Shown piece after piece: positions 1 to 63,795 of a stretch of 63,795 nt of DNA. The notes beneath the pieces were generated by a model that saw nothing but the letters and a program-made list of their open reading frames with translations, made no database searches and was not told the DNA's origin. The DNA comes from an uncultured Chthonomonas sp. GTDB taxonomy: Bacteria; Armatimonadota; Chthonomonadetes; Chthonomonadales; CAJBBX01. The position numbers were made by a program, and so were the translations under genes. Position 1 is the first letter of the stretch, and the number at the start of each line of letters is the position of its first letter. The stretch covers positions 1-63,795 of the forward strand of contig CAISJD010000089.1 in the NCBI GenBank assembly GCA_903885605.1, in the 5' to 3' direction.

Positions 1-66
1 GAAGAGCTCCATGAACTCCCGGAAGAAGGTCTCCAGCAACTGCTTCCACAACTGGTCATGGGGCAT
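1..66 (-). CDS. Partial Rpn/PD-(D/E)XK-like protein, N-terminal 22 residues only
   Basis: The gene reads leftwards from an ATG at 64-66 and leaves the window after 22 codons. The encoded start MPHDQLWKQLLETFF matches the first residues of the complete paralogue at 11249-12241, and the DNA matches 12176-12241 at 62 of 66 positions. The full-length relative belongs to the Rpn/PDDEXK transposase-like nuclease group, so the same family is inferred here. Nothing can be said about whether the rest is intact. Confidence 0.8.
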   Translation of the reverse strand, partial: MPHDQLWKQLLETFFREFMELF

Positions 67-335
67 CGGAACCTCCACGGCAGTAACAGGCTGACACGAT
101 GCGGCCAGTCTACCCGCGCCCGCGGCGCCGTGGCGATGGGAGCCCCGAGCGAAGCGAGATCGGCGCCCTGGGGGGCACGCTCGCGCCTCGTATGGGTGCG
201 CCCTGCAGCTAGCGGGACATCGCCGCACAACGGGAGCGTCGTTGCTGATTGAGGGTGCGGCTCCACGCGGGCCGCGCCCTCATCGTGTATGGGCCTCGGC
301 GCAACCGTCGCCGCCGCCCGTGCGTAGTGGGCTGT

Positions 336-1382
336 ATGGGCCTCATCACTAGCATAAAGGAGCGCCTGGCGCAGCGTCGCGCCCTGCCGGATGCGGTGCG
401 GCCTCTGGGTAAGCGTGTGCCCGTGCGGCAGGTCTACGGCCGCTGGGCGCGGGACGGCGCGTTCGCCGGGGGCGATATGGCCGTCCTCTGCGACCGCCTT
501 TGCGGCACGCCGTTCCGGTGGCGCGAGCGGGTCGCCGCCGCCTGGATGCTGGGACTGGTGCGCGACCCCGAGCAGAGGGCCAGGGCCGAGGCCGCGCTGA
601 TCGAGGCGCTGCACCCCAAGGCGCGCAACGGCTGGGTCAAGGCAACCCGCTGGTCGTTCGTCGGATGCTGCCTCGGCTTCAGTCCGTTCGTGCTGCCGGC
701 GGTCCTGTCGCTCGCCGCGGCGGCGCGGTTCGAGGACCGCGTTCGCCTGATGGCCGCAAGGTCTCTGGCGATGATCGGCGGCCCGGCCTCGGCGCCTGTG
801 CTCTGCGCTGCCGCCTGCGACACCAACCCGACCCTGGCGGAGGCCGCGCGGCTGGCGCTGCCCGTGGCGCTGGACGGCCTGACCGTCGCCGAGTATGGCC
901 TGATGCCGCCGGAGATGACCGATCAGCTCGCATCGCTGCTCAAGGTGACCCCGGATTCGTCGTGGCAGTTCAACTGGGCGGCCAGTCCCACCGGCCCGGG
1001 CCGCTCGGTCCTGCGCCTCTCGGTGCTGCGCGCACTGCAGGCCGTCGGCGCCGGCCGCGCGCTGGAGGCCGTGCGGGCATTCGCGGTGAAGTGCGCCGAC
1101 CCCGAGGAGCAGCAGGCGGCGGCCCAGGCCATCGCCGTGCTGCAGCAGCGCGCCACACTGGAGGCGCAGTCCGCCACGCTGCTCCGCCCGGCGAGCAACC
1201 CCCACAGCCCCGCGGACATCCTGGTACGGCCTGCCGCTCCCGGGGCCTGGGGCGACGCGGCGCTCCTTGTCCGGCCGTCGGAGGCGCCTGAGGGCCAGAA
1301 CGCTGTGGAGGCGTTCACGCAGGCGGAACCCCGACCGACCGCGGAGACGGAAGAGGCGCCGGCGACGCTCTCCGGTTCGTGA
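336..1382 (+). CDS. HEAT-repeat-like alpha-helical protein of unknown function
   Basis: I do not recognise a named family. The 348-residue product is rich in Ala and Leu and contains helical pairs resembling HEAT or Armadillo repeats, for example around WRERVAAAWMLGL, RLMAARSLAMIGG and the Ala-rich helix after the Gly-Pro-Gly turn near residue 230. There is no signal peptide, so it is probably cytosolic and may be a protein-interaction scaffold. The last 70 or so residues are Pro- and Glu-rich and probably disordered. The ATG at 336 begins MGLITSIKERLAQ. An in-frame start at 249 would add an Arg-rich, unlikely leader. No convincing ribosome site is visible, so the start is uncertain. Confidence 0.6.
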   Translation: MGLITSIKERLAQRRALPDAVRPLGKRVPVRQVYGRWARDGAFAGGDMAVLCDRLCGTPFRWRERVAAAWMLGLVRDPEQRARAEAALIEALHPKARNGWVKATRWSFVGCCLGFSPFVLPAVLSLAAAARFEDRVRLMAARSLAMIGGPASAPVLCAAACDTNPTLAEAARLALPVALDGLTVAEYGLMPPEMTDQLASLLKVTPDSSWQFNWAASPTGPGRSVLRLSVLRALQAVGAGRALEAVRAFAVKCADPEEQQAAAQAIAVLQQRATLEAQSATLLRPASNPHSPADILVRPAAPGAWGDAALLVRPSEAPEGQNAVEAFTQAEPRPTAETEEAPATLSGS

Positions 1383-1438
1383 CGCCGGCCTCTGCTATAC
1401 TCAGGCCTCACGGCGCGGCGGGTGCGAGGAGGGCGGGC

Positions 1439-2566
1439 ATGCGTTTCATAGGGGTCTGTTCGGCGCTTCTGGCGGCCCTGGCCGCCTCGGCCACGGCGTC
1501 ACCTTCCACGGGAGCGAGGGGCAAGCGAATGGTTGCTGTGGGTACCTACACCAACGGGCGGGAGCAGGGCATCTTCCTCTTCCGATGGGACGACAAGACC
1601 GGCGCGCTGGAGCCTGCCGGGGCCTTCGGCGGGGTGGAGAACCCCTCGTTCCTGGCCTCATCGCCGGACGGCAAGCGGATCTACGCCGTCTCCGAGACCG
1701 GCACGGGCTCTGTGGCGGCCCTGGCGTGGCAGCCCGACGGCGGCCTGAAGCTGCTCAACAAGCAGGACTCGGCGGGTTCGTACCCCTGCCACCTCTGCAT
1801 CGATAAGGGCGGCAAGCTCGTCATGGCCGCGAACTACGGGTCGGGCACGCTGGTGGCCTTGCCGGTGAACGCCGAGGGGCTGGCGCCGGCTTCCTGCACC
1901 GTGCGGCACGCGGGCAAAGGCCCCAACGCCCTACGGCAGGAGGGGCCACACGCCCACTCCATCAACGTGGACCCCACGGGACGTTACGCGGTCGCCTGCG
2001 ACCTGGGGACCGATCAGATCATCGTCTACAAGCTCGACGCCGCCGCAGGACGCCTGACGCAGCATTCCGTGGCCCAGGCCGCACCCGGAGCCGGGCCGCG
2101 CCACCTCGCGTGGCATCCCGGCGGCAGGATGGCCTTCGTCATCAACGAGCTGGGCAACACGATCTGCTCGTACCGGTGGGACGCCGACGCGGGCACGCTC
2201 ACGCAGCTCGGCTCCGCGCCGACGCTGGCCGCGGACTTCAAGGGGGCCAGCACCACCGCCGAGGTGGTCGTGCATCCCAACGGCCGCTTCGTCTACGGCT
2301 CCAACCGGGGCGAGGACAGCGTGGTGGCCATGCAGGTGGACGCCGGCTCCGGCAAGCTGACGGTGGTGGGGCGCGTGGCTACGGGCGGCAAGACGCCGCG
2401 CAACTTCGTTGTCGACCCAACCGGCAAGTGGATGCTGGCAGCCAACCAGGACTCGAACAGCCTGGTCGTCTTCACGCTCGACGCGGCGACAGGGATGCCG
2501 GCGCCCACAGGCGTCACGGTGGACGTGCCCATGCCCGTCTGCGTCAGGTTCGTCACCGCGCCGTAG
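1439..2566 (+). CDS. Lactonase-family seven-bladed beta-propeller protein, exported
   Basis: The 375-residue product resembles the lactonase family (PF10282), which includes YbhE-type 6-phosphogluconolactonases. Family-like segments are VGTYTNGREQGIF near the mature N-terminus, VENPSFLASSPDGK, GPHAHSINVDPTGRY, GAGPRHLAWHPGGR and TPRNFVVDPTGKW, which recur as propeller blades. A signal peptide of about 20 residues (MRFIGVCSALLAALAASATA) implies secretion, so a cytosolic pentose-phosphate role is unlikely and a secreted lactonase or sugar-binding propeller fits better. The ATG at 1439 is preceded by a strong GAGGAGG. TATACT at 1396-1401 could be a -10 box, but no good -35 was found. Confidence 0.8.
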   Translation: MRFIGVCSALLAALAASATASPSTGARGKRMVAVGTYTNGREQGIFLFRWDDKTGALEPAGAFGGVENPSFLASSPDGKRIYAVSETGTGSVAALAWQPDGGLKLLNKQDSAGSYPCHLCIDKGGKLVMAANYGSGTLVALPVNAEGLAPASCTVRHAGKGPNALRQEGPHAHSINVDPTGRYAVACDLGTDQIIVYKLDAAAGRLTQHSVAQAAPGAGPRHLAWHPGGRMAFVINELGNTICSYRWDADAGTLTQLGSAPTLAADFKGASTTAEVVVHPNGRFVYGSNRGEDSVVAMQVDAGSGKLTVVGRVATGGKTPRNFVVDPTGKWMLAANQDSNSLVVFTLDAATGMPAPTGVTVDVPMPVCVRFVTAP

Positions 2567-2593
2567 AGGCCGGGTGCAGCGGGGAGGCCTCCG

Positions 2594-3628
2594 ATGCGCT
2601 TGCCGTTCCTGGTCGCCGGGTTGCTGGTCGGCTTCGCGGGCGCCGCATCGGGCGCGCCGGAGGGCCTCATCGCCTTCAGTGGCAAGGTTCGCGGCGTGCC
2701 GGTCCACATGGTGACGGCGTCCTCGGAGCGCTACGCCCTGAAGGCCACCGCCGCGTCGGGCAAGGTGGGCGCTACCGCCGAACTGGCCGTGATCGCTCGG
2801 CTGCGGAGCGGCGTCGCCGCGGTGAATGGCTGCTACTTCGACGCCTACAGCAGCTCGCCGGTGAAGCCGCCGTGGCACCACCTCATCCTCGACGGTTCCG
2901 TGGAGCACATCGGCGACGTGGGCACGACGCTGGGCTTCGGGCCGGACGGCTCCTACCGCATGGAACGGCTACGCATCCGCATCTGGGGATCGGTATCGCA
3001 GACCCGCGGGCGACCGGCCCGATGGTGGGCCTACCGCATGAACACGCCGCCCGGATCCAGCGGCGCCACTGTCTACACGAACCGTTACACGCGGCCCACC
3101 ACGCCGGCGGCCGGTTCGCAGGTGGTGGTGGACCACGGCGTCGTGGCGCGCGTCTCCACCGGGCCCGAACGTATACCCGATGACGGCTACGTGATCGTCT
3201 TCACAGGCGGCGAGATGCAGCAGTGGCGCAAGTTCGGCGAGGGCGCGCGCGTGGAGATGGAGATCAGCCACGGCTCCCCGAACGAGGACTTCTGGGTCTC
3301 AGCCACCGACGCCATCGGCTGTGGCCCGCGCCTGGTGGCCGGCGGCCGGGTGGCCTGCGATCCCGGCGCCGAGGGCTTCACCGAGGCGAAGGTGGTGAAC
3401 GGGGCCGGCATGCGCGGCTTCGTGGGCGTGAAGGGCGACGGGGCCCTCATGCTGGGCGTGGTCGGCGGCACGCTTCAGGCTGCGGCGGCGGCCGTGGCGT
3501 CGCTGGGGGCGGTCGATGCCTACTGCACCGACGGCGGGGCCTCGCGGGGCTTCTGGCTCCAGGGCCGCTACGTGGGCGGCAAGCCGGGCAGGCAGATCAG
3601 CAACGCCTGGGTGCTCGTTCCCCGCTGA
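2594..3628 (+). CDS. Phosphodiester glycosidase (NAGPA-like) family protein, exported
   Basis: The 344-residue protein has a clear signal peptide (MRLPFLVAGLLVGFAGAASG) followed by features of the NAGPA/phosphodiester glycosidase family (PF09992). These are an early conserved NGCYFD segment (about residues 77-82), a central GPRLVAGG, and a C-terminal block with DAYCTDGGASRGF. Eukaryotic relatives uncover mannose-6-phosphate. Bacterial members are exported and are thought to act on glycosyl phosphodiesters in cell-wall or capsular polymers. It lies 27 nt downstream of the lactonase gene on the same strand, suggesting an operon. GGGAGG upstream of the ATG supports the start. Confidence 0.8.
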   Translation: MRLPFLVAGLLVGFAGAASGAPEGLIAFSGKVRGVPVHMVTASSERYALKATAASGKVGATAELAVIARLRSGVAAVNGCYFDAYSSSPVKPPWHHLILDGSVEHIGDVGTTLGFGPDGSYRMERLRIRIWGSVSQTRGRPARWWAYRMNTPPGSSGATVYTNRYTRPTTPAAGSQVVVDHGVVARVSTGPERIPDDGYVIVFTGGEMQQWRKFGEGARVEMEISHGSPNEDFWVSATDAIGCGPRLVAGGRVACDPGAEGFTEAKVVNGAGMRGFVGVKGDGALMLGVVGGTLQAAAAAVASLGAVDAYCTDGGASRGFWLQGRYVGGKPGRQISNAWVLVPR

Positions 3629-3631
3629 GGC

Positions 3632-4468
3632 TCAACCGCGGCCCAGCCGCTCCGTGACGGCCTGCCGCACGCGGTCGCCGGCCTCTGCGTCGTCCAGCGC
3701 GGCCACCACGGCGGCGGGCAGGTAGCTCTCCCAGCGGCCGATGTCGAGCCTCCGTTCCGCGCCCACCAGAGGCGTCCCGCGCAGGGGCAGGCCGTCGGCG
3801 GCCATGGCGGCGATGGCGTCCGTGAGGCAGCACTCGCCGTTGGCCTTGGGCTGGATGCGGCGCAGGTAGGGTATGGCTTCCGCGCTCAGGGCCCAGCGCG
3901 CCGCCACGGCCCAGCGGCTGGGCGCGCGATCCGGCTCGGGCTTCTCCACCATGTCCACCACGCGGAAGCTGCCGTCCTCGTCGAAGCCATCGGGATCCGG
4001 CGCCAGGATGCCGTAGTGGCGCACGCGCTCGGGCGGCACGTCCTCGCAGAGCGCTGTGCCCATGGAGCCGTGCGCCGCGTGCGCCGCGGCCAGGCGCGCC
4101 GCCGGACCGCAACCCGGCCCCACGATGCAGTCGCCGAACGCCGCGAGGAAGGGCTCGCCCTCGGCCTGCTCCGCGCCGCAGAGCACCGCATCTCCCAGTC
4201 CGCGCATGACGGGCTGGATGACGTACTCGACCTCCACGCGCCACTCGGAGCCGTCACCGAAGTATCGGCGGATCATCTCCTTGTCCGGCGAGATGACGAG
4301 GAGGATGCGCTCCATGCCCGCGTCGCGCATCTCCTCGACGACGTGCTCAAGCAGCGGCTTGCGGCCGATGGGCAGCATCTCCTTGGGGATCGCCCGGGTG
4401 ATGGGCCGCAGGCGGCTCCCGTGGCCCGCAGCCACGATCACCGCCTGCCGCACGCGCCTGCCGGACAT
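3632..4468 (-). CDS. galU: UTP-glucose-1-phosphate uridylyltransferase
   Basis: The 278-residue product is a GalU-type nucleotidyltransferase making UDP-glucose from UTP and glucose-1-phosphate for glycan synthesis in the cytosol. The N-terminus has the nucleotide-binding signature GHGSRLRPITRAIPKEMLPI, followed by KPLLEHVVEEM. Family-like segments further on are LGDAVLCG, FGDCIVG, VEKPEPD and a C-terminal DIGRWESY. Length matches bacterial GalU (about 280-300). It is the last gene of a minus-strand operon: the SGNH hydrolase stop is 3 nt upstream of its ATG. Other GalU-like sugar-1-phosphate nucleotidyltransferases cannot be excluded. Confidence 0.88.
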   Translation of the reverse strand: MSGRRVRQAVIVAAGHGSRLRPITRAIPKEMLPIGRKPLLEHVVEEMRDAGMERILLVISPDKEMIRRYFGDGSEWRVEVEYVIQPVMRGLGDAVLCGAEQAEGEPFLAAFGDCIVGPGCGPAARLAAAHAAHGSMGTALCEDVPPERVRHYGILAPDPDGFDEDGSFRVVDMVEKPEPDRAPSRWAVAARWALSAEAIPYLRRIQPKANGECCLTDAIAAMAADGLPLRGTPLVGAERRLDIGRWESYLPAAVVAALDDAEAGDRVRQAVTERLGRG

Positions 4469-4471
4469 GGG

Positions 4472-5788
4472 CTAGAAGCTCTCCATCAGCGCCTTGGCGA
4501 ACATGGCGTGGCCGCGGTCGTCGGGGTGGTTCAGCGAGTTAACCTCAAGGGTGATGTAGGGGATGCCCTCCCTCACCAGGTGGCCCCAGCGGAGCGACGT
4601 ATCGGCGATGGCAACCTTGTGCTTGGCGCAGAAGGCGCGGACGCCGGCGACGTAGGGCCGGGGGTCTTCCTCGATGCGGATTGTCTTGGAGCCCATCCAG
4701 TCCTGCCACACATAGTGCGGGGTGATGATGATCCAGTCGGATCCGATCTCCTTGAAGCGCTTCTCGAGGTAGCTGTACTTCTCCTCGACCTGTTGCGGGT
4801 TCATCCAGCCGTCGTTGACGAACTCCATGACGATGAGGTCGGGCCTGCGCTGGATGACGGCCTTCTCGAAGTTGAACTCGCTATCGGTGGGCGCCTGCAG
4901 GAAGCTGTCGCTGTTGCGGCCGCCCCAGCCGGCGGTGGTGAGGGTGATCCGGCTCTTGGGGTACTTGCGGCCGAGCATCTGCACGAAGACGTTCTGGTAG
5001 CGGGTCTCCACGCTGCTGGCCTCGCCGCCTGCGGTGACGCTGTCGCCCCAGGCCAGCACGCTCACCGGCTCGCCGGCGCGGAGCTTGGCCCAGGTGCGCG
5101 GCAGGAGCTTGGCGGCGGGCGGCGCGCCCTTGCGGACGGGCTCGGGATAGGCGGCCTCGATGATGGGATACAGGTTCTCCGCGGTCAGCGCCTCGCAGTC
5201 GCCGGGCACCCAGATGTTGGCGACGACCGCCTCGCCCGCGCCCACGATGGGCGGCTTCGGCGTGGCGTTGTGCGGCTGACCCTTGGCCACCGAGACGGCG
5301 CCCTTGCTGTCGACCACGATAGAGTCGATGCGGAGCAGTCCCACCTCGTAGTCCACCCAGACCGGAGTGCCCGGGGGCAGCGCCTCCATCCTGCCGAAGG
5401 TGCCCCACCGGGGCTCCAGGCCGATGTCGGTTCCCACGCGGAGCCTCTCCCCCGCGCTTCCGGGGCCGCTCTTGAAGACGAGCGTGTCGGCCTTGAGGAG
5501 GTCGGGTCCGGTGGTTTCGCTGGTGATGACGGCCTTCAGCCGGGCGCCGCGCGTCCAGGGCGCCGCGGTGGCGTCGTAGGGCGGCAGGGCGTCGAACTTC
5601 TCGTCGGCGACGACGAGCCGCGACGCCGGGCTGATCGTCAGCGTCACCGGCTTGGCGATGCGCACCACCGCCTTGCCGATCTTGACGCTTCCCGGGCTCA
5701 GGCGCACCTGCCAGGCTCCGGCCAGCGTGAGGGTGGGAGCCGAGGCCTCGGATGAGGGCGGCAGGGCGGCGATCATCGGCACCAGCAT
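4472..5788 (-). CDS. SGNH/GDSL-type hydrolase with N-terminal beta-rich region
   Basis: The 438-residue product has a C-terminal SGNH hydrolase domain. The block I serine lies in AWGDSVTAGG at about residue 249, an Asn-containing block III-like segment is VMEFVNDGW, and the catalytic Asp-His pair is probably in LNHPDDRGH near the C-terminus. Such enzymes are esterases or lipases, often deacetylating sugars. The first 200 residues are beta-rich and unassigned. The ATG at 5788 has AGGAGA six nt upstream; reading further upstream in this frame only shadows the next gene. The N-terminus begins MLVPMIAALPPSSEA, so a signal peptide is possible but weak. The gene sits between the PQQ lipoprotein and galU, probably in one operon. 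Confidence 0.82.
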   Translation of the reverse strand: MLVPMIAALPPSSEASAPTLTLAGAWQVRLSPGSVKIGKAVVRIAKPVTLTISPASRLVVADEKFDALPPYDATAAPWTRGARLKAVITSETTGPDLLKADTLVFKSGPGSAGERLRVGTDIGLEPRWGTFGRMEALPPGTPVWVDYEVGLLRIDSIVVDSKGAVSVAKGQPHNATPKPPIVGAGEAVVANIWVPGDCEALTAENLYPIIEAAYPEPVRKGAPPAAKLLPRTWAKLRAGEPVSVLAWGDSVTAGGEASSVETRYQNVFVQMLGRKYPKSRITLTTAGWGGRNSDSFLQAPTDSEFNFEKAVIQRRPDLIVMEFVNDGWMNPQQVEEKYSYLEKRFKEIGSDWIIITPHYVWQDWMGSKTIRIEEDPRPYVAGVRAFCAKHKVAIADTSLRWGHLVREGIPYITLEVNSLNHPDDRGHAMFAKALMESF

Positions 5789-5817
5789 GGGGGTTCTCCT
5801 GTCGTGTCGCTCCGGGC

Positions 5818-7104
5818 CTACTTCAGGTCCAGGCAGACCAGCTCTTTCTTGTTGCGTACCAGCAGCCGGCCCTGCGCCACGATGGGCGCTGTCCAGGCCT
5901 GTCCGCCCAGTGGCGCGATGCGGCCCAGCTCCTTGTAACCCGCGGGGCTCATGGCCACCTGCACCACGTCGCCGTTGGAGCCGTTCATCACGATGAGCGT
6001 GCCGTCGACGCCCACCAGGCCGCCCCACTCGAAGCCGCTCCGGCTCCAGGCTACACGGCCGTTGGCGCTGTCGATGCAGGCCAGCTCGCCGCGCTCGCCG
6101 GTGCAGTAGAGGAAGCCTCCCGCCAGGATCGGTGTGGTGAAGCGCGATTGCAGGTCCTTGTTCTGCCACCGGACGCTTGCCGAGCCGCCCGAGACGTCGA
6201 GCCGTGCGCCACCGGTGCCGTAGCCGCTGGTGACGATGACGGTGTTGTCCAGCACCCGGGGCGTGGCCGCGTGCACATCGTAGGAGGTCTGCCACGGGTG
6301 GCTCCAGATGGCGCGGCCCGTGTCCGGCGCGATGCCCATGACCTGCTTGGCCGAGAAGACGATGATCTGCTTCTGGCCGTTCAGCGTCGCCACGGTGGGC
6401 GTGGAGTAGCCCGGCCCGTCATCATTGCCGCCGCGCCAGAGGATCTCGCCGGACTTCTTGTCCAGCGCAACCAGGCAGGCGCCGGCCGCGCCTACGGCCG
6501 CCAGCACGCGGTCGCCGTCGATCACAGGCGAGGTGGCGAACTCCCACGTGGGCTTGCGGGCTCCGGCCTCGGCCACCAGGTCCTTGCTCCAAACCAGCGA
6601 TCCGGCGGCGGCGTCGAGGCAGACGACCAGTGCGTTGCGGGTGATGGCGTAGACCTTGCCGCCCGAGACGGCCGGCGTCGACTTGCCGAAGCCGTAGTTT
6701 GAGCCGCCGGAATCGGGCACGGGGGTGGCCCACTTCTGCTTGCCTGTGGCGAGGCTCAGAGCCTTCACGCAGCTCTGGCCGTTCTGCACGTCGAGGATGA
6801 ATACGAGGCCGCCGGCCACGGCAGGCCCGGCGTACCCGTCATCGCCCATGGGCGCGCGCCAGAGCGCCTTCGGGGGCCGCGATGCCCACGCCTTGTTGAT
6901 GCCCTTCTCGCTCGACATGCCCGTGGCGTTCGGGCCGAGGAACTGCGGCCAATCCGCCCCTCCAGAGACGGGCTTGGAGGCGGCCTGCGCCTCACTGGCG
7001 GCAGGCGGCTGAGGCGCGCTGGAAGTGGACTCGGCAGGCCGGCTGCAGCCTGCGGTGATCGCTACGGCTAGAAGGGCGATATTGAAAGACCACGGACGGC
7101 GCAT
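5818..7104 (-). CDS. PQQ-type beta-propeller repeat lipoprotein
   Basis: The 428-residue protein starts with a lipoprotein signal peptide with lipobox ITAGC, so Cys20 should be lipidated. After a low-complexity Ala/Ser linker comes DWPQFLGPNATGMSSEKG, the start typical of quinoprotein-like WD-type propellers, and then repeated blades such as VYAITRNALVVCLDAAAGSL, CLVALDKKSGEILWRG and LACIDSANGRVAW. These domains resemble BamB and PQQ dehydrogenases, but no dehydrogenase residues are evident, so an envelope scaffolding or binding role is more likely than PQQ redox chemistry. It is first in a minus-strand operon with the SGNH hydrolase and galU and is paralogous to the gene at 12314-13561. Confidence 0.85.
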   Translation of the reverse strand: MRRPWSFNIALLAVAITAGCSRPAESTSSAPQPPAASEAQAASKPVSGGADWPQFLGPNATGMSSEKGINKAWASRPPKALWRAPMGDDGYAGPAVAGGLVFILDVQNGQSCVKALSLATGKQKWATPVPDSGGSNYGFGKSTPAVSGGKVYAITRNALVVCLDAAAGSLVWSKDLVAEAGARKPTWEFATSPVIDGDRVLAAVGAAGACLVALDKKSGEILWRGGNDDGPGYSTPTVATLNGQKQIIVFSAKQVMGIAPDTGRAIWSHPWQTSYDVHAATPRVLDNTVIVTSGYGTGGARLDVSGGSASVRWQNKDLQSRFTTPILAGGFLYCTGERGELACIDSANGRVAWSRSGFEWGGLVGVDGTLIVMNGSNGDVVQVAMSPAGYKELGRIAPLGGQAWTAPIVAQGRLLVRNKKELVCLDLK

Positions 7105-7195
7105 ACGGCACCTCCTGACGCGGGTTTGGCACTCGGCGAAGTTTACCAGACCCGACCGGGCGGAGGGTCACGGACAAACCCGGTTCGTTACCGTC

Positions 7196-7224
7196 TTGGC
7201 ATATTGCCGCGCACAGGGTAGACT
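7196..7224 (+). promoter_or_regulatory. Sigma-70-like promoter for the DUF47-pit operon
   Basis: TTGGCA at 7196-7201 and TAGACT at 7219-7224 are separated by exactly 17 nt and lie 67 nt before the ATG of the DUF47 gene, in the divergent gap with the PQQ lipoprotein. No Pho box was recognised. Confidence 0.55.
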
Positions 7225-7291
7225 CCTTGAGGTCGGGTGCGCGGAGACGAATCACCGAACGCCGGAATCTGAGGTACAGGAGCGGCAGCCA

Positions 7292-7951
7292 ATGGCACGC
7301 GGTGCGGCAGGTGGCATTCAGCGCCTCATGCAGTTCTTCCTTCCCAAGGAAGAGGAGTTCTTCGGCCTGTTCGAGCATATGGCCGAGCGGGCCTATCAGG
7401 GCGCCCTGCTGTTGCAGGAGCTATTCCACGGCGGTCGGTCTGCCGAGGCGCTGCAAGGGCCCATCATGGACCTTGAGCACGAAGTCGATGACCTGAAGCA
7501 TGAGTGCATCAACCGCCTCAACAACACCTTCGTCACGCCCATCATGTTCGATCGCCAGGACATACTCGACCTGGCCGACGAACTGGACAGCGTGGTGGAC
7601 TTCACCCGCGCCGCCGTGGACCGCACAGCCCTCTATAAGGTGACCACGGTGCCGCCGGCCGTCGCGGAGATGTCGGACATCCTGGTCGCCGCCACGTCGG
7701 CCATGCATGCCGCTGCGGGAAGCCTGGCCAAGTTGCGCTCCGCTGAGACGACCTTCGTCGCCGAAGTCAACGCCCTCGAGAACCGGGCCGACAGCGTTCT
7801 GAAGCAGGGACTGGCCGAGCTCTTCGCCAACGAGAAGGACGCGATCACGATCCTCAAGTGGAAGGAGATCCTCGATTACGTCGAGGAGGCCATCGACCAC
7901 TGCGAGGACACCGTCAATACCATCGAGGCCGCCCTGGTGAAGAACTCCTGA
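7292..7951 (+). CDS. DUF47/PhoU-like phosphate transport regulator
   Basis: The 219-residue, all-helical product matches the DUF47 (TIGR00153) family of PhoU-like proteins. Visible features are an early FFLPKEEEFFGLFEHMAE, then EVDDLKHECINRLNNTFVTPI with the DRQDILDLADELDSVVDF helix, and a late EILDYVEEAIDHCEDTVNTIE with acidic residues of the kind that bind metal in PhoU folds. In many bacteria DUF47 genes precede a Pit transporter and are thought to modulate it. Here pit follows 49 nt downstream. The ATG at 7292 has AGGAGCGG at good spacing. A cytosolic location is expected. Confidence 0.88.
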   Translation: MARGAAGGIQRLMQFFLPKEEEFFGLFEHMAERAYQGALLLQELFHGGRSAEALQGPIMDLEHEVDDLKHECINRLNNTFVTPIMFDRQDILDLADELDSVVDFTRAAVDRTALYKVTTVPPAVAEMSDILVAATSAMHAAAGSLAKLRSAETTFVAEVNALENRADSVLKQGLAELFANEKDAITILKWKEILDYVEEAIDHCEDTVNTIEAALVKNS

Positions 7952-8000
7952 CATGGCGGATAGCACCACGCTCGCTAGAGGGGGCCACGGCTAGCCGCCT

Positions 8001-9005
8001 ATGGATACCTGGGTCTGGGTCGTCGTCGTCCTGGCGCTCGCGTTCGAGTACGTTAACGGCTTCCATGATGCCGCCAACGCCATCGCCACTTCCGTCCTAA
8101 CCCGCGCGCTCAGCATCCGCAACGCCGTTCTGCTCTGTGCGCTACTGAACTTCCTCGGCGCCCTGTGCGGCCTCAAGGTCGCCACCACCATGGGCAAGGG
8201 GCTGGTAGACCCCGCCAACATCACGCACCATGTGGTCGTGGCCGCGCTCCTGGGCGCCATCGTCTGGGACCTCATCACGTGGCACTGGGGCCTGCCTACT
8301 AGTTCGACGCATGCCATCGTGGGCGGCATCATCGGCGCGGTGGCAGGCAGTTGCGGCATCCAGCACCTCAAGTGGGCGGGCACCCAGAAGGTCTTCACGG
8401 GGCTGATCCTCTCGCCCGTCGTGGGCATCATCGGCGCCACCGTCCTGATGATCGTCTTCCTCTGGCTCTTCGGAAGGGTCTCGCCGACCAAGGTGAACCG
8501 GCGGTTCCGCCTGATTCAGGTGGCTTCGGCGGGGCTCATGGCCTTCAGCCACGGCAGCAACGACGGACAGAAGTCCATGGGCGTCATCGCCATGGCGCTC
8601 TTCAGCAGCAGCGTGCTGAGTAAGGGAGTTCACGGCTCGGAGTTCCACATCCCGCTCTGGGTGATGATCTCCTGCGCCACGGCCATGGGTCTGGGTAGCG
8701 GCGCCGGCGGCTGGAAGATCATCAAGACCGTGGGCCGCAAGGTGATGGAGCTTCAGCCCATTCACGGTTGCGTGGCCGAGCTCAGCGCCGCGGCGATCAT
8801 CCTGACGGCGTCGCATGTAGGCGCGCCCATCTCCACCACACACACCATCTCATCCACCATCATGGGCGTCGGCATGTCGCGCCGGCTCAGCGCGGTGCGG
8901 TGGAAGGTGGTCGGCAACGTGGTCGGCGCATGGCTTCTCACCCTCCCCGCCTCGGCGGCCATCGCCTACGGATGCGTGAAGGGCCTGCAGTACTTCTTCC
9001 CCTAG
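8001..9005 (+). CDS. pit: Inorganic phosphate transporter, Pit family
   Basis: The 334-residue protein is a PiT-family permease importing phosphate, usually as a metal-phosphate complex with protons or sodium. It has about ten hydrophobic segments and the two duplicated family signatures: GFHDAANAIATSV near the N-terminus and FSHGSNDGQKSMGVIAMAL in the second half. GLPTSSTHAIVGG and GAPISTTHTISSTIMG are the matching internal repeats. Length is typical of the short bacterial type. The upstream DUF47 gene is its usual partner. Confidence 0.93.
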   Translation: MDTWVWVVVVLALAFEYVNGFHDAANAIATSVLTRALSIRNAVLLCALLNFLGALCGLKVATTMGKGLVDPANITHHVVVAALLGAIVWDLITWHWGLPTSSTHAIVGGIIGAVAGSCGIQHLKWAGTQKVFTGLILSPVVGIIGATVLMIVFLWLFGRVSPTKVNRRFRLIQVASAGLMAFSHGSNDGQKSMGVIAMALFSSSVLSKGVHGSEFHIPLWVMISCATAMGLGSGAGGWKIIKTVGRKVMELQPIHGCVAELSAAAIILTASHVGAPISTTHTISSTIMGVGMSRRLSAVRWKVVGNVVGAWLLTLPASAAIAYGCVKGLQYFFP

Positions 9006-9047
9006 CCGCAGCGCCCTTCATGCGCCGTGGCTGATCGGAGCGTGTGC

Positions 9048-10856
9048 ATGAAGGGTCTCCTCGGCGGTCTGGCTTGCCTGGCCGCCATGCTTGCGCGTCC
9101 GGTGCCGGCCACGGCGGGCCTGGGCCCCGAGAACGTGGTGGTTGTCGTCAACCCGGCCTCCGCGGACTCCGTGGCCGTAGCTCGGGAGTATGTGCGGCTC
9201 CGCGGCATCCCCGCCTGCAACGTCATCGAGCTACGCGATGTGCCCGCCGGCCATACCGTAACGGTGCAGGCCTTTCGCGAGCAGGTACTTCGACCGATCC
9301 TGAAGCAGATCGCTGAGCGGGGGCTTGCCTCGCAGATCGAGGCCATCGCCTACTCGGCCGGCTTTCCCTACGCGGTCGATACCTCGGCCGACATGGCAGG
9401 CAAGCCCTTTCCGCGCTACATCACCCAGCCCGCATCCATCACGGGGCTGACGTACCTCTACGAGCCCGTGCTGGCGGCGGACATCGACTACCTCTCGCTC
9501 CAGTCCAACCGCTACTTCCGGCGGCCGGGCCGCGGGGAGACCGATGCTGCCTGGAGCGCCGGCGACAAGCAGCGGCAACGCGAGACCTCCGAGCTGCTCA
9601 CCCGCGTGCAGGCGGCGCTGGGCGACCGGTCCAAGGCGCCTTCCGCCGAGGCGCTGGCCATGCTGCGCGAGGCGGAGACGGTCCTCAGGTCGCTGCGCCA
9701 GGGTCATCCCGGCCACCCCGAGACGCTCTACGACCTGGCCTGCGTCCTCTCGGTGCAGGGCAAGCAGGACGAGGCCATGGCGGCTCTCCACGCCGCGCAT
9801 ACGTCCGGCTGGCGCAACGCCACGCTCACCGAGGCCGACAGCGACCTGACGGCCCTGAAGCAGCGCGATGATTTCAAGCAGCTCATGACCGCCATGCGCA
9901 CGGAGCCCGTGGCGATCCGCGAGGCCCTGGCCTTCAGCCATGCCGACCGGTTCGCGGCCGGAGGCGCAGTCACCGAGGCGCCGGACGGCCGCGCCTACTA
10001 CCTCAGCGCCATGCTGGCCTACACGGGCGGCCCAACGAACACGCTGGACGAATCGCTGGCCTCCCTGCGCCGGTCGGCGGCGGCCGACGGCACGCGCCCT
10101 GCGGGCACCGTCTACTTCATGGAGTCGACCGACTGGGCGCGCACCGGCCCCAGGCAGTGGGCCTTCGGCTCGGCCGCGTCCGCGCTGAGGAAACTGGGCG
10201 TCAACGCCGAGGTCATCAAGGGCGTCCTCCCCGAGGGCAAGGCAGACGTGGCGGGGGCGGTCATCGGCATCGCGACCTTCGACTGGAAGGCCTCCGGCAG
10301 CACGATCCTGCCCGGCGCCTTCCTGGACCATCTGACCAGTTGCGGCGGCATCATGGCCGGCGGCGGCGGGCAGACCCTCTTGAGCGAGTTCATCCGCAGC
10401 GGCGCGGCCGGGTCATGCGGCACCGTCACCGAGCCCTATAACCTGCAGGCCAAGTTCCCCAATCCCTTCCTGCACGTCTACTACGCCCAGGGCTGCACGC
10501 TGGCCGAGGCGTTCTACCAGTCGATCGGTGGGCCATACCAGCAGCTGCTCGTGGCCGATCCGCTCTGCCGGCCCTGGGGCGTCGCCCCGCGAGTGAGCGT
10601 CACCGGGGTGAAGGACGGGCAGGCCATCGCGATGCGCCGCAGTGTCACGGTGAAGGCTTCAGGCATGGGGCCGTTCGGCTACCGCCTCTTCATCGATGGA
10701 GTAGCCCGCGGGCCGGCGAACCTGACCGGGCGGTTCATCCTCGACCCGAAGGTCCTGTCGCCCGGCGCCCATGAGTTGCGCTTCGTGGCTGCGGCGGGCC
10801 CGGCGGAGGTCACCGGCAGGAAGGCGCTGATGATCAGGGTCACGCGGCCCCGTTAG
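9048..10856 (+). CDS. TIGR03790 family exported protein with TPR-like insertion
   Basis: The 602-residue product starts with a signal peptide (MKGLLGGLACLAAMLA...) and the family-type opening ENVVVVVNPASADSVAVAREY, with VRLRGIP shortly after. Later TIGR03790-type segments are YLSAMLAYTGG, GIATFDWKASGS, GGIMAGGGGQTLLSEFIRSGA, a PFLHVYYAQGCTLAEAFYQS segment and LLVADPLCRPW. The family has no assigned function. Residues of about 170-285 are not part of the usual domain and look like tetratricopeptide helices, for example YDLACVLSVQGKQDEAMAAL. The C-terminus has a small beta domain. The ATG at 9048 has GGAG upstream; an in-frame start at 9027 is possible but adds charged residues before the signal. 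Confidence 0.78.
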   Translation: MKGLLGGLACLAAMLARPVPATAGLGPENVVVVVNPASADSVAVAREYVRLRGIPACNVIELRDVPAGHTVTVQAFREQVLRPILKQIAERGLASQIEAIAYSAGFPYAVDTSADMAGKPFPRYITQPASITGLTYLYEPVLAADIDYLSLQSNRYFRRPGRGETDAAWSAGDKQRQRETSELLTRVQAALGDRSKAPSAEALAMLREAETVLRSLRQGHPGHPETLYDLACVLSVQGKQDEAMAALHAAHTSGWRNATLTEADSDLTALKQRDDFKQLMTAMRTEPVAIREALAFSHADRFAAGGAVTEAPDGRAYYLSAMLAYTGGPTNTLDESLASLRRSAAADGTRPAGTVYFMESTDWARTGPRQWAFGSAASALRKLGVNAEVIKGVLPEGKADVAGAVIGIATFDWKASGSTILPGAFLDHLTSCGGIMAGGGGQTLLSEFIRSGAAGSCGTVTEPYNLQAKFPNPFLHVYYAQGCTLAEAFYQSIGGPYQQLLVADPLCRPWGVAPRVSVTGVKDGQAIAMRRSVTVKASGMGPFGYRLFIDGVARGPANLTGRFILDPKVLSPGAHELRFVAAAGPAEVTGRKALMIRVTRPR

Positions 10857-10880
10857 GCCCGAATAGGCGGGTCTGCACAA

Positions 10881-10921
10881 ACAGAGAGGCGCCTCGCCAC
10901 GTGGGCGGGGCGCCTCTCTGT
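10881..10921. terminator. Strong hairpin between convergent genes
   Basis: A perfect 13-bp stem pairs 10881-10893 with 10909-10921, and the loop contains an inner CGCC/GGCG pair. It lies between the TIGR03790 gene and the convergent small basic gene, so it can serve both. There is no U-tract, so classic intrinsic termination is uncertain. Confidence 0.65.
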
Positions 10922-10938
10922 CCATAGTCTGCTGAAGT

Positions 10939-11094
10939 CTACTCGGCGGCGGCGGTGGTGGCGGTGGCGGCCTTGCGGCGGCCCTTGCCCTTGGTTGCGC
11001 CGGCCGCGGCGGCCTTGGCGTCGCGAATACGGGACTTGATTCGCTCTTCCAGCCGCTTGCGGGCGTTGCGGATTTCCTTGTTGCGAACGCGCAT
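10939..11094 (-). CDS. Small basic protein, 51 residues
   Basis: The product begins MRVRNKEIRNARKRLEERIK and ends in an Ala/Thr/Lys-rich tail. It is strongly basic, predicted helical, and has no signal or membrane segment. I do not recognise a family; a nucleic-acid or ribosome-associated role is a guess from charge alone. AGGAG lies about 8 nt before the ATG at 11094. A convergent hairpin lies just beyond the stop. Reading further upstream in this frame gives low-complexity sequence with no support. Confidence 0.6.
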   Translation of the reverse strand: MRVRNKEIRNARKRLEERIKSRIRDAKAAAAGATKGKGRRKAATATTAAAE

Positions 11095-11248
11095 TCGATG
11101 GCTCCTGGTTGTTGGGCCTGCCCTTAGGCCCGGTTCCGGCGGCTGCACGCCACCAAGGGCTCGCACGACGGTTCCGCCTGCGACGGATGGAAAGTATAGC
11201 TCCATCGGCGGCGGCGCGTCAAACGGCTCCCGCGCCACACACGGCCCA

Positions 11249-12241
11249 TCACTCCCTCGGCAGGCCCAGCTCATCGATCGTCCGGGCGTCGAGGATGCGG
11301 TCGGCCAGGGCTTCGAGCTGGTTGGTATCGTCGATCGCCTCCACGCGCGCTACCACTGTCGGGTCGAGCGGCCCGAACCGGCGGCGCATCTGACGCAGCA
11401 GCACGGTCTGCTCGCCATGGGCCCTGCCGGCGGTCAGGCCCTGGCTCAGGCCCTGGCTCAGGCCCTGCGAGAGGCCCTGCGAGAGGCCCTGTGAAAGGCC
11501 CTGCGAGAGGCCCTCCTGGAGAGCTTGCTCGTGGACACGGGTATGGAAGGAGAGTATCATCCGCTTCACCTCCGTTGCTTCAGACGTGTCGGTGAGGCCC
11601 TGGAGTTCCTCGGCCTCCTGCTCGGTGAGCTTCATGTAGTGGTCTATGACGTAGGCGAGGAGTTGGCGCCGCGCTTCGTCCACGTCGGTCTTGGCCACTC
11701 GCTCCAGTGCGCGGAAGGTCCGCAACACGCGGTCCATGCCGGGCGCCTGCATGATGGCGCTGAGCGCGGGGGCCAGGACCGAGGGGCTCGCCAGGTACTC
11801 CTCGGCCGGCAGGTCCGGCAGTCCAAGGGCGTCGTACTCGAACCGGATCGTCTCGCGGCCCCAGAGGCCCGCCGTGAAGCGCTCACGCGTGATGCCTCCG
11901 GCGCCGGGCTGCAGATAGACTACCACCGGCAGGACCGGCAGGTCGCGCCGGAGCCGCAGCAGGCAGTAGTAGTCGAACATCCGCGCGGGTACGTTCCTGC
12001 GCCGCCGGGCCTGCACCTCGACGTGGATCAGGACGATCTCGGTCGCGCCCTCACGGGTACGGACCTGCACCAGGAAGTCGGGCCGACGCAACCTGCCTCT
12101 GGGCAGGTCGGTGAAGACCTCGGCGCCGAGTTGCTCCACACTGTCGAAGTCGATGTCTCGGGCCACATCCGGGAGGAATAGCTCCATGAACTCCCGGAAG
12201 AACGTCTCCAGCAACTGCTTCCACAACTGATCATGCGGCAT
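11249..12241 (-). CDS. Rpn/PD-(D/E)XK nuclease-like protein with SQGL repeats
   Basis: The 330-residue protein belongs to the Rpn/PDDEXK transposase-like group. RPDFLVQV followed by VLIHVEVQAR (about residues 53-80) carries the Asp and Glu-x-Gln arrangement of the PD-(D/E)XK core. A helical middle is followed near residues 240-270 by repeated SQGL units, and the C-terminus (MRRRFGPLD... LADRILDARTIDEL) resembles DUF4351. These proteins are recombination-linked or toxin-like nucleases that commonly occur in paralogous sets. A second copy begins at the window's left edge. The ATG is followed directly by the conserved MPHDQLWKQLL start. Confidence 0.8.
   Translation of the reverse strand: MPHDQLWKQLLETFFREFMELFLPDVARDIDFDSVEQLGAEVFTDLPRGRLRRPDFLVQVRTREGATEIVLIHVEVQARRRRNVPARMFDYYCLLRLRRDLPVLPVVVYLQPGAGGITRERFTAGLWGRETIRFEYDALGLPDLPAEEYLASPSVLAPALSAIMQAPGMDRVLRTFRALERVAKTDVDEARRQLLAYVIDHYMKLTEQEAEELQGLTDTSEATEVKRMILSFHTRVHEQALQEGLSQGLSQGLSQGLSQGLSQGLSQGLTAGRAHGEQTVLLRQMRRRFGPLDPTVVARVEAIDDTNQLEALADRILDARTIDELGLPRE
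11434..11525. repeat. Short tandem repeat inside the Rpn-like gene
   Basis: Twelve-nt units of the type AGGCCCTGGCTC or AGGCCCTGCGAG recur about seven times and encode the SQGL peptide repeats of the surrounding gene. The unit is a multiple of three, so copy number can change without breaking the frame. Confidence 0.85.
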
Positions 12242-12313
12242 CAGCGCCTCCGCCAGGGCAACGGGCCATCACACCAACCAGCAGTGTACCCCCGGCGGAG
12301 GAGCCGATCGAGG

Positions 12314-13561
12314 TTACTTACCTTTGATGTCGTAGCAGAGCAGTACATCCTGGTCGCGGATGTAGAGCTTGCCGTTGGCGATCACCGGGTGCGGCCAGCT
12401 GTTCTTGTTGCTGCGGGAGGGCTGGTCGAAGCGGCTGACCTCCTGGTACCCCGCGGGCGTGGCCTTCACCAGCGCGATGGTGCCCGGTCCGCCCTCTTGC
12501 CTGAGGATCAGCATGCCGTCGGCCGCGACGATGGCGCCCTTGCCGGGCGCGTTGGCCCGCTCGGCCCAGACGACCTTGCCCGTGGCCAGTTCCATGCAGA
12601 CCCAGCCGCTGCTGTCCGAGTGGCCGTAGACGTTGTCGCCGATCAGGACCACGCCGCCGTGATGGTCGGCCATGGCGGTGTTGGCGTAGACCTGCTGCGC
12701 CGAGAAGGAGCCGCCGGAGCCCGTCACCTTGATCATGTTGCAGCCCACGCCGTAGCCCGAGGTGACGAAGAACATGCCGTCCTTGTACACGGGCGTGGGG
12801 ATCACGGCCACGCGGCCGGGACGGTCGGCGCGCCACAGCACGCTGCCGTCGGCCGGTGCGATGCCCGCCAGGCTCCGGTCTGTGAGGACGACGTACTGCT
12901 TAACGCCGCCGATCGTCACGGTGATGAGCGACGAGTAGGCCGCCGAGTCCGTGAGGCCCTTGCTCTGCCAGAGCGTGGCGCCCGTGGCCTTGTTCAGCGC
13001 CGCCACGGTGCCGCCCGGGCCGCCGGGGGTGCAGACGAGCTTGTCGCCGTCCACGAGCGGTGATTCCGAGTAGCCCCAGCCGGACATCATCTTCCCGCCG
13101 AGTTCGCTCATCTGCCGGCGCCAGACCTCGGCGCCTGTGGCGGCCTTCACGCAGACGATGTCGCCGTGCTGGTTGATGCCGGTGACCAGGGCGCCGTCCA
13201 CGGTGGGCGTGCAGCGCGTGCCCGCGTAGCCGCCGCCGCCGCCGGGCTGGCCCATCTTGGCGGTCCAGAGGATCTTGCCGTTGGCGGCGTTCAGGGCCAG
13301 CAAGCAGCTGGAGCCGGCCACGTCGCCCATCGTGTAGACCTTGGCGCCGACGACTGCCGGGCCCGAGTAGCCCTCACCGATCCCGCCGGCGGTCCAGACG
13401 AGCGCGGGGCCGGCGGCGGGCCACTGCTTCAGGAGGCCCGTTTCAGCCGATATACCGTCGCGGCCCTTGCCGCGCCACTGCGGCCAGTCATCGGCGTGCG
13501 CCGGGCCGGGACGGCCCAGGGCGATAGCAGCCAACGCAGCCAGTGCGAGGGTCTTGCGCAT
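12314..13561 (-). CDS. PQQ-type beta-propeller repeat protein, exported
   Basis: The 415-residue product has a signal peptide (MRKTLALAALAAIALG..., cleavage near AHA-DDW) and then the sequence DWPQWRGKGRDGISAETGLL typical of the quinoprotein-like propellers common in planctomycete-like bacteria. Blades recur as CLLALNAANGKILWTAKM, IVCVKAATGAEVWRR and VAALNKATGATLWQ. Periplasmic location is expected. It is a paralogue of the lipoprotein at 5818-7104 but lacks a lipobox. Enzymatic PQQ use is not supported by any visible residue set. GGAGTGT upstream of the ATG supports the start. Confidence 0.85.
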   Translation of the reverse strand: MRKTLALAALAAIALGRPGPAHADDWPQWRGKGRDGISAETGLLKQWPAAGPALVWTAGGIGEGYSGPAVVGAKVYTMGDVAGSSCLLALNAANGKILWTAKMGQPGGGGGYAGTRCTPTVDGALVTGINQHGDIVCVKAATGAEVWRRQMSELGGKMMSGWGYSESPLVDGDKLVCTPGGPGGTVAALNKATGATLWQSKGLTDSAAYSSLITVTIGGVKQYVVLTDRSLAGIAPADGSVLWRADRPGRVAVIPTPVYKDGMFFVTSGYGVGCNMIKVTGSGGSFSAQQVYANTAMADHHGGVVLIGDNVYGHSDSSGWVCMELATGKVVWAERANAPGKGAIVAADGMLILRQEGGPGTIALVKATPAGYQEVSRFDQPSRSNKNSWPHPVIANGKLYIRDQDVLLCYDIKGK

Positions 13562-13826
13562 TCTTTGACACTCCTTCGGTCAGGCGGGGCATGATGCACG
13601 CGACCCTAACCCTTCGCAGTCGAGGGCGCGCACTCTGACTCCATGATACGTTCGACTGCCGTCCGCTGGTAGCGGTAACCCGGCGCCAACCGGCGAAGAA
13701 GTTGCGGATCAGGCGGCAGGAACACGCGCCCGCTACGGTGAATACCACTAGCAGGTGCGCCCAGTTGGCCGGCGAGCGCCGGCATCGGTGCGGGACGGCG
13801 CCTGAACCGCGTGAAAGGGGGGCGAG

Positions 13827-15200
13827 TTGAGCACAGACGCAACGCATCATACCGATCATACCGGTGCGACTTTCGCCAGGGGGAAGCTGTTCCTTCTGAG
13901 CGTCATCGCGCTGGTAACGGCAGGCATGGTCTTCAGCATCCGGGCCAGTAGTCTGAAGGAGATGGAGGACATCTTCTTCAAGGCCAGCGATCCCACGCAC
14001 TCCGCCGCCCTCATCGGAGCGGTGGCCGGAGCGGCCTTCCTGGGCTTCGCTATCTCCATCTTCGTCGGCAGCCCGCTCTGCGACTTCATGGGCATGGGAC
14101 GCCTGCTCGGCCTGTCGTGCCTCTGCTTCATCGGCGGCACGGCCATCGCCATCACCACGAAGCCGGGCGGCTCGGCCTACGGGTTGCTGTGGGCCGGCAT
14201 GTTCACCATGGGGTTGGGGCACGGACTGGTGGAGGCGGTGATCAACCCGCTGATCGCCACGATCTACCCTGACGACAAGACCCATCGCATGAACGTGCTA
14301 CATGCATGGTGGCCGGGCGGCATCATCTTCGGCGGGCTCATCGGTTTCGCCATGGGCGCCGCGGGCCTGGCCTGGCAGTACAAGATGGCCGTCGTCCTGA
14401 TCCCGGCCATCACCTTCGGGATCATGTTGCTCACCACGAAGTTCCCCGCTACCGAGCGCATGGCCGCAGGCGTATCGAACGCCGACATGCTCAAGGAGGC
14501 AGTCAGGCCGGCCTTCATCATCCTGCTGCTGGCCATGCTGCTGACGGCCTCCGCCGAACTGGCTCCGGGCCAGTGGGTGGACTCGGCCCTGACGCGCCTC
14601 GTCGGCTTCCAGGGCATCCTCCTTCTCGTCTACGTCAGCGGCCTCATGTTCGTCATGCGCCACTTCGCCGGCTCGCTGGCGCACAAGCTCTCGCCCATCG
14701 GCCTCATGTGGGTCTCCTGCCTGCTGGCGGCCCTGGGGCTCGTGGCGCTCGCCAAGGCGTCGTCGCCGGTGACCGGCCTGCTCGCCGCCACCGTCTGGGG
14801 CATCGGCGTCTGCTATATGTGGCCCACCATGCTCGGCATCACCTCCGAGCGTTTCCCCAAGGGCGGCGCGCTGGCCCTTGGCCTCATGGGCTGTTCGGGC
14901 AACATCGCGATCTACTACATGCTGCCCACGATCGGCAAGTGGTTTGACGCCGCCAAGGTCGCTTCGTCCAAGGCGCTGGCGAACTGCACGTTCGACGAAC
15001 TGCAGAAGCAGGCCGCCGATGCCGCCGCCGCCCCGGCCATCAAGGGGACCCTGGACAAGGTCCTCGCAGAGGCTTCGAGCGATGCCTTCATGAAGGTCGC
15101 CGCGCTGCCGGCAGTCCTTCTGGTGGTCTTCGGCATCTGGTGGCTCATCGACAAGTCCAAGGGCGGCTACCAGGCCATCAAGCTGGAGGGCGGCGAGTAG
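13827..15200 (+). CDS. MFS transporter, FucP-like
   Basis: The 457-residue protein has about twelve membrane helices and resembles sugar-type major facilitator permeases. It has an early helix LFLLSVIALVTAGMVFSI, a GxxADxxGRK-like loop in the form SPLCDFMGMGRLLGL, a conserved MGLGHGLVEAVINPLIATIYPDDKTHRMN segment split by helices 4-5, and LHAWWPGGIIFGGLIG, as in FucP relatives. The substrate is unknown; a sugar is likely given the surrounding glycan genes. Helix 11 is followed by an unusual 50-residue Ala-rich loop (about residues 380-430). Translation starts at a TTG at 13827 with AAAGGGG upstream; the next ATG would cut helix 1. Confidence 0.82.
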   Translation: MSTDATHHTDHTGATFARGKLFLLSVIALVTAGMVFSIRASSLKEMEDIFFKASDPTHSAALIGAVAGAAFLGFAISIFVGSPLCDFMGMGRLLGLSCLCFIGGTAIAITTKPGGSAYGLLWAGMFTMGLGHGLVEAVINPLIATIYPDDKTHRMNVLHAWWPGGIIFGGLIGFAMGAAGLAWQYKMAVVLIPAITFGIMLLTTKFPATERMAAGVSNADMLKEAVRPAFIILLLAMLLTASAELAPGQWVDSALTRLVGFQGILLLVYVSGLMFVMRHFAGSLAHKLSPIGLMWVSCLLAALGLVALAKASSPVTGLLAATVWGIGVCYMWPTMLGITSERFPKGGALALGLMGCSGNIAIYYMLPTIGKWFDAAKVASSKALANCTFDELQKQAADAAAAPAIKGTLDKVLAEASSDAFMKVAALPAVLLVVFGIWWLIDKSKGGYQAIKLEGGE

Positions 15201-15235
15201 GGTCTCCCGTCGCAAGAGGTCGCTTCGCCTCATCG

Positions 15236-15272
15236 CAAGCCGGACGCTCCCTTGCGGGGTGTCCGGCTTGCC
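15236..15272 (+). terminator. Hairpin downstream of the MFS gene
   Basis: An 11-bp perfect stem (15236-15246 with 15262-15272) lies 36 nt after the MFS stop. The following bases are only weakly T-rich. Confidence 0.55.
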
Positions 15273-15407
15273 GATTCTGTGGGCCGGATCCCCATCGGTT
15301 GGGGAGTTCCACGCCGGCCGCCGCCGTACTGTACAAGCATGGCCGCGTCGCAAATGGGCGGCGCACCGAAGGCGCGTCCACTTCGGCCGCGCGGGAGTAC
15401 CTGACCC

Positions 15408-18400
15408 ATGCGATACATTCCAGCGATAGCGGCGGCAGTAGCGCTTGCCGCGGCGCCGGCCTGGGCGCTGCCCGGCGGCGCCAGGTCGAATGAGGCCCGT
15501 TACGGCTCGTTGCCGTTGCAGTTCGTGCAGTCCGACAAGCCCGGATCCTATCTCGCGCGCGGCCGGGGCTACGGACTGGGCGTCACCCGGCGGGGAGCCG
15601 TCCTGACGCTTGTGCGCGGCGGCAGCGGCAATCAGGGGCCACAGGCCGTCTCGTTCGGCATGCGGACCGTAGGCTCCAACCCCGTAGCCGTCGTTGCCGC
15701 TTCTGGCAAGCTGCCCGGCACCGTCTCCAGCTTCGTGGGCGACCGGTCCCAATGGCGCGTGGGCATGCCTGCCTATGCCACCGTCCGCGTGGGGCAGGTC
15801 TATCCCGGCATTGACCTGGTCTACACCGGCAACCAGAGGCAGGTGGAGTACGACTTCGTGGTGGAGCCCGGCGCCGATCCATCCCGCATCTGCCTGGCCT
15901 TCGTCGGCTTGCAGGGCTCCTCGCTGGAGCGCGACGGCGGACTGCGCATGGCTACCCGGCTGGGCGAACTGCGCAAGTCGCGCCCGACGCTCTACCAGGT
16001 CATCGACGGCAAGCGAGTGCAGGTGGCCGGCGGCTTCCGGCAGGTTCCCGGCCGCGTCGGCGAGTATGGCTTCCAGGTCGGGAGCTATGACCGCTCCCGG
16101 CGGCTCGTGATCGACCCCGTCTTCGAGTACGCCACCTTCTCCGGCGCCGGCGGAGCCGACGTGGGCGGCGGGATCGCCGTCAACGCCGCCGGCGAGGCCT
16201 ACTTCACCGGCAACACCGCGTCGGGCGGTTACCCGGTTACCGCGGGCGCCTTCGACGTGACCTACAACCTGAACACCGACGCCTTCGTCACCAAGCTCAA
16301 CGCCGCCGGCTCGGCGCAGGTCTACTCGGCTTTCCTCGGCGGCGCCGGTCCCGATGACGGCGTGGGCATCACGCTGGACGATACCGGCGCCGCCTACGTG
16401 GTGGGCCGCACCGCCTCGCCCAACTTCCCGACCAACGCCGGGGCGGTGCAGTCGGCCTTCGGAGGCGGGCTGACCGACGGGTTCATCACCAAGGTCGACC
16501 CCTCCGGCGCCTCGCTGGCCTTCTCCACCTTCCTCGGCGGCAGCGGCGACGACGGCTGCACAGCCATCGCCGTCAGCCCGAACCACGCACCTTACGTCAC
16601 CGGCTATGCGCGGTCCAACAACTTCCCGGTCACCGCCGGCGCCTTCGACACCTCATGGAACGGCCACTACGATGCGTTTGTGGCGGTCCTGACGCCCAAC
16701 GGCGGCTCCCTCGTCGGCTCCACCTTCCTGGGCGGCTCGGCCGAGGACTCGGGCATGGGCATCGGCCTCATCGACAACGTGCCCATCATCTCCGGCTACA
16801 CCGAGTCGCCGCAGTTCCCGACCTCGCAGGGGGCCTTCCAGACCGCCAGGCTCGGCCCTTCGGACGCCTTCTGCGCGCGCGTCACCGCTGACCTGACCGG
16901 AGCGCAGTACGTCACGCTGGTAGGCGGATCGGGGGCCGACATCGGCGCGGGCATGGCCATCAACGCAGCGCAGGAGCCGGCCTTCACCGGCTACACCGAG
17001 TCCGCCGACTTCCCCGTGCAGGCGGGGTCCTACCAGACCACGCTCAAGGGCGTCCGCGACGCCATCGTGGTGCAGGTCGCCAACAACGGCCTTACACTCA
17101 AGGGCAGCAGCTACCTTGGCGGAGACGCCGCCGACGAGGGGCACGCCATCGTGCTCGACTCGCAGGCCTATGTGGTTGCGGGCACCACGGGCTCCTCCAA
17201 CTTCCCGATCACTCTGGGCGCCGCGCAGCCCGCCTTCAAGGGCGGCAGCGACGCCTTCGTCACGCGCATGGTCGCTCCCTGTACCGGCGTGCCCTACTCC
17301 ACCTTCGTGGGCGGAGCCCAGCAGGACGAGGGCAACGGCCTCGCCATCGATACGGCCGGCGCGGTCTACCTCTCCGGCACCACCCTCTCGCCCGGGTTCC
17401 CTGTGACTATCGGTGCATTCCAGACGACGATCGGCGGCTCCAGCGACGCCTACGTCGTGAAGCTCAAGACCGTGGGCGCCGCTGTCCTCATCGCGCCGAA
17501 CGCCCTGACCACCCGGCCGTGGCAGGCGGTCACCTGGGTGGTGACGCTGGCACGCGAATCGGACCTGGCGCCGATCGGCGGCGCTACCGTGAACCTGCTG
17601 CTTGACGGCTCCTCACTGGGGGGCGTCACCACGGGCGCGGACGGCAAGGTCGCCCTGAACTACACGCCGGACGACACCGTGGCCATCGGCGCCCACACGC
17701 TGGCGGCCGAGTTCGCCGGCGACGCCACGTTCGGACCGGCGTCCGCCACAGCGGTCCTTACGATCGCGCCCGCGCCGACCTCGGTCTTCGTGGTGGACCG
17801 CGCCCAGGTCATCACGCTGCCCGTCGCCCTGAAGGCGTGGCTGAAGCGCACCACGGACGGCGGCTGGCTCGTGGGCCGCCCGGTGGACTTCACCATCGAT
17901 GGGAGTTCGGTCGGCTCGGCGACGACCGATGCCGGCGGCCAGGCCGTGCTGACGTGGGTGGTCACCGGCGGGCCGGCGACCCGGACGATCAAGGCGGCGT
18001 TCGCCGGCGAGGCGCACTACCTGGCCTCTGCCGGCACGGCCACGCTCACGGCCCAGACCGTGGGCACCAAGGTCTACGTCGTCGACCGCATGAACGTGAA
18101 GATCAAGACCTACACCGTGCTGAAGGCCTACCTCTACACGCTGGCCAGCGTCATCATCCCGGGCAAGTCGATGACCATGGACGTCGATGGCACGAGCCTC
18201 GGCTCCCAGATCACCAACTCCGGGGGCTACATCAGCTTCGGCTACACGGTGCCCGAGGGCGTGGGAGCCGGCGATCGCGTCATCAAGGCGACCTGGGCCG
18301 GCGACGGCGGCTACCTTGCGTCGAGCAACACCGGCAAGCTGGGCGTCGTGCAGGGCAACCTCTACATCTGGCCCTACGTCCGCTCCGGCAAGGTGGGCAC

Positions 18401-18650
18401 GCTCCACCCGCTCAAGGCCTACGTGCGAAGCCTGCCGGACTACGTGATCCAGCCCGGCAAGTCCATCACGTTCAAGGTCAACGGCTCCTCCATCGGTTCG
18501 GCCAACGTGGCCGCCGGCGGTTGGGCCACGGTGAACTGGTCCATCCCGGCGGGCGAGCCCCTGGGCGCCCATACCGCCGCCGCCGAGTTCGCAGGAGACG
18601 CCTGGTACGTCGCGGTGAGCGCGAACACCACCTTCAACGTGGTGCCGTAG
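15408..18650 (+). CDS. SBBP-repeat beta-propeller protein with Ig-like C-terminal repeats
   Basis: The 1080-residue secreted or surface protein has a signal peptide ending AWA-LPGG. Residues of about 25-235 match the N-terminal domain that usually precedes SBBP propellers (for example YPGIDLVYTGNQRQVEYDF). Residues of about 240-685 are SBBP units of the form YSTFLGGSGDD...I.V...G..YVTG.T.S.NFP, repeated seven or more times. From about 690 to the end there are four Ig-like (Big_3-type) domains with GAHTLAAEFAGDATF-type endings. Such proteins are usually extracellular binders or adhesins. There is no recognisable sorting tail. GGGAG upstream supports the ATG. Confidence 0.88.
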   Translation: MRYIPAIAAAVALAAAPAWALPGGARSNEARYGSLPLQFVQSDKPGSYLARGRGYGLGVTRRGAVLTLVRGGSGNQGPQAVSFGMRTVGSNPVAVVAASGKLPGTVSSFVGDRSQWRVGMPAYATVRVGQVYPGIDLVYTGNQRQVEYDFVVEPGADPSRICLAFVGLQGSSLERDGGLRMATRLGELRKSRPTLYQVIDGKRVQVAGGFRQVPGRVGEYGFQVGSYDRSRRLVIDPVFEYATFSGAGGADVGGGIAVNAAGEAYFTGNTASGGYPVTAGAFDVTYNLNTDAFVTKLNAAGSAQVYSAFLGGAGPDDGVGITLDDTGAAYVVGRTASPNFPTNAGAVQSAFGGGLTDGFITKVDPSGASLAFSTFLGGSGDDGCTAIAVSPNHAPYVTGYARSNNFPVTAGAFDTSWNGHYDAFVAVLTPNGGSLVGSTFLGGSAEDSGMGIGLIDNVPIISGYTESPQFPTSQGAFQTARLGPSDAFCARVTADLTGAQYVTLVGGSGADIGAGMAINAAQEPAFTGYTESADFPVQAGSYQTTLKGVRDAIVVQVANNGLTLKGSSYLGGDAADEGHAIVLDSQAYVVAGTTGSSNFPITLGAAQPAFKGGSDAFVTRMVAPCTGVPYSTFVGGAQQDEGNGLAIDTAGAVYLSGTTLSPGFPVTIGAFQTTIGGSSDAYVVKLKTVGAAVLIAPNALTTRPWQAVTWVVTLARESDLAPIGGATVNLLLDGSSLGGVTTGADGKVALNYTPDDTVAIGAHTLAAEFAGDATFGPASATAVLTIAPAPTSVFVVDRAQVITLPVALKAWLKRTTDGGWLVGRPVDFTIDGSSVGSATTDAGGQAVLTWVVTGGPATRTIKAAFAGEAHYLASAGTATLTAQTVGTKVYVVDRMNVKIKTYTVLKAYLYTLASVIIPGKSMTMDVDGTSLGSQITNSGGYISFGYTVPEGVGAGDRVIKATWAGDGGYLASSNTGKLGVVQGNLYIWPYVRSGKVGTLHPLKAYVRSLPDYVIQPGKSITFKVNGSSIGSANVAAGGWATVNWSIPAGEPLGAHTAAAEFAGDAWYVAVSANTTFNVVP

Positions 18651-18660
18651 CCCGTGCCCC

Positions 18661-18692
18661 TGATGTCGTCCTGAACGCAGTGAAGGACCCCG
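18661..18692. repeat. Dispersed 'VLNAVKDP'-type short element
   Basis: GATGTCGTCCTGAACGCAG and the following bases translate as DVVLNAVKDPG. This is a short sequence motif seen scattered between genes in many unrelated bacterial assemblies and often mis-called as protein. One copy was seen. Its function is unknown. Confidence 0.5.
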
Positions 18693-18784
18693 GCTCCGCC
18701 GCTATGGTGGCTTGCGTGGTGGCCTGAGCTTCGCGCCGGGGTATGGGGGTGCGGCGCTGGCGGCGGGGCGGTGGGATGCAGGTC

Positions 18785-18840
18785 AAGGCCCCGGGAGGGA
18801 GGGCGTTCGGCGCCTCCATCCCGGGGCCTTTCCGCGTGCG
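18785..18840. terminator. Bidirectional hairpin between convergent genes
   Basis: A perfect 12-bp stem pairs 18785-18796 with 18829-18840 between the convergent SBBP and DUF4965 genes. The loop can fold further. Confidence 0.65.
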
Positions 18841-18846
18841 GCGGGC

Positions 18847-21417
18847 CTACTTCCTCTTGCTGACGCCGATGCCGACGTCGATGAACTGGCCGCCGGTGGT
18901 CTGGCGGCAGTGGACCGCCAGGATGTGGCGTCCCGGCTTCAGCGCGGCCTGCGCGGCCTTGGCCATGGGCACGGTGAGGTAGTCCGAGACGTAGCCGGAT
19001 AGCGTGGCGGCGCTCACGCCGTCGATGCTGATCTCGACATCCTCGTCGTGATGCACCAGGAGGCCCAGCGCGCCCGCGACGCCGGCCGGCCACTCGAACT
19101 CGCGGCGGAGCCAGATGTCACCTGTGGACCACTCGGTGCCGATGACGGCTCCGGGGGTGCCCTGGGTTCCGAAGCCGCCCTTGCCGCTCTTCCACGCCTC
19201 GTCGGCGAAGCGGGGCTGCTGCCAGCCGGCGGCGGGCTTCTCGGTGGTGTAGCGCCACGTGGCCTCGCGGCCTGTGGGGACCACCACGGTCAGCTCCAGC
19301 CGCTCGGGCAGCGGGGCGTAGCCCGTGGGGCGCGACGGGTTGCGTGCGGCCCACTTCTTCCAGAGCGCTTCGTCGTAGAGCAGCGGCAGCAGGACGCCGC
19401 CCACGACCGGACGGGCCTGGAAGCCCACCTTCTTCGCGTCCTGCGTCCAGTACCAGTCGGTCATGGGAACGCGGTCGGTCGTCTCCTGCAGCATGTCGGC
19501 CAGGGGCTTCACCAGCGCGTCGAAGTCCTCGCGGTTGCCCGTCAGCGTGGCGCTCCAGATGGTCCAGTCCAGCTTGGTGTAGGGCCGGCGGCTGTCCAGG
19601 GGCAACCCGTAGCGGTTCAGGATCGAGCGGTAGTAGCCCACCTCGGTGCGGCCCACTTCCGCCGGGAATAGGCCCAGGCCGAGGATGCGATCCCAGACGA
19701 GGTTGTACTTCTGGCTCCAGGTGCCGGGCTTGTCGAAGGCGAGGCGCGTGTGGCCGCCGTCGTCGGCCATCTGTTGCCACCGCGCGACAAAGCCCTTCGC
19801 CAGGTCGGTGTAGCGGGCCGCCGTTGCCGCGTCGCCGCGCATCCGGGCCAGCATGCCGTAGGCTCCCAGCGCCACGATGGCCTTGGCCGAGAGGTTGACG
19901 TTGTGCGCCAGGTGGCCGGCGAAGTCATCGGTGCAGAGCTGGTTCTCGGGGTCCAGGCCCTTGTCGCGCAGGTACTCGGCCCACCTGGTCAGCGTGGGCC
20001 AGTAGCGCCCGGCGTAGTCGGCGTTGCCCTCCATCCTGGCCAGGCCCGCGATCAGGATAAGCAGGTTGCCTGTCTCCTCCACGGGCATCTGGTTCTCCTC
20101 GGTCCGCTCGCCGCCGCCGTAGACCTGCGCGGTGGCGTGGGGATAGGTGCCCAGGTCGTGGGGCGCGAAGGGCCACTTCCACCGGCTCGACGCGCTGTAG
20201 TCCATGACGGGCTGCAGCATGGCGCGCGCCGTGGCGGGGCCGAAGAGGAGGAACTGCGGGCCCATGGGATAGATGACGTCGACGGTGGCGATGCAGCCGT
20301 TGCTGAAGTTCTCCTTGGGGAAGAAGAGGGGCTGCCCGGCCGGGTCGGCGGCCAGCTTGTTGCCTGCGAAGCATTGCCGGTAGGCCAGCGTGGCGATCCA
20401 GGCGAAGTCCGCGCCGCCCACGCGCTTGAAGTCGGCGGTCAGCTCGGCGTCCAGTGCGGCGCAGCGCTTCTCCAGCGCGGGCAGGTCGGCGATGGCCGAC
20501 TTGATCAGCTGGGCCGCCCCGGCTCCGTTGCGCGCCCAGTAGGGCTTCAGGTCGTTCTCGAAGTAGCGGATGCCCAGGCCGTCCTCATACGCCACCACCA
20601 CGGTGCGGCTCACCGGTGCGGCGGCCACCGATCCGAGCGGGATGGCTGTGGCCAGGGCGACGCCGCCCTCCTTCACCGGGCGCGGGGCTCCGGCGTCGTC
20701 GGCGGGCAGGGCGCCCGAACCGGCGAAGGTGCGGCGCATCAGGTCGCCCGAACCGGCGGCGAGCCTGGCCGACTGGCCCGGCAGCGGCGCCACGTAGAGG
20801 TGGCCCCAGTCGATGCGCAGGTTGTCGCCGCGCTTGGCCAGCACGGGCTGCTCCACGGAGCCCACGCGGAGGGCGGGGATGCCTCCGGGCCGCACGCGCT
20901 GCCACCGCACGGGCTGATCGGGCGTGTTGACCGCGATCTCGGCTCCGGCGTCGAGGTAGACGGCCACGGCGTGCCTCTTGCCGTCGGTCGCCTTCACCTG
21001 CCAGGTGATGTAGCCCAGCGAGCGGGAGAGCTGGTCCAGGTCATCGGGCAGCATGGGCGTGAGGAAGGAGAGCTCCACGGCCACGCCTGCGCCGGCGAAG
21101 CGGTAGGTGCTGCGCGTGGGCGTGACGACGCAGGCGGTCTGCCGCATGGCGGGCAGGTCGGCGGTCTCGGCGCCCATGAGGCGGTAGGCGGCTCCGTCCA
21201 CGCGGATCAGGGAGTGGAGCGGTTGGGTGGCGCCGGTCCAGTGGCTGGTCTCGCCGCCGGTCAGGAGGTCGGAGCAGGACCAGATGCTGAAGTAGGGATC
21301 GGTGGCCAGCAATGGCACCGCGGGCGCGCGTCGGGCGGCCTCCGGAGCGGCCGAAGCAGCGGCGCACCAGAGGACAAAGATCGGGGCGGCAAGCAAGGCC
21401 GCACGCATCAGGGACAT
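18847..21417 (-). CDS. DUF4965/glutaminase A-like exported hydrolase
   Basis: The 856-residue protein follows the glutaminase GtaA-like architecture. After a signal peptide comes a DUF4964-like block (VPLLATDPYFSIWSCSDLLT), then a DUF5127-like beta domain, then the helical-toroid DUF4965/DUF1793 region from about residue 370 (AYRQCFAGNKL, SNGCIATVDVIYPMGPQFLL, YPHATAQVYGGGE, EETGNLLILIAGLAR, YGLPLDSRRPYTKLDW). The last 140 residues form an extra beta-sandwich resembling a carbohydrate-binding domain. Fungal relatives are glutaminases; the bacterial substrate is uncertain. The ATG at 21417 has AGGAG at good spacing. It lies downstream of the GH20 gene with a hairpin between them. Confidence 0.82.
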   Translation of the reverse strand: MSLMRAALLAAPIFVLWCAAASAAPEAARRAPAVPLLATDPYFSIWSCSDLLTGGETSHWTGATQPLHSLIRVDGAAYRLMGAETADLPAMRQTACVVTPTRSTYRFAGAGVAVELSFLTPMLPDDLDQLSRSLGYITWQVKATDGKRHAVAVYLDAGAEIAVNTPDQPVRWQRVRPGGIPALRVGSVEQPVLAKRGDNLRIDWGHLYVAPLPGQSARLAAGSGDLMRRTFAGSGALPADDAGAPRPVKEGGVALATAIPLGSVAAAPVSRTVVVAYEDGLGIRYFENDLKPYWARNGAGAAQLIKSAIADLPALEKRCAALDAELTADFKRVGGADFAWIATLAYRQCFAGNKLAADPAGQPLFFPKENFSNGCIATVDVIYPMGPQFLLFGPATARAMLQPVMDYSASSRWKWPFAPHDLGTYPHATAQVYGGGERTEENQMPVEETGNLLILIAGLARMEGNADYAGRYWPTLTRWAEYLRDKGLDPENQLCTDDFAGHLAHNVNLSAKAIVALGAYGMLARMRGDAATAARYTDLAKGFVARWQQMADDGGHTRLAFDKPGTWSQKYNLVWDRILGLGLFPAEVGRTEVGYYRSILNRYGLPLDSRRPYTKLDWTIWSATLTGNREDFDALVKPLADMLQETTDRVPMTDWYWTQDAKKVGFQARPVVGGVLLPLLYDEALWKKWAARNPSRPTGYAPLPERLELTVVVPTGREATWRYTTEKPAAGWQQPRFADEAWKSGKGGFGTQGTPGAVIGTEWSTGDIWLRREFEWPAGVAGALGLLVHHDEDVEISIDGVSAATLSGYVSDYLTVPMAKAAQAALKPGRHILAVHCRQTTGGQFIDVGIGVSKRK

Positions 21418-21450
21418 ACGAAACTCCTGCAGAGGGATGCCCCCAAGTTC

Positions 21451-21488
21451 GTCGGCCCGCCCGGCGAGTCCTGCCCGGGTGGGCCGAC
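21451..21488 (-). terminator. Hairpin between GH20 and DUF4965 genes
   Basis: A stem of about 13-14 bp with one weak pair (21451-21464 with 21475-21488) fills the 77-nt gap between two genes of the same strand. It could terminate or attenuate transcription. Confidence 0.45.
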
Positions 21489-21494
21489 GTCCCC

Positions 21495-23498
21495 TCACTC
21501 AGGCTTCAGCACGAAGTCCCTTACCATGATCCAGTTGGTGCCCTGGTCGGCTGTGGCGCGGATGCGGACGGCGCGGATCAGCCGCCCTTGCAGCGCCGCG
21601 CGGCCCACGCCGTCGTCGCCCAGGGTCGCAACGGCCTCGAAGGTTGCGCCGTCCTCGGAGACCTCCAGCACGCCGTGGTGCATCCGCGCGATCTCCATGC
21701 CGGCCCTGCCGGTATGGACCTCGGCCGAGCGGAGCCGGGTGGGCTGCTGGAGGGTGACCGTGACCGTGTCGCCCGTGCGGATGGGCCGGTCGTTCCAGTA
21801 GTAGGTAGCCAGGTTGCCGTCGAAGGCGAAGGCCGGCGCCCAGGTCTGCCACGTGCCCGAGCTGGAGGTGACCGTGGCGGGAAGCGGCGGCCTGGGTGCG
21901 GGCCACTCGGCTGGGCCGCCCTCGACGGTCTGGTACGGCACGCGCAGGGCTGCCAGGCGGAGCTTCTGCGCTGCCAGGCGGCGGCTGAAGTCGGGCCAGC
22001 TCTTGCGGGCTCGCGGCGTCCATGTGGCCTCGGCGAGGGAGAGCAGCCTCGGGTAGAGCTGGCGGTCCACGTCCGCCTCGGTGCGGGCGATGTGGGTCCA
22101 CATATTAGCCTGCGCGCCGAGGACCAGCCGCCCCTGCGCCGCCGTCAGCTCCTTCGGGACGGGCTCGTAGCCGTAGGCCGTGCGCGTGGAGATCAGCCCG
22201 TAGTCGTAGTCGAAGTAGCAGTGGCTGGTGGGAGACATGACGACCGTGTGGCCCATGCGCGCCGCCGCCACGCCGCCGGCCTCGCCGCGCCAGGACATCA
22301 CGGCGGCGCCGGGGGCCAGTCCGCCCTCCAGGATCTCATCCCACCCGATCATGCGCCGCCCGCGTGAGGCGATGAAGCGCCCGATGCGCCGGATGAAGTA
22401 GCTCTGGAGCTCCTCCTCGCTCTTCAGGCCCTCGGTTCGCATGCGGGCCTGGCAGCGGGGGCACGCCTTCCAGCGGTCCTTGGGGCACTCGTCGCCGCCG
22501 ATGTGGATGAAGGTGGACGGGAAGAGGCGCATCACCTCTTCCAGCGCATCCTCCATCACGGCGAAGGCGCGGTCGTTGCCGGGGCAGAGGACGTCGGTCT
22601 GGATGCCGGGGCCGGCGAAGTAGGGGTAGACCTCGTACTTGCCGCCGGTGCAGGAGAGGTCGGGGTAGGCCACCAGCGCGGCGTTGCAGTGGCCGGGCAT
22701 CTCCAGCTCGGGCACGAGGGTGACGTGCCGCTGCCGGGCATAGCGCACCAGCGCACGGATATCGTCCTGCGTGTAGAAGCCCTGCCGCTCTGCCGGTTCG
22801 TGGAACCTCTCGGCGAACCGGGCTCCCACCCGCGTCAGCCTCGGGTGGCTCTTGATCTCCACGCGCCAGCCCTGGTCATCGGTCAGGTGGAGGTGGAGGA
22901 CGTTCATCTTGTATCGCGCCAGCCGGTCGATGGTCCGCTCGAGGTAGGCCCTGCGCCAGAAGGTGCGGCTGCAGTCGACCATGAGGCCGCGCCAGGCGAA
23001 CCGGGGCCGGTCGACGATGCGCACGGCCGGCAGCGGCGCCTGGGCGGGCGCGCCCTCCAGCATCTGCCCCAGTGTCTGGCCGGCGTAGAAGAAGCCGGCC
23101 GCTCCCCGCGCACGGATGACGAGCCCGCCGGGGCCCGCCACGAGGGAGTAGCCCTCCGGCCCCAGGTCGGCCGGCGCTCCGCGGGAGGTGAGGAGCACCG
23201 CTCCCGGCCGCACCGCATCGCCGCCGACCCGATGCACGGTGGCCCGGGGCCGACCCGCCGCCCGCAACGCCTGCGCCACGCCCTCGGCCTCGCCGCGAGC
23301 CGTAGCCGAGCCCCGGTCGACCAGCACGCGGACATCGGAGCCCAGGCGGAAGCATCCGGCACGCCGCTCCACCACAGCCGGCCGGGGAACGACGGACGGC
23401 TCCACGGCGGCGGCGGGCAGGGCGGCAAGGATGAGCAGGAGCGGCAGAAGGGGGCGGCGCACTGCTCCAAGTAGCCCAGCGAACTGCCCTGATGTCAC
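21495..23498 (-). CDS. Beta-N-acetylhexosaminidase, GH20, with discoidin-like C-terminus
   Basis: The 667-residue exported enzyme has the GH20 layout: signal peptide, an N-terminal GH20b-like domain, then a TIM barrel from FAWRGLMVDCSRTF. The substrate-assisted catalytic Asp-Glu pair is in HIGGDECPKDRW at about residues 335-336. HLHLTDDQGWRVEIKSHP and WDEILEGGLAPGAAVMSWRG are further family segments. The last 130 residues (QTWAPAFAFDGNLATYYWND) form an F5/8 type C-like sugar-binding domain. It releases terminal GlcNAc or GalNAc. Translation starts at a GTG that overlaps the stop of the upstream nuclease-like gene by 4 nt. Confidence 0.9.
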   Translation of the reverse strand: MTSGQFAGLLGAVRRPLLPLLLILAALPAAAVEPSVVPRPAVVERRAGCFRLGSDVRVLVDRGSATARGEAEGVAQALRAAGRPRATVHRVGGDAVRPGAVLLTSRGAPADLGPEGYSLVAGPGGLVIRARGAAGFFYAGQTLGQMLEGAPAQAPLPAVRIVDRPRFAWRGLMVDCSRTFWRRAYLERTIDRLARYKMNVLHLHLTDDQGWRVEIKSHPRLTRVGARFAERFHEPAERQGFYTQDDIRALVRYARQRHVTLVPELEMPGHCNAALVAYPDLSCTGGKYEVYPYFAGPGIQTDVLCPGNDRAFAVMEDALEEVMRLFPSTFIHIGGDECPKDRWKACPRCQARMRTEGLKSEEELQSYFIRRIGRFIASRGRRMIGWDEILEGGLAPGAAVMSWRGEAGGVAAARMGHTVVMSPTSHCYFDYDYGLISTRTAYGYEPVPKELTAAQGRLVLGAQANMWTHIARTEADVDRQLYPRLLSLAEATWTPRARKSWPDFSRRLAAQKLRLAALRVPYQTVEGGPAEWPAPRPPLPATVTSSSGTWQTWAPAFAFDGNLATYYWNDRPIRTGDTVTVTLQQPTRLRSAEVHTGRAGMEIARMHHGVLEVSEDGATFEAVATLGDDGVGRAALQGRLIRAVRIRATADQGTNWIMVRDFVLKPE

Positions 23499-24586
23499 CC
23501 CTGCGCCGGTCCGATGCCGTAGATTGCCAGCGCACCGAGTATCTCATCGGCGTGTGCGTAGATGTCGTCCAGCCCCGTGATGTCGTACCACTGTTCGACC
23601 TTGTTAGGGCCGAAGACGACCAGTTGCTTGCGGCGGTCGGTGAACTTGAACCGGCAGATCGGCTTCCGGTTGGTGTCGTCCAGAATCACTGAGCAGTAGC
23701 TCAGGGCATCGCGCAGGCAGATGCGGCTCTGGTCCACCCGCTGCCGCAGGATCGCCTTGACGATGTAGAACGCCTCCCATTCCTCCGGCGTTGTCACGAC
23801 ATCCCTGGTGGACGGCGGCGGCGTTTCTGCGGCAGTCGGCTCGGAGTCTCCGCGCAGCGGCAGATCAGAAGACTCATCGGCCAGAGCCTGCTTGAGGCGG
23901 TCGCTGATGCGGTCACTCACCAGTTGGTTCACGGCTCGGCGCACGACATCAGTGAACTGAGCGATCACGGCCTGCGTCTTGTTGCCGCTATAGACGCGTG
24001 CCACGAGGAAGCGTACGAACTCCTGCGAGGGTGACTGGAACTCCTCGTTCAGAATCCTCCGCACCTCCTTGGTGTACTTGAGCTCACTGGCCGTCGCGAG
24101 GATGGTGTCGAGATCGAACGTCGACTTGGCGAACTTGCGCAGCTCATCAACCAGCGGCTCGCGGATGTCCAGCAGGTTGAACTCGAGGAATGGCTTCTGG
24201 TCCATCTTGTTGGCCTCGTCGAGATCGGTGTAGAACCGGTAGAGGAGGCCGTTGGTAAGGATCGCGAACCGCGCGTTGGTGACGGTGAAGTACCGGAACA
24301 GCTGCGAGGCGTGCTCAGTGTCCAGGTCCGCCCCAGACCACTTGCACTCGATCAGGATGACCGGCGCCCCGTCGCGGAAGATGGCGTAGTCGACCTTCTC
24401 GCCCTTCTTGGTACCGACATCAGTAGTGAACTCGGGCACGACCTCGGTCGGGTCGAACACGTCGTAGCCAAGGGCCGCCAGAAAGGGCAGAACAAGGGCA
24501 TGCTTCGTGGCTTCTTCCGTCTGCAGGTTGGGCAGCTGCCGCTGGGCGGTGGCGTTCAGGGCGCGAATCTTGTCGATGAAATCCAT
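23495..24586 (-). CDS. Orphan type I restriction HsdR-N-like nuclease protein
   Basis: The 363-residue product resembles the N-terminal nuclease domain of type I restriction R subunits (HSDR_N type). Residues of about 15-110 include NEEATKHALVLPFL-type sequence, GYDVFDPTEVVPEF, KVDYAIFRDGAPVILIECKW with the Asp and Glu-x-Lys of a PD-(D/E)XK core, and LFRYFTVTNARFAILTNG. No helicase domain, HsdM or HsdS gene is attached, so it is not a complete restriction enzyme. Solitary proteins of this kind are widespread and of unknown role. The ATG at 24586 has GGGGAG 8 nt upstream. Its TGA overlaps the GH20 GTG start. Confidence 0.8.
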   Translation of the reverse strand: MDFIDKIRALNATAQRQLPNLQTEEATKHALVLPFLAALGYDVFDPTEVVPEFTTDVGTKKGEKVDYAIFRDGAPVILIECKWSGADLDTEHASQLFRYFTVTNARFAILTNGLLYRFYTDLDEANKMDQKPFLEFNLLDIREPLVDELRKFAKSTFDLDTILATASELKYTKEVRRILNEEFQSPSQEFVRFLVARVYSGNKTQAVIAQFTDVVRRAVNQLVSDRISDRLKQALADESSDLPLRGDSEPTAAETPPPSTRDVVTTPEEWEAFYIVKAILRQRVDQSRICLRDALSYCSVILDDTNRKPICRFKFTDRRKQLVVFGPNKVEQWYDITGLDDIYAHADEILGALAIYGIGPAQG

Positions 24587-24805
24587 GGGTAGCACTCCCC
24601 TTGTCATTGTCGGCTCTGCGTTGCGATCTACACTGCCTCAGCGCCGCGTGAACCGGAAACCGCATGCGTAGTCTGCACATATTCTGGCACGGCTCACCAC
24701 ACTCCTGCTGTTGTACTTGCCATCACGTCTGGCCGCTGCCGCCTCACGAGTGGTGCGACATCGAGCATGGCCGAGAGCGTTGGACCGCAGGTCCCGAGGC
24801 GGCCG

Positions 24806-25750
24806 TCAACGTGTTCCCTCCCGGTTCACTTCGTCGATGGCCGCCACGAAGGCGGTCAGGTTCTCCGGTGGGGTGTCGGGCTCCAGCGTGTGGGCAGGCG
24901 CGACGATGAGCCCCGTGCCCGGACCGAACAGGCCCGTGAGGTCGCGGACCGCCTGCCGCACCTGCTCCGGCGTGCCGCGGGCCATGTCGCTCTGCGCTCC
25001 GATGCCGCCCCAGAAGGCCAGCCTGTCGCCGTAGAGGCGCACGAGGCGCGCCACATCGTTGCACTCGGGCTGGATGGGCTCCAGGACGTCGATGCCCACG
25101 TCGATCAGGTGCGGTACCAGCGGCTCGATGTGCCCGCAGCTGTGGTACGCGATGGCGGCGCCCGGCGCGGCGGACCGGATCGCGCCGACGATGCGCTCCA
25201 GCGGCGGACGGAAGAAGGCGTGCCACGCCTCCTCGCGCACCAGCAGCGAGCGCTGGGAGCCCATGTCGTCGCCGATGAAGACGATGTCGACCCCGGCGCG
25301 GGCGTAACCCGCCGCGATGCGCGCCTTGTTCACGGCGATGCGCTCGAGGAAGCCCCGCGTCTCGGCCGGGTCGGTCATCAGGTCGAGCAGCAGGCCCTCC
25401 AGGCCGCGAACCTCGTGCGCCTGCTCGAAGGTGCCGCACTCGTAGGAGGAGACGGCGGCCAGGCCCTCGGCCCGCACGGCATCGGCCTGCCGAGCCACGC
25501 CGTCGAAGTCGAACAGGCGGTCGAACTCGGCCTGGGTGATCTCCGCGGCGAAGTCGAACTCCGCCGGGCGGCCGCAGGGCAGCCACTTCAGGTCGAGGCC
25601 GAAGAGCGCGTCCAGGTCGTCCTGCCCGGAGGCTCGCCTGAAGTGGTCGGCCAGCGCCGGGCAGGGGCGCATATGGCGCGGAAAGGGCGCCGGCCCCTGC
25701 CGCCGCGCCGCCCGAAGGACCCGCTCGCGTCCGGTATACGTCGCACTCAT
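24806..25750 (-). CDS. Uroporphyrinogen decarboxylase-like (URO-D/MtaA-type) protein
   Basis: The 314-residue product has the fold of the URO-D superfamily, which also includes corrinoid methyltransferases MtaA and CmuA. Telling segments are VDIVFIGDDMGSQRSLLVREE, AIAYHSCGHIEPLVPHLIDVGIDVLEPIQPE with the conserved His-Ser-Cys-Gly, and LAFWGGIGAQ. The true heme-pathway arginine-rich N-terminus is not evident, so a methyltransferase-like or unknown role is more likely than heme synthesis. It is the last gene of a coupled operon of glycan-active proteins; its ATG overlaps the previous stop by 4 nt. Proteins of this subtype often accompany carbohydrate genes in such bacteria. Confidence 0.82.
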   Translation of the reverse strand: MSATYTGRERVLRAARRQGPAPFPRHMRPCPALADHFRRASGQDDLDALFGLDLKWLPCGRPAEFDFAAEITQAEFDRLFDFDGVARQADAVRAEGLAAVSSYECGTFEQAHEVRGLEGLLLDLMTDPAETRGFLERIAVNKARIAAGYARAGVDIVFIGDDMGSQRSLLVREEAWHAFFRPPLERIVGAIRSAAPGAAIAYHSCGHIEPLVPHLIDVGIDVLEPIQPECNDVARLVRLYGDRLAFWGGIGAQSDMARGTPEQVRQAVRDLTGLFGPGTGLIVAPAHTLEPDTPPENLTAFVAAIDEVNREGTR

Positions 25751-27990
25751 GGCTTCGCCTCCAATGGATCCGTCAGGAATTCGATGTCGCCGAAGACCGC
25801 CTCGCTGCCCGCAGGGCCCGTCACGCCGAGTTGCAGCATCCATGGCCGGCCCGGCCCGGCGCGGACGCGGCGGTCCAGCGGGACCTCGGTGACCGTGGCC
25901 GACGTGGATCCGCCGAAGAACCAGTTGTCGTTCAGGCCGAAGCCGTCCAGGTCGCCGTAAAGCTTGAAGATCCACTCCGCGCCCGAGCCCGCAAGGGAGC
26001 GGATCGGCACCCGGACCCTCGTGGCGCCCGGCGGCACGGAGACCGCCGGCAGCGCCGCCACCGCCCACGTCCTCCCCGGCGCGACGGTCACGCGGAGGCC
26101 CGCCGGCGTGCGGTCGACCCGGGCGTCGTTGAGCCGCTCGCTCCACCGTCCGGGTTCGAGCATCAGAACCGGCGACCAGGCCGGCGGCGCGGACTGCGGT
26201 AGCGGCGGCGGGTCGGCCGGGCGCGCCGCCTGGCCTGCGAGGTGGAAGAACGTGCCGTAGTCGACGATCTCGAACCGGGACGGGTCCAGCGCGGCCGCCA
26301 GCCGGGCGATCTCGCCCACCAGGTTGGCCTCGACCCCGTAGACGTTGGCGAAGGCCGGTAGCGGCCCGGCGCGGTAGAGGCCCTCAAGATGCTCGACGAA
26401 CCGGGGGACGTCGATGCGGTACTCCTTCTGCAGGTCGGGGCGCGTCTGCCAGTACCAGAGGGCCGTGGAGTAGCGCACCACGGGGATGCGCCGGGCTCCC
26501 ACGCTGAAGAGCTCGCCGCCGGGCCGCGCCTCGTGGGGCGTGATGTCGATGCCGCGCAGGCCGGGGAGCAGCCGCGCGTAGTCGTCTAGCGCGCTGCGGG
26601 TCGGGTACCAGAGGCCCAGCTCCCGGATGCCCATGGCCGGCATGGCCCGCGCCGTGTGGCGCAGGTAGAGGTCGAGCTTCGGGTCGGCCGAGGGGCTGAG
26701 GTAGCCCGCGCCGTTGGGAGCGCCCACGAAGTGGTCGAAGGGCGTGCGCGTGGCCTGGAAGTGCTCGAAGATCGACGGCCAGAGCGCGACGCTGGCCGGG
26801 TTCACTGCCCAGTTGATGGCGACCTGGCCGCGCCCCGGGTGGTAGGCCCAGGCCCGGTTGTACATGAGGGTCTGCGACTTGATCGCGTCGCCCTCGTTGG
26901 CCACGAAGGCGAGGTAGACCTTGCGCTCGGGCCGCTCGATCTTCGACCCGGCGGGTTGCGGGTAGGGCGGGCGCTTGAGCGGCTTCATGGCCGCGTGGAA
27001 CGAGAGGTCGCAGGCCGCCGCCGTGCAGTTCACGTAGTGGCCGGCCGCCGAGACGCGCTCCACGTAGACCGGCTCCGGCTCCGCCCAACCGAGGATCGGC
27101 GCCGGGGTCACCGTCAGGCAGCCCAGCACGCGGTCGAGGATGCCGGCCATTTCGGCGTCGCCGTCGATGACTGAGTCGCCGTACCGTGTCGGCGCGCGGA
27201 GCGGCGAGAGGTTGAAGATGGGGCATCGGCGGTAGAACGCGTAGTCGAGGCCGTGCAGGAAGTTCCAGTCATCGCGCTGGCGCAGGTCCGCGAAGCCGGC
27301 GCAGAGGCTGTGGGCGGCCGTCCGGTCCATGCGCGGGTAGGCCTCACTCAGGAGCCAGTCGTAGATGCGCCGCCGGCTCCATCCCAGCCGCTCGATGCGC
27401 GCCACCACCGGCACGCGCTCCAGCGCCGCCCGGTGCGCCTCGTAGAGCCGGCGGCTGATGGGCAGGCACCGGTTCAGGCTCGCCAGGTTCAGCGCCAGCA
27501 CGATGTTGTCCGACGGCATCGTGCGGCAGTCCCAGTCGTAGACCACCAGCCCGTTCAGGGCGGGCGCCACCCGGCGCAGCAGCGCGTCAGTGCCGCCGAC
27601 GATCGGCGTGAAGGCGACGCCCCGCGTCTTCGTGTAGTAGCTCCGCCACTCGAGCTCGGCCGCCAGGTTGCCCTCCGGCCCGCCCATGAACGCGACCATG
27701 TCGAGCCAGAGGAGCGGCCCGTCGCGGTTGACGAGGCCGGCGGCTGCGAGCTTCAGCACGTACTCGTCGAACTGGTGGCCCGTCGGCGCGTAGGACGAGA
27801 CCGACGAGAAGGGGACCAGCAGCACCTCGCGCGGGCCGAGGCCGAGCATCTTCCGCGTCACGGTCCGCCCGGGCAGGCGGTAGTCGGCACGGATGCCCGG
27901 GGCCGGGGCTCCCCATGCCGCCGTGGCGGCCGCGACAACGCCCAGGCCGGTGAGTGCCGCCGCGCGCAGCGCACGATCCCATGATATCAT
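25747..27990 (-). CDS. GxGYxYP-family putative glycoside hydrolase, exported
   Basis: The 747-residue protein has a signal peptide and resembles the GxGYxYP family (PF14323 and its N-terminal partner domain). The family motif appears as GAPNGAGYLSPSADP near residues 425-440, and VYLAFVANEGDAIK and INWAVNPASVALWPSI are typical neighbours. The last 150 residues form a beta-sandwich. The family is predicted to act on carbohydrates but has no confirmed activity that I know of. GGAGG precedes the ATG at 27990, which overlaps the upstream stop by 4 nt, and its own stop overlaps the next start, so the three genes look translationally coupled. Confidence 0.82.
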   Translation of the reverse strand: MISWDRALRAAALTGLGVVAAATAAWGAPAPGIRADYRLPGRTVTRKMLGLGPREVLLVPFSSVSSYAPTGHQFDEYVLKLAAAGLVNRDGPLLWLDMVAFMGGPEGNLAAELEWRSYYTKTRGVAFTPIVGGTDALLRRVAPALNGLVVYDWDCRTMPSDNIVLALNLASLNRCLPISRRLYEAHRAALERVPVVARIERLGWSRRRIYDWLLSEAYPRMDRTAAHSLCAGFADLRQRDDWNFLHGLDYAFYRRCPIFNLSPLRAPTRYGDSVIDGDAEMAGILDRVLGCLTVTPAPILGWAEPEPVYVERVSAAGHYVNCTAAACDLSFHAAMKPLKRPPYPQPAGSKIERPERKVYLAFVANEGDAIKSQTLMYNRAWAYHPGRGQVAINWAVNPASVALWPSIFEHFQATRTPFDHFVGAPNGAGYLSPSADPKLDLYLRHTARAMPAMGIRELGLWYPTRSALDDYARLLPGLRGIDITPHEARPGGELFSVGARRIPVVRYSTALWYWQTRPDLQKEYRIDVPRFVEHLEGLYRAGPLPAFANVYGVEANLVGEIARLAAALDPSRFEIVDYGTFFHLAGQAARPADPPPLPQSAPPAWSPVLMLEPGRWSERLNDARVDRTPAGLRVTVAPGRTWAVAALPAVSVPPGATRVRVPIRSLAGSGAEWIFKLYGDLDGFGLNDNWFFGGSTSATVTEVPLDRRVRAGPGRPWMLQLGVTGPAGSEAVFGDIEFLTDPLEAKP

Positions 27991-30452
27991 GGCCGCCCAA
28001 CCTCCGGCGCCGTGATCAGCGCCTCGCCGCCGGGCTTTAGCTTCCGCACCAGCCGGCCTCCCTGCCACTGCACCACCACCTTGTCACGATACGCGGTGAC
28101 CTTGAGCCGCTGCCCGTGGAAGACCAGCCCGTCGACGCCCGCGAACTGCAGGCCCTTCGGCAGCCGGGGCCGCACGTGGAGGCCGCGCAGGTCGGCATCG
28201 ACGCCCACGAAGGCGTAGAGGAAAGCCGCCGGAGTGATGCCGCTCTCGGGGAACTCGCCCCAGACGCCCACGGAGCCGGGAGGGCCGCCGTGGTTGTTGA
28301 TCTCGCCCCGGTAGAGCGGGTTGCCACCCACCAGGTGGTCAGGCTCGGCGAAGCGGCCGAGGATCTTGCCGAAGCGCGCCCAGGCGTCGTCGGCGCCCAG
28401 CCAGAGCGCCCGCGCCATGATCTCGTAGTAGGCCGTCCAGAGGATGGCGCCGCCGTCCTCGCACCATTCCTCGTACTTGTACCGGTTGTACTGCTCGGCG
28501 CAGTGGAGCGTGTTGGAGCGCGGCGCGAAGACCCACCGGGTGAAGGTGTCGGGCTTGCCGCTCGCGGTGGGCTCCAGCGTCATCCATCGCATCATGCGCT
28601 GCACCTGCGGCTTGCCGGCCAGGCCGTGGGTTGCGGCGATGAGGTTCACGTGGGTCATGCCGGGGTCGTGCTTGCCGCCCTTGGCGTCGATCCAGCCGAT
28701 GTAGCGCCCCGCCTTCTCGTCCCAGAAGGCGGCGTTGAACTGCTCCCGGGCGCGGTCGGCCAGCCTCTCCAGCTCTGTGGCGCGCGCCGGGTCGCCCGCG
28801 GCCCGCTCCAGTTCGGCGGCGGCTCGCAGCGTGGGTGCGTAGAATGCGTTGATGTAGGCGACCTGATGCCCCGCCGGGATGCAATCCCAGTAGTCGCTGG
28901 GCCAGGGGATGACGCCGTCGACCTCCACCCCGGCGTGCTGCTTGCTGTCGATGGTGAGCAGGCTCGTCTCACCGTGCAGGGCGTTCAGCAGGTAGCCCGT
29001 GGCCTTGCGGACCGTGGGCAGGCACTTGGCCAGGAAGGCGCGGTCGCCGGTCCAGCAGAACCACCGGCGGCAGGCCAGGATCCACTGCGTGTTCCCGTCG
29101 TAGTGGCGGCTGTCGGACGTCGCGCAGTCTCCGCCGTCCCACCCCCGCGAGTCGCCCCGGCTCCAGATGAAGCCGTCCGGGTCGATGCGGAAGGTGTAGT
29201 GGAGGAGCACGCGCTCCAGCGAGTCGTGGATCGGCCCGCCCACCCAGGCCAGCTTCAGCGTGTCGAACTCGTAGGTCGAGGGGCACGAGGTGTGGCTGGT
29301 GAGGTAGGTGAGCAGGAACTCGTTGATCAGCGCGTCGCGCGCCGGGTCCGACGTGAAGAAGCGCGGGAAGTGGGGCGGCAGGGCGGCGCCCGCGGGCCGG
29401 GCCTCCAGGCTGCCTCCCGATCCGATCAGGAGGCTCAGCCGGTCGGCGTCCATGCGGGGCTGCAGGGCGCCGCGGGCGTGGGCCAGCGTCAGGTCGCAGC
29501 CGTTCGCGCCCTGGAGGCGGGCCTCGGCGCAGGCGGGCTCCAGCGCCCAGTCGGCCTCCAGCCGCTTGAAGGCGTGGACCGGCAGCCAGTATCCCGTGTC
29601 GGTGACGATGGACCGGAAGGGCGTGGTGGCCGGGTTGGAGGTGTCATAGCCGTCGCGCTTCCAGGGGAACTCCAGGGCCAGCGCCGGAGCTGCGGCGGCC
29701 GATGCGGGCTTCGGCGAGGCGCCGGCGACCACGAGCTTGCGGCCTTCGAGGCGGAGGGTCCAGTCGGAGGCCGTCACCTGCGCCATCTCGAAGCCGAGCC
29801 GCCAATCCTTGCCCGGCTGCGCCACGCCGTTGATGTAGGCCTGGCCGTCGGGCAGCTTGTCGGTGTTGCAGCCCCACCAGTAGGCGCCGCCGTGCTTCTC
29901 GCCGATCTCGAGGTAGAAGAGGCCCGGTTCGGCGGGCTGGGGCAGCGGCAGGTGGACCTCGCTGTCGTTCGGCAGCGGACGCACGCGCCGGGAGGCCACC
30001 AGAGGCCCCGCGGGACCGCCGCGGCGGAGCGTCAGGGTCACCGCCGAGTCGGCCACTCCGCTGCAGGTGAGGAGCGCCCAGACATCGGAGAGCCAGGGGC
30101 CGCCCGCCGGAACCGTGAAGCTCTGGCCCAGCGTGCCCGTGGGCGGCAGGTCCTCGCCGTGGTCGAAGGGCCCGCCGTAGCCGCCGCGCGCCACGTTGGG
30201 CACGAAGGCGCGGCCACCGGTGATGCGCAGCGCGCCGCCCTCCACCCGCACATCGGCCGGCGCCGCCTGGCGAAAGGGACGCAGCAGGGCGCCCCGTGGA
30301 AGGTAGCGCCCCTTGCCCGTGGGGTCGAGCTCTACCCGCACGCAGCCGTCGCCGGGACGCAGGCGGTAGGTCCCGTTGGCGACGACGGCCTCCTGCGCCC
30401 CGAATGTCGGCGTCGCCGCCACGACCGCCAGTGCGCTAAGGAGCCGCTTCAA
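27987..30452 (-). CDS. Six-hairpin glycosidase-like exported protein
   Basis: The 821-residue product starts with a signal peptide (MKRLLSALAVVAATPTFG) and an N-terminal beta region of about 350 residues, followed by an (alpha/alpha)6 barrel from FFTSDPARDALINEFLLTY. Barrel segments include DGFIWSRGDSRGWDGGDC, HYDGNTQWILACRRWFCWTGD, VEVDGVIPWPSDYWDC, YINAFYAPTLRAAAELE and CEDGGAILWTAYYEIMARAL, and a small beta domain closes the protein. This resembles the GH78/GH63/GH94 superfamily; the family and substrate are not fixed by sequence alone. The start is a TTG inside the end of the GH130-like gene (17-nt overlap). Confidence 0.78.
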   Translation of the reverse strand: MKRLLSALAVVAATPTFGAQEAVVANGTYRLRPGDGCVRVELDPTGKGRYLPRGALLRPFRQAAPADVRVEGGALRITGGRAFVPNVARGGYGGPFDHGEDLPPTGTLGQSFTVPAGGPWLSDVWALLTCSGVADSAVTLTLRRGGPAGPLVASRRVRPLPNDSEVHLPLPQPAEPGLFYLEIGEKHGGAYWWGCNTDKLPDGQAYINGVAQPGKDWRLGFEMAQVTASDWTLRLEGRKLVVAGASPKPASAAAAPALALEFPWKRDGYDTSNPATTPFRSIVTDTGYWLPVHAFKRLEADWALEPACAEARLQGANGCDLTLAHARGALQPRMDADRLSLLIGSGGSLEARPAGAALPPHFPRFFTSDPARDALINEFLLTYLTSHTSCPSTYEFDTLKLAWVGGPIHDSLERVLLHYTFRIDPDGFIWSRGDSRGWDGGDCATSDSRHYDGNTQWILACRRWFCWTGDRAFLAKCLPTVRKATGYLLNALHGETSLLTIDSKQHAGVEVDGVIPWPSDYWDCIPAGHQVAYINAFYAPTLRAAAELERAAGDPARATELERLADRAREQFNAAFWDEKAGRYIGWIDAKGGKHDPGMTHVNLIAATHGLAGKPQVQRMMRWMTLEPTASGKPDTFTRWVFAPRSNTLHCAEQYNRYKYEEWCEDGGAILWTAYYEIMARALWLGADDAWARFGKILGRFAEPDHLVGGNPLYRGEINNHGGPPGSVGVWGEFPESGITPAAFLYAFVGVDADLRGLHVRPRLPKGLQFAGVDGLVFHGQRLKVTAYRDKVVVQWQGGRLVRKLKPGGEALITAPEVGRP

Positions 30453-32214
30453 GGCCGCTCTCGATGCGCAGCCGGCGGGCCATATCCTGCCCCATGGGCC
30501 GCCGCCGGCCGATGCGCTCGACCTCGGCTCGGACCTGCGCCGGGATGTGCGACGACGGCGGGCCCGCCGCCTCGTCCGGCGCGACGCCGGCGCACCACCC
30601 GGCCGTCTGCGTGGTGGCGCCGATGGGCTCCTCGGAGCGGTAGAGGACGCGCTCGGGACACTCCAGGTCGAGGAGCATGACGCCCTCGCCGGAGAGGGTG
30701 ATGGGCCCGGCGGGGCCGTTCTCCCATCGCACGCCGCGGTAGCGCAGGATCCGGCCGAGCCCCTCGACGCACTCGGGCGCCCGGCCGTCGACGAAGAGGC
30801 CGTCGGCGTCGAAGAAGCCCGGTCGCCCTCCGATGGGCCTCCGTACCGTGCGATCTCCCAGCCGCCTCACGACAGCCACCTGCCGTGCAGGGCCGTCGCC
30901 CTCGATGGCCCACTCCCAGCCGCAGAGGGGCTCGGGCAGAGCCACCGATGGGCAGGGCTCGCCCTCCAGCCGGACACCCCGCCGGGCGCGGCGCGCCTCG
31001 ATATCGGCCAGCACCTGCGGGGGCACGACGTCGCGAAGGCGGAACGAGGCCCGCGCCACGGCCGTATCGCCCACGCCGGTGTAGAAGTGGAAGAGGTCGT
31101 CCACGCCGTTCGCGCCCGCCTCGGCCTCCACCTGGCCTCCGGCGAACATGACGCCGTCGAGGTGCGGCAGGCCGCGGACCCACTCGCCCTGCTCGACGAA
31201 CTCGCGCCAGGTCTCGTCGGCATCCAGTAGCGGCTCGGCCGACCAGTAGAGGCACTCGCCCGTGTCGGCATCCACCAGCCGCAGGTAGGGCAGGTAGAAG
31301 AGCCGCCAGCCGCTCCCCTCGGCGTCGCGGAGCGTGCGGTTGTGGACGCCGTGGACCACATCGACGAACAGCGGCTGCGATCCGACCCGGGCGCGGATGG
31401 GCGTGCCGTTGCAGCCGATGTGCGAGTTGTCGAAGCGGCCGGGCCGGATGCTCGTCTGCACCACGCCGAAGTCGGCGACCCCATCCTCGCCGGCGGGGCA
31501 GTGCGTCCGTCCCTGCGTATCCACGATGGCCACGTCGGGCACGGGCCGGTGGAACATGCGCAGGGAGCCGTCCGTCAGGCGGATGAAGACGATATCGTTC
31601 TTGTTCGCCCAGGAGGAGTAGATGCGGTTCGTGCCGCCCACGCCCGCGGGCTCCCAGACGCCGGGCGCCCACCAGAGCGCGCGCCACTCGTCCATGATCT
31701 CCTCCACAGGCCGGCGCGCCAGCTCGATGCTCTGGTCCACCCGCGCCACGAAGTCGGCGGCGGGCATCCGCACGATGCAGTCGAAGACCTGGGTGACTGT
31801 GCCTTCGTGATAGATCATGTAGAGCCAGGGGCCGTCCTCCCAGAAGCGGAAGTCGTGGAGTACCAGGATCTCATCGCGGTGCGGCCCCTGCTGGTACGCC
31901 TCGAACTCCTCCTTGTTCTGCGGCAGCCAGATGGGGCGCTCGATGGCGAAGATGGGCAGCGGCAGCCGGTGCGTCACCTGCTCGCCCCGGGCGTCCAGCA
32001 CCGCCAGGCCCAGGTGGCTGGCCCAGACATCGTGGATGTCGACGCGGAAATAGTCGGCCGTGCCGCCCGCGCGGTAACCCAGGAAGACGCGCGGGTCGAG
32101 GCCCAGGCGCACACAGCAGGGATTGGTGGCGTGATGCCCCTCCCAGCCGCTGGTTGGGCCGCTGACCAGCGGCTCGATGACGATATGGGGATGCTTGACG
32201 GCTCTCAGGCTCAA
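30436..32214 (-). CDS. GH130-like five-bladed propeller glycosidase or phosphorylase
   Basis: The 592-residue product has no signal peptide and opens HIVIEPLVSGPTSGWEGHHATNP with VFLGYRAGG, resembling GH130 and related GH32/43-like propellers. Further segments fit blades: LYMIYHEGTVTQVF, NRIYSSWANKNDIVF and FHFYTGVGDTAVARASFRL. GH130 enzymes phosphorolyse or hydrolyse beta-mannosides. The C-terminal 150 residues form an extra region of unknown role. It is the first gene of the four-gene operon. The start is TTG at 32214 with GGGAG about 8 nt upstream. A cytosolic location fits a phosphorylase. Family assignment is tentative. Confidence 0.6.
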   Translation of the reverse strand: MSLRAVKHPHIVIEPLVSGPTSGWEGHHATNPCCVRLGLDPRVFLGYRAGGTADYFRVDIHDVWASHLGLAVLDARGEQVTHRLPLPIFAIERPIWLPQNKEEFEAYQQGPHRDEILVLHDFRFWEDGPWLYMIYHEGTVTQVFDCIVRMPAADFVARVDQSIELARRPVEEIMDEWRALWWAPGVWEPAGVGGTNRIYSSWANKNDIVFIRLTDGSLRMFHRPVPDVAIVDTQGRTHCPAGEDGVADFGVVQTSIRPGRFDNSHIGCNGTPIRARVGSQPLFVDVVHGVHNRTLRDAEGSGWRLFYLPYLRLVDADTGECLYWSAEPLLDADETWREFVEQGEWVRGLPHLDGVMFAGGQVEAEAGANGVDDLFHFYTGVGDTAVARASFRLRDVVPPQVLADIEARRARRGVRLEGEPCPSVALPEPLCGWEWAIEGDGPARQVAVVRRLGDRTVRRPIGGRPGFFDADGLFVDGRAPECVEGLGRILRYRGVRWENGPAGPITLSGEGVMLLDLECPERVLYRSEEPIGATTQTAGWCAGVAPDEAAGPPSSHIPAQVRAEVERIGRRRPMGQDMARRLRIESGLEAAP

Positions 32215-32362
32215 TGGAGGGGCTCCCTTCGCGGCAGATGCGCGCGCACGCTAAGTACGGCCCAGAGACCCGTGACTCCTGCAATGGCGGCGCGGGCCAC
32301 AGCGTCGATGGGGCCGGGCGCGACGCCTGCACACCGGATACGACCCACCCCGCACGCCGCGC

Positions 32363-32391
32363 TTGACCCTCCCACGGGTCGGTCGTACAAT
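32363..32391 (+). promoter_or_regulatory. Sigma-70 promoter for the yjbH-like operon
   Basis: TTGACC at 32363-32368 and TACAAT at 32386-32391 with a 17-nt spacer form the clearest promoter in the window, 44 nt before the YjbH-like ATG, in the divergent gap with the GH130-like gene. Confidence 0.7.
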
Positions 32392-32435
32392 GCCGGTGCC
32401 GTGGGCCGGCTGGTTCGCGGCATTGGGGGCGACCT

Positions 32436-34298
32436 ATGCGGTTCGTGCTCTGGCCGGGCCTTCGCAGCGTTGTGGCGGCGGCGCTTCTCCTCTCGCTGAG
32501 CCCGTCTGCGTGCGCCCAGTCCGAGCCGTGGCCGGGTTCGGGGCTCGGGCCGTTCACCGGGCTGGCCCACACGCCCTCCGCGCTCGTGCTGCCTGATGGC
32601 TGGGCTGCCGTGGCGCTCTTCTCGGACTCGTTCCGCAAGGTCTCCGCGCCGTGGGTCTGGCGCCGGCGGCAGGCGGCTACCGTGGGCCTGGGCTTGCTGC
32701 CGGGCATCGAGGTGATGGCCGGCGCCTGCGACACCAGGGAGTGGCTTGAGGGGAGCATCGACGACCGCCTCCTCGCCGCCAAGTGGCAGGTCCTGAGCCA
32801 GACGCCGCGCAGGCCCGCCGTGGCCGTCGGCGCCACGGACATCACCGGGACCCGTGTGGCCGCCTCGGATTACGCCGTCGCCTCGTGGCGCACGGGCCGC
32901 TTCACGCTCCACGGAGGCATCGGGCGGGGCGAGCTGCGGGGCGCCTTCGGAGGGGCCGAAGCCTGGCTGACGGGCCGGGTCGCGGCGCTGGTCGAGCACG
33001 ACTCCCGCGACGTGAACCTGGGCCTCCGGGCGCGAGGGCCGGGCGGGCTCTCGGTCACCGCCGCGCTCGTGGGCGGGCGCCGGCTGGAGGGCGCCATCGC
33101 CTACACCGCCTCGGCGTCCGGAGGGCCGGCGCATCGCGCTCCCGTACCGGCAGCCGACCAGTCCCTCCCTCCCGGCCTGCCGCCCGAGGCCGCCGTGCGG
33201 CGCGCACTGGCGGAGCATGGGTTCGAGGACGTTCGTTCAGCCCTCCATGGCGCCCGCATGGAGGTGCGGCTGGAGGACCGCCTCTACCGCAACCCGGAGA
33301 CGGGCCTGGTCGCCGCCGCCCAGATCGCCTGCACCGCCGCAGGGCCTGCCGTCACGGAGTTGGCGATCACGCTGACGAACCGGGGCGCGCCCGTGGCGGC
33401 CACGCGCTGGGAGGCCGGAGAGGCCGGGCCGCGCCTGCTGGAGGCGCACCTGCCCGGGCTCTCCGAGCCCTCCGGGGCCCCTGCCGCATCGCCGGCGCAA
33501 TCGCACGGCGACCTGCTCGTCGGACCCCGCGCCTCCGCCTCGCTGGGTAGCTCCGACATCCCATACCGGGCGGGAGCGGGCGCCGAAGTACGCCTGCGCG
33601 GCCCCGCGGGCCTGGAGGCCCGGGCCCTGGGCGAGGCCATCGTCGCCGACACGCTGGAGCGCCGAACGGGCACGCGATTGGCGACCGCCTCGCTCAGTGC
33701 CCTGCGCGGCGTCGGGCCCGGCGGATGGGCGAGGATCGCCGCCGAGCGGCTGGCCGACGGCAAGGGCGCGGCATCAATGGCGGGCCTCTGGACCCCGCAC
33801 GACGGCCGGTACGCCCTGGAACTGCAGTGCGGCTTCGCCGCAGCCGACGAGCCCGCCGGCGTCTGGGCCTCCACGCTTGCGGCCCACGTCCCGTTGCCTC
33901 GCCTCGGAGCGGTGGCGAGCCTCACCGCCGGGCGCTGGGCGGGCGGCGACGCGGGCGCCACGGCTTCGCTCCTCCGCCGCATGGGCGAGACCGAACTGAC
34001 CCTCTCCTGCACGCGCACGGTCCGCGCCTCGGAGGTGGCGTGGATCGTCGGCGCGAAGGTCACGGTGCCGCTCGGGCCCGTGCGCGCCGGGCCGCCCTCG
34101 GCCCTTCGCTGCCGCGTCCGGGAGCGCTTCGATATGGAGTACCGCGCCCGCACCGCCGCGCAGCCCATCGCGGGCTTCATGCAGCCGGTGAGCGCCATGC
34201 CCGGCCTCTTCGACGATCTCCTTGCCCGCGGGCGCCTCCTTCCCGGCGCCCTGACGCAGGCCGTTCTGGCCCGCATGTCTCAGGAGGTGACACGATGA
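32436..34298 (+). CDS. YjbH-domain outer-membrane-type protein
   Basis: The 620-residue exported protein has a signal peptide ending SACA-QS and then GPFTGLAHTPSALVLPDGWAAV, typical of YjbH-type beta-barrel proteins linked to exopolysaccharide secretion in enterobacteria. Many amphipathic beta strands follow, and a middle insertion (about residues 245-330) has an alternating alpha/beta pattern. An outer-membrane barrel would imply a diderm cell. It overlaps the next gene's start by 4 nt (ATGA) with AGGAGG upstream of that start, so the two proteins are probably made together. Confidence 0.7.
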   Translation: MRFVLWPGLRSVVAAALLLSLSPSACAQSEPWPGSGLGPFTGLAHTPSALVLPDGWAAVALFSDSFRKVSAPWVWRRRQAATVGLGLLPGIEVMAGACDTREWLEGSIDDRLLAAKWQVLSQTPRRPAVAVGATDITGTRVAASDYAVASWRTGRFTLHGGIGRGELRGAFGGAEAWLTGRVAALVEHDSRDVNLGLRARGPGGLSVTAALVGGRRLEGAIAYTASASGGPAHRAPVPAADQSLPPGLPPEAAVRRALAEHGFEDVRSALHGARMEVRLEDRLYRNPETGLVAAAQIACTAAGPAVTELAITLTNRGAPVAATRWEAGEAGPRLLEAHLPGLSEPSGAPAASPAQSHGDLLVGPRASASLGSSDIPYRAGAGAEVRLRGPAGLEARALGEAIVADTLERRTGTRLATASLSALRGVGPGGWARIAAERLADGKGAASMAGLWTPHDGRYALELQCGFAAADEPAGVWASTLAAHVPLPRLGAVASLTAGRWAGGDAGATASLLRRMGETELTLSCTRTVRASEVAWIVGAKVTVPLGPVRAGPPSALRCRVRERFDMEYRARTAAQPIAGFMQPVSAMPGLFDDLLARGRLLPGALTQAVLARMSQEVTR

Positions 34299-35221
34299 AG
34301 CGTTACCGAAACCGGTGGGTCGCCAAACTGCTGGCGCTCGCCCTCATTGCCTTCATGATCCCCCAGTCCGGTTGCGGAGGTGGCGGCGGCCGGATGCCGA
34401 GCACCGACGAGGTGCTTAACAGGCTCAGCACAGCCGCCGACCAGGCCTCCATGGAGGAGGCGATCCGGCAGCTGCTGCGCAAGACCGGCCTCGGCGTCGA
34501 CACCGGCGGCAGCAGCTACACGCGCCTGTCCGTGACCAACGCCGAGATCTCCACCTGGGCCCGGCTGCAGCTGAGCATGACCGACCCGGCGGCCTGGCCC
34601 ACCGTCCGCGGCCTGCACGACAGCATCGAGCCGAGGCTGGAGGACCCGTTCATCAGCGAGCTCGACGTGATCCTCGTGGAGCTGAACCGCCAGGCGCGCG
34701 GCGCGTTCGCCGTCACGCCCGAGGAGCCGGACAGCGCCCTCCTCATCGCCATGCTCTCGGGTCCGCCGCTCCGCGCCACGGCGCCCGTCGTCACGGGCGA
34801 CACGCGCCTCAACCCGGTCCAGGCGATCCTCTGCGCGGCCTGGCTGGTGCGCCAGTTCTCGGCCCCGACGCGGGCGGTGTCGCGCGATTCCTACTCAACG
34901 TGCCTCAAGTGGTGCTTCGTCAAGTACGGGTGGGACGTGGCGAAGTGCACGACGGTGGGCTTCCTGAAGATCGCGGGGCTGCTCGCCGCGGCGGGTCTCA
35001 CGATCGCCTCGTTGCCGGCCACCTGGGAGGCGCTCCTGGCCCTGATGGCGGCGGCGGGCATCGCGGCGAGCATCATCGACCAGGTGCAGGACGCCTGGAA
35101 CGATATGTATACATGCCTCGATGACGCGTCGTACCGCTCGATCACCTGCGGCATCGACTGCCACAAGCAGGGAGAGGTGACCATCGCTCCCGGCCAGGCC
35201 GAAGGCGAGTGCTGCAGGTAG
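34295..35221 (+). CDS. Cysteine-rich lipoprotein of unknown function
   Basis: The 308-residue product has a lipoprotein signal with lipobox QSGC (Cys27) followed by a Gly stretch. I do not recognise a family. Residues of about 30-190 are helical. The C-terminal third has Cys clusters (TCLKWC, AKC, YTC, TCGIDC, ECC) bracketing a long Ala/Gly-rich hydrophobic hairpin that begins at IAGLLAAAGLTIASLP. The arrangement recalls disulfide-stapled hydrophobic hairpins, but no function is claimed. It is coupled to the YjbH-like gene, so a shared envelope or exopolysaccharide role is plausible. Confidence 0.7.
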   Translation: MKRYRNRWVAKLLALALIAFMIPQSGCGGGGGRMPSTDEVLNRLSTAADQASMEEAIRQLLRKTGLGVDTGGSSYTRLSVTNAEISTWARLQLSMTDPAAWPTVRGLHDSIEPRLEDPFISELDVILVELNRQARGAFAVTPEEPDSALLIAMLSGPPLRATAPVVTGDTRLNPVQAILCAAWLVRQFSAPTRAVSRDSYSTCLKWCFVKYGWDVAKCTTVGFLKIAGLLAAAGLTIASLPATWEALLALMAAAGIAASIIDQVQDAWNDMYTCLDDASYRSITCGIDCHKQGEVTIAPGQAEGECCR

Positions 35222-35546
35222 CGACCGATCTCCGGGAGCCGGCCCCGCGGCTCCCGGTCATCGTCCGCCGGCGCAGGACGGAGGAGATTGGCATGCACCG
35301 CCTTTCTGATATGGCGATCAGCAGGCCGCACCACACTCAGCGCAATGCCCGCGAACGACCTCGGCGGGAGGCCGGCCAATCGCAACCCGGGCCGCCAATC
35401 CAACGGCGAGCTACCTGGATCAGGGATAGCACGTTCAGCAGAAGTACGCAATCCCCCTTTCAACGGGCATCCTGAGGGCGAGGGAGGTGCGGGCATGCTG
35501 GGGCGGTGGTCCTTGTCCGCGGATCAGGCGGGATGGCCCCGGCCTG
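35222..35546. other. Non-coding stretch of 325 nt after the lipoprotein gene
   Basis: Apart from the hairpin near its left end I see no supported gene. Short open frames here have no recognisable product and no good ribosome site. Confidence 0.5.
35232..35257 (+). terminator. Hairpin after the lipoprotein gene
   Basis: A 10-bp perfect stem (35232-35241 with 35248-35257) with a 6-nt loop starts 10 nt after the stop codon. There is no U-tract. Confidence 0.6.
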
Positions 35547-36473
35547 TCAGGATGCCAGGTCGAGTACGCAGGCCAGGATCGCCTGGGCCGCCATGCGGAC
35601 GTTGGTGATATCCACACGGTCGGGCGTGTCGCCGGGCATGTGGTACTCCTCGTCGGCGTAGGGGAAAGAGCCGATCACCGCCACGGCCGCGCCGTAGCCC
35701 GCCTTGACGAACGAACCGTCGTCGTCGTTGGCAAACTCGCGCCGAACGATCCGGTGCTCCAGTCCGATGCCCAGGTCGCGGTTCATGCGCTCCATGAGCT
35801 GGGCCAGGGGCAGCCCTTCGTCCACGGTGTAGAGCGTCGCGCAAGGCGCCCGGCCGGCGCGGCGGTCCGCCTCCGACTTGCCGCCCAGCGAATCGACGTT
35901 GAAAACCGCCACCAGGTCGTCGCCCCGCTCGCGCCACTCGTTCGCGGCGTGGGCGCTGGTCCACGGCGTGTGCTCCTCGTTGCAGAAGAGGAAGCGGACC
36001 GTGCGGCGGAGGCCGGCGGGGGCCAGCAGGCGGGCCATCTCCGTGAGGCAGACGGTACCCACGGCGTTGTCCAGTGCGCCGGGGCAGTCGATCCAGCTCT
36101 GCGAGTCCTTGTGGGCTACCAGCACGATCACCTCGCCGGGCAGCTCGGAGCCGCGGACCTCGGCGATGAGGTTGTGGGCAGTGTACGTGGGCGCCCCCGG
36201 CTCCGGCGCGGCGTACCAGTGGTGGAGGGGCTTCGTGCGGTCGCAGGAGTAGGCCTGCACGGGGTAGGGGCGCCGCTCGACCTCCAGGCCCGCCTCGGCC
36301 AGGCGGGCGGCGATCCAGTCGTCGGCCTCGTCGAGCGTCGACCTGGCGTGGCCGGGCCGCGTGAAGTTGAGCGTCCGGCGCGGCAGCGGGTCGGCCGCCA
36401 GCGCGTAGAGGCCCCGGCGTATACGCTCGCCATCGACCTGCCCGACGATCGTGCGGATGTCTGTCAGTCCCAT
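35547..36473 (-). CDS. M28-family zinc aminopeptidase-like protein
   Basis: The 308-residue product has the zinc-ligand pattern of M28 peptidases: VAHKDSQSW (His; the usual His-Asp-Ser variant is HKDS here), PGALDNAVGT (Asp), FCNEEHTPWTS (Glu-Glu) and a late HMPGDTPDRVD (His-x-x-x-Asp). It would remove N-terminal residues from peptides. There is no signal peptide from the chosen ATG, which has GGGAGG upstream; reading back to 36536 adds only unsupported sequence. It is not obviously linked to the neighbouring glycosidases except by strand. Confidence 0.85.
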   Translation of the reverse strand: MGLTDIRTIVGQVDGERIRRGLYALAADPLPRRTLNFTRPGHARSTLDEADDWIAARLAEAGLEVERRPYPVQAYSCDRTKPLHHWYAAPEPGAPTYTAHNLIAEVRGSELPGEVIVLVAHKDSQSWIDCPGALDNAVGTVCLTEMARLLAPAGLRRTVRFLFCNEEHTPWTSAHAANEWRERGDDLVAVFNVDSLGGKSEADRRAGRAPCATLYTVDEGLPLAQLMERMNRDLGIGLEHRIVRREFANDDDGSFVKAGYGAAVAVIGSFPYADEEYHMPGDTPDRVDITNVRMAAQAILACVLDLAS

Positions 36474-36674
36474 GTCCAACCTCCCAGAACGGTCACCCTC
36501 TGCCAATGCCGTCCGGCTTCCTGTCGCTTGCCCCACCGAACACCTTCCGTTCCAGGACAGGGCCTCATGCTTCCGTATCCATCTGTCGGGCGTCAGTTCA
36601 GTTGGGTGCCACGGTCAGCACGATCGAAGGCCGTGGCCCCATGGATCGTGCTGACGTTGGTGTCGACGGCAGGG

Positions 36675-38915
36675 CTACGGACGGACTACCGTCGCCTCGA
36701 ACCGTAGCACTGCCTTCGGGTTCTCCCAGGTGAGGGCCTCGCCGCTCGGGGCGGCCTTGCCGCCGGACAGGTCGCCGCCGGTGACCTTGAGGCCGTCCGG
36801 CAGGCGCACGTGGACGGTCAGGCTGCCGGGCTTGCGCTTGGGCGAGAGCTTGACCTCGCCGATCACTTTGCCGGCGGCGGCGTCATACCGCAGCGTCCAG
36901 CTCACCGGGCCGTACTCGCTTGCCCCGCCCGTGATGCCCAGCGGGCCTCCGCTTCCCAGCCACTCGCGGTCGGCGCCGAGGCCCAGGTGGAGGCCATCGG
37001 GCTGCTCCATCACCAGCATGTCGCGCAGGGCGCGCGCCACGGCGATGGGGGTCCAGAGGTGCTGGCGGTCGCCGGTGCAGGTGGTGGTTCCCGGCTCCTG
37101 GCCCCGCTCCTCGCACCAGGTGTAGAGCGGCGTGCCGTGGTTCAGCGTGGCCCGGAAGTAGCGGGCGGCCGCGTCGCCGTTGCCCCTGCGCAGGTGCGCC
37201 TCGGCCAGGTTGTCCAGCGTGATGGCAACCCACATGCCGTCGGCCAGCCAGCCGGTGTGGATCGGGATGCCGCCGGGGCTGAGCCGCGCCTCCATGTGCG
37301 CAAGTGTTCCGTCGATGAGCGGATGATCAGCCGGCAGTAGCTCGCAGGGCGTCAGGGCGTTGAGGCTGCCCCAGAGGCTGCCGCTGGTCTTGCCCGCCAC
37401 GCCGGAGATCCAGCGGCGGTCGCCCTCGGCGATGGCCCCGCGATCCATGGCGTCGAGCAGGTCGGCCTTGCCGGCCTGGTAGATGCGCTCGAGTTCGGCT
37501 GCCTCGACGGTGTGGCCGAGGATGCGAGCCGCTTCGGCGGCCATGCCGTCGGCATAGACGGCCCAGATGTTGTGCGGGGTGAAGACGCCGTACATGTCGT
37601 CGTCGCTGTAGAGGCCGCAGTCGCCGAAGCCGCGGGGCATGAGGCCGTAGGTGAGGGGCTTCTTGCCCGCCTCCATGACGCGGCTACGGGCGCGCCGCAC
37701 CTCGCGCCAGCGGCTTGCCGCCAGCATGCGCGGGTAGACGCCGGCCAGGTGCTTACGGTCGCGGGTCAGGCGATAGTGCGTCATGATGAACCAGGACTTG
37801 AAGCCGGAGCAGCTCCACATGCTGTGGCCCCAGCCTCGGTTGTCGTCCCAGTTGCCGTCGGGCTCCTGCAGTGCCAGTGGCAGCCGGTAGCCGCGCTCGG
37901 CCTCCTTGTGCAGGCCCAGCTGGTCCAGCGTGATGGCGGAGATGGCCGCCTCGTGGGTGTTGGCCGCGCGGTAGACCTCGGTGCCCGGCACGGCGGCGAT
38001 GTGGCCTCCGGCGGCGGGCTCCCGCATGATGAAGAGGTCTGCCAGGCAGGCCTTGTAGCCGTTGACCACGCCGGGATCGGGCACGCTCACCTGCGCGGCC
38101 CGGCCGATCAGCTCGCGCCACTCGCGCTTGCCCGCCTCCATATCGGCTGCCCAGTCGGCGGTGCGCAGGGCGGGCATCTCGGCGCTGAAGCCCAGGTAGG
38201 GCCGCACGATCCAGCCCGACGCCTTGCCGTGCGCGGGCACGTCCCAGATCATCAGGAGGGTCTTGGCTCCAGGCGAGCGGCCGTCGGGGCGGTCGGAGTT
38301 GGCCTGAGCGCCGAGGCCCAGGAGTAGCAGTCGGTCGGCGCGCTCGTTCCATCCGGCGATGATGTGGTCCGCGCCGGTGACGGCGGGCTCCGTCCAGCCG
38401 GGGTTCTCGCCCCAGGAGCCGCTCTCGCACCGCACGACGAAGCGCTGCGGCCGGTCGGTGGGGTTCTCCAGCGTCAGGCGGCCCACGGCGGCCTTGATCC
38501 CGCCCATCAGCTCCAGCGTCGCCCTGCCCTCGGCGTCGTCGAACGTCGTGACCACCGACGGTAGCCACCCCTCGCATCGCGTCCACGCATGGCGCGCAAA
38601 GCCGTGGCCCGCGACCTGCGGCGTGATGGTGAATGACCATTGCGTGGGCGGCGTCTTGAATGCCGCGGGTGGGTAACCGCGCAGGTCGTCATGGCTCCAG
38701 GCAAGGCGCACCGAGCCGGGCTGCAGGTCCACCAGCGTCCGATCCGAGGCGTCCGGGCGGCCCAGGGTCACGCGGTGCGGCGTGGCGAAGGAGTAGGAGA
38801 AGTCGATGCGGCTGGGCGCGGGCGTGTCGGGCATGGCGGTACCTCGTGCGGGGAGTGCGAACGCGGCGGCGAACAGGAGCGCGCTCACCGTCAGCCGGGC
38901 AGGAGTGTGATGCAT
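36675..38915 (-). CDS. Second six-hairpin glycosidase-like exported protein
   Basis: The 746-residue protein has a signal peptide, an N-terminal beta-sandwich, and an (alpha/alpha)6-barrel from about residue 280. Segments include YRAANTHEAAISAITLDQLG, DDNRGWGHSMWSCSGFKSWF, YGLMPRGFGDCGLYSDDDMYG, HNIWAVYADGMAAEAARILG, GGIPIHTGWLADGMW and RQHLWTPIAVARALRD. A C-terminal beta domain follows. The acidic residues in the GDCGLYSDDD loop are candidate catalytic residues. The substrate is unknown. It is divergent from the GH172-GH39 pair, with which it may share regulation. Confidence 0.75.
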   Translation of the reverse strand: MHHTPARLTVSALLFAAAFALPARGTAMPDTPAPSRIDFSYSFATPHRVTLGRPDASDRTLVDLQPGSVRLAWSHDDLRGYPPAAFKTPPTQWSFTITPQVAGHGFARHAWTRCEGWLPSVVTTFDDAEGRATLELMGGIKAAVGRLTLENPTDRPQRFVVRCESGSWGENPGWTEPAVTGADHIIAGWNERADRLLLLGLGAQANSDRPDGRSPGAKTLLMIWDVPAHGKASGWIVRPYLGFSAEMPALRTADWAADMEAGKREWRELIGRAAQVSVPDPGVVNGYKACLADLFIMREPAAGGHIAAVPGTEVYRAANTHEAAISAITLDQLGLHKEAERGYRLPLALQEPDGNWDDNRGWGHSMWSCSGFKSWFIMTHYRLTRDRKHLAGVYPRMLAASRWREVRRARSRVMEAGKKPLTYGLMPRGFGDCGLYSDDDMYGVFTPHNIWAVYADGMAAEAARILGHTVEAAELERIYQAGKADLLDAMDRGAIAEGDRRWISGVAGKTSGSLWGSLNALTPCELLPADHPLIDGTLAHMEARLSPGGIPIHTGWLADGMWVAITLDNLAEAHLRRGNGDAAARYFRATLNHGTPLYTWCEERGQEPGTTTCTGDRQHLWTPIAVARALRDMLVMEQPDGLHLGLGADREWLGSGGPLGITGGASEYGPVSWTLRYDAAAGKVIGEVKLSPKRKPGSLTVHVRLPDGLKVTGGDLSGGKAAPSGEALTWENPKAVLRFEATVVRP

Positions 38916-39018
38916 TTGTGCGCTTTACCTCATGCGGCAGGCCCCTCCGGCAGCGCAGTCGCCGCCGCCTTCCGGTAACCTAGGAGGGCGGAGGCCGATG
39001 CCTCCGGGAGGTTTGAGC

Positions 39019-40647
39019 ATGCCGCGTCTGGGTCTACTGGGTCTAGCCACGCTATTGGCCGCCGCGGGCGGCGGTTCCTGCATGGCGCAGGACATTCTGG
39101 GTTCATTGGCCGCGCCGCACCAGGGGCGGAGCATGCGCGCCACCTCGTCGTTCCGTGGCAGCAAGGAGGGGAAGTATGACCCCGCCGCCGCGCCGACCAG
39201 CGACCGGACCGAGAAGAGCAACTGGGACAACTTCCGGGTGGCCCCCGGCCAGACGCACACCGTGATGGACGTGAAGGGCCCCGGCGTCATCACGCACATG
39301 TGGTTCACCTTCCTCGGTCCCGAGCCGCAAGGCTGGGCGCCGCAGGGCTCGGCCAACCATCAGGAGATGCTCCTCCGCATCTACTGGGACGGCAGCGAGA
39401 AGCCCGGCGTCGAGGCGCCGCTGGGCGACTTCTTCGCCAACTGCTTCGGCCTGCGCCGCGAGGTGAAGAGCCTGCCCGTGGTGGTGGAGGACGCCGACTC
39501 CTACAACTGCTACTGGCGCATGCCCTTCCGCAAGTCGGCCCGCGTGGAGGTCGTGAACCAGAGCGCCAAGGCCATCAACCTGCTCTACTACAACGTGGCC
39601 TGGATCAAGCTCGACCGGCTGGCCAAGGAGACGCCCTACTTCTACGCCCAGTACCGCCAGGAGTACCCGGTGGAGCAGGGCAAGGACTACGTGGCGCTGG
39701 AGACCACCGGCAAGGGGCACCTGGTGGGCATCGTCATGGCGGTGCGCATGCGGAGCCCGGCCTGGTTCGGCGAGGGCGACGAGAAGATCACCATCGACGG
39801 CGAGGCGGTCCCGTCTATCCACGGAACCGGCACCGAGGACTACTTCGGCTCGGCCTGGGGGCTGAAGACCACCGACACGCCCTACTTCGGCGTGCCCTGC
39901 TTCGACCAGTGGGGCATCGTGGGAGGCCACACCAGCGCCTACCGGTGGCACCTGAACGACCCGGTCGTCTTCAACAAGGGCATCAAGGTGGGCTTCGAGC
40001 ACTGGGGCTGGATCGCGCCGGACGAGAACCCCGACCACAAGAGCATGAGCTGGAACGAGCGGCAGGATGACTACTCCTCGGTGGCCTACTGGTACCAGAC
40101 CGGCACGCCCACCTTCGCCGCTCGCGCGCCGGATGCCGCAGCCCGCGCCCTGCCGAGCCTGGAGCGCGTCACCGCCTACGCCCGCGACTTCACCGCTCCG
40201 GCCCACCACGGCATCGGCGGCGCCGAGACGCAGCAACTCGACCTCTACCCCGGCACGCAGCTGATCTACACCCCGGACAAGGCCGAGGGCGCCTGGGTCG
40301 AGATACCCTTCGAGGTGAAGGCCAAGGAGCCGCTGGTGCTGGTGCTGAACATGACCAAGTCGTACGACTTCGGCCGCTACCAGCCGACCCTCGACGGCGC
40401 CAAGCTGGGCGAGCCCATCGACCTCTACAGCGAGAAGGTCGCCAACGAGGAGGTCCACCTGCTCAACTTCTGGCCCGAGCCCGGCAAGTACACGCTACGG
40501 CTGGAGTGCGTGGGCAAGAACGGCAAGTCCGACGGCTACTACCTCGGCATGGAGTCGGTGCGCCTCCGCGAGCGCCGTCCGCGCGTGATGCAGTACGGCT
40601 TCGACAAGGACCGGGACTGGCGCAAGGACCCGGTCGTCTACCGGTAG
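39019..40647 (+). CDS. GH172 (DUF2961) glycoside hydrolase, exported
   Basis: The 542-residue product is a DUF2961 protein. GH172 contains difructose-anhydride synthases and alpha-D-fructofuranosidase or arabinofuranosidase enzymes. Signature segments are RATSSFRGSKEGKYDPAAAP, GPGVITHMWFTFLGP, EAPLGDFFANCFG, NCYWRMPFRKSARVEV and HGTGTEDYFGSAWG, which carries a conserved Glu. A C-terminal beta domain binds or closes the barrel. The signal peptide is MPRLGLLGLATLLAAAGGG. ATG 39019 has GGGAGG; an in-frame ATG at 38998 with its own GGAGG is an alternative. Confidence 0.88.
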   Translation: MPRLGLLGLATLLAAAGGGSCMAQDILGSLAAPHQGRSMRATSSFRGSKEGKYDPAAAPTSDRTEKSNWDNFRVAPGQTHTVMDVKGPGVITHMWFTFLGPEPQGWAPQGSANHQEMLLRIYWDGSEKPGVEAPLGDFFANCFGLRREVKSLPVVVEDADSYNCYWRMPFRKSARVEVVNQSAKAINLLYYNVAWIKLDRLAKETPYFYAQYRQEYPVEQGKDYVALETTGKGHLVGIVMAVRMRSPAWFGEGDEKITIDGEAVPSIHGTGTEDYFGSAWGLKTTDTPYFGVPCFDQWGIVGGHTSAYRWHLNDPVVFNKGIKVGFEHWGWIAPDENPDHKSMSWNERQDDYSSVAYWYQTGTPTFAARAPDAAARALPSLERVTAYARDFTAPAHHGIGGAETQQLDLYPGTQLIYTPDKAEGAWVEIPFEVKAKEPLVLVLNMTKSYDFGRYQPTLDGAKLGEPIDLYSEKVANEEVHLLNFWPEPGKYTLRLECVGKNGKSDGYYLGMESVRLRERRPRVMQYGFDKDRDWRKDPVVYR

Positions 40648-40659
40648 GAGGGCGTGACC

Positions 40660-41988
40660 ATGGCAGAGCAGGTTCAGGCGTTCCGGGTCGACTTCAGCGA
40701 TATACGGGGCCGTATTCGCCCGATGCATAGCGCCAACAACGGCCCGCTCTGCCTGGGCGGGCTCATGGACCTCTCGGACGGCTTCCGCGAGCTGGGTCAT
40801 CCCATGATCCGGCTGCACGACTGCCAGTGGCCGGCCGACATGATGGTCGACATCCACGCGGTCTTCCCCGATCCCGAGGCCGACCCCGATGACCCGGCCG
40901 CCTACGACTTCGCCATCACGGATGACTACCTGAAGTCCATCGTCGACCTCGGAATGGGCATCGAGTACCGCCTCGGCTGCCGCATCGAGCACACCGCCCA
41001 CCGCCGCAACGCCCACCCGCCGAAGGACTACGACCGATGGGCGAGGGTCTGCATCGGCATCATCCGCCACGTCAACGAGGGCTGGGCCGGCGGCCACCAG
41101 TGGGGCATCCGCCACTGGGAGATCTGGAACGAGCCGGACATCCCGCCGGGCTGCTGGTCGGGCGACTGGGCCTCCTACTACGACCTGTACGTCACGGCCG
41201 CGCGCGCCATCAAGGCCGCCTGCCCGGACGTGCTGGTAGGCGGTCCGGCCTACGCCTACGCCAACGACGACCACGCCTTCGTCGAGGGCCTTCTGACCGC
41301 CTGCAAGGAGCGCGGGGCGCCGCTGGACTTCTTCAGCTGGCATACCTACGCCGGGCGCGACCTGACAGTCTGGGAGCGCCACGCCCGCACCATGCGCGAC
41401 CTGCTGGACGCCCACGGCTTCGCCGGAACGCCCACGCACCTGAATGAGTGGAACTGCTGCCCCGACGGCGACTGGCAGGACTGGCCCACCTTCGCCCGTG
41501 GCCTCAACGGCCCGCGCGGCGCCTCGGGCGTGGCGACCAGCCTGGCCCTCTTTCAGGACCTGCCCATCGACGAGGCGTTCCTCTACACCGCGGATACGCT
41601 GGTCTACGGCCTCTACACGCGCGAAGGCGAGCGGCAGAAGAACTGGCACGCCGTGAGCGCCTTCAGCCGGCTGTTGGAGACGCCCCTGCGAGCCGCGGCC
41701 GCCGGCTCCGACGCGGCGGCCGGGCTGGGCCTGCTGGCGGGCCTATCCGAGGACGGCCGATCGGCGCAGATCCTGGCGAGCCGCTACGTGTCCGGGGGCC
41801 CCGCGCCCGCGGGCCTTGAGGTGACCGGCCTCCCCTGGAGCGGCGAGACCCGCGTCACGCTGCACCAGCTCGACGCCGAGCACGACCTGGCGCCGATCCG
41901 CGACACGATCGTCCCAGCGGGCGACGTCCAGCTGAGCGACCCGCTGCCCCCGGCGACCGTCCGGCTCTACAGGCTGACGCCGGCGTAG
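40660..41988 (+). CDS. GH39-like beta-xylosidase or related glycosidase
   Basis: The 442-residue product has a clan GH-A TIM barrel. The acid/base Glu158 is in WEIWNEPDIP and the nucleophile candidate Glu263 is in THLNEWNCC, as in GH39 xylosidases and iduronidases. The RLHDCQWPAD segment near residue 48 is also GH39-like. A C-terminal beta-sandwich is present. There is no signal peptide, so it would act inside the cell on imported oligosaccharides. It lies 12 nt after GH172 with AGGAGGG at good spacing to the ATG; an in-frame GTG two codons earlier is less likely. Confidence 0.83.
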   Translation: MAEQVQAFRVDFSDIRGRIRPMHSANNGPLCLGGLMDLSDGFRELGHPMIRLHDCQWPADMMVDIHAVFPDPEADPDDPAAYDFAITDDYLKSIVDLGMGIEYRLGCRIEHTAHRRNAHPPKDYDRWARVCIGIIRHVNEGWAGGHQWGIRHWEIWNEPDIPPGCWSGDWASYYDLYVTAARAIKAACPDVLVGGPAYAYANDDHAFVEGLLTACKERGAPLDFFSWHTYAGRDLTVWERHARTMRDLLDAHGFAGTPTHLNEWNCCPDGDWQDWPTFARGLNGPRGASGVATSLALFQDLPIDEAFLYTADTLVYGLYTREGERQKNWHAVSAFSRLLETPLRAAAAGSDAAAGLGLLAGLSEDGRSAQILASRYVSGGPAPAGLEVTGLPWSGETRVTLHQLDAEHDLAPIRDTIVPAGDVQLSDPLPPATVRLYRLTPA

Positions 41989-41991
41989 AAG

Positions 41992-42086
41992 GGCACACGG
42001 ACGAACACGGACTTACACGGACCGGATTCAGGCAGGTGTCCGTGTCCGTCCGTGTCCGTCCGTGGACGTCCGTGTGTCCGTGTGCC
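41992..42086. repeat. CACGGAC-type palindromic element 1
   Basis: Irregular tandem CACGGAC units on the left arm face GTCCGTG units on the right arm. The outer 11 bases (41992-42002 and 42076-42086) are perfect inverted repeats. It starts right after the GH39 stop and could form a long hairpin and act as a terminator there. Confidence 0.8.
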
Positions 42087-42316
42087 AGCGCCTCGGCCTG
42101 ATCCAGCACCGTCTGCGTGGCCTTCTCCTGCTTGTCCGGCGCGCACCTTCGCCACGAGCTCCTGAGCGATGGCCCGGAGCGTCTCGTCGCCATAGCGCCG
42201 CGCTCCGCCCGATCCGAGCCGGGCGCGATCTCCGGGCCGTGCAACACCATGTAGCCAAGGCCCCCAAGCCACTCCAGCGCGGCCTCTTCGACCTCCGGCT
42301 CGGTGAAGGAGTTCAT
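42080..42316 (-). pseudogene. hsdR remnant: N-terminal and C-terminal pieces joined
   Basis: From an ATG at 42316 the frame gives MNSFTEPEVEEAALEWLGGL with YMVLHGPEIAPG, the start of type I restriction R subunits. The frame then shifts: YGDETLRAIAQELVAKVR lies in another frame, and PDKQEKATQTVLDQAEALA returns to the first. Both blocks belong to the C-terminal end of HsdR. About 900 residues of the normal protein are absent, including all helicase motifs. The start overlaps the stop of the upstream four-helix-bundle gene by ATGA, as in an intact operon. It is a decayed gene. Confidence 0.75.
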
Positions 42317-42945
42317 CCCCGCGCTCCTCGCCGTGTTCGGTAGAGGCGCTCGGTGAAGCCGCCTTCCTCCACGAAGGCATCCGACTGCGCCGCAAGCTGC
42401 CGGTCCAGCAGGTAGCAGCAGACGTTCAGCAGCGAGAGCGCCGCATTGGCCACCAGCTCCCCCGGCGACGTCGGCCCGCCTGCCGGCTCCGCGGTCCGTG
42501 TGGGTCCGTGCAGGTCCGTGTTCGTCCGTGCGCCTTCCTCCCTGCCCAGCCGCCGCTCCTCCAGGTACCAGGCGTGCACCTCGTCCATGGTGGCGCAGCG
42601 GCGAGCCTTGAAGCGCAGCAACGCCGGATGCTCCGGGGGCCACGCCGCCAGATCCCGCTGGCGCAGGAAGTCCTCGTAATCCAGCCGCAGCTCCTCAAGG
42701 CTGGCGCGGGCCACGTTGGTCAGCTTGAGCTCGGTCTTCTTCGAGGTGCCCGACGCCTGGCTCCCCTCGGCGATGTTCTGCACGCCCGACCGCGCCGCCT
42801 GCACCATCTGGTCGTGAGTGCGGCTGCGCCGATCCACAAAGCGATCGCAGAAGCGCACCGTGAGGTCGTAGACAAGCTGCGCCACCTGGAAGCTCTTCAG
42901 GCGACGGTAGCCGCCATGCTCAGGGATCAGGGGCTCATCAGGCAT
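42313..42945 (-). CDS. Four-helix-bundle suffix-domain protein carrying a repeat insertion
   Basis: The 210-residue product resembles the S23-like four-helix-bundle family (TIGR02436 type). It has the opening GGYRRLKSFQVAQLVYDLTV, then ARSGVQNIAEGSQASGTSKK and EELRLDYEDFLRQR, plus a C-terminal suffix with NAALSLLNVCCYLLDRQL. Between these, residues of about 138-151 (TNTDLHGPTRTAEP) are encoded by CACGGAC-type repeats, apparently inserted in frame. Function is unknown; related genes are often found as inserts in rRNA genes or beside restriction systems. It sits between hsdM/S and hsdR remnants. GAGGAGG precedes the ATG. Confidence 0.75.
   Translation of the reverse strand: MPDEPLIPEHGGYRRLKSFQVAQLVYDLTVRFCDRFVDRRSRTHDQMVQAARSGVQNIAEGSQASGTSKKTELKLTNVARASLEELRLDYEDFLRQRDLAAWPPEHPALLRFKARRCATMDEVHAWYLEERRLGREEGARTNTDLHGPTRTAEPAGGPTSPGELVANAALSLLNVCCYLLDRQLAAQSDAFVEEGGFTERLYRTRRGARG
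42493..42532. repeat. CACGGAC-type repeats within the four-helix-bundle gene
   Basis: Four GTCCGTG units in one orientation lie inside the coding frame and encode the TDLHGPTRT stretch. They match the arms of the neighbouring palindromic elements. Confidence 0.8.
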
Positions 42946-43146
42946 CGGGCGCCTCCTCGACACGGACACACGGACGAACACGGACTTGCACGGACCTCCA
43001 CGGACGCGCCGGGAGGGTCGGGGCGTTGCCGGGGGCGGGGCGCCTCCTCGACACGGACACACGGACGGACACGGACTTGCACGGACCTCCACGGATGCGC
43101 CGGGAGGTTGGGCCGTTGCCGGGGTCCGTGTCGGTCCGTGTGCCGT
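42946..43146. repeat. CACGGAC-type element 2 with a 91-nt tandem duplication
   Basis: A unit containing GCCTCCTCGACACGGACAC and the repeat array occurs twice with a period of 91 nt (CCTCCTCGAC at 42952 and 43043). Both copies carry the ribosome-site-like GAGGAGG (read on the minus strand) used by the four-helix-bundle gene. The left end is direct repeats and the right end has inverted GTCCGTG units. Confidence 0.75.
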
Positions 43147-43481
43147 CATCCTGCCAGGAACCGCTCCGCGTCGCCCACCCGAGCCTCCCCGGAAGTCAGC
43201 TTCGGCAGCAGTGCATTACGCAGCGCGGCGAGGGCGCGAGACTGCGCCCGGCGCTTCCATACTCCCTCAACCATGCCGGCCATGGTCGCCTCGATAGCTG
43301 CGTCGAGGCGTTGCCCTTCGGCGATCTGGTCTCGTAGCGTCGCCGAGCGGCGCGCCATCTTCTCCGCGAAGGGCTTGGCGTACTCCTTGGGCAGGACGCC
43401 CTTCAGCTTGGGATTGTCGCGCTCGATGCCGACCATGGCGCCGGTGGACGTGGCGGCGGCGGCGGAACTGCGTTTTGCCAT
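43146..43481 (-). pseudogene. hsdM-hsdS fusion remnant, still an open frame
   Basis: This 111-residue frame starts with ATG. Residues of about 12-34 (TSTGAMVGIERDNPKLKGVL, then PKEYAKP) match the C-terminal core of type I methylase subunit HsdM. The end (SRALAALRNALLPKLTSGEARV) matches the C-terminal tail of specificity subunit HsdS. All catalytic and DNA-recognition regions between them are missing. The frame has stayed open across the deletion, so a peptide may be made, but restriction-modification activity is impossible. Order on the minus strand (M, S, helix bundle, R) preserves that of an ancestral type I locus. Confidence 0.7.
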
Positions 43482-43600
43482 AGCGGAACCTCGCTTGGCC
43501 GGGGGAAAGGTTGGGCAGCAAATGGCTTCGGAAGAGCGCCCCGGCTAAGCATAGATTGTGCACGAAGCAAGGGAACTCCTCCACGCGCAGGCGGGAGAAC

Positions 43601-43718
43601 ACGGACACACGGACTTGCACGGACTTGCACGGACCTCCACGGACGCGCCGGGAGGTTGGGCCGTTGCCGGGGTCCGTGTCCGTCCGTGTCCGTCCGTGGA
43701 GGTCCGTGTGTCCGTGCA
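43601..43718. repeat. CACGGAC-type palindromic element 3
   Basis: Arms of CACGGAC and GTCCGTG units flank a GC-rich loop. CACGGACCTCCACGGAC at 43628-43644 is a perfect inverted match of 43692-43708 (17 bp). It fills the gap between the hsdM remnant and the transglutaminase gene. Confidence 0.85.
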
Positions 43719-43727
43719 CCCTTCGCC

Positions 43728-44990
43728 CTACTCCACCAGCTTGGAGCTCCCCGTCACGGGGACGCCCTGGATGCCCTCTATGTGGCGGCCGTCCCTGGTG
43801 AACATCAGGAAGTGGTCGTTGGCGGCGCCGGGGGCTCGGCCGGTGGCGTCTACGATCAGGTACCCGCTGCCGAAGTGGCGCAGGGAGTTGGGGTTCAGGG
43901 GCTCCACGCCGACCCAGCCGCCGTTGAGGTAGACCTCGACCCACCCGTGGGAGGCCACCACGCCGCTGAAGGCGCCGTCGCCCTCGCCCAGGCGCACGCC
44001 GTGGGCCACGTAGGCGGGGATGCCCAGGGCGCGGCACATGGCGACCATGAGGTTGCTCTGGTGGTGGCAGACGCCCTTGTGGTTCTTGAGGATGGCCGCC
44101 AGGTCGTCGGGGTAGCCGTCCTCGTACTTCACGTTGGCCGCGAGCCAATCCAGCACGGCCTGGACGCGTTCGCCGGGCTTCCCCTTGGCCAGGGGGGCGA
44201 CGACCTGCGCCAGCTGCGGGTCGGCGGGGTCGTAGTCGATCCGATTGCGGAAGGGGCCCAGCAGGTTCCGCATGGAGGGAGGGCAGGCGGGCGTCGTGGT
44301 GCGCTCGGAGTAGGCGCCACCGCGGAGCTGCGGGCGGTGGGTCACTTCGGCTCGGAGCTTCAGCTCAGTGGCCGTGCCGGGCTTGATGAAGAGCACGTCG
44401 CGGCCGTCGACCTCCCCGAACCGCGTGGAGGCGGCGCCCTCCACCCAGACGCGGGCGCTCTGCCAGAGGTGGTCGCGGTAGGGCGGGTTGATGACCATCT
44501 CGCCCTTCTGCAGCTTGTAGTCGGCCACCTTGAGGGTCCAGGTCAGGTCGTACTTCGTGGGCCTGGTGGCTGCGGCGAAGGCCTTGCGCTCGCCGTCGAG
44601 GCTCCGGTTGCGGGCCTGCGGCGGAAGCTGTGCCTCATCGGCCAGGGCCTGGCCCGCCAGCGCGATGTCGCCGGCCGCCATGGCCGACTCGTAGAGCTGC
44701 GAAAGGCTCCAGCTGCTCGCGCCGTTCCGTTGCACGTTGGCACGGGCGCTGGTCAGCGACTCGCGCCACTTGCCCTGCCGCATCTGCGCCCAGGCGAGGC
44801 TGCGCCAGGCGTACTCGTTGCCGGGGCCCACCCGGAGCGCGGCGCTGAGGGCGGCCTCCATGGCGGGCATGTCACCGGCGGCCTTGGCGGCCTCGGCACG
44901 GGTGAAGCAGGCGTCGTAGGTCTCCTGCGCGGAGGCAGGGCGGCAGGCGAGCAGCACGAGGACAGCCGCCAGGACGATGACGATGCGCAC
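43728..44990 (-). CDS. Transglutaminase-like protein with N-terminal TPR region, exported
   Basis: The 420-residue protein has a signal peptide, a TPR-like helical region (residues of about 28-120), a beta domain and a C-terminal transglutaminase-like domain. The catalytic triad candidates are Cys308 in KGVCHHQS, His348 in SHGWVEV and Asp381 in YLIVDATG. Bacterial members are cysteine proteases or cross-linkers in the envelope. The start is GTG at 44990, with GGAGGGG just upstream; the frame remains open to 45617 but only shadows cobA. It is on the same strand as, and 32 nt after, cobA. Confidence 0.85.
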   Translation of the reverse strand: MRIVIVLAAVLVLLACRPASAQETYDACFTRAEAAKAAGDMPAMEAALSAALRVGPGNEYAWRSLAWAQMRQGKWRESLTSARANVQRNGASSWSLSQLYESAMAAGDIALAGQALADEAQLPPQARNRSLDGERKAFAAATRPTKYDLTWTLKVADYKLQKGEMVINPPYRDHLWQSARVWVEGAASTRFGEVDGRDVLFIKPGTATELKLRAEVTHRPQLRGGAYSERTTTPACPPSMRNLLGPFRNRIDYDPADPQLAQVVAPLAKGKPGERVQAVLDWLAANVKYEDGYPDDLAAILKNHKGVCHHQSNLMVAMCRALGIPAYVAHGVRLGEGDGAFSGVVASHGWVEVYLNGGWVGVEPLNPNSLRHFGSGYLIVDATGRAPGAANDHFLMFTRDGRHIEGIQGVPVTGSSKLVE

Positions 44991-45022
44991 GATCCCCTCC
45001 TCCGGCGGCTGCGGGCCGCCTC

Positions 45023-45769
45023 TCAGCCCATTGTAGCCCCGGCGGCGCCCGCGAGCGTCAGGGCCACCACGGCCCCGATGACCAGAGCCCCCGGCGGCGC
45101 ATCGGGTCCCATGGGCGGCTCGACGGCGGCCAGCTCGGCCAGCGTGCCGCGCCAGGCGACGCCTGCGTCGGTCCAGGCTCCGAGGATCAGGGCGGCGGGC
45201 GTATCTGGGCTCCAGCCATGGGCCAGCAGGAGCGCCGAGGTCCGCGCCGCCGTCCGCAGGCCCATGAGGATGACCACGGTGGCCGAGCCGGGCGCCAGCG
45301 AGCCCAGAGCCGCCTCGTAGGCCTCCGGTGCATGGCCCGAGACCACCAGCACGGCCGAAGCCAGGCCCCGGTGCGTCACCGGGATGCCCGCCCAGGCGGC
45401 GGCGGCCGTGGCCGAGGTGATGCCGGGCACGACCTCGCACGGGATGCCCTGGGCGGCCATGGCCAACGCCTCCTCGCCGCCACGTCCGAGTACGAAGGGG
45501 TCGCCCACCTTCAGGCGCACCACGCGCAGGCCCTCGTCGGCGGCCTCGGCCATGGCGCGGTGGATATCCTCCTGCCGCCACGAGGGCTGCCCGGCCCGCT
45601 TGCCCACGCAGACGCACCGGGCGCCGGCGGGGACCAGGGCGAGCGTCGCAGCCGGGATCAGCGCGTCGTGCAGCACCACGTCGGCCTCGGAGAGCAGGCG
45701 GGCGGCGCGGAGGGTGAGGAGTTCGGGGTCGCCCGGGCCCGCTCCGACGAGCCAGACGCGCCCGCTCAC
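45023..45769 (-). CDS. cobA: Uroporphyrinogen-III C-methyltransferase
   Basis: The 248-residue product is a SUMT enzyme that methylates uroporphyrinogen III twice with SAM to give precorrin-2. Segments are VWLVGAGPGDPELLTLRAAR, DVVLHDALI, LKVGDPFVLGRGGEEA, VVPGITSATAAAAWAGIPVTHRG and VILMG. Length matches stand-alone CobA. It starts at GTG, overlapping the stop of the precorrin-2 dehydrogenase-like gene by 4 nt, so the two successive steps are coupled. The last 40 residues are Ala/Pro/Gly-rich. It serves siroheme or cobalamin synthesis in the cytosol. Confidence 0.93.
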   Translation of the reverse strand: MSGRVWLVGAGPGDPELLTLRAARLLSEADVVLHDALIPAATLALVPAGARCVCVGKRAGQPSWRQEDIHRAMAEAADEGLRVVRLKVGDPFVLGRGGEEALAMAAQGIPCEVVPGITSATAAAAWAGIPVTHRGLASAVLVVSGHAPEAYEAALGSLAPGSATVVILMGLRTAARTSALLLAHGWSPDTPAALILGAWTDAGVAWRGTLAELAAVEPPMGPDAPPGALVIGAVVALTLAGAAGATMG

Positions 45770-46398
45770 GGCGCCTCGGACCGGCGCAGGAGGGCCTCCG
45801 CCTCGGCGGGGAGCGGCGCTCGGGCCATCAGTTCGCCGGGCCGCAGCGTGGCCTCAACGAAGGCGTCGTAGGCCCTGCGGCGGGCGTCGGCGCTCAGGCT
45901 TGACCGGGCGACGGCCTCGCGGAAGGCGGCGGCGGCTTCCATCCAGGCCTCCCAGCCGGGCCCGAGGGACCGATCGAGCAGGTCGCGCACGCGGGCCGCG
46001 GCGAAGGGCGCTGTGGACGAGGTGCCGACGGCGACCTCCAGCGCGCCACGGCGGAGGACGGCGGGCATGGCAAAGGCGCAGAGCTCCGGCGTATCGGCCA
46101 CGTTGGCCCAGATGCCCGCGTCCTCGGCCTCGGCGGCCACCTGCGCGTTGACGGCGCGGCTGTCCGTGGCGGCGAAGACGAGCCGGAAGCCCGCCGTGTC
46201 GCCCGGAGCGTAGGGGCGCATCCGCCACTCCAGGTCGCCGGCGCGGGCCGACGCCGCCAATTCGGCGCAGGCCTCGGGCGCGATGACGCTCACGGCCGCG
46301 CCCTGGGCCAGCAGGAGACGCACCTTGCCCAGCGCCACGCGGCCCGCGCCGACCACCAGGCAGCGGCGCCCGCGCACGTCGAGCATCACCGGCAGCAT
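45766..46398 (-). CDS. Precorrin-2 dehydrogenase/sirohydrochlorin ferrochelatase-like protein
   Basis: The 210-residue protein matches the N-terminal half of CysG (Met8p, SirC type), which oxidises precorrin-2 with NAD and may insert iron. It begins with MLDVRGRRCLVVGAGRVALGKVRLLL, containing the GxGxxA NAD-binding loop, followed by ADSRAVNAQVAAEAE, NVADTPELCAFAMPAVLRRG and VGTSSTAPFAAARVRDLL. It acts next to CobA in the same operon. It is somewhat shorter than CysG's N-terminal half, with a compressed helical end. Confidence 0.9.
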   Translation of the reverse strand: MLPVMLDVRGRRCLVVGAGRVALGKVRLLLAQGAAVSVIAPEACAELAASARAGDLEWRMRPYAPGDTAGFRLVFAATDSRAVNAQVAAEAEDAGIWANVADTPELCAFAMPAVLRRGALEVAVGTSSTAPFAAARVRDLLDRSLGPGWEAWMEAAAAFREAVARSSLSADARRRAYDAFVEATLRPGELMARAPLPAEAEALLRRSEAP

Positions 46399-46408
46399 GG
46401 GCGCCTCG

Positions 46409-46721
46409 TCATCCCCGGAAGACCTCGCTCAGGGCCGCCAGCGCGGGCTTCGGGTCGCCGTGGAAGTCGATGACCGACGTGTTGGCCGTGCAGGGGAAGC
46501 TGTCGTGGCCCATCCAGAGGATGAAGCCGCCGCAGGCCGGGCAGCGCTCCCGCCTCGAGCAGGGCCTGTTGCACGGAGCCGGGAACGCGGGCGGGGAGGG
46601 AGGCCACCTCGGCGATGGAGGCGGCGGTGAGCCATTCGTCGCGCAGGACGGCCTGCCAGAAGTGGGGCGTGAAGCCGGCAAGGCGCCAGGTCAGGGCGCC
46701 CAGGTCATGCGCATGGGCCAT
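46409..46721 (-). pseudogene. GH2 beta-mannosidase-like remnant, N- and C-terminal ends joined
   Basis: Near the left side of the gene (minus strand) LRDEWLTAASIAEV and SLPARVPGSVQQALLEAG resemble the N-terminal sandwich of GH2 beta-mannosidases. After a frame change near 46545 the sequence reads CPACGGFILWMGHDSFPC and TANTSVIDFHGDPKPALAAL, the C-terminal end of the same family's barrel. Several hundred residues between are missing, including both catalytic Glu. It has no intact frame. Confidence 0.65.
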
Positions 46722-46751
46722 GAAGTGGGCGTCCTCGCGCGGCCGCTGTCG

Positions 46752-47558
46752 CTACCGGTGGGCGATGTTGAGCGTGTGCATCCGCTGGCCCACGGGGATG
46801 CGGACGCTCTCAACGCGCACGAAACCGGCCTCGTGACAGATGTGCTGGTAGTCCTCCCAGGTCCAGTGGACCGAGTTGCACACCTCAGCGGTCTCCAGGT
46901 GGGACTCGCCGTTCTCGCGGGTGAGGAAAAGGTAGTTCTCCACGACGCCGATCTCCTGCTTGTCGCGGACGACCAGGAGGGTGGAGTCGATGCCGTCCTG
47001 CTCGAATTCGCCGCGGAACTGGAAGCGTGGCGCGGAGTTCCAGATCTGGTCGACCATCACGTCCGGCTCCACGGGGGCCATCCACTGGTCGACGCCGGTG
47101 AACATGAGCACCCCGCCGGGCTTGAGGGCCGAGGCGAAGTTGTGCGCGGCAAAGCGGAGGTCCATCCTGGAGACGGTCCAGGAGAAGGCGTCATTGATGA
47201 TGGCGTCGAACTCAGCCGTGAAGCGGTCGCCCAGCACCTGCCATGGGCAGTTGAAGAACTCGATGGGCAGATCGTCCGCCTGAGCCAGGTCGCGGGCATG
47301 CTGGATGGCCTCGGGGCTCTGGTCGGTACCCACGACGCTGAAGCCGTCCTCTTGCAGCAGGATGCTGCGCAAGCCGAGCCCGCAGTTGCAGTCCAGCACG
47401 CGATGCGCGCCGAACTGCCTCAGAGCGGCCGCCCAGATGGCATTGGCCCTGGCGGGCTTGCCTTCAGGATGGCCGGGGTCGCGGAAGTGGGGCTGCCAGA
47501 GAGGGCGCCGGAACCACTGCCACTTCCAGATGACGTCCCAGTCCTGACTCGTGTTCAT
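46752..47558 (-). CDS. Class I SAM-dependent methyltransferase
   Basis: The 268-residue product has a Rossmann methyltransferase core. Motif I is VLDCNCGLGLRSI at about residue 53 and motif post-I is VVGTDQSPEAI, with FDAIINDAFS and LKPGGVLMFTG further on. It begins with WDVIWKWQWFRRPLWQPHFRDP, suggesting a small-molecule or sugar methyltransferase. The substrate is unknown. It is a lone gene between the GH2 remnant and a divergent membrane protein. Confidence 0.85.
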   Translation of the reverse strand: MNTSQDWDVIWKWQWFRRPLWQPHFRDPGHPEGKPARANAIWAAALRQFGAHRVLDCNCGLGLRSILLQEDGFSVVGTDQSPEAIQHARDLAQADDLPIEFFNCPWQVLGDRFTAEFDAIINDAFSWTVSRMDLRFAAHNFASALKPGGVLMFTGVDQWMAPVEPDVMVDQIWNSAPRFQFRGEFEQDGIDSTLLVVRDKQEIGVVENYLFLTRENGESHLETAEVCNSVHWTWEDYQHICHEAGFVRVESVRIPVGQRMHTLNIAHR

Positions 47559-47740
47559 GTGTCCGCTCCCGGTCGATGCGACACAGGTTCATCGTCACCA
47601 CAACGATAGTACCTCCCGACGCAGGAAGGAATCCCGTTCGGCGCCGGTGAAACTGCAAATGGAGGGCATCTCAGCGCCGAGTCGCGGCGTGTGGGCCGGC
47701 CGTAGCGCTACGAGCCGCCGGACCAGTGCCTGACGCACCC

Positions 47741-48007
47741 ATGGCCAACCCGGCCGGTAACGCCGGGAGCCGAACAGGAGAGGGCAAGCCCAGTATGCAA
47801 CAGAAGGTACCGCCGGCCGTGTTCGCGGTCATCATCGCCGTGGTTGTGATAGCCATCGCATTCTTCGGCTACAAGACGCTCGTGCCGCAGAAGGTGCTGC
47901 TGGCGCCGGGCACCAAGATCCCGCCCATGCCGCAGGCGCCCAACCGCGCCGGCATCGGTGGCGGCCCAGGCGCCATGCCCAGCGGCGGCGGCATGCCCGG
48001 TCGCTGA
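47741..48007 (+). CDS. Small single-pass membrane protein
   Basis: The 88-residue product has one hydrophobic helix (VFAVIIAVVVIAIAFFGYK) after a short polar N-terminus and a Pro/Gly/Met-rich tail ending GGGMPGR. I do not recognise a family, although small proteins opening MQQKVPPAV followed by one helix are frequent in some high-GC soil bacteria. An internal ATG at 47795 with GGAGAGGG upstream is an alternative start that would give 70 residues. Confidence 0.6.
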   Translation: MANPAGNAGSRTGEGKPSMQQKVPPAVFAVIIAVVVIAIAFFGYKTLVPQKVLLAPGTKIPPMPQAPNRAGIGGGPGAMPSGGGMPGR

Positions 48008-48032
48008 GCCGGACGCGGTAGGGAGTGCTTTA

Positions 48033-48066
48033 CCGGGCGCGCGGGGCCGACACCTCGCGCGCCCGG
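48033..48066. terminator. Hairpin after the small membrane protein gene
   Basis: A perfect 11-bp GC stem (48033-48043 with 48056-48066) and 12-nt loop lie 25 nt past the stop, between convergent genes. Confidence 0.6.
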
Positions 48067-48158
48067 ACCAGCCGCAGCAGCGTCACGCCCTCAGCCGCCG
48101 GCGTGACGCGCCGCTCTGTCTCGCCTCCGCGGCCACCTCCCCTGGGAATCCGCAGCGC

Positions 48159-49706
48159 CTACGCCGGCACATCCCCGTCGGCGAACTGGAAGGCGTAGAG
48201 CTTGGCCCCGCGAGCCGTGATGTGCAGCGACACGGGCCTGCCCTTCAGCGCCGACGTGGCGGCCTTGCCGCGCCACCGCACCGGCGTGTCGATGAAGTTG
48301 CCGCCGATCTCCTCACACTCGGCCCGGGCAAAGCCGGGGATCGCGCGTCCATCGGCGCCGCGTAGCTCGACGAACGCCGAGCCCATGGCGCCTGTGTCGA
48401 TGTTGAGGCGCAGGTGCGTGCCGGTGAAGAGCAGCGGCGGGGTGGTCAGGCTGCCTCCGGCGGCGGCGAAGTCGGCCGAGATGAAGCCGTCCAGCCGCTG
48501 GCGCACGGCCCCGATGGCGTTGCGGAGCGGGATGCTCTTGTCGTACTCCGGCCGCAGGATGCCCGAGTCGTGAGTGCGGCCCGTGGACCAGTAGTACTGG
48601 AACAGCGCGCTCCCGCGGCGCACCATGCCTGAGCCCATCATCACCAGCCACCGGTCCCACTCATCGGGCAGGCCCATGCCCACGTAGGGGCGGCGGTCGG
48701 GCCGGCTCCAGCGGATGCCGTCACGGCTCACGGCCAGTTGCACATCCATGAGCCCATACTCGTTGCCCGGCTCGAAGCGGAACCAGGGCTGGCGGCGCGG
48801 GGAGAAGTGGCGGAACGTGGTGGGGAACATGAGGTAGGCGTCCTGCGCGTGCGGGTAGAGGCAGGCGGCGTTGGTGTAGAGGTCGCTGAAGGGGTCGTCC
48901 CCGGCGTCGGCGGCCAGCACCGTGTCGAGGTTCGCGACGGACGGGCAGCAGGCCTCGCCGATGTCGCCGCGGTAGGGCCAGGGCTTCAACAGGTCGTCGG
49001 TCTCGATCCGCGCCACGCGCCTCTGGCTCTCGGAGCCAAGGGCCAGCACCCGCGTGTAGACGACGTAGCGGCCTATGCGGGCGTCCCAGTCGGCGATGAG
49101 GCCGGTCTCCGGCCACATGGGGAAGACGCGCCCCGCCTCGGTGAAGTGGAGCCCATCGGCCGACGTGGAGGCGTAGACGCCCGCCACCGCCCTGTCGCGG
49201 CTCACCCGTGACCGAAAGAGCTTGTACCGCTGCTCCGGCGCGGCGCGGGGGTCGACCATGATCGTGGCGTCGATGGCGTTGTCGGCGTAGATGAGGTTGT
49301 TGGCCTTCGAATCGTCCACCTCCACGATGCCCAGCGGCGGCTTGGTCCAGTGGATGCCGTCGTCGCTCTCGGCGAAGGCCAGCGACTGCCCCGCGCGGGT
49401 GAAGGCGCCGTAATACACCTTGAATCTGCCGCCGTCCTCGATGACGCGGAAGAAACCGCCCGGACCCAGCTCCCATGGCTCGCCGGCCGAGTGGAGGACG
49501 ATACCCAGCTTCTGCGGCGGGTTCATCGTCAGCGTCACCTGGTCGGCGGCGGCGATGAACCGGCGATCGATGAAGAGCTGCTTGCGGTCGGTGATGGGGA
49601 TCGGCGCTTCCGGCGGCCGCGCCACGCTCGGAGGCTCCAGTCCGACGCCGGGGGCCGCCAGCGCGGCGGCGAGAAGCTCACGTCGGCTCAGATCGGCAGG
49701 AGGCAT
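48159..49706 (-). CDS. Five-bladed propeller (GH32/GH43-like) exported protein, Tat-type signal
   Basis: The 515-residue protein starts with a twin-arginine-like sequence SRRELLAAAL, then DRKQLFIDRRFIAAA, an opening shared by a planctomycete-like family of GH32/43-like propellers. SDDGIHW and SRDGIRW recur as blade motifs, with YKLFRSRVSRDRAVAGVY and EYGLMDVQLAVSRDG between them. The last 120 residues form a beta-sandwich. It may hydrolyse or bind a plant-type glycan; catalytic carboxylates cannot be assigned confidently. Tat export would fit a folded or metal-containing protein. Confidence 0.65.
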   Translation of the reverse strand: MPPADLSRRELLAAALAAPGVGLEPPSVARPPEAPIPITDRKQLFIDRRFIAAADQVTLTMNPPQKLGIVLHSAGEPWELGPGGFFRVIEDGGRFKVYYGAFTRAGQSLAFAESDDGIHWTKPPLGIVEVDDSKANNLIYADNAIDATIMVDPRAAPEQRYKLFRSRVSRDRAVAGVYASTSADGLHFTEAGRVFPMWPETGLIADWDARIGRYVVYTRVLALGSESQRRVARIETDDLLKPWPYRGDIGEACCPSVANLDTVLAADAGDDPFSDLYTNAACLYPHAQDAYLMFPTTFRHFSPRRQPWFRFEPGNEYGLMDVQLAVSRDGIRWSRPDRRPYVGMGLPDEWDRWLVMMGSGMVRRGSALFQYYWSTGRTHDSGILRPEYDKSIPLRNAIGAVRQRLDGFISADFAAAGGSLTTPPLLFTGTHLRLNIDTGAMGSAFVELRGADGRAIPGFARAECEEIGGNFIDTPVRWRGKAATSALKGRPVSLHITARGAKLYAFQFADGDVPA

Positions 49707-49794
49707 GGCGGGGCTCGCTCCAGCGCATCCGTACCGGACGCACAGGTAGGCAGACGCATGGCGCCATCCGAGCGTTCCGGGCCGGGCCCCGGCG

Positions 49795-52212
49795 TCAGCG
49801 GACCTCGATCTCGCTCACCATGGCCCATCCTCGCGAGGGCGATACCCCGACGCGCACGAGCCGGGCCTGGCGCGGCCTCGCGAGCCGGCCTCGGAATGCC
49901 GCCGGACGGCAGGCCTTCCCATCCTCCGGCGGGCCACCGGGCGAGACCACCGGCATGGGAAGCCACGCGACCCCGTCGGCTGAGGTCTCAATCCGGACGG
50001 ACGCCGGCGCGAAGACGGCCGATCCGCCGCCGGCCAGACACCAGACGGCCACCTCGCGGACGCCCTTCGCCGAACCCAGGTCGAGCGTGAAGCTCCGGTC
50101 GCGGCCGTCCTGCCAGCCCGCCGTGCCGCCCGCCGCGAAGCCGCCCGGAATGAGGCCGTCGGTGAGCAGGACGCCGTCGTCGGGGTAGTCAGGTGCGGCG
50201 GAGCCGTCGGCGCGGATGGCGGACTGGGCGGGCGTCGGCGCCGGCTGCAACCGGTACGGGGTCCCGACGGCCACGTTGCGGCCGTGCGAGAGCACGCGGA
50301 TCTCGGAGAGCATGGTCCAGTAGCCGCCCACCACGGAGACGGTGACATAGCGGGCGCGAGGCGAGGCGGCGAAGGTGGCCGCGGCCACGCCGTCCAGGTC
50401 GTCGGCCGCCCGGCGGGCCACGGTTCGGACGGGCCCCGCCGAAGCCCAGGCCAGGCCGCGGGGCATCGACCCGGCTCCGCGCGGCGCGCCAGGCGGCGGA
50501 GACCGGTCGCCGAGCATCACGAGGGCCTCGGTGGGGAAGGCCACCGCCCCCGACCCTCCGCCCGCGCAGCAGACCTCCACGCGCTCCACCGGCATGGCGC
50601 GCCCGAGGTCCAGCATCACGCTGACCCGCTGCCGGTCTCCGGACCAGCCCACGGTGCGCCCGACGCCCCAGCCGGGCGGCGTCGCGCCGTCGGTGAGGAG
50701 CCTGCCCGTGTCGGGGTAGGCCTGGCGCGGCGGCGGCTGCATGGAGTAGGGGGCGCCCTGGGCCATATGCGGCTCGCCGAAGCCCTCCACCCAGTCCAGC
50801 CGCAGTGCCGCGGGGTCGGGCGGCACAGAGCCGTCGCGGCTGCGCAGGGTCACTTCGAAGTGCCTGCACGAGGCGCCGATCGGCACGGTGACCACGCCGG
50901 GGCCCACGGCGCCGGCGGGACCGGCGGGACGCAGCGCCCAGCCGCCGGGGAGCCACGGCCCGCTCGGGGTGGTGCGCCGCCGCACGACGGCCTCGCCCAC
51001 CCAGCCCGGCCCGACGCCGGGCTCGCACCAGGTGAGGTCGATCTCGGCCACACGGCGGGCGTGAGGAAGCTCGGCGCGCAACACCATCTCGCGTTCCGAG
51101 GCCCGAACCACCGAGGCGCGAAGCCGGTCCGGCTCGTGCACCGCCTTGCCGGAGACGTAGTCGGCGAGGGCGTCGTAGAGGGCGCGCTGGTCGGGCCGGC
51201 GGGAGTAGGCCGCGTCCTCCACCAGGCTGTCGCTCAGGTAGTAGGCCGCCGCCGATCCCTGGTAGCCCAGCCGCCCGGCCGCGCCGTCCTGCAGATAGTG
51301 GAGGTACGGCCTGCGATCCACGGCGTCGGTAAGGATCGCGCCGGCCTCTATCTCCACGCCCATGCCCGCCGCCCGCGCCATGGAGGCGGCCATATCGAGG
51401 CGGCTACGGCGCACGCGGCCGTGGTGGGTCCAGCTGCTGAAGGCGTAGTTGGGCTGCATGATCGCCACGTCGAAGCCCAGCTCGCGCCACCCGCGCCAGC
51501 CGGCCGCGGCGAACCAGGGGATCCAGAGGAAGCGCGCCCCGGCGGCGTGGACGGCCTCGGCGGCCTGGCGGATCGCGGACTCGTCTGCCGTGGGAGCCGC
51601 TTCGGCCATCCAGTAGAAGCCCCAGAGCGCCAGATGCCTGGGCCGGGCCTGCCGGAAGCGCCGGTTCGCCTCGGCGACGTACCAGCGGTAGACCGCGGCG
51701 CGGCCCTCGGCGGTGGCCAGGTCCTCGCTGCGCCCGTCGCCGTCCACGTCGCCGAAGTCATGCACCGTGGGGTTCGGGTAGGGGATGGTGAGGATCACCT
51801 TGCGCGGCGGCGGCGCCTTGGATCGGACGCAGGCGGCGACGGTGCGGTCCAGCGCGGCGATGTCGCGGTCGCGCCCGAACCAGCGGTCCAGCTGGGCCAG
51901 CCAGTCGGCCATGCGGGTGGGCCCGCTGTCCGTGCGGATGCCCTCCGGCGTGCTGAACCGGCAGAAGAGGAAGGCGTCGAAGAGCCACTCGGTCCGCCCC
52001 GCCGCCGGCGTTCGCGCCACGTACGGGAGTAGCTCTCGCACGCCGCGCACGGGCTTGTCATAGATGATGGCGCAGTTGCGGAACCCCGCCTGGCGGGCGG
52101 TGGGGTAGTCCGCGCCGGCCCTGAGCGGCCAGGCGATGAGGAGGGCCAGAAGCAAGACGCCGACCGGCCGCGCGAGGCCCAGAGCGGGGCGGCGGACCAT
52201 GTGCCGAGACAT
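49795..52212 (-). CDS. DUF4855 protein with discoidin-like C-terminal domains, exported
   Basis: The 805-residue product has a signal peptide and a DUF4855 domain in its first half. Segments are FRNCAIIYDKPVRGVRELLPY, WLFDAFLFCRFSTPEG, VILTIPYPNPTVHDFG and FYWMAEAAPTADESAIRQ, plus FDVAIMQPNYAFSSW. The domain is barrel-like and of unknown activity. The second half holds two F5/8 type C-like domains (each with SVMLDLGRAMPVERV- or SFTLDLGSAKGVREV-type strands), suggesting glycan binding. ATG 52212 or 52200 could be the start. Confidence 0.75.
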   Translation of the reverse strand: MSRHMVRRPALGLARPVGVLLLALLIAWPLRAGADYPTARQAGFRNCAIIYDKPVRGVRELLPYVARTPAAGRTEWLFDAFLFCRFSTPEGIRTDSGPTRMADWLAQLDRWFGRDRDIAALDRTVAACVRSKAPPPRKVILTIPYPNPTVHDFGDVDGDGRSEDLATAEGRAAVYRWYVAEANRRFRQARPRHLALWGFYWMAEAAPTADESAIRQAAEAVHAAGARFLWIPWFAAAGWRGWRELGFDVAIMQPNYAFSSWTHHGRVRRSRLDMAASMARAAGMGVEIEAGAILTDAVDRRPYLHYLQDGAAGRLGYQGSAAAYYLSDSLVEDAAYSRRPDQRALYDALADYVSGKAVHEPDRLRASVVRASEREMVLRAELPHARRVAEIDLTWCEPGVGPGWVGEAVVRRRTTPSGPWLPGGWALRPAGPAGAVGPGVVTVPIGASCRHFEVTLRSRDGSVPPDPAALRLDWVEGFGEPHMAQGAPYSMQPPPRQAYPDTGRLLTDGATPPGWGVGRTVGWSGDRQRVSVMLDLGRAMPVERVEVCCAGGGSGAVAFPTEALVMLGDRSPPPGAPRGAGSMPRGLAWASAGPVRTVARRAADDLDGVAAATFAASPRARYVTVSVVGGYWTMLSEIRVLSHGRNVAVGTPYRLQPAPTPAQSAIRADGSAAPDYPDDGVLLTDGLIPGGFAAGGTAGWQDGRDRSFTLDLGSAKGVREVAVWCLAGGGSAVFAPASVRIETSADGVAWLPMPVVSPGGPPEDGKACRPAAFRGRLARPRQARLVRVGVSPSRGWAMVSEIEVR

Positions 52213-52226
52213 ATATCCATTATGGA

Positions 52227-52454
52227 CCAGTAGCCGGGCGGCGCGATCGGCCGCGCACGCAGCACTTCCTCGACCTCTGCGCCGTGGTCTGACACCCCAC
52301 GCCCGCCGGTATGGCCCCCGGCGGCGGGTTCTTCACGTTCGAGAAGGGCGCCGTTAAGCACGGCGGAGGCGATGGCTGGGCCGATATCTGGAAGCGCGGC
52401 CGTTTCGCCTGGAAGTACAAGGGCAAGCACCAGCGCTCGCGCGGTTTCCCGTAA
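52227..52454 (+). pseudogene. Remnant of an MmeI-like type IIG restriction-methylase
   Basis: The frame QHFLDLCAVV, a TGA at 52290-52292, HPTPAGMAPGGGFFTFEKGA, then GGGDGWADIWKRGRFAW and YKGKHQ matches the N-terminal nuclease region of MmeI-like class I SAM-dependent DNA methyltransferase fusions. It has a nonsense codon, ends in TAA after about 75 codons, and lacks methylase motifs entirely. It lies just before the CRISPR-Cas operon. Confidence 0.7.
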
Positions 52455-52600
52455 CACCCACCCCCGGCTCCCACTGCTGAGGAAACCTGCGCAGATCACC
52501 CGTGCGGCTTTCCGGTTTACGGGGACCTGAGGCAGTATGCTCAAGAGAGAGATGCGCTGACGCTGTGAACCGGGTCTGACTTAGCCTGAGAGGAGTAGCT

Positions 52601-52819
52601 ATGAGCGATGAAGCATGCGTCTTCAGCTTGGTGACAGAGCCATGGATACCCGTGATGTGGCGGGACGGCGCCACCGAACGCCTGGGGCTGGCGGAGACGC
52701 TGCGCAGGGCGCATCAGGTGCGCGGTATTGTGGCAGGCGATCCAGGCGCTGGCCGCCTCAGCGCGGGCACGCCGGCTAACGTGAGGTTGACGCAGAGGGA
52801 TGCCGGTGGACGCGGCTAA
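52601..52819 (+). pseudogene. Truncated cse1 (casA) 5' copy upstream of cas3
   Basis: This 72-residue frame begins MSDEACVFSLVTEPWIPVMW and continues through RRAHQVRGI. It aligns with the full Cse1 at 55708 (YNLLTEDWIPTMR, then YQAHELGDI) over about 45 residues, after which similarity is lost. AGGAG precedes its ATG, and its stop overlaps the cas3 ATG by 20 nt. Upstream, TATGCT at 52536-52541 could be a -10 box without a clear -35. It may be a dead duplicate or a short leader peptide translated ahead of cas3. Confidence 0.7.
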
Positions 52820-55598
52820 GCTGCTGCTGTTGTGGGGGAAGACCGACAGTACCGACCAGGCGCGGTACCATCCGCTCCTGTTCCACATGCTGGATGTCGG
52901 GTTCGTTGCGCACGCGCTCTGGCATGAGGCGGTGCCGCCGGTGATGCGCCGGCGCGTGGCCGGAGCACTCGGGCTGTCCGAGGACGATGCCGGCCGCGTG
53001 GTCGCGCTACTGGCCGCCCAGCATGACTTTGGGAAGGCCTCTGCCTTCCAGATGAAGGCGCCGTCGCTCTGGCCCCAGGTCGCCAGTATCGGTGATAACC
53101 CTGACGTCGGTGGAACCGCACACGGGCATGGAACGCTCACATACGTTGCATTGCCTCCGGTGTGCAGCGATGGCGCGGGAGGGTGGACCGGCACGCCGAG
53201 GGCCGTGAAGGCGCTCGCGAAGATCACCGCCGGCCACCACGGGGCATTCCCACTGGCGGCACAGAGCGTGGGCCCGAACGAACCCGGGCGGGCCGCGTTG
53301 GGCGGCCCGGCTTGGGATGAAGCCAGACGCGGGCTCGCCACGCAGCTGTCCGACCTCTTGTTTCCTGACCAGGCGCCTCTTTGCCTCGGCGCGGCCCGCC
53401 TGCGCGATGCCACGTTGGCTCCCGTGGTCGGTGGCCTCATCAGCATCGCGGACTGGATCGGCTCGTCCACGACGCACTTTCCAGTGGCGTGGCCGCGGGA
53501 ACCCCGTGGCTATGCGCTCTGCTCGCAACGCCAGGCAGGCGAGGCGCTGGCTGCCCTGCACTGGACGCCGGCTCTTCACTGGCCCGCGCAGACAGACTTC
53601 GGCGCCATATTCCGAACGGAGCTCGGGGTTCCCTACGAGCCCAACGCACTACAGCGCGCAGTTGCGCGGTTGGCGCGAACCGCGTCGGCTCCGTACCTGA
53701 TGGTCGTTGAAGCGGCCATGGGCGACGGCAAGACGGAGGCGGCTCTTTACGCGGCTGACTGCGCGCTCAGCGCGGGCCTCGCGCGGGGGCTGTATGTGGC
53801 ACTGCCCACACAGGCTACCGGCGACGCGATGTTTCGGCGAGTGGTCGATGGGTACCTTTGCCATCGGAGTGGTCTCGGCCGGCTGAACCTGCAGCTTGTG
53901 CACGGCGGCGCCGCGCTATCCAAGGACTTTGAGAGGCTGCAACAGGCCGCCCTTGAGCTCGACCTGCGAGCGGTCGATGAGTACGCTGGCGGCGACACTC
54001 AGGACGGCGGCGCGGTCGTCGCCGAGGCGTGGTTCACGGCAGCGAAGCAGGCCCTCCTGGCCCCGCTGGGCGTCGGCACAGTCGATCAGGCCCTCCTCAG
54101 CGTCCTCCAGACGCGGCACTGGTTCGTGAGGCTGCACGGGCTCGCCGGGAAGGTGATCGTCCTGGATGAAGTGCATGCTTACGATGTATACACCTCAAGC
54201 CTCCTCTGTCGGTTGCTGGCCTGGCTACGGCAGCTCGGGTGCTCGGTGATCCTGCTCTCCGCAACGCTGCCGGCGGCACGGCGAGCCGAACTGATCGGCG
54301 CGTGGGGAGCCGAACTGCCTGCCGTGGAACAGCCGTACCCTCGACTCACATTCGCAACTGGGGATCAGGCCGGCTCCGTCGGCATCGAGGGCTGGGCAAG
54401 CCGCAGGTCAGTCCGGCTCACCGCCATCCCGTGCGACCTGGGCGGACTGGGTGCGCGGCTGCGCGCGGACCTGCCAGGCGGCGGGTGCGCGGCCGTGATC
54501 TGCAACACCGTGGGCCGCGCGCAGGAGGCCTTCCGTACGCTACGCTCCGAGCTAAGGCCGGAGGGCTGGTTGGTCCTGCTTGTCCACGCCCGCATGCCCG
54601 CCAGGTGGCGCGCTACGCGGGAACGCAGGATCCTGCGCCTTCTCGGCAGGAGCGGGCGCCGACCCCGACGGCTCGTGGTCGTGGGTACCCAGGTCTTGGA
54701 GCAGAGCCTTGACATCGACCTGGATTGGATGGCGTCCGACATGGCTCCGGTCGATCTGATCTTGCAGCGCATGGGCCGGGTCTGGCGCCATGAGCGCCAG
54801 GACAGGCCCGCGCCAGAGCCGCGCATGGCTGTGATGGTCGATACGGGGTCGGACGGACTGCCGATCTTCCCGCCGGGCGCCGAGCGCGTCTACTCGCGGT
54901 ATGTTCTGCTTCGCTCAGCCCTTGCCCTCAGCAGTGGCCTCCTCCAGGACGCAGGCCTGTTGGACACCGAAGGGCGCCTCCGCCTTCCGGAGGCGATTGC
55001 GCCGGTGGTCTCGACTGTCTACAGCGCGGATGCGCTTGCCCCAGACGACGCCTGGACTGAGGCTCTCGCACATGCAGAGGCGGCGGACGTCCGTCTGTCA
55101 GAGCGAGATCGGCTTAAGGCGGATCGCGTACTGACGCCTGCGCCCGAAGCGAGTCTTGACACGGTGCTGGAGCCGGGCGCTGACGGCCAGGCCACGCGGA
55201 CGGTCTTGTTTGACGATGAGGACCCGCGGGTCCACCCTGACGTGCGCGTGGCAACCCGGCTCGGGCGACCCTCTGTGTCGGTGGTCTGCCTGGGCGAGTC
55301 CGCCGTCGGTTTGGCGTTTGGGGCTCCGGGCATGGGTGTGCCCGACGCGAACGAAGCCAGGACGCTGGCCGGCTGGTCGGTTTCCATCAGCGATCCACGG
55401 CTGTTCTGTGCGCTCGTTAGTCAGGAGCCACGGCCGGAGTGGCGGAGGTCTCGGCACCTAAGGCACCACCGCGAAATCGTGTTCATCGCGGGACAGGCGT
55501 GTGTTGGGGACTGCGTGGTCTCACTGTCGCGACAGGAAGGCCTCACGGTTGGGCGCGGCCGGGGAGGAGACACAGACGCGAAGCCATGCGACGAGTAG
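52800..55598 (+). CDS. cas3: CRISPR-associated nuclease-helicase Cas3, type I-E
   Basis: The 932-residue product joins an HD nuclease and a superfamily 2 helicase. HD residues are in YHPLLFHMLD (His24, His29), AAQHDFGK (His75-Asp76) and AGHHGAF. The helicase has Walker A MGDGKTEAAL, LDEVHAYD (DEVH box), SATLP, and the later VGTQVLEQSLDIDLDW and LILQRMGRVWRH. It degrades DNA marked by Cascade. The ATG at 52800 lies within the end of the truncated cse1 frame. Length is close to that of E. coli Cas3 (888 residues). It is separated from cse1 by 109 nt. Confidence 0.95.
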   Translation: MPVDAAKLLLLWGKTDSTDQARYHPLLFHMLDVGFVAHALWHEAVPPVMRRRVAGALGLSEDDAGRVVALLAAQHDFGKASAFQMKAPSLWPQVASIGDNPDVGGTAHGHGTLTYVALPPVCSDGAGGWTGTPRAVKALAKITAGHHGAFPLAAQSVGPNEPGRAALGGPAWDEARRGLATQLSDLLFPDQAPLCLGAARLRDATLAPVVGGLISIADWIGSSTTHFPVAWPREPRGYALCSQRQAGEALAALHWTPALHWPAQTDFGAIFRTELGVPYEPNALQRAVARLARTASAPYLMVVEAAMGDGKTEAALYAADCALSAGLARGLYVALPTQATGDAMFRRVVDGYLCHRSGLGRLNLQLVHGGAALSKDFERLQQAALELDLRAVDEYAGGDTQDGGAVVAEAWFTAAKQALLAPLGVGTVDQALLSVLQTRHWFVRLHGLAGKVIVLDEVHAYDVYTSSLLCRLLAWLRQLGCSVILLSATLPAARRAELIGAWGAELPAVEQPYPRLTFATGDQAGSVGIEGWASRRSVRLTAIPCDLGGLGARLRADLPGGGCAAVICNTVGRAQEAFRTLRSELRPEGWLVLLVHARMPARWRATRERRILRLLGRSGRRPRRLVVVGTQVLEQSLDIDLDWMASDMAPVDLILQRMGRVWRHERQDRPAPEPRMAVMVDTGSDGLPIFPPGAERVYSRYVLLRSALALSSGLLQDAGLLDTEGRLRLPEAIAPVVSTVYSADALAPDDAWTEALAHAEAADVRLSERDRLKADRVLTPAPEASLDTVLEPGADGQATRTVLFDDEDPRVHPDVRVATRLGRPSVSVVCLGESAVGLAFGAPGMGVPDANEARTLAGWSVSISDPRLFCALVSQEPRPEWRRSRHLRHHREIVFIAGQACVGDCVVSLSRQEGLTVGRGRGGDTDAKPCDE

Positions 55599-55707
55599 TC
55601 GGGGCGCCCCGAGGCCGGAGGGGCAGCCCTGAGCCAACCGCCTGCCGCGGCCGGAAGTCCTGAGACAGGCGAGCCACAGTGCACTTCTGGCAGAAAGGAC
55701 GAGGTCT

Positions 55708-57294
55708 ATGAGCGGTTCCAGCTACAACCTGCTGACAGAGGACTGGATACCCACTATGCGTGCGGATGGAGGGGTTCAGTTGGTGGGCGTTCGGCGCGCG
55801 CTCTACCAGGCGCACGAACTGGGCGACATCCGGTGCATGTCGCCGCTGAGCACTGCCGCCCTTACGCGAATCCTGCTGGCAGTGCTGTACCGTGCCTGCG
55901 GGCCGCAGACCATGGACGAGTGGGAGGAGATGCTCCTGGCCGGGCGGTTCCCTGAGGAGCGCGTGACGCGTTACCTCGATGACTGGCACGAGCGCTTTGA
56001 CCTCTTCTCACCCACGCGGCCGTTCATGCAGACGCCCGGCCTATCGATGGGCCATGCCGGCTCACTGGCTCAGCTCGCCGCGGAGACCGCAGCGGGCAAC
56101 ACCCCGACGCTCTTCGACCACACGACAGACGCCCTACCGCGCCCCGCCCTTCCGGCGGAGGCGGCTCGCCTCCTGGTTACGGCGCAGGCATTCGCCCTGG
56201 GCTTCGGCAAGGCAGGCAACGCGATCGTGGATGGCACCACGATCCAACGCCCGTACTTCGCGGACGCCATATGTCTGCGCGGCGTTACGCTGTGGCTCTC
56301 CGGAGCGAGCCTGTTTGAGACGCTTATGCTCAACCTTGTACCGTTCCCGCGCGATGCTACAGGTCGGCCCGAGTGGGAGCGCCCAGACCCACTGGAATCG
56401 TGCGACCGCCTCACTGGCAAGGAGCGGATTAGCCGGCTCGCAGAAGGCCCGGCGGATCGCTATGCCTGGACCAGCCGCCTGCTCCTGCTGATCCAGGAGG
56501 ATGACGGGACTGTACAACGTGCCTACTTCACCCAGGGGCGGGAAGCAGACAAGGTCGGGCGCGACCCCATGAAGGCGTACACGGCCAGCAAGGAGGAGGG
56601 CGTGTACGCCATCGGCCTCAACGCATCCAAAGCTGCATGGCGGGACCTGACGGCGTACCTGGAGACCGGCAACCTCGGCTGCCAGATTCTGCAGCACGCG
56701 GCCTCCCAGACGGACGCCGGTGTGCTGGAGCGCGGCGCAGCCATGGCCCTCAATGTTGTGGGCCTTGCCACGGATCCCGGTAAGGCGGGGAAGTTCGTGA
56801 TGTGGCGGCACGACCGGGTGAGCGTACCGGCCGCCATCCTGGCTGACCGGGACGCGAAGGAGGCGCTCGCCACGGCGTTACGGGATGCTGAGTTCGTGGC
56901 ATTTGAGCTTGGCGGGCGTATGAGGTCGGTGGCGTGGTGGTTCCTGCCGCCGGAGGGCAACCCTGACATGAATGACGTGGCGAGTCTTGCCGCTGCCCTG
57001 GACCCGAGAACCGCCTTCTGGGCCCGTGTCGAGCAGCACTTCGCCCATCTGCTCACCGACCTGGGCAGGGCTGAGGCCGAGGCGCTTCCGGTGTGGCGCA
57101 AACGCCTGGAGGGCGAGGCCCGTCGGGCCTTTGCGGCGGCCTGTGATCGGCTTGGCGACAGCAGCCGGGCCATCCGCGCCGTGGCGCATGTCTCAGCGTT
57201 GTTCAGCGCCGATGCGGCGGAGGCATCGCTGAAGCGGAAGCAGGCAACACGCAAGAGCCGTGATGCGAAAACCAAAGGAGGGAAGATCGCATGA
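55708..57294 (+). CDS. cse1: Cascade large subunit Cse1 (CasA)
   Basis: The 528-residue protein is the type I-E large subunit, which reads the PAM and recruits Cas3. Segments are YNLLTEDWIPTMRADG, RILLAVLYRACG, RFDLFSPTRPFMQTPG, and NTPTLFDHTTD in the middle, with a C-terminal helical bundle. GGACGAGG lies before the ATG. Its stop overlaps the cse2 ATG by 4 nt. Confidence 0.95.
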   Translation: MSGSSYNLLTEDWIPTMRADGGVQLVGVRRALYQAHELGDIRCMSPLSTAALTRILLAVLYRACGPQTMDEWEEMLLAGRFPEERVTRYLDDWHERFDLFSPTRPFMQTPGLSMGHAGSLAQLAAETAAGNTPTLFDHTTDALPRPALPAEAARLLVTAQAFALGFGKAGNAIVDGTTIQRPYFADAICLRGVTLWLSGASLFETLMLNLVPFPRDATGRPEWERPDPLESCDRLTGKERISRLAEGPADRYAWTSRLLLLIQEDDGTVQRAYFTQGREADKVGRDPMKAYTASKEEGVYAIGLNASKAAWRDLTAYLETGNLGCQILQHAASQTDAGVLERGAAMALNVVGLATDPGKAGKFVMWRHDRVSVPAAILADRDAKEALATALRDAEFVAFELGGRMRSVAWWFLPPEGNPDMNDVASLAAALDPRTAFWARVEQHFAHLLTDLGRAEAEALPVWRKRLEGEARRAFAAACDRLGDSSRAIRAVAHVSALFSADAAEASLKRKQATRKSRDAKTKGGKIA

Positions 57295-57860
57295 GCGACA
57301 CCACGTACAGACGGGGCGGTCAGCCGCTTGTGGACTCGCTGCTGAAGCTTGCGGTGACTTCCGACACCAACCCGTCAGCCCGTGCGGCGCTGGCCGAGCT
57401 CCGTCGCGGGGTCACCGACCCGATCCGGGCCGCCAAGCATGTCATCCCGTACTTGCCGGCCACCGGTGCCGGAAGCGCAGAACACCTGATCGACCGGTAC
57501 TTCCTGGTCGCAAGCCTCTTCGCATGGTCGCGCCAGCACCAGCCCGGTGTGTCGATGGGTCATGCCTTCGCCCGGATCAGGGACGACTCCGGAAGCATGG
57601 AGAAGCGCCTCATGGCCTTGCTGGCAACCCCGGCCGAGACCCTGGGCGCCCGGCTGGGGCAGTGCGTGCGACTGCTCGCCGGCAAGGGCGTGGGCCTGGA
57701 CTGGACCATGCTCCTGGACGACGTCCTGCACTGGGACGATAGCGGCAAGCCGCGGCAACGCCGCCTCGCCCGCGACTTCTACCGCCGCCATGACGCCGTC
57801 GATGATGCCGGCGCGGAAGCGTCGGCCAACCCCACAAAGGAGGGGATCGAACAGCCATGA
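57291..57860 (+). CDS. cse2: Cascade small subunit Cse2 (CasB)
   Basis: The 189-residue helical protein matches Cse2, which lines Cascade as a dimer and stabilises target and non-target strands. It has ARAALAELRRGVTDPIRAAKHVIPYL early and VRLLAGKGVGLDWTMLLDDVLHWDD late, split by helices. AAAGGAGGG precedes the ATG, which sits in the cse1 stop (ATGA). It also overlaps the cas7 start by 4 nt. Confidence 0.93.
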   Translation: MSDTTYRRGGQPLVDSLLKLAVTSDTNPSARAALAELRRGVTDPIRAAKHVIPYLPATGAGSAEHLIDRYFLVASLFAWSRQHQPGVSMGHAFARIRDDSGSMEKRLMALLATPAETLGARLGQCVRLLAGKGVGLDWTMLLDDVLHWDDSGKPRQRRLARDFYRRHDAVDDAGAEASANPTKEGIEQP

Positions 57861-58903
57861 AGATCGAGATTCACCTGCTGCAGAACTTCGCGCCGTCGTG
57901 CCTGAACCGCGACGATACGAACACACCCAAGTCGTGCGTGTTCGGCGACCGACCCCGTGCGCGCGTCTCGAGCCAGTGCTGGAAGCGTGCCGTGCGCCGC
58001 CTGTTCGCCGATGAGAACGCAGAGCTGGTGGGCACTCGCACCAAGCGGCTCGTGACCCTTCTGCGTGAGCGGCTGGGGCCGGAGATCAAGGACGAGAGCA
58101 TCAAGGAGTTCGTCGGGGAGTGCTACTCCAAGATGGATGGCAAGAGGGGCACGGAGACCGCGGTCCTGGTCTTCATCGGCGAGGCGGAGGTCGCAGCGGC
58201 CGCCGAGTGCATCGCGCAGGGCGTGACGCCCAAGGAAGCCTCACCGCGGCTGCGCTCCGCCCGCCAGTCGGTCGATATCGCGCTGTTCGGGCGCATGCTG
58301 GCGGAGAAGCCCGAGGGGAGCATCGACGCGGCGTGCCAGGTGGCCCACGCGATATCTACCCATGCCGTGGACATGGAGGACGACTTCTACACGGCGGTGG
58401 ATGACCTGGTTGAGGCCCGCGGCGAGATCGGCGCAGGGATGATGGGCACCCAGGGCTTCAACTCCGCCTGCTTCTACCGCTACGCCGTCGTGGATATCAA
58501 CCAGCTCGCGGCCAACCTCGGTGGCGACCGCGATACCGCGAAGGCCGCCGTACAGGCGTTTCTGCGCGCGTTCTCGTTGGCGGTACCCTCCGCCAAGCAG
58601 AACAGCCATGCGGCCCAGAGCCTTCCGTCGTTCGGCCTGCTCGTCGCCCGCGACCATGGCGGCCCGATCTCGCTGGCCAACGCGTTCGCCAAGCCCATCC
58701 GCGGCGACGATCTCATTGGCTCCTCCATCCGGGCCCTAACCAACTACCAGGCGCGGGTGCAGGAGGTCTACGGCCTCTATGACGGCGCCACCCTGGCTGC
58801 GTTCCACGATCGCGACGACGCCGCGCCGCTGGGTCTGCCGGCCGGTGTCACGGCCAAGGGCCTCTCGGCGGCGATCGCGGCCATCATGGAACGCATGGCG
58901 TGA
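57857..58903 (+). CDS. cas7: Cascade backbone Cas7 (Cse4/CasC)
   Basis: The 348-residue product is the crRNA-binding backbone, six copies per Cascade. It opens IEIHLLQNFAPSCLNRDD and KSCVFGDRPRARVSSQCWKR. SARQSVDIALFGRML, DDFYTAVDDLVEA and GTQGFNSACFYRYAVVDINQL are family segments, as is PSAKQNSHAAQSLPSFGLLV late. The start overlaps the cse2 stop (ATGA), and the stop is joined to cas5 by TGATG. Confidence 0.96.
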   Translation: MKIEIHLLQNFAPSCLNRDDTNTPKSCVFGDRPRARVSSQCWKRAVRRLFADENAELVGTRTKRLVTLLRERLGPEIKDESIKEFVGECYSKMDGKRGTETAVLVFIGEAEVAAAAECIAQGVTPKEASPRLRSARQSVDIALFGRMLAEKPEGSIDAACQVAHAISTHAVDMEDDFYTAVDDLVEARGEIGAGMMGTQGFNSACFYRYAVVDINQLAANLGGDRDTAKAAVQAFLRAFSLAVPSAKQNSHAAQSLPSFGLLVARDHGGPISLANAFAKPIRGDDLIGSSIRALTNYQARVQEVYGLYDGATLAAFHDRDDAAPLGLPAGVTAKGLSAAIAAIMERMA

Positions 58904-59601
58904 TGCCACACACGCTGCTGATCCCACTGGTGGGACCGATGCAGGCCTGGGGTAGCCGCAGCAGGTTCGATGACCGTGACACGCACCCCGAACCAACGAA
59001 GAGCGGGGTCCTGGGCCTGGTCTGCGCTGCGCTCGGGCGCGGCCGCACTGAGTCCATCGATGACCTTGCAGAGATGCGATTCGGCGTCCGCTCGGACGTG
59101 CCTGGTATGGCCGTCTCCGACTTCCAGACGGCCCAGAGAGTTCTGCGGGCGTCGGGCGGCGGCACGACGTCCGTGACCTCTCGGCGCCACTACCTGTCGG
59201 ATGCCGTGTTCCTGGCGGGCTTGGAGTCGGCCAGCCTGGCTCTGGTTCGTGCAATCGAGGCCGCGCTCATGGACCCGGTCTGGGTGCTGTCGCTTGGCCG
59301 GAAGGGCTACCCGCTCACGGCGCCCCCATACCTTCCCTGGGGTTCAGTCCGCGAAGGCGTGCCTTTAGAACAGGCCCTGGCTGCAGAGCCGTGGCGTCCG
59401 CTCTACCCGCTGCCGGAGTGGCGCCCACGCCCTGATCAGCTGCGGGTCCTCGTTGAGGACCTCGAAGGCGAGGACGGCGCGATCGCGGACGTCCCGCTGG
59501 CGTTCGACCGGCGCCAGTTCGGCTTACGGCGCGTTCGGTCCCACATGGCGCCGAGGGAAGGGGAGGGGGAGGCATGGTCTACCTGTCCGTCATCAAGCTG
59601 A
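58903..59601 (+). CDS. cas5: Cascade subunit Cas5e (CasD)
   Basis: The 232-residue product begins MPHTLLIPLVGPMQAWGSRS, the Cas5e signature region, followed by DRDTHPEPTKSGVLGLVCAALG. It binds the 5' handle of crRNA. VTSRRHYLSDAVFLAGLES lies mid-protein. The ATG shares one base with the cas7 stop (TGATG); a GTG one codon before is possible. Its last 28 nt overlap cas6e. Confidence 0.94.
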   Translation: MPHTLLIPLVGPMQAWGSRSRFDDRDTHPEPTKSGVLGLVCAALGRGRTESIDDLAEMRFGVRSDVPGMAVSDFQTAQRVLRASGGGTTSVTSRRHYLSDAVFLAGLESASLALVRAIEAALMDPVWVLSLGRKGYPLTAPPYLPWGSVREGVPLEQALAAEPWRPLYPLPEWRPRPDQLRVLVEDLEGEDGAIADVPLAFDRRQFGLRRVRSHMAPREGEGEAWSTCPSSS

Positions 59602-60293
59602 ACGTCCGCACGAACGCCGCTCTGCGGGCGCTAGCAGACACGCATGCGATGCATCGACTGCTCCTTCACGCCTTCCCTGAGGCAGATGCGGGCGGCCCAG
59701 GAAGGGTGCTGTTCAGAGCCGAACTGGGCGGCGCCGAGCCGCGCGTCCTGGTGCAATCCACCGCTGAGCCTGAGTGGTCGCGAGCCGGCGACGCCATTCG
59801 CGTTGTCAGCGAACCCAAGCGTGTGAGCCTTCTGGACACCGACGGTATGCCGGTGCTCCGCAAGGGGCAGGCCTTGCGCTTCCGGCTGCGGGCGAACCCG
59901 ACCTTCAGGGCCGGCCATGGCCACCGGCCCGAGGACCTCGGCAAGCGTCTGGCGATCATGGATGAGCCCGGTCAGCTGGCGTGGCTGGAACGGAAGGGTG
60001 GCGCTGCCGGGTTTGAGCCGATGCCTCTGTCGGCGAGCGCGGCACAGGTCGGCCCGGCAACCGAGGGCGGCCAGAGGAGCATTGCGGTGCAGGTGACGCC
60101 GCTCAGCTTCTCCACAGGCCATCGTACCGGCGGATCGCCCGAGGCAGGCCGGCTCAGACACTTTGGTGTCGAGTTCGACGGCATCCTCCGAGTCACGGAC
60201 CCGGCCCGACTGGTCGCGGCGATCGAGAGCGGCATCGGCCCTGCCAAGGGCTTTGGTTTCGGTCTTCTGTCGGTGGCGCCGGTCAGGGAGTGA
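59574..60293 (+). CDS. cas6e: CRISPR repeat endoribonuclease Cas6e (CasE)
   Basis: The 239-residue product processes pre-crRNA at the base of the repeat hairpin and stays bound to the 3' end. It begins MVYLSVIKLNVRTNAALR and contains HRLLLHAFP, with a candidate catalytic His in the mid-20s. VLFRAELGGAEPRVLVQS follows, and the C-terminus carries the RNA-binding Gly-rich loop GPAKGFGFGLL. The start overlaps the cas5 end by 28 nt. The stop is 4 nt before the next ORF. Confidence 0.95.
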   Translation: MVYLSVIKLNVRTNAALRALADTHAMHRLLLHAFPEADAGGPGRVLFRAELGGAEPRVLVQSTAEPEWSRAGDAIRVVSEPKRVSLLDTDGMPVLRKGQALRFRLRANPTFRAGHGHRPEDLGKRLAIMDEPGQLAWLERKGGAAGFEPMPLSASAAQVGPATEGGQRSIAVQVTPLSFSTGHRTGGSPEAGRLRHFGVEFDGILRVTDPARLVAAIESGIGPAKGFGFGLLSVAPVRE

Positions 60294-60297
60294 ATGT

Positions 60298-60711
60298 ATG
60301 CAAGACGCCACGCGTTCGCTAGTGGAGATATCGCTTGAGTGGGCCGCCAAGAAGCTCGGGGCGGCTGATGGCTTCTCTCTTGTCGGGATGTCGGAGGACG
60401 CAGACGCAGTACGACGTGGCATCGTAGTCCATGTGAAGTCGGATGCCGATATGCAGGTAAGTGCGCGTGAGTTCTTGGACAACACGCACGCCACCCGTTT
60501 CGCGCTTGTCGGCGAAGGAACCATCGCTGCCGGCGGCACCACGATCAGCGTGCTCATTGTGTACTGGCAAGACGGTAGTCAGGCACAAGTGCAGCTCGGG
60601 CTGATGCCGTACACTCGCGGTGAGCAGGGCGAGGTACAGCTGGCTGATCGCATGGTCGCATCCGATCACGCTCCGCCAGGATCGTGGCTGCCGGCGCCGA
60701 AGGAGGCCTAG
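60298..60711 (+). CDS. Unrecognised 137-residue protein between cas6e and cas1
   Basis: I do not recognise a family. The product begins MQDATRSLVEISLEWAAKKL and appears to be alpha/beta: an N-terminal helix, a beta strand around GFSLVG, a helix around SAREFLDNTHATRF, a beta-rich core (FALVGEGTI, ISVLIVYWQDG, QVQLGLMPYT), then VQLADRMVASDHAPPG. There is no signal or membrane segment. GGGAG precedes the ATG. It is spaced tightly (4 nt after cas6e, 28 nt before cas1), so it should be co-transcribed with the Cas genes. Canonical type I-E operons have no gene here. It could be an adaptation accessory, a regulator, or a passenger. Confidence 0.75.
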   Translation: MQDATRSLVEISLEWAAKKLGAADGFSLVGMSEDADAVRRGIVVHVKSDADMQVSAREFLDNTHATRFALVGEGTIAAGGTTISVLIVYWQDGSQAQVQLGLMPYTRGEQGEVQLADRMVASDHAPPGSWLPAPKEA

Positions 60712-60739
60712 CGAAGACCGCGCAACCGAGGACCCGACC

Positions 60740-61660
60740 ATGGATGATCTACATGCCCTACCGAAGATGCGGGACAGCATCAGTTCGTTGTACATAGAGC
60801 GGGGGAGGATCGACCGGGACGAGAAGTCCATTGCCGTGCATGACAAGGACGGCGTGACGGCGATCCCTGTGGCCTCGCTCGCGGTGCTCATGCTCGGGCC
60901 CGGCACCCGGATCACCCATGCGGCGATTCGGGTGCTGGCCGAGAACAACTGCCTTGCCGTCTGGTGCGGCGAGGAGAACGTTCGGTTCTACGCCTCCGGT
61001 ACAGGGGGCACCCGCAGCGCGGCTCCTCTCCTCTGGCAGGCAAGGCTGGCGAGCCTGGAGGAGACACGGCTCGAAGTGGTGAAGCGCATGTACACGGTCC
61101 GCTTCAAGGACCCCGTGCCCGCGAATGCCGGCGTCCAACAGCTTCGAGGCTGGGAAGGGGTGCGCGTCCGCGAGGCCTACGCTCAGGCGAGCAAGGCCAC
61201 GGGCGTGAAGTGGGAGGGTCGGAACTACGACCGGACGAACTGGGCGACTGCCGACCCGGCCAACCGGGCGCTCTCGTGCGCGAACTCGTGCCTGTATGGG
61301 CTGTGCCACGCCGCCATCCTGGCCACGGGGTTCAGCCCGGCCATCGGGTTCATCCATACCGGCAAGCAGTTGTCGTTCGTGTACGACATCGCCGACCTGT
61401 ACAAGGTGGAGATCTCGATACCGCTGGCGTTCCGGGCCGCCGCCGAGGCGTCCACGGATCTGGAGAGGACGGTCCGGCTGCAATGCCGTGAGACGTTCCG
61501 GGAGAGCCGGCTGCTGCAGCGCGTGGCGCCCGACATCCGCCGGGTACTGGCTGTGGACGAGGAGCTGTTGGGAGACGACTTTGTGGCAGATGCGGACCCG
61601 GCGCTACCTGCCCCGCTTTGGACGCCCGCAACTGAGCTTGCCGACTCCTCGGAGGGCTAG
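60740..61660 (+). CDS. cas1: CRISPR adaptation integrase Cas1, type I-E
   Basis: The 306-residue integrase begins LPKMRDSISSLYIERGRIDR. Active-site residues of Cas1 are visible in WEGVRVREAYAQAS (Glu), GFIHTGKQLSFVYDIADLYK (His and Asp) and the surrounding ALSCANSCLYGLCHAAILA-type helix. It inserts spacers with Cas2. The ATG at 60740 fits the known Cas1e N-terminus; the frame is open further upstream but shadows the preceding ORF. Cas2 follows after 3 nt. Confidence 0.96.
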   Translation: MDDLHALPKMRDSISSLYIERGRIDRDEKSIAVHDKDGVTAIPVASLAVLMLGPGTRITHAAIRVLAENNCLAVWCGEENVRFYASGTGGTRSAAPLLWQARLASLEETRLEVVKRMYTVRFKDPVPANAGVQQLRGWEGVRVREAYAQASKATGVKWEGRNYDRTNWATADPANRALSCANSCLYGLCHAAILATGFSPAIGFIHTGKQLSFVYDIADLYKVEISIPLAFRAAAEASTDLERTVRLQCRETFRESRLLQRVAPDIRRVLAVDEELLGDDFVADADPALPAPLWTPATELADSSEG

Positions 61661-61663
61661 GGT

Positions 61664-61999
61664 ATGGTGGTGCTCATGCTGGAGCGCGTACCCGCAACAC
61701 TGCGAGGCGAGCTCTCGCGCTGGATGATCGAACCGCGCACCGGCGTGTTCGTCGGCCGCGTATCGGCGATGGTCCGTGACAAGATATGGGAGATGGCCGA
61801 GAAGGGCGCGAAGGGCGGGGCGGGCGCACTGGTCTACGCGGCGCCAACCGAGCAGGGCTTCGCCGTGCAGACGTTCGGTGACATGTCTCGGACTTTGGTG
61901 GACATGGAGGGGCTTACACTTGTGCGCGTACCTCACAAGGTGGCCGCCGACGCACGCTCAGAATCGGCTGACGACGCCGATGCGCCAGACGTGGCCTAG
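61664..61999 (+). CDS. cas2: CRISPR adaptation protein Cas2, type I-E, with 20-residue tail
   Basis: The 111-residue product matches Cas2e: MVVLMLERVPATLRGELSRW, then EPRTGVFVGRVSAMVRDKIW and FGDMSRTLVDMEGLTLVRVP. It bridges two Cas1 dimers during spacer integration. E. coli Cas2 is 94 residues and ends soon after the last strand; here about 20 acidic, low-complexity residues (AADARSESADDADAPDVA) follow. GGAGGG precedes the ATG. The first CRISPR repeat starts only 15 nt after the stop. Confidence 0.94.
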   Translation: MVVLMLERVPATLRGELSRWMIEPRTGVFVGRVSAMVRDKIWEMAEKGAKGGAGALVYAAPTEQGFAVQTFGDMSRTLVDMEGLTLVRVPHKVAADARSESADDADAPDVA

Positions 62000-62014
62000 T
62001 AGGCGGATGTATGT

Positions 62015-63795
62015 GTATTCCCCACGCACGTGGGGGTGAACCGTATAAATCCAGCCACAAATGCCACGGATACTAGTATTCCCCACGCACGTGGGGGTGA
62101 ACCGGCGAAGTCAGACGTTGATGCTGCGAACCTGGCGTATTCCCCACGCACGTGGGGGTGAACCGCTAGAGGCTTGGGCTGATGGTGGCCCCCATCCGTA
62201 TTCCCCACGCACGTGGGGGTGAACCGCGGTACTCGCGCTTATCGATCGAGAAGTTGAAGTATTCCCCACGCACGTGGGGGTGAACCGCATCGACGAGAAC
62301 GCCATCGGGGCACGCGGCCCGTATTCCCCACGCACGTGGGGGTGAACCGGCAGCAGGGCCTGCGCTGGGCATCCCGCTGATGTATTCCCCACGCACGTGG
62401 GGGTGAACCGTCGGGGCTGCAGGGCGTCAACGCTGAACTCAGGTATTCCCCACGCACGTGGGGGTGAACCATGTGAGCTGATGTTTCCCCGAGCGCTGTT
62501 TCCGTATTCCCCACGCACGTGGGGGTGAACCGGAGCGCATGGAGTCAGGAGTACCCTCAGTAAAGTATTCCCCACGCACGTGGGGGTGAACCGGTAGTCG
62601 AGTACCGCATCGAGTGGCAGGGCGTGTATTCCCCACGCACGTGGGGGTGAACCGGCCACTATCGGCTCTCGGAGGGATATCCTGCGGTATTCCCCACGCA
62701 CGTGGGGGTGAACCGAACGGCGCCGCGAAGCCGAAGCCCGCCGCGCCGTATTCCCCACGCACGTGGGGGTGAACCGTCTGTCCGCATGGATAGATGGACG
62801 ACGTGGGTGTATTCCCCACGCACGTGGGGGTGAACCGGTTCGTCGCGTCCAGGGTGCCGATCTTGGGTGGTATTCCCCACGCACGTGGGGGTGAACCGAA
62901 GACCTACCTGGACTGGAGTACGGCCAGCATGTATTCCCCACGCACGTGGGGGTGAACCGAACATGCCCACGCCCAACCAGTTCTACGGCGCGTATTCCCC
63001 ACGCACGTGGGGGTGAACCGGCCACGTCGGCGGCCAGAAGGCGCATCATCATGTATTCCCCACGAACGTGGGGGTGAACCGGAGCAGCGGTGGCAGGCTC
63101 GGTTCCTGGAGGCGTATTCCCCACGCACGTGGGGGTGAACCGGGCTATCTCGTCCAACACGGCTACCGAGCTTAGTATTCCCCACGCACGTGGGGGTGAA
63201 CCGTAGATGGCAGTGCTCGCGAGGACATCGGACGAGTATTCCCCACGCACGTGGGGGTGAACCGGCAACGCGTGCCCGTGGTTTCGCCGCTCAGGTGTAT
63301 TCCCCACGCACGTGGGGGTGAACCGTCCAGCCGCAGGCAGGCGACACCTACCAACTAGTATTCCCCACGCACGTGGGGGTGAACCGCAGGCGATCTCCGG
63401 TGTGGCGCGCCCGCACAAGTATTCCCCACGCACGTGGGGGTGAACCGAAAGGTAGCGTACATCCTGCGGAGCAGCATGAGTATTCCCCACGCACGTGGGG
63501 GTGAACCGCCGGCACCCGGATGAGGACGCCCTCCCTCCTCGTATTCCCCACGCACGTGGGGGTGAACCGTCCATTCGGGCGACATCCGCATGGATGCAAG
63601 CGTATTCCCCACGCACGTGGGGGTGAACCGTTGGGCACTGCGATGCGGAGCACGCCGCCCGGGTATTCCCCACGCACGTGGGGGTGAACCGGGACCACTG
63701 AAGGAGTTATTTGAAAAGGTGGCGTATTCCCCACGCACGTGGGGGTGAACCGTGCTGCGAGTGGACGCCGAGTACGTCCTGCCCGTATTCCCCAC
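62015..63795 (+). CRISPR. Type I-E CRISPR array, at least 30 repeats, continues past window
   Basis: The repeat is 29 nt, starting GTATTCCCCACGCACGTGGG and ending GGTGAACCG, with a CCCCAC/GTGGGG hairpin. Repeats begin at 62015, 62076, 62137 and then every 61 nt (one 62-nt step after 62259) up to a truncated 30th at 63785. The 29 visible spacers are 32 nt except one of 33 nt, and none are duplicated. The E. coli-like GTGAACCG handle orientation indicates transcription on the plus strand, away from cas2. Repeat 8 ends in A instead of G; repeat 18 has an internal C-to-A change (CACGAACG). Spacer targets cannot be named from sequence alone. Confidence 0.98.

Follow-up and report, generated by a model that had tools for sequence, protein, structure and literature searches.

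The window (the whole 63,795-nt stretch of DNA that was analysed, from an uncultured Chthonomonas sp. of the phylum Armatimonadota) ends in a complete type I-E CRISPR-Cas operon, in which all eight cas genes, assigned with Pfam and NCBIfam profiles, are present and collinear. The order on the + strand, up to the contig end, is cas3-cse1-cse2-cas7e-cas5e-cas6e-X-cas1e-cas2e-CRISPR, where X is the gene under study. The interference genes are cas3 (52800..55598), which encodes HD and helicase domains, cse1/cas8e (55708..57294), cse2/cas11 (57291..57860), cas7e (57857..58903), cas5e (58900..59601), in which PF09704 is the sole domain and an HNH domain is absent, and cas6e (59574..60293; TIGR01907/PF08798). 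The adaptation genes are cas1e (60740..61660; TIGR03638) and cas2e (61664..61999; TIGR01873, 111 aa), and these are followed by a CRISPR array (62015..63795, + strand) of 29 repeats of 29 nt, the I-E type, with 28 spacers of 32 nt. The first repeat lies only ~15 nt past the cas2 stop (61999–62015), as it also does in a same-genus genome, G001 (locus L051, 3167–3182); this leaves no space there for a leader of the usual kind, which, if present, would have to be within the 3′ end of cas2 or at the array's far end.

X (60298..60711, + strand) occupies most of the 446 nt that separate cas6e from cas1. Its reading frame runs for 137 codons from an ATG at 60298 to a TAG ending at 60711, beginning 4 nt past the cas6e stop (60291–60293) and ending 28 nt ahead of the cas1 ATG (60740). 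A Shine-Dalgarno-like site, AGGGAG (60285..60290, + strand), falls within the last codons of cas6e, with the ATG of X 7 nt on, and cas1 has a GAGGA of its own (60728–60732) 7 nt upstream. These coordinates, together with the codon usage, agree with the earlier note, which had described a clean frame on the same strand with its own ribosome site.

When codon statistics were trained on the other long ORFs of the window and compared with 2000 shuffles, the in-frame score of X was 0.123 bits/codon, against −0.47 ± 0.10 in the shuffles, none of which scored as high (5.7 s.d. above), and the contrast between its frames was that of the cas genes. X therefore very probably codes for a protein. Taken alone, the length of the frame is weak evidence, a 137-codon stop-free stretch being expected by chance with P of about 0.012. 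Long open frames are common in GC-rich DNA and no homologue backs X, but a spurious ORF, whether a frame of mere read-through or a stretch of spacer, from which no protein is made, is extremely improbable in view of the codon score, the cas-like frame contrast, and the ribosome site, as well as the 446 nt present here where relatives mostly have 5–94 nt. The GC content of X (62%; GC3, 0.69) is lower than that of both neighbours (cas6e, 68% and 0.79; cas1, 67% and 0.85), and X is a single-copy gene in its own genome. Neither a sigma-70-like promoter nor an Rfam match was found in the X region. Because X is co-directional with cas6e, lies 4 nt from it, and has its own ribosome site, it would probably be translated from the cas operon mRNA.

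The product of X resembled no known family. It had no matches among the profiles of Pfam, NCBIfam, and PADLOC, no significant match in PHROGs, and no match among curated Cas and defence profiles, and no solved structure in the PDB was matched by sequence. Nothing was found in viral contigs, plasmids, or phages, or in 84,980 species genomes, where the viral-contig and species-genome scans detect only close relatives because they require exact 8-residue words. More sensitive whole-genome searches of the 290 other Armatimonadota genomes (tblastn) and of 396 genomes from the class of an Anaerolineae genome gave only chance-level matches. The weak Armatimonadota matches (E, 0.007–0.05) either covered only part of longer, unrelated proteins or ran through frames containing stops, and we attribute them to chance over 291 genomes. 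At the DNA level, besides X itself, only short chance matches (mostly 16–40 nt) occurred in 21 related genomes. Nor does X look like what is left of a resident Cas gene, since it has no similarity to the ORFs of any of the cas loci compared.

A small orphan alpha+beta protein with a deviating GC content could have been carried into the operon as the cargo of a mobile element, for instance as an anti-CRISPR or another small gene of phage origin. This origin is highly unlikely, given that X had no match in phages, viral contigs, plasmids, or PHROGs, and that neither flanking mobile-element genes nor a convincing target-site duplication was evident around it. Comparison of its predicted structure with viral structures likewise gave no significant match. 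The AlphaFold2 model, built from the single sequence, was of moderate quality (pLDDT, 67; pTM, 0.67) and placed an N-terminal helix against a curved, mostly antiparallel sheet. The best VIA match of the model was cystatin A2 (8gqq; Z, 4.8; rmsd, 3.6 over 85 residues), NTF2-like folds scored Z of about 3–4, and the best Foldseek match in the PDB was not significant (E, 0.24). The modelled protein thus resembles cystatin and NTF2-like folds in its helix on an antiparallel sheet, but too weakly for membership, and the predicted arrangement is a common one that says nothing about function.

We then considered whether X recurs at the border between cas6e and cas1. Cas1e was present in 38 of the 291 genomes of the phylum, and the survey comprised about 35 readable cas6e-cas1 junctions from these loci plus eight from annotated plasmids of other phyla. 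X was found at none of the approximately 35 phylum junctions, most of whose gaps are 5–94 nt; the wider gaps are taken up by a CRISPR array in L014, by CRISPR-like repeats in L032, and by short ORFs unlike X in L034 and L036. The L014 (G112:C254) array splits its operon, extending over about 560 nt from cas6e to cas1. X was likewise absent from the eight plasmid type I-E junctions (Cyanobacteriota, Deinococcota, Actinomycetota, and Pseudomonadota), which contain no gene at this point: cas1 adjoins cas6e, or, in a Bifidobacterium record without an annotated cas6e, cas5e adjoins cas1. As a positive control, the same tblastn search detected Cas6e (27–42% identity) and the 111-aa Cas2e at the phylum loci. 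Cas6e evolves fast and ranks among the operon's less conserved proteins. Since it was still detected at 27–42% identity, a homologue of X diverging at the rate of Cas6e should have shown up. In the literature that was searched, too, no gene was found described between cas6e and cas1. The description of X as an unrecognised gene at a position that is non-canonical for type I-E thus holds, with no profile match and no such gene in the junctions examined, whereas the recurrence in other type I-E loci that would have pointed to a CRISPR role was not observed.

The closest comparison is with G001 (locus L051, G001:C146), whose Cas1 and Cas2 are 98% and 93% identical to those of the window and whose repeat differs by one base; the two arrays have no spacers in common. 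The cas6e-cas1 gap of G001 is 36 nt and has no gene inside, and this absence of X from so close a relative, too, tells against a CRISPR role, although the comparison is clean for the adaptation half only, because G001 has a different interference module. Its Cas5 is fused to an HNH domain (PF01844), whereas that of the window is PF09704 alone; its Cas6e is only 35% identical to that of the window; and no Cas3 was found in G001–G008. Cas5-HNH has been described as a type I-E-related variant (Altae-Tran 2023, PMC10910872). The family members G011 and G006 carry the same HNH-type Cas5 and a related Cas6e.

The maximum-likelihood tree of Cas1 placed the window inside the HNH-bearing clade of its family (100/99), whereas the tree of Cas6e left it out of the corresponding HNH clade (100/100). 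Because the two trees disagree sharply on the placement of the window, replacement of the interference module is clear: in the simplest reading of these sequences, the lineage of the window swapped a Cas5-HNH module for a Cas3-type module, extending from cas3 to cas6e, and kept its resident cas1-cas2 and array. The closest Cas7e among the genomes compared is about 58% identical, and no second genome with the interference module of the window was present among them. A further case of this kind may be L020 (G244:C95), whose Cas1 groups beside the Cas5-HNH loci (next to L019_HNH) while its Cas6e falls among the canonical loci, apparently as the result of a second, independent module exchange. The resident repeats of the window would now need processing by a Cas6e with only 35% identity to that of G001.

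X is located exactly at this phylogenetic discontinuity, the seam between the two modules. The position of the break can perhaps be narrowed further. The 3′ tail of cas6e (60226..60281, + strand) is 86% identical at the nucleotide level to that of G001, even though the proteins are 35% identical; over the last 56 bp, G001 was the best match of the 28 tails compared, and the -RE ending of Cas6e is common to the window, G001, and G011. The likeness is only suggestive of a crossover within this tail, by which X would come to lie on the resident side, because a conserved glycine-rich loop is encoded here and the second-best match among the tails is almost as close.

Where X stood relative to the crossover bears on whether it came with the new module, as an accessory protein from the donor of the Cas3-type cassette that assists Cascade or Cas3, or connects these with Cas1-Cas2. 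X follows cas6e by only 4 nt, its ribosome site lies within the cas6e end, and the genomes compared, which reach Cas7e of about 58% identity at the nearest, do not sample the exact donor. We nevertheless regard this origin as unlikely: the nearest canonical modules (L016, L017, L023, and L024/L037; cas6e, 37–42%) are without X, the GC content of X is unlike that of the cassette, and the resident-like cas6e tail, suggestive as it is, would put X on the other side of the crossover.

Alternatively, X could serve this lineage as a helper in adaptation or as a regulator that couples the modules, a lineage-specific “patch gene” through which the resident Cas1-Cas2 and array can cooperate with a foreign Cas3-type module. 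It sits precisely at the seam, and the array looks functional, being long and nearly uniform over its 29 repeats and 28 spacers. This function is quite unlikely, however, because the junction of L020 (G244), a locus with a similar Cas1/Cas6e mismatch, is 22 nt long and devoid of genes, and X has no DNA-binding or Cas-accessory match.

We consider it probable that X is instead a lineage-specific passenger gene, caught at a permissive seam during or after the module swap, and not a recurring CRISPR part. Its absence from all the other junctions examined and its GC and GC3, lower than those of both neighbours, favour this explanation, whereas the tight operon packing and the intact coding frame suggest that its protein has been kept or that it arrived recently. 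The resident adaptation module (cas1-cas2-array) would have met the incoming interference module (cas3 to cas6e) with X lodged between them, its entry presumably falling during or after the replacement. The site is permissive in that an insertion between two modules breaks no gene, and X is most likely not required for interference or adaptation. An accessory protein from the donor cassette ranks second after a passenger gene, and a coupling factor third. Among the adaptation helper, coupling regulator, and chance insertion that the earlier note had offered, chance insertion accordingly fits best, the site being the seam of a module replacement, while a CRISPR role has lost ground with the lack of recurrence. 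We found no evidence for such a role, and several of the results speak against a recurring one.

Taken alone, X is nothing out of the ordinary, an orphan that sits within a cas operon. More can be learned from its surroundings: the window and G001, although of one genus and alike in adaptation genes and repeats, differ in their interference modules, Cas3-type in the window and Cas5-HNH in G001. The two lend themselves to the question of whether a single Cas1-Cas2 and array can serve both modules, and whether seam genes like X matter.

With canonical Cas3-bearing type I-E systems, the operon of the window shares the full gene set, the canonical order, the I-E repeat, and Cas1e/Cas2e, and it differs from them by one additional orphan gene at the cas6e-cas1 junction. 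The Cas5-HNH variant of type I-E is carried by G001, G011, and G006, whose Cas1-Cas2 are nearly the same as, or related to, those of the window; the window is unlike this variant in that cas3 is present and Cas5 lacks the HNH domain. Because its relatives carry Cas5-HNH while the window has a Cas3-type module and a Cas5 without HNH, it is this half of the operon that has been replaced.
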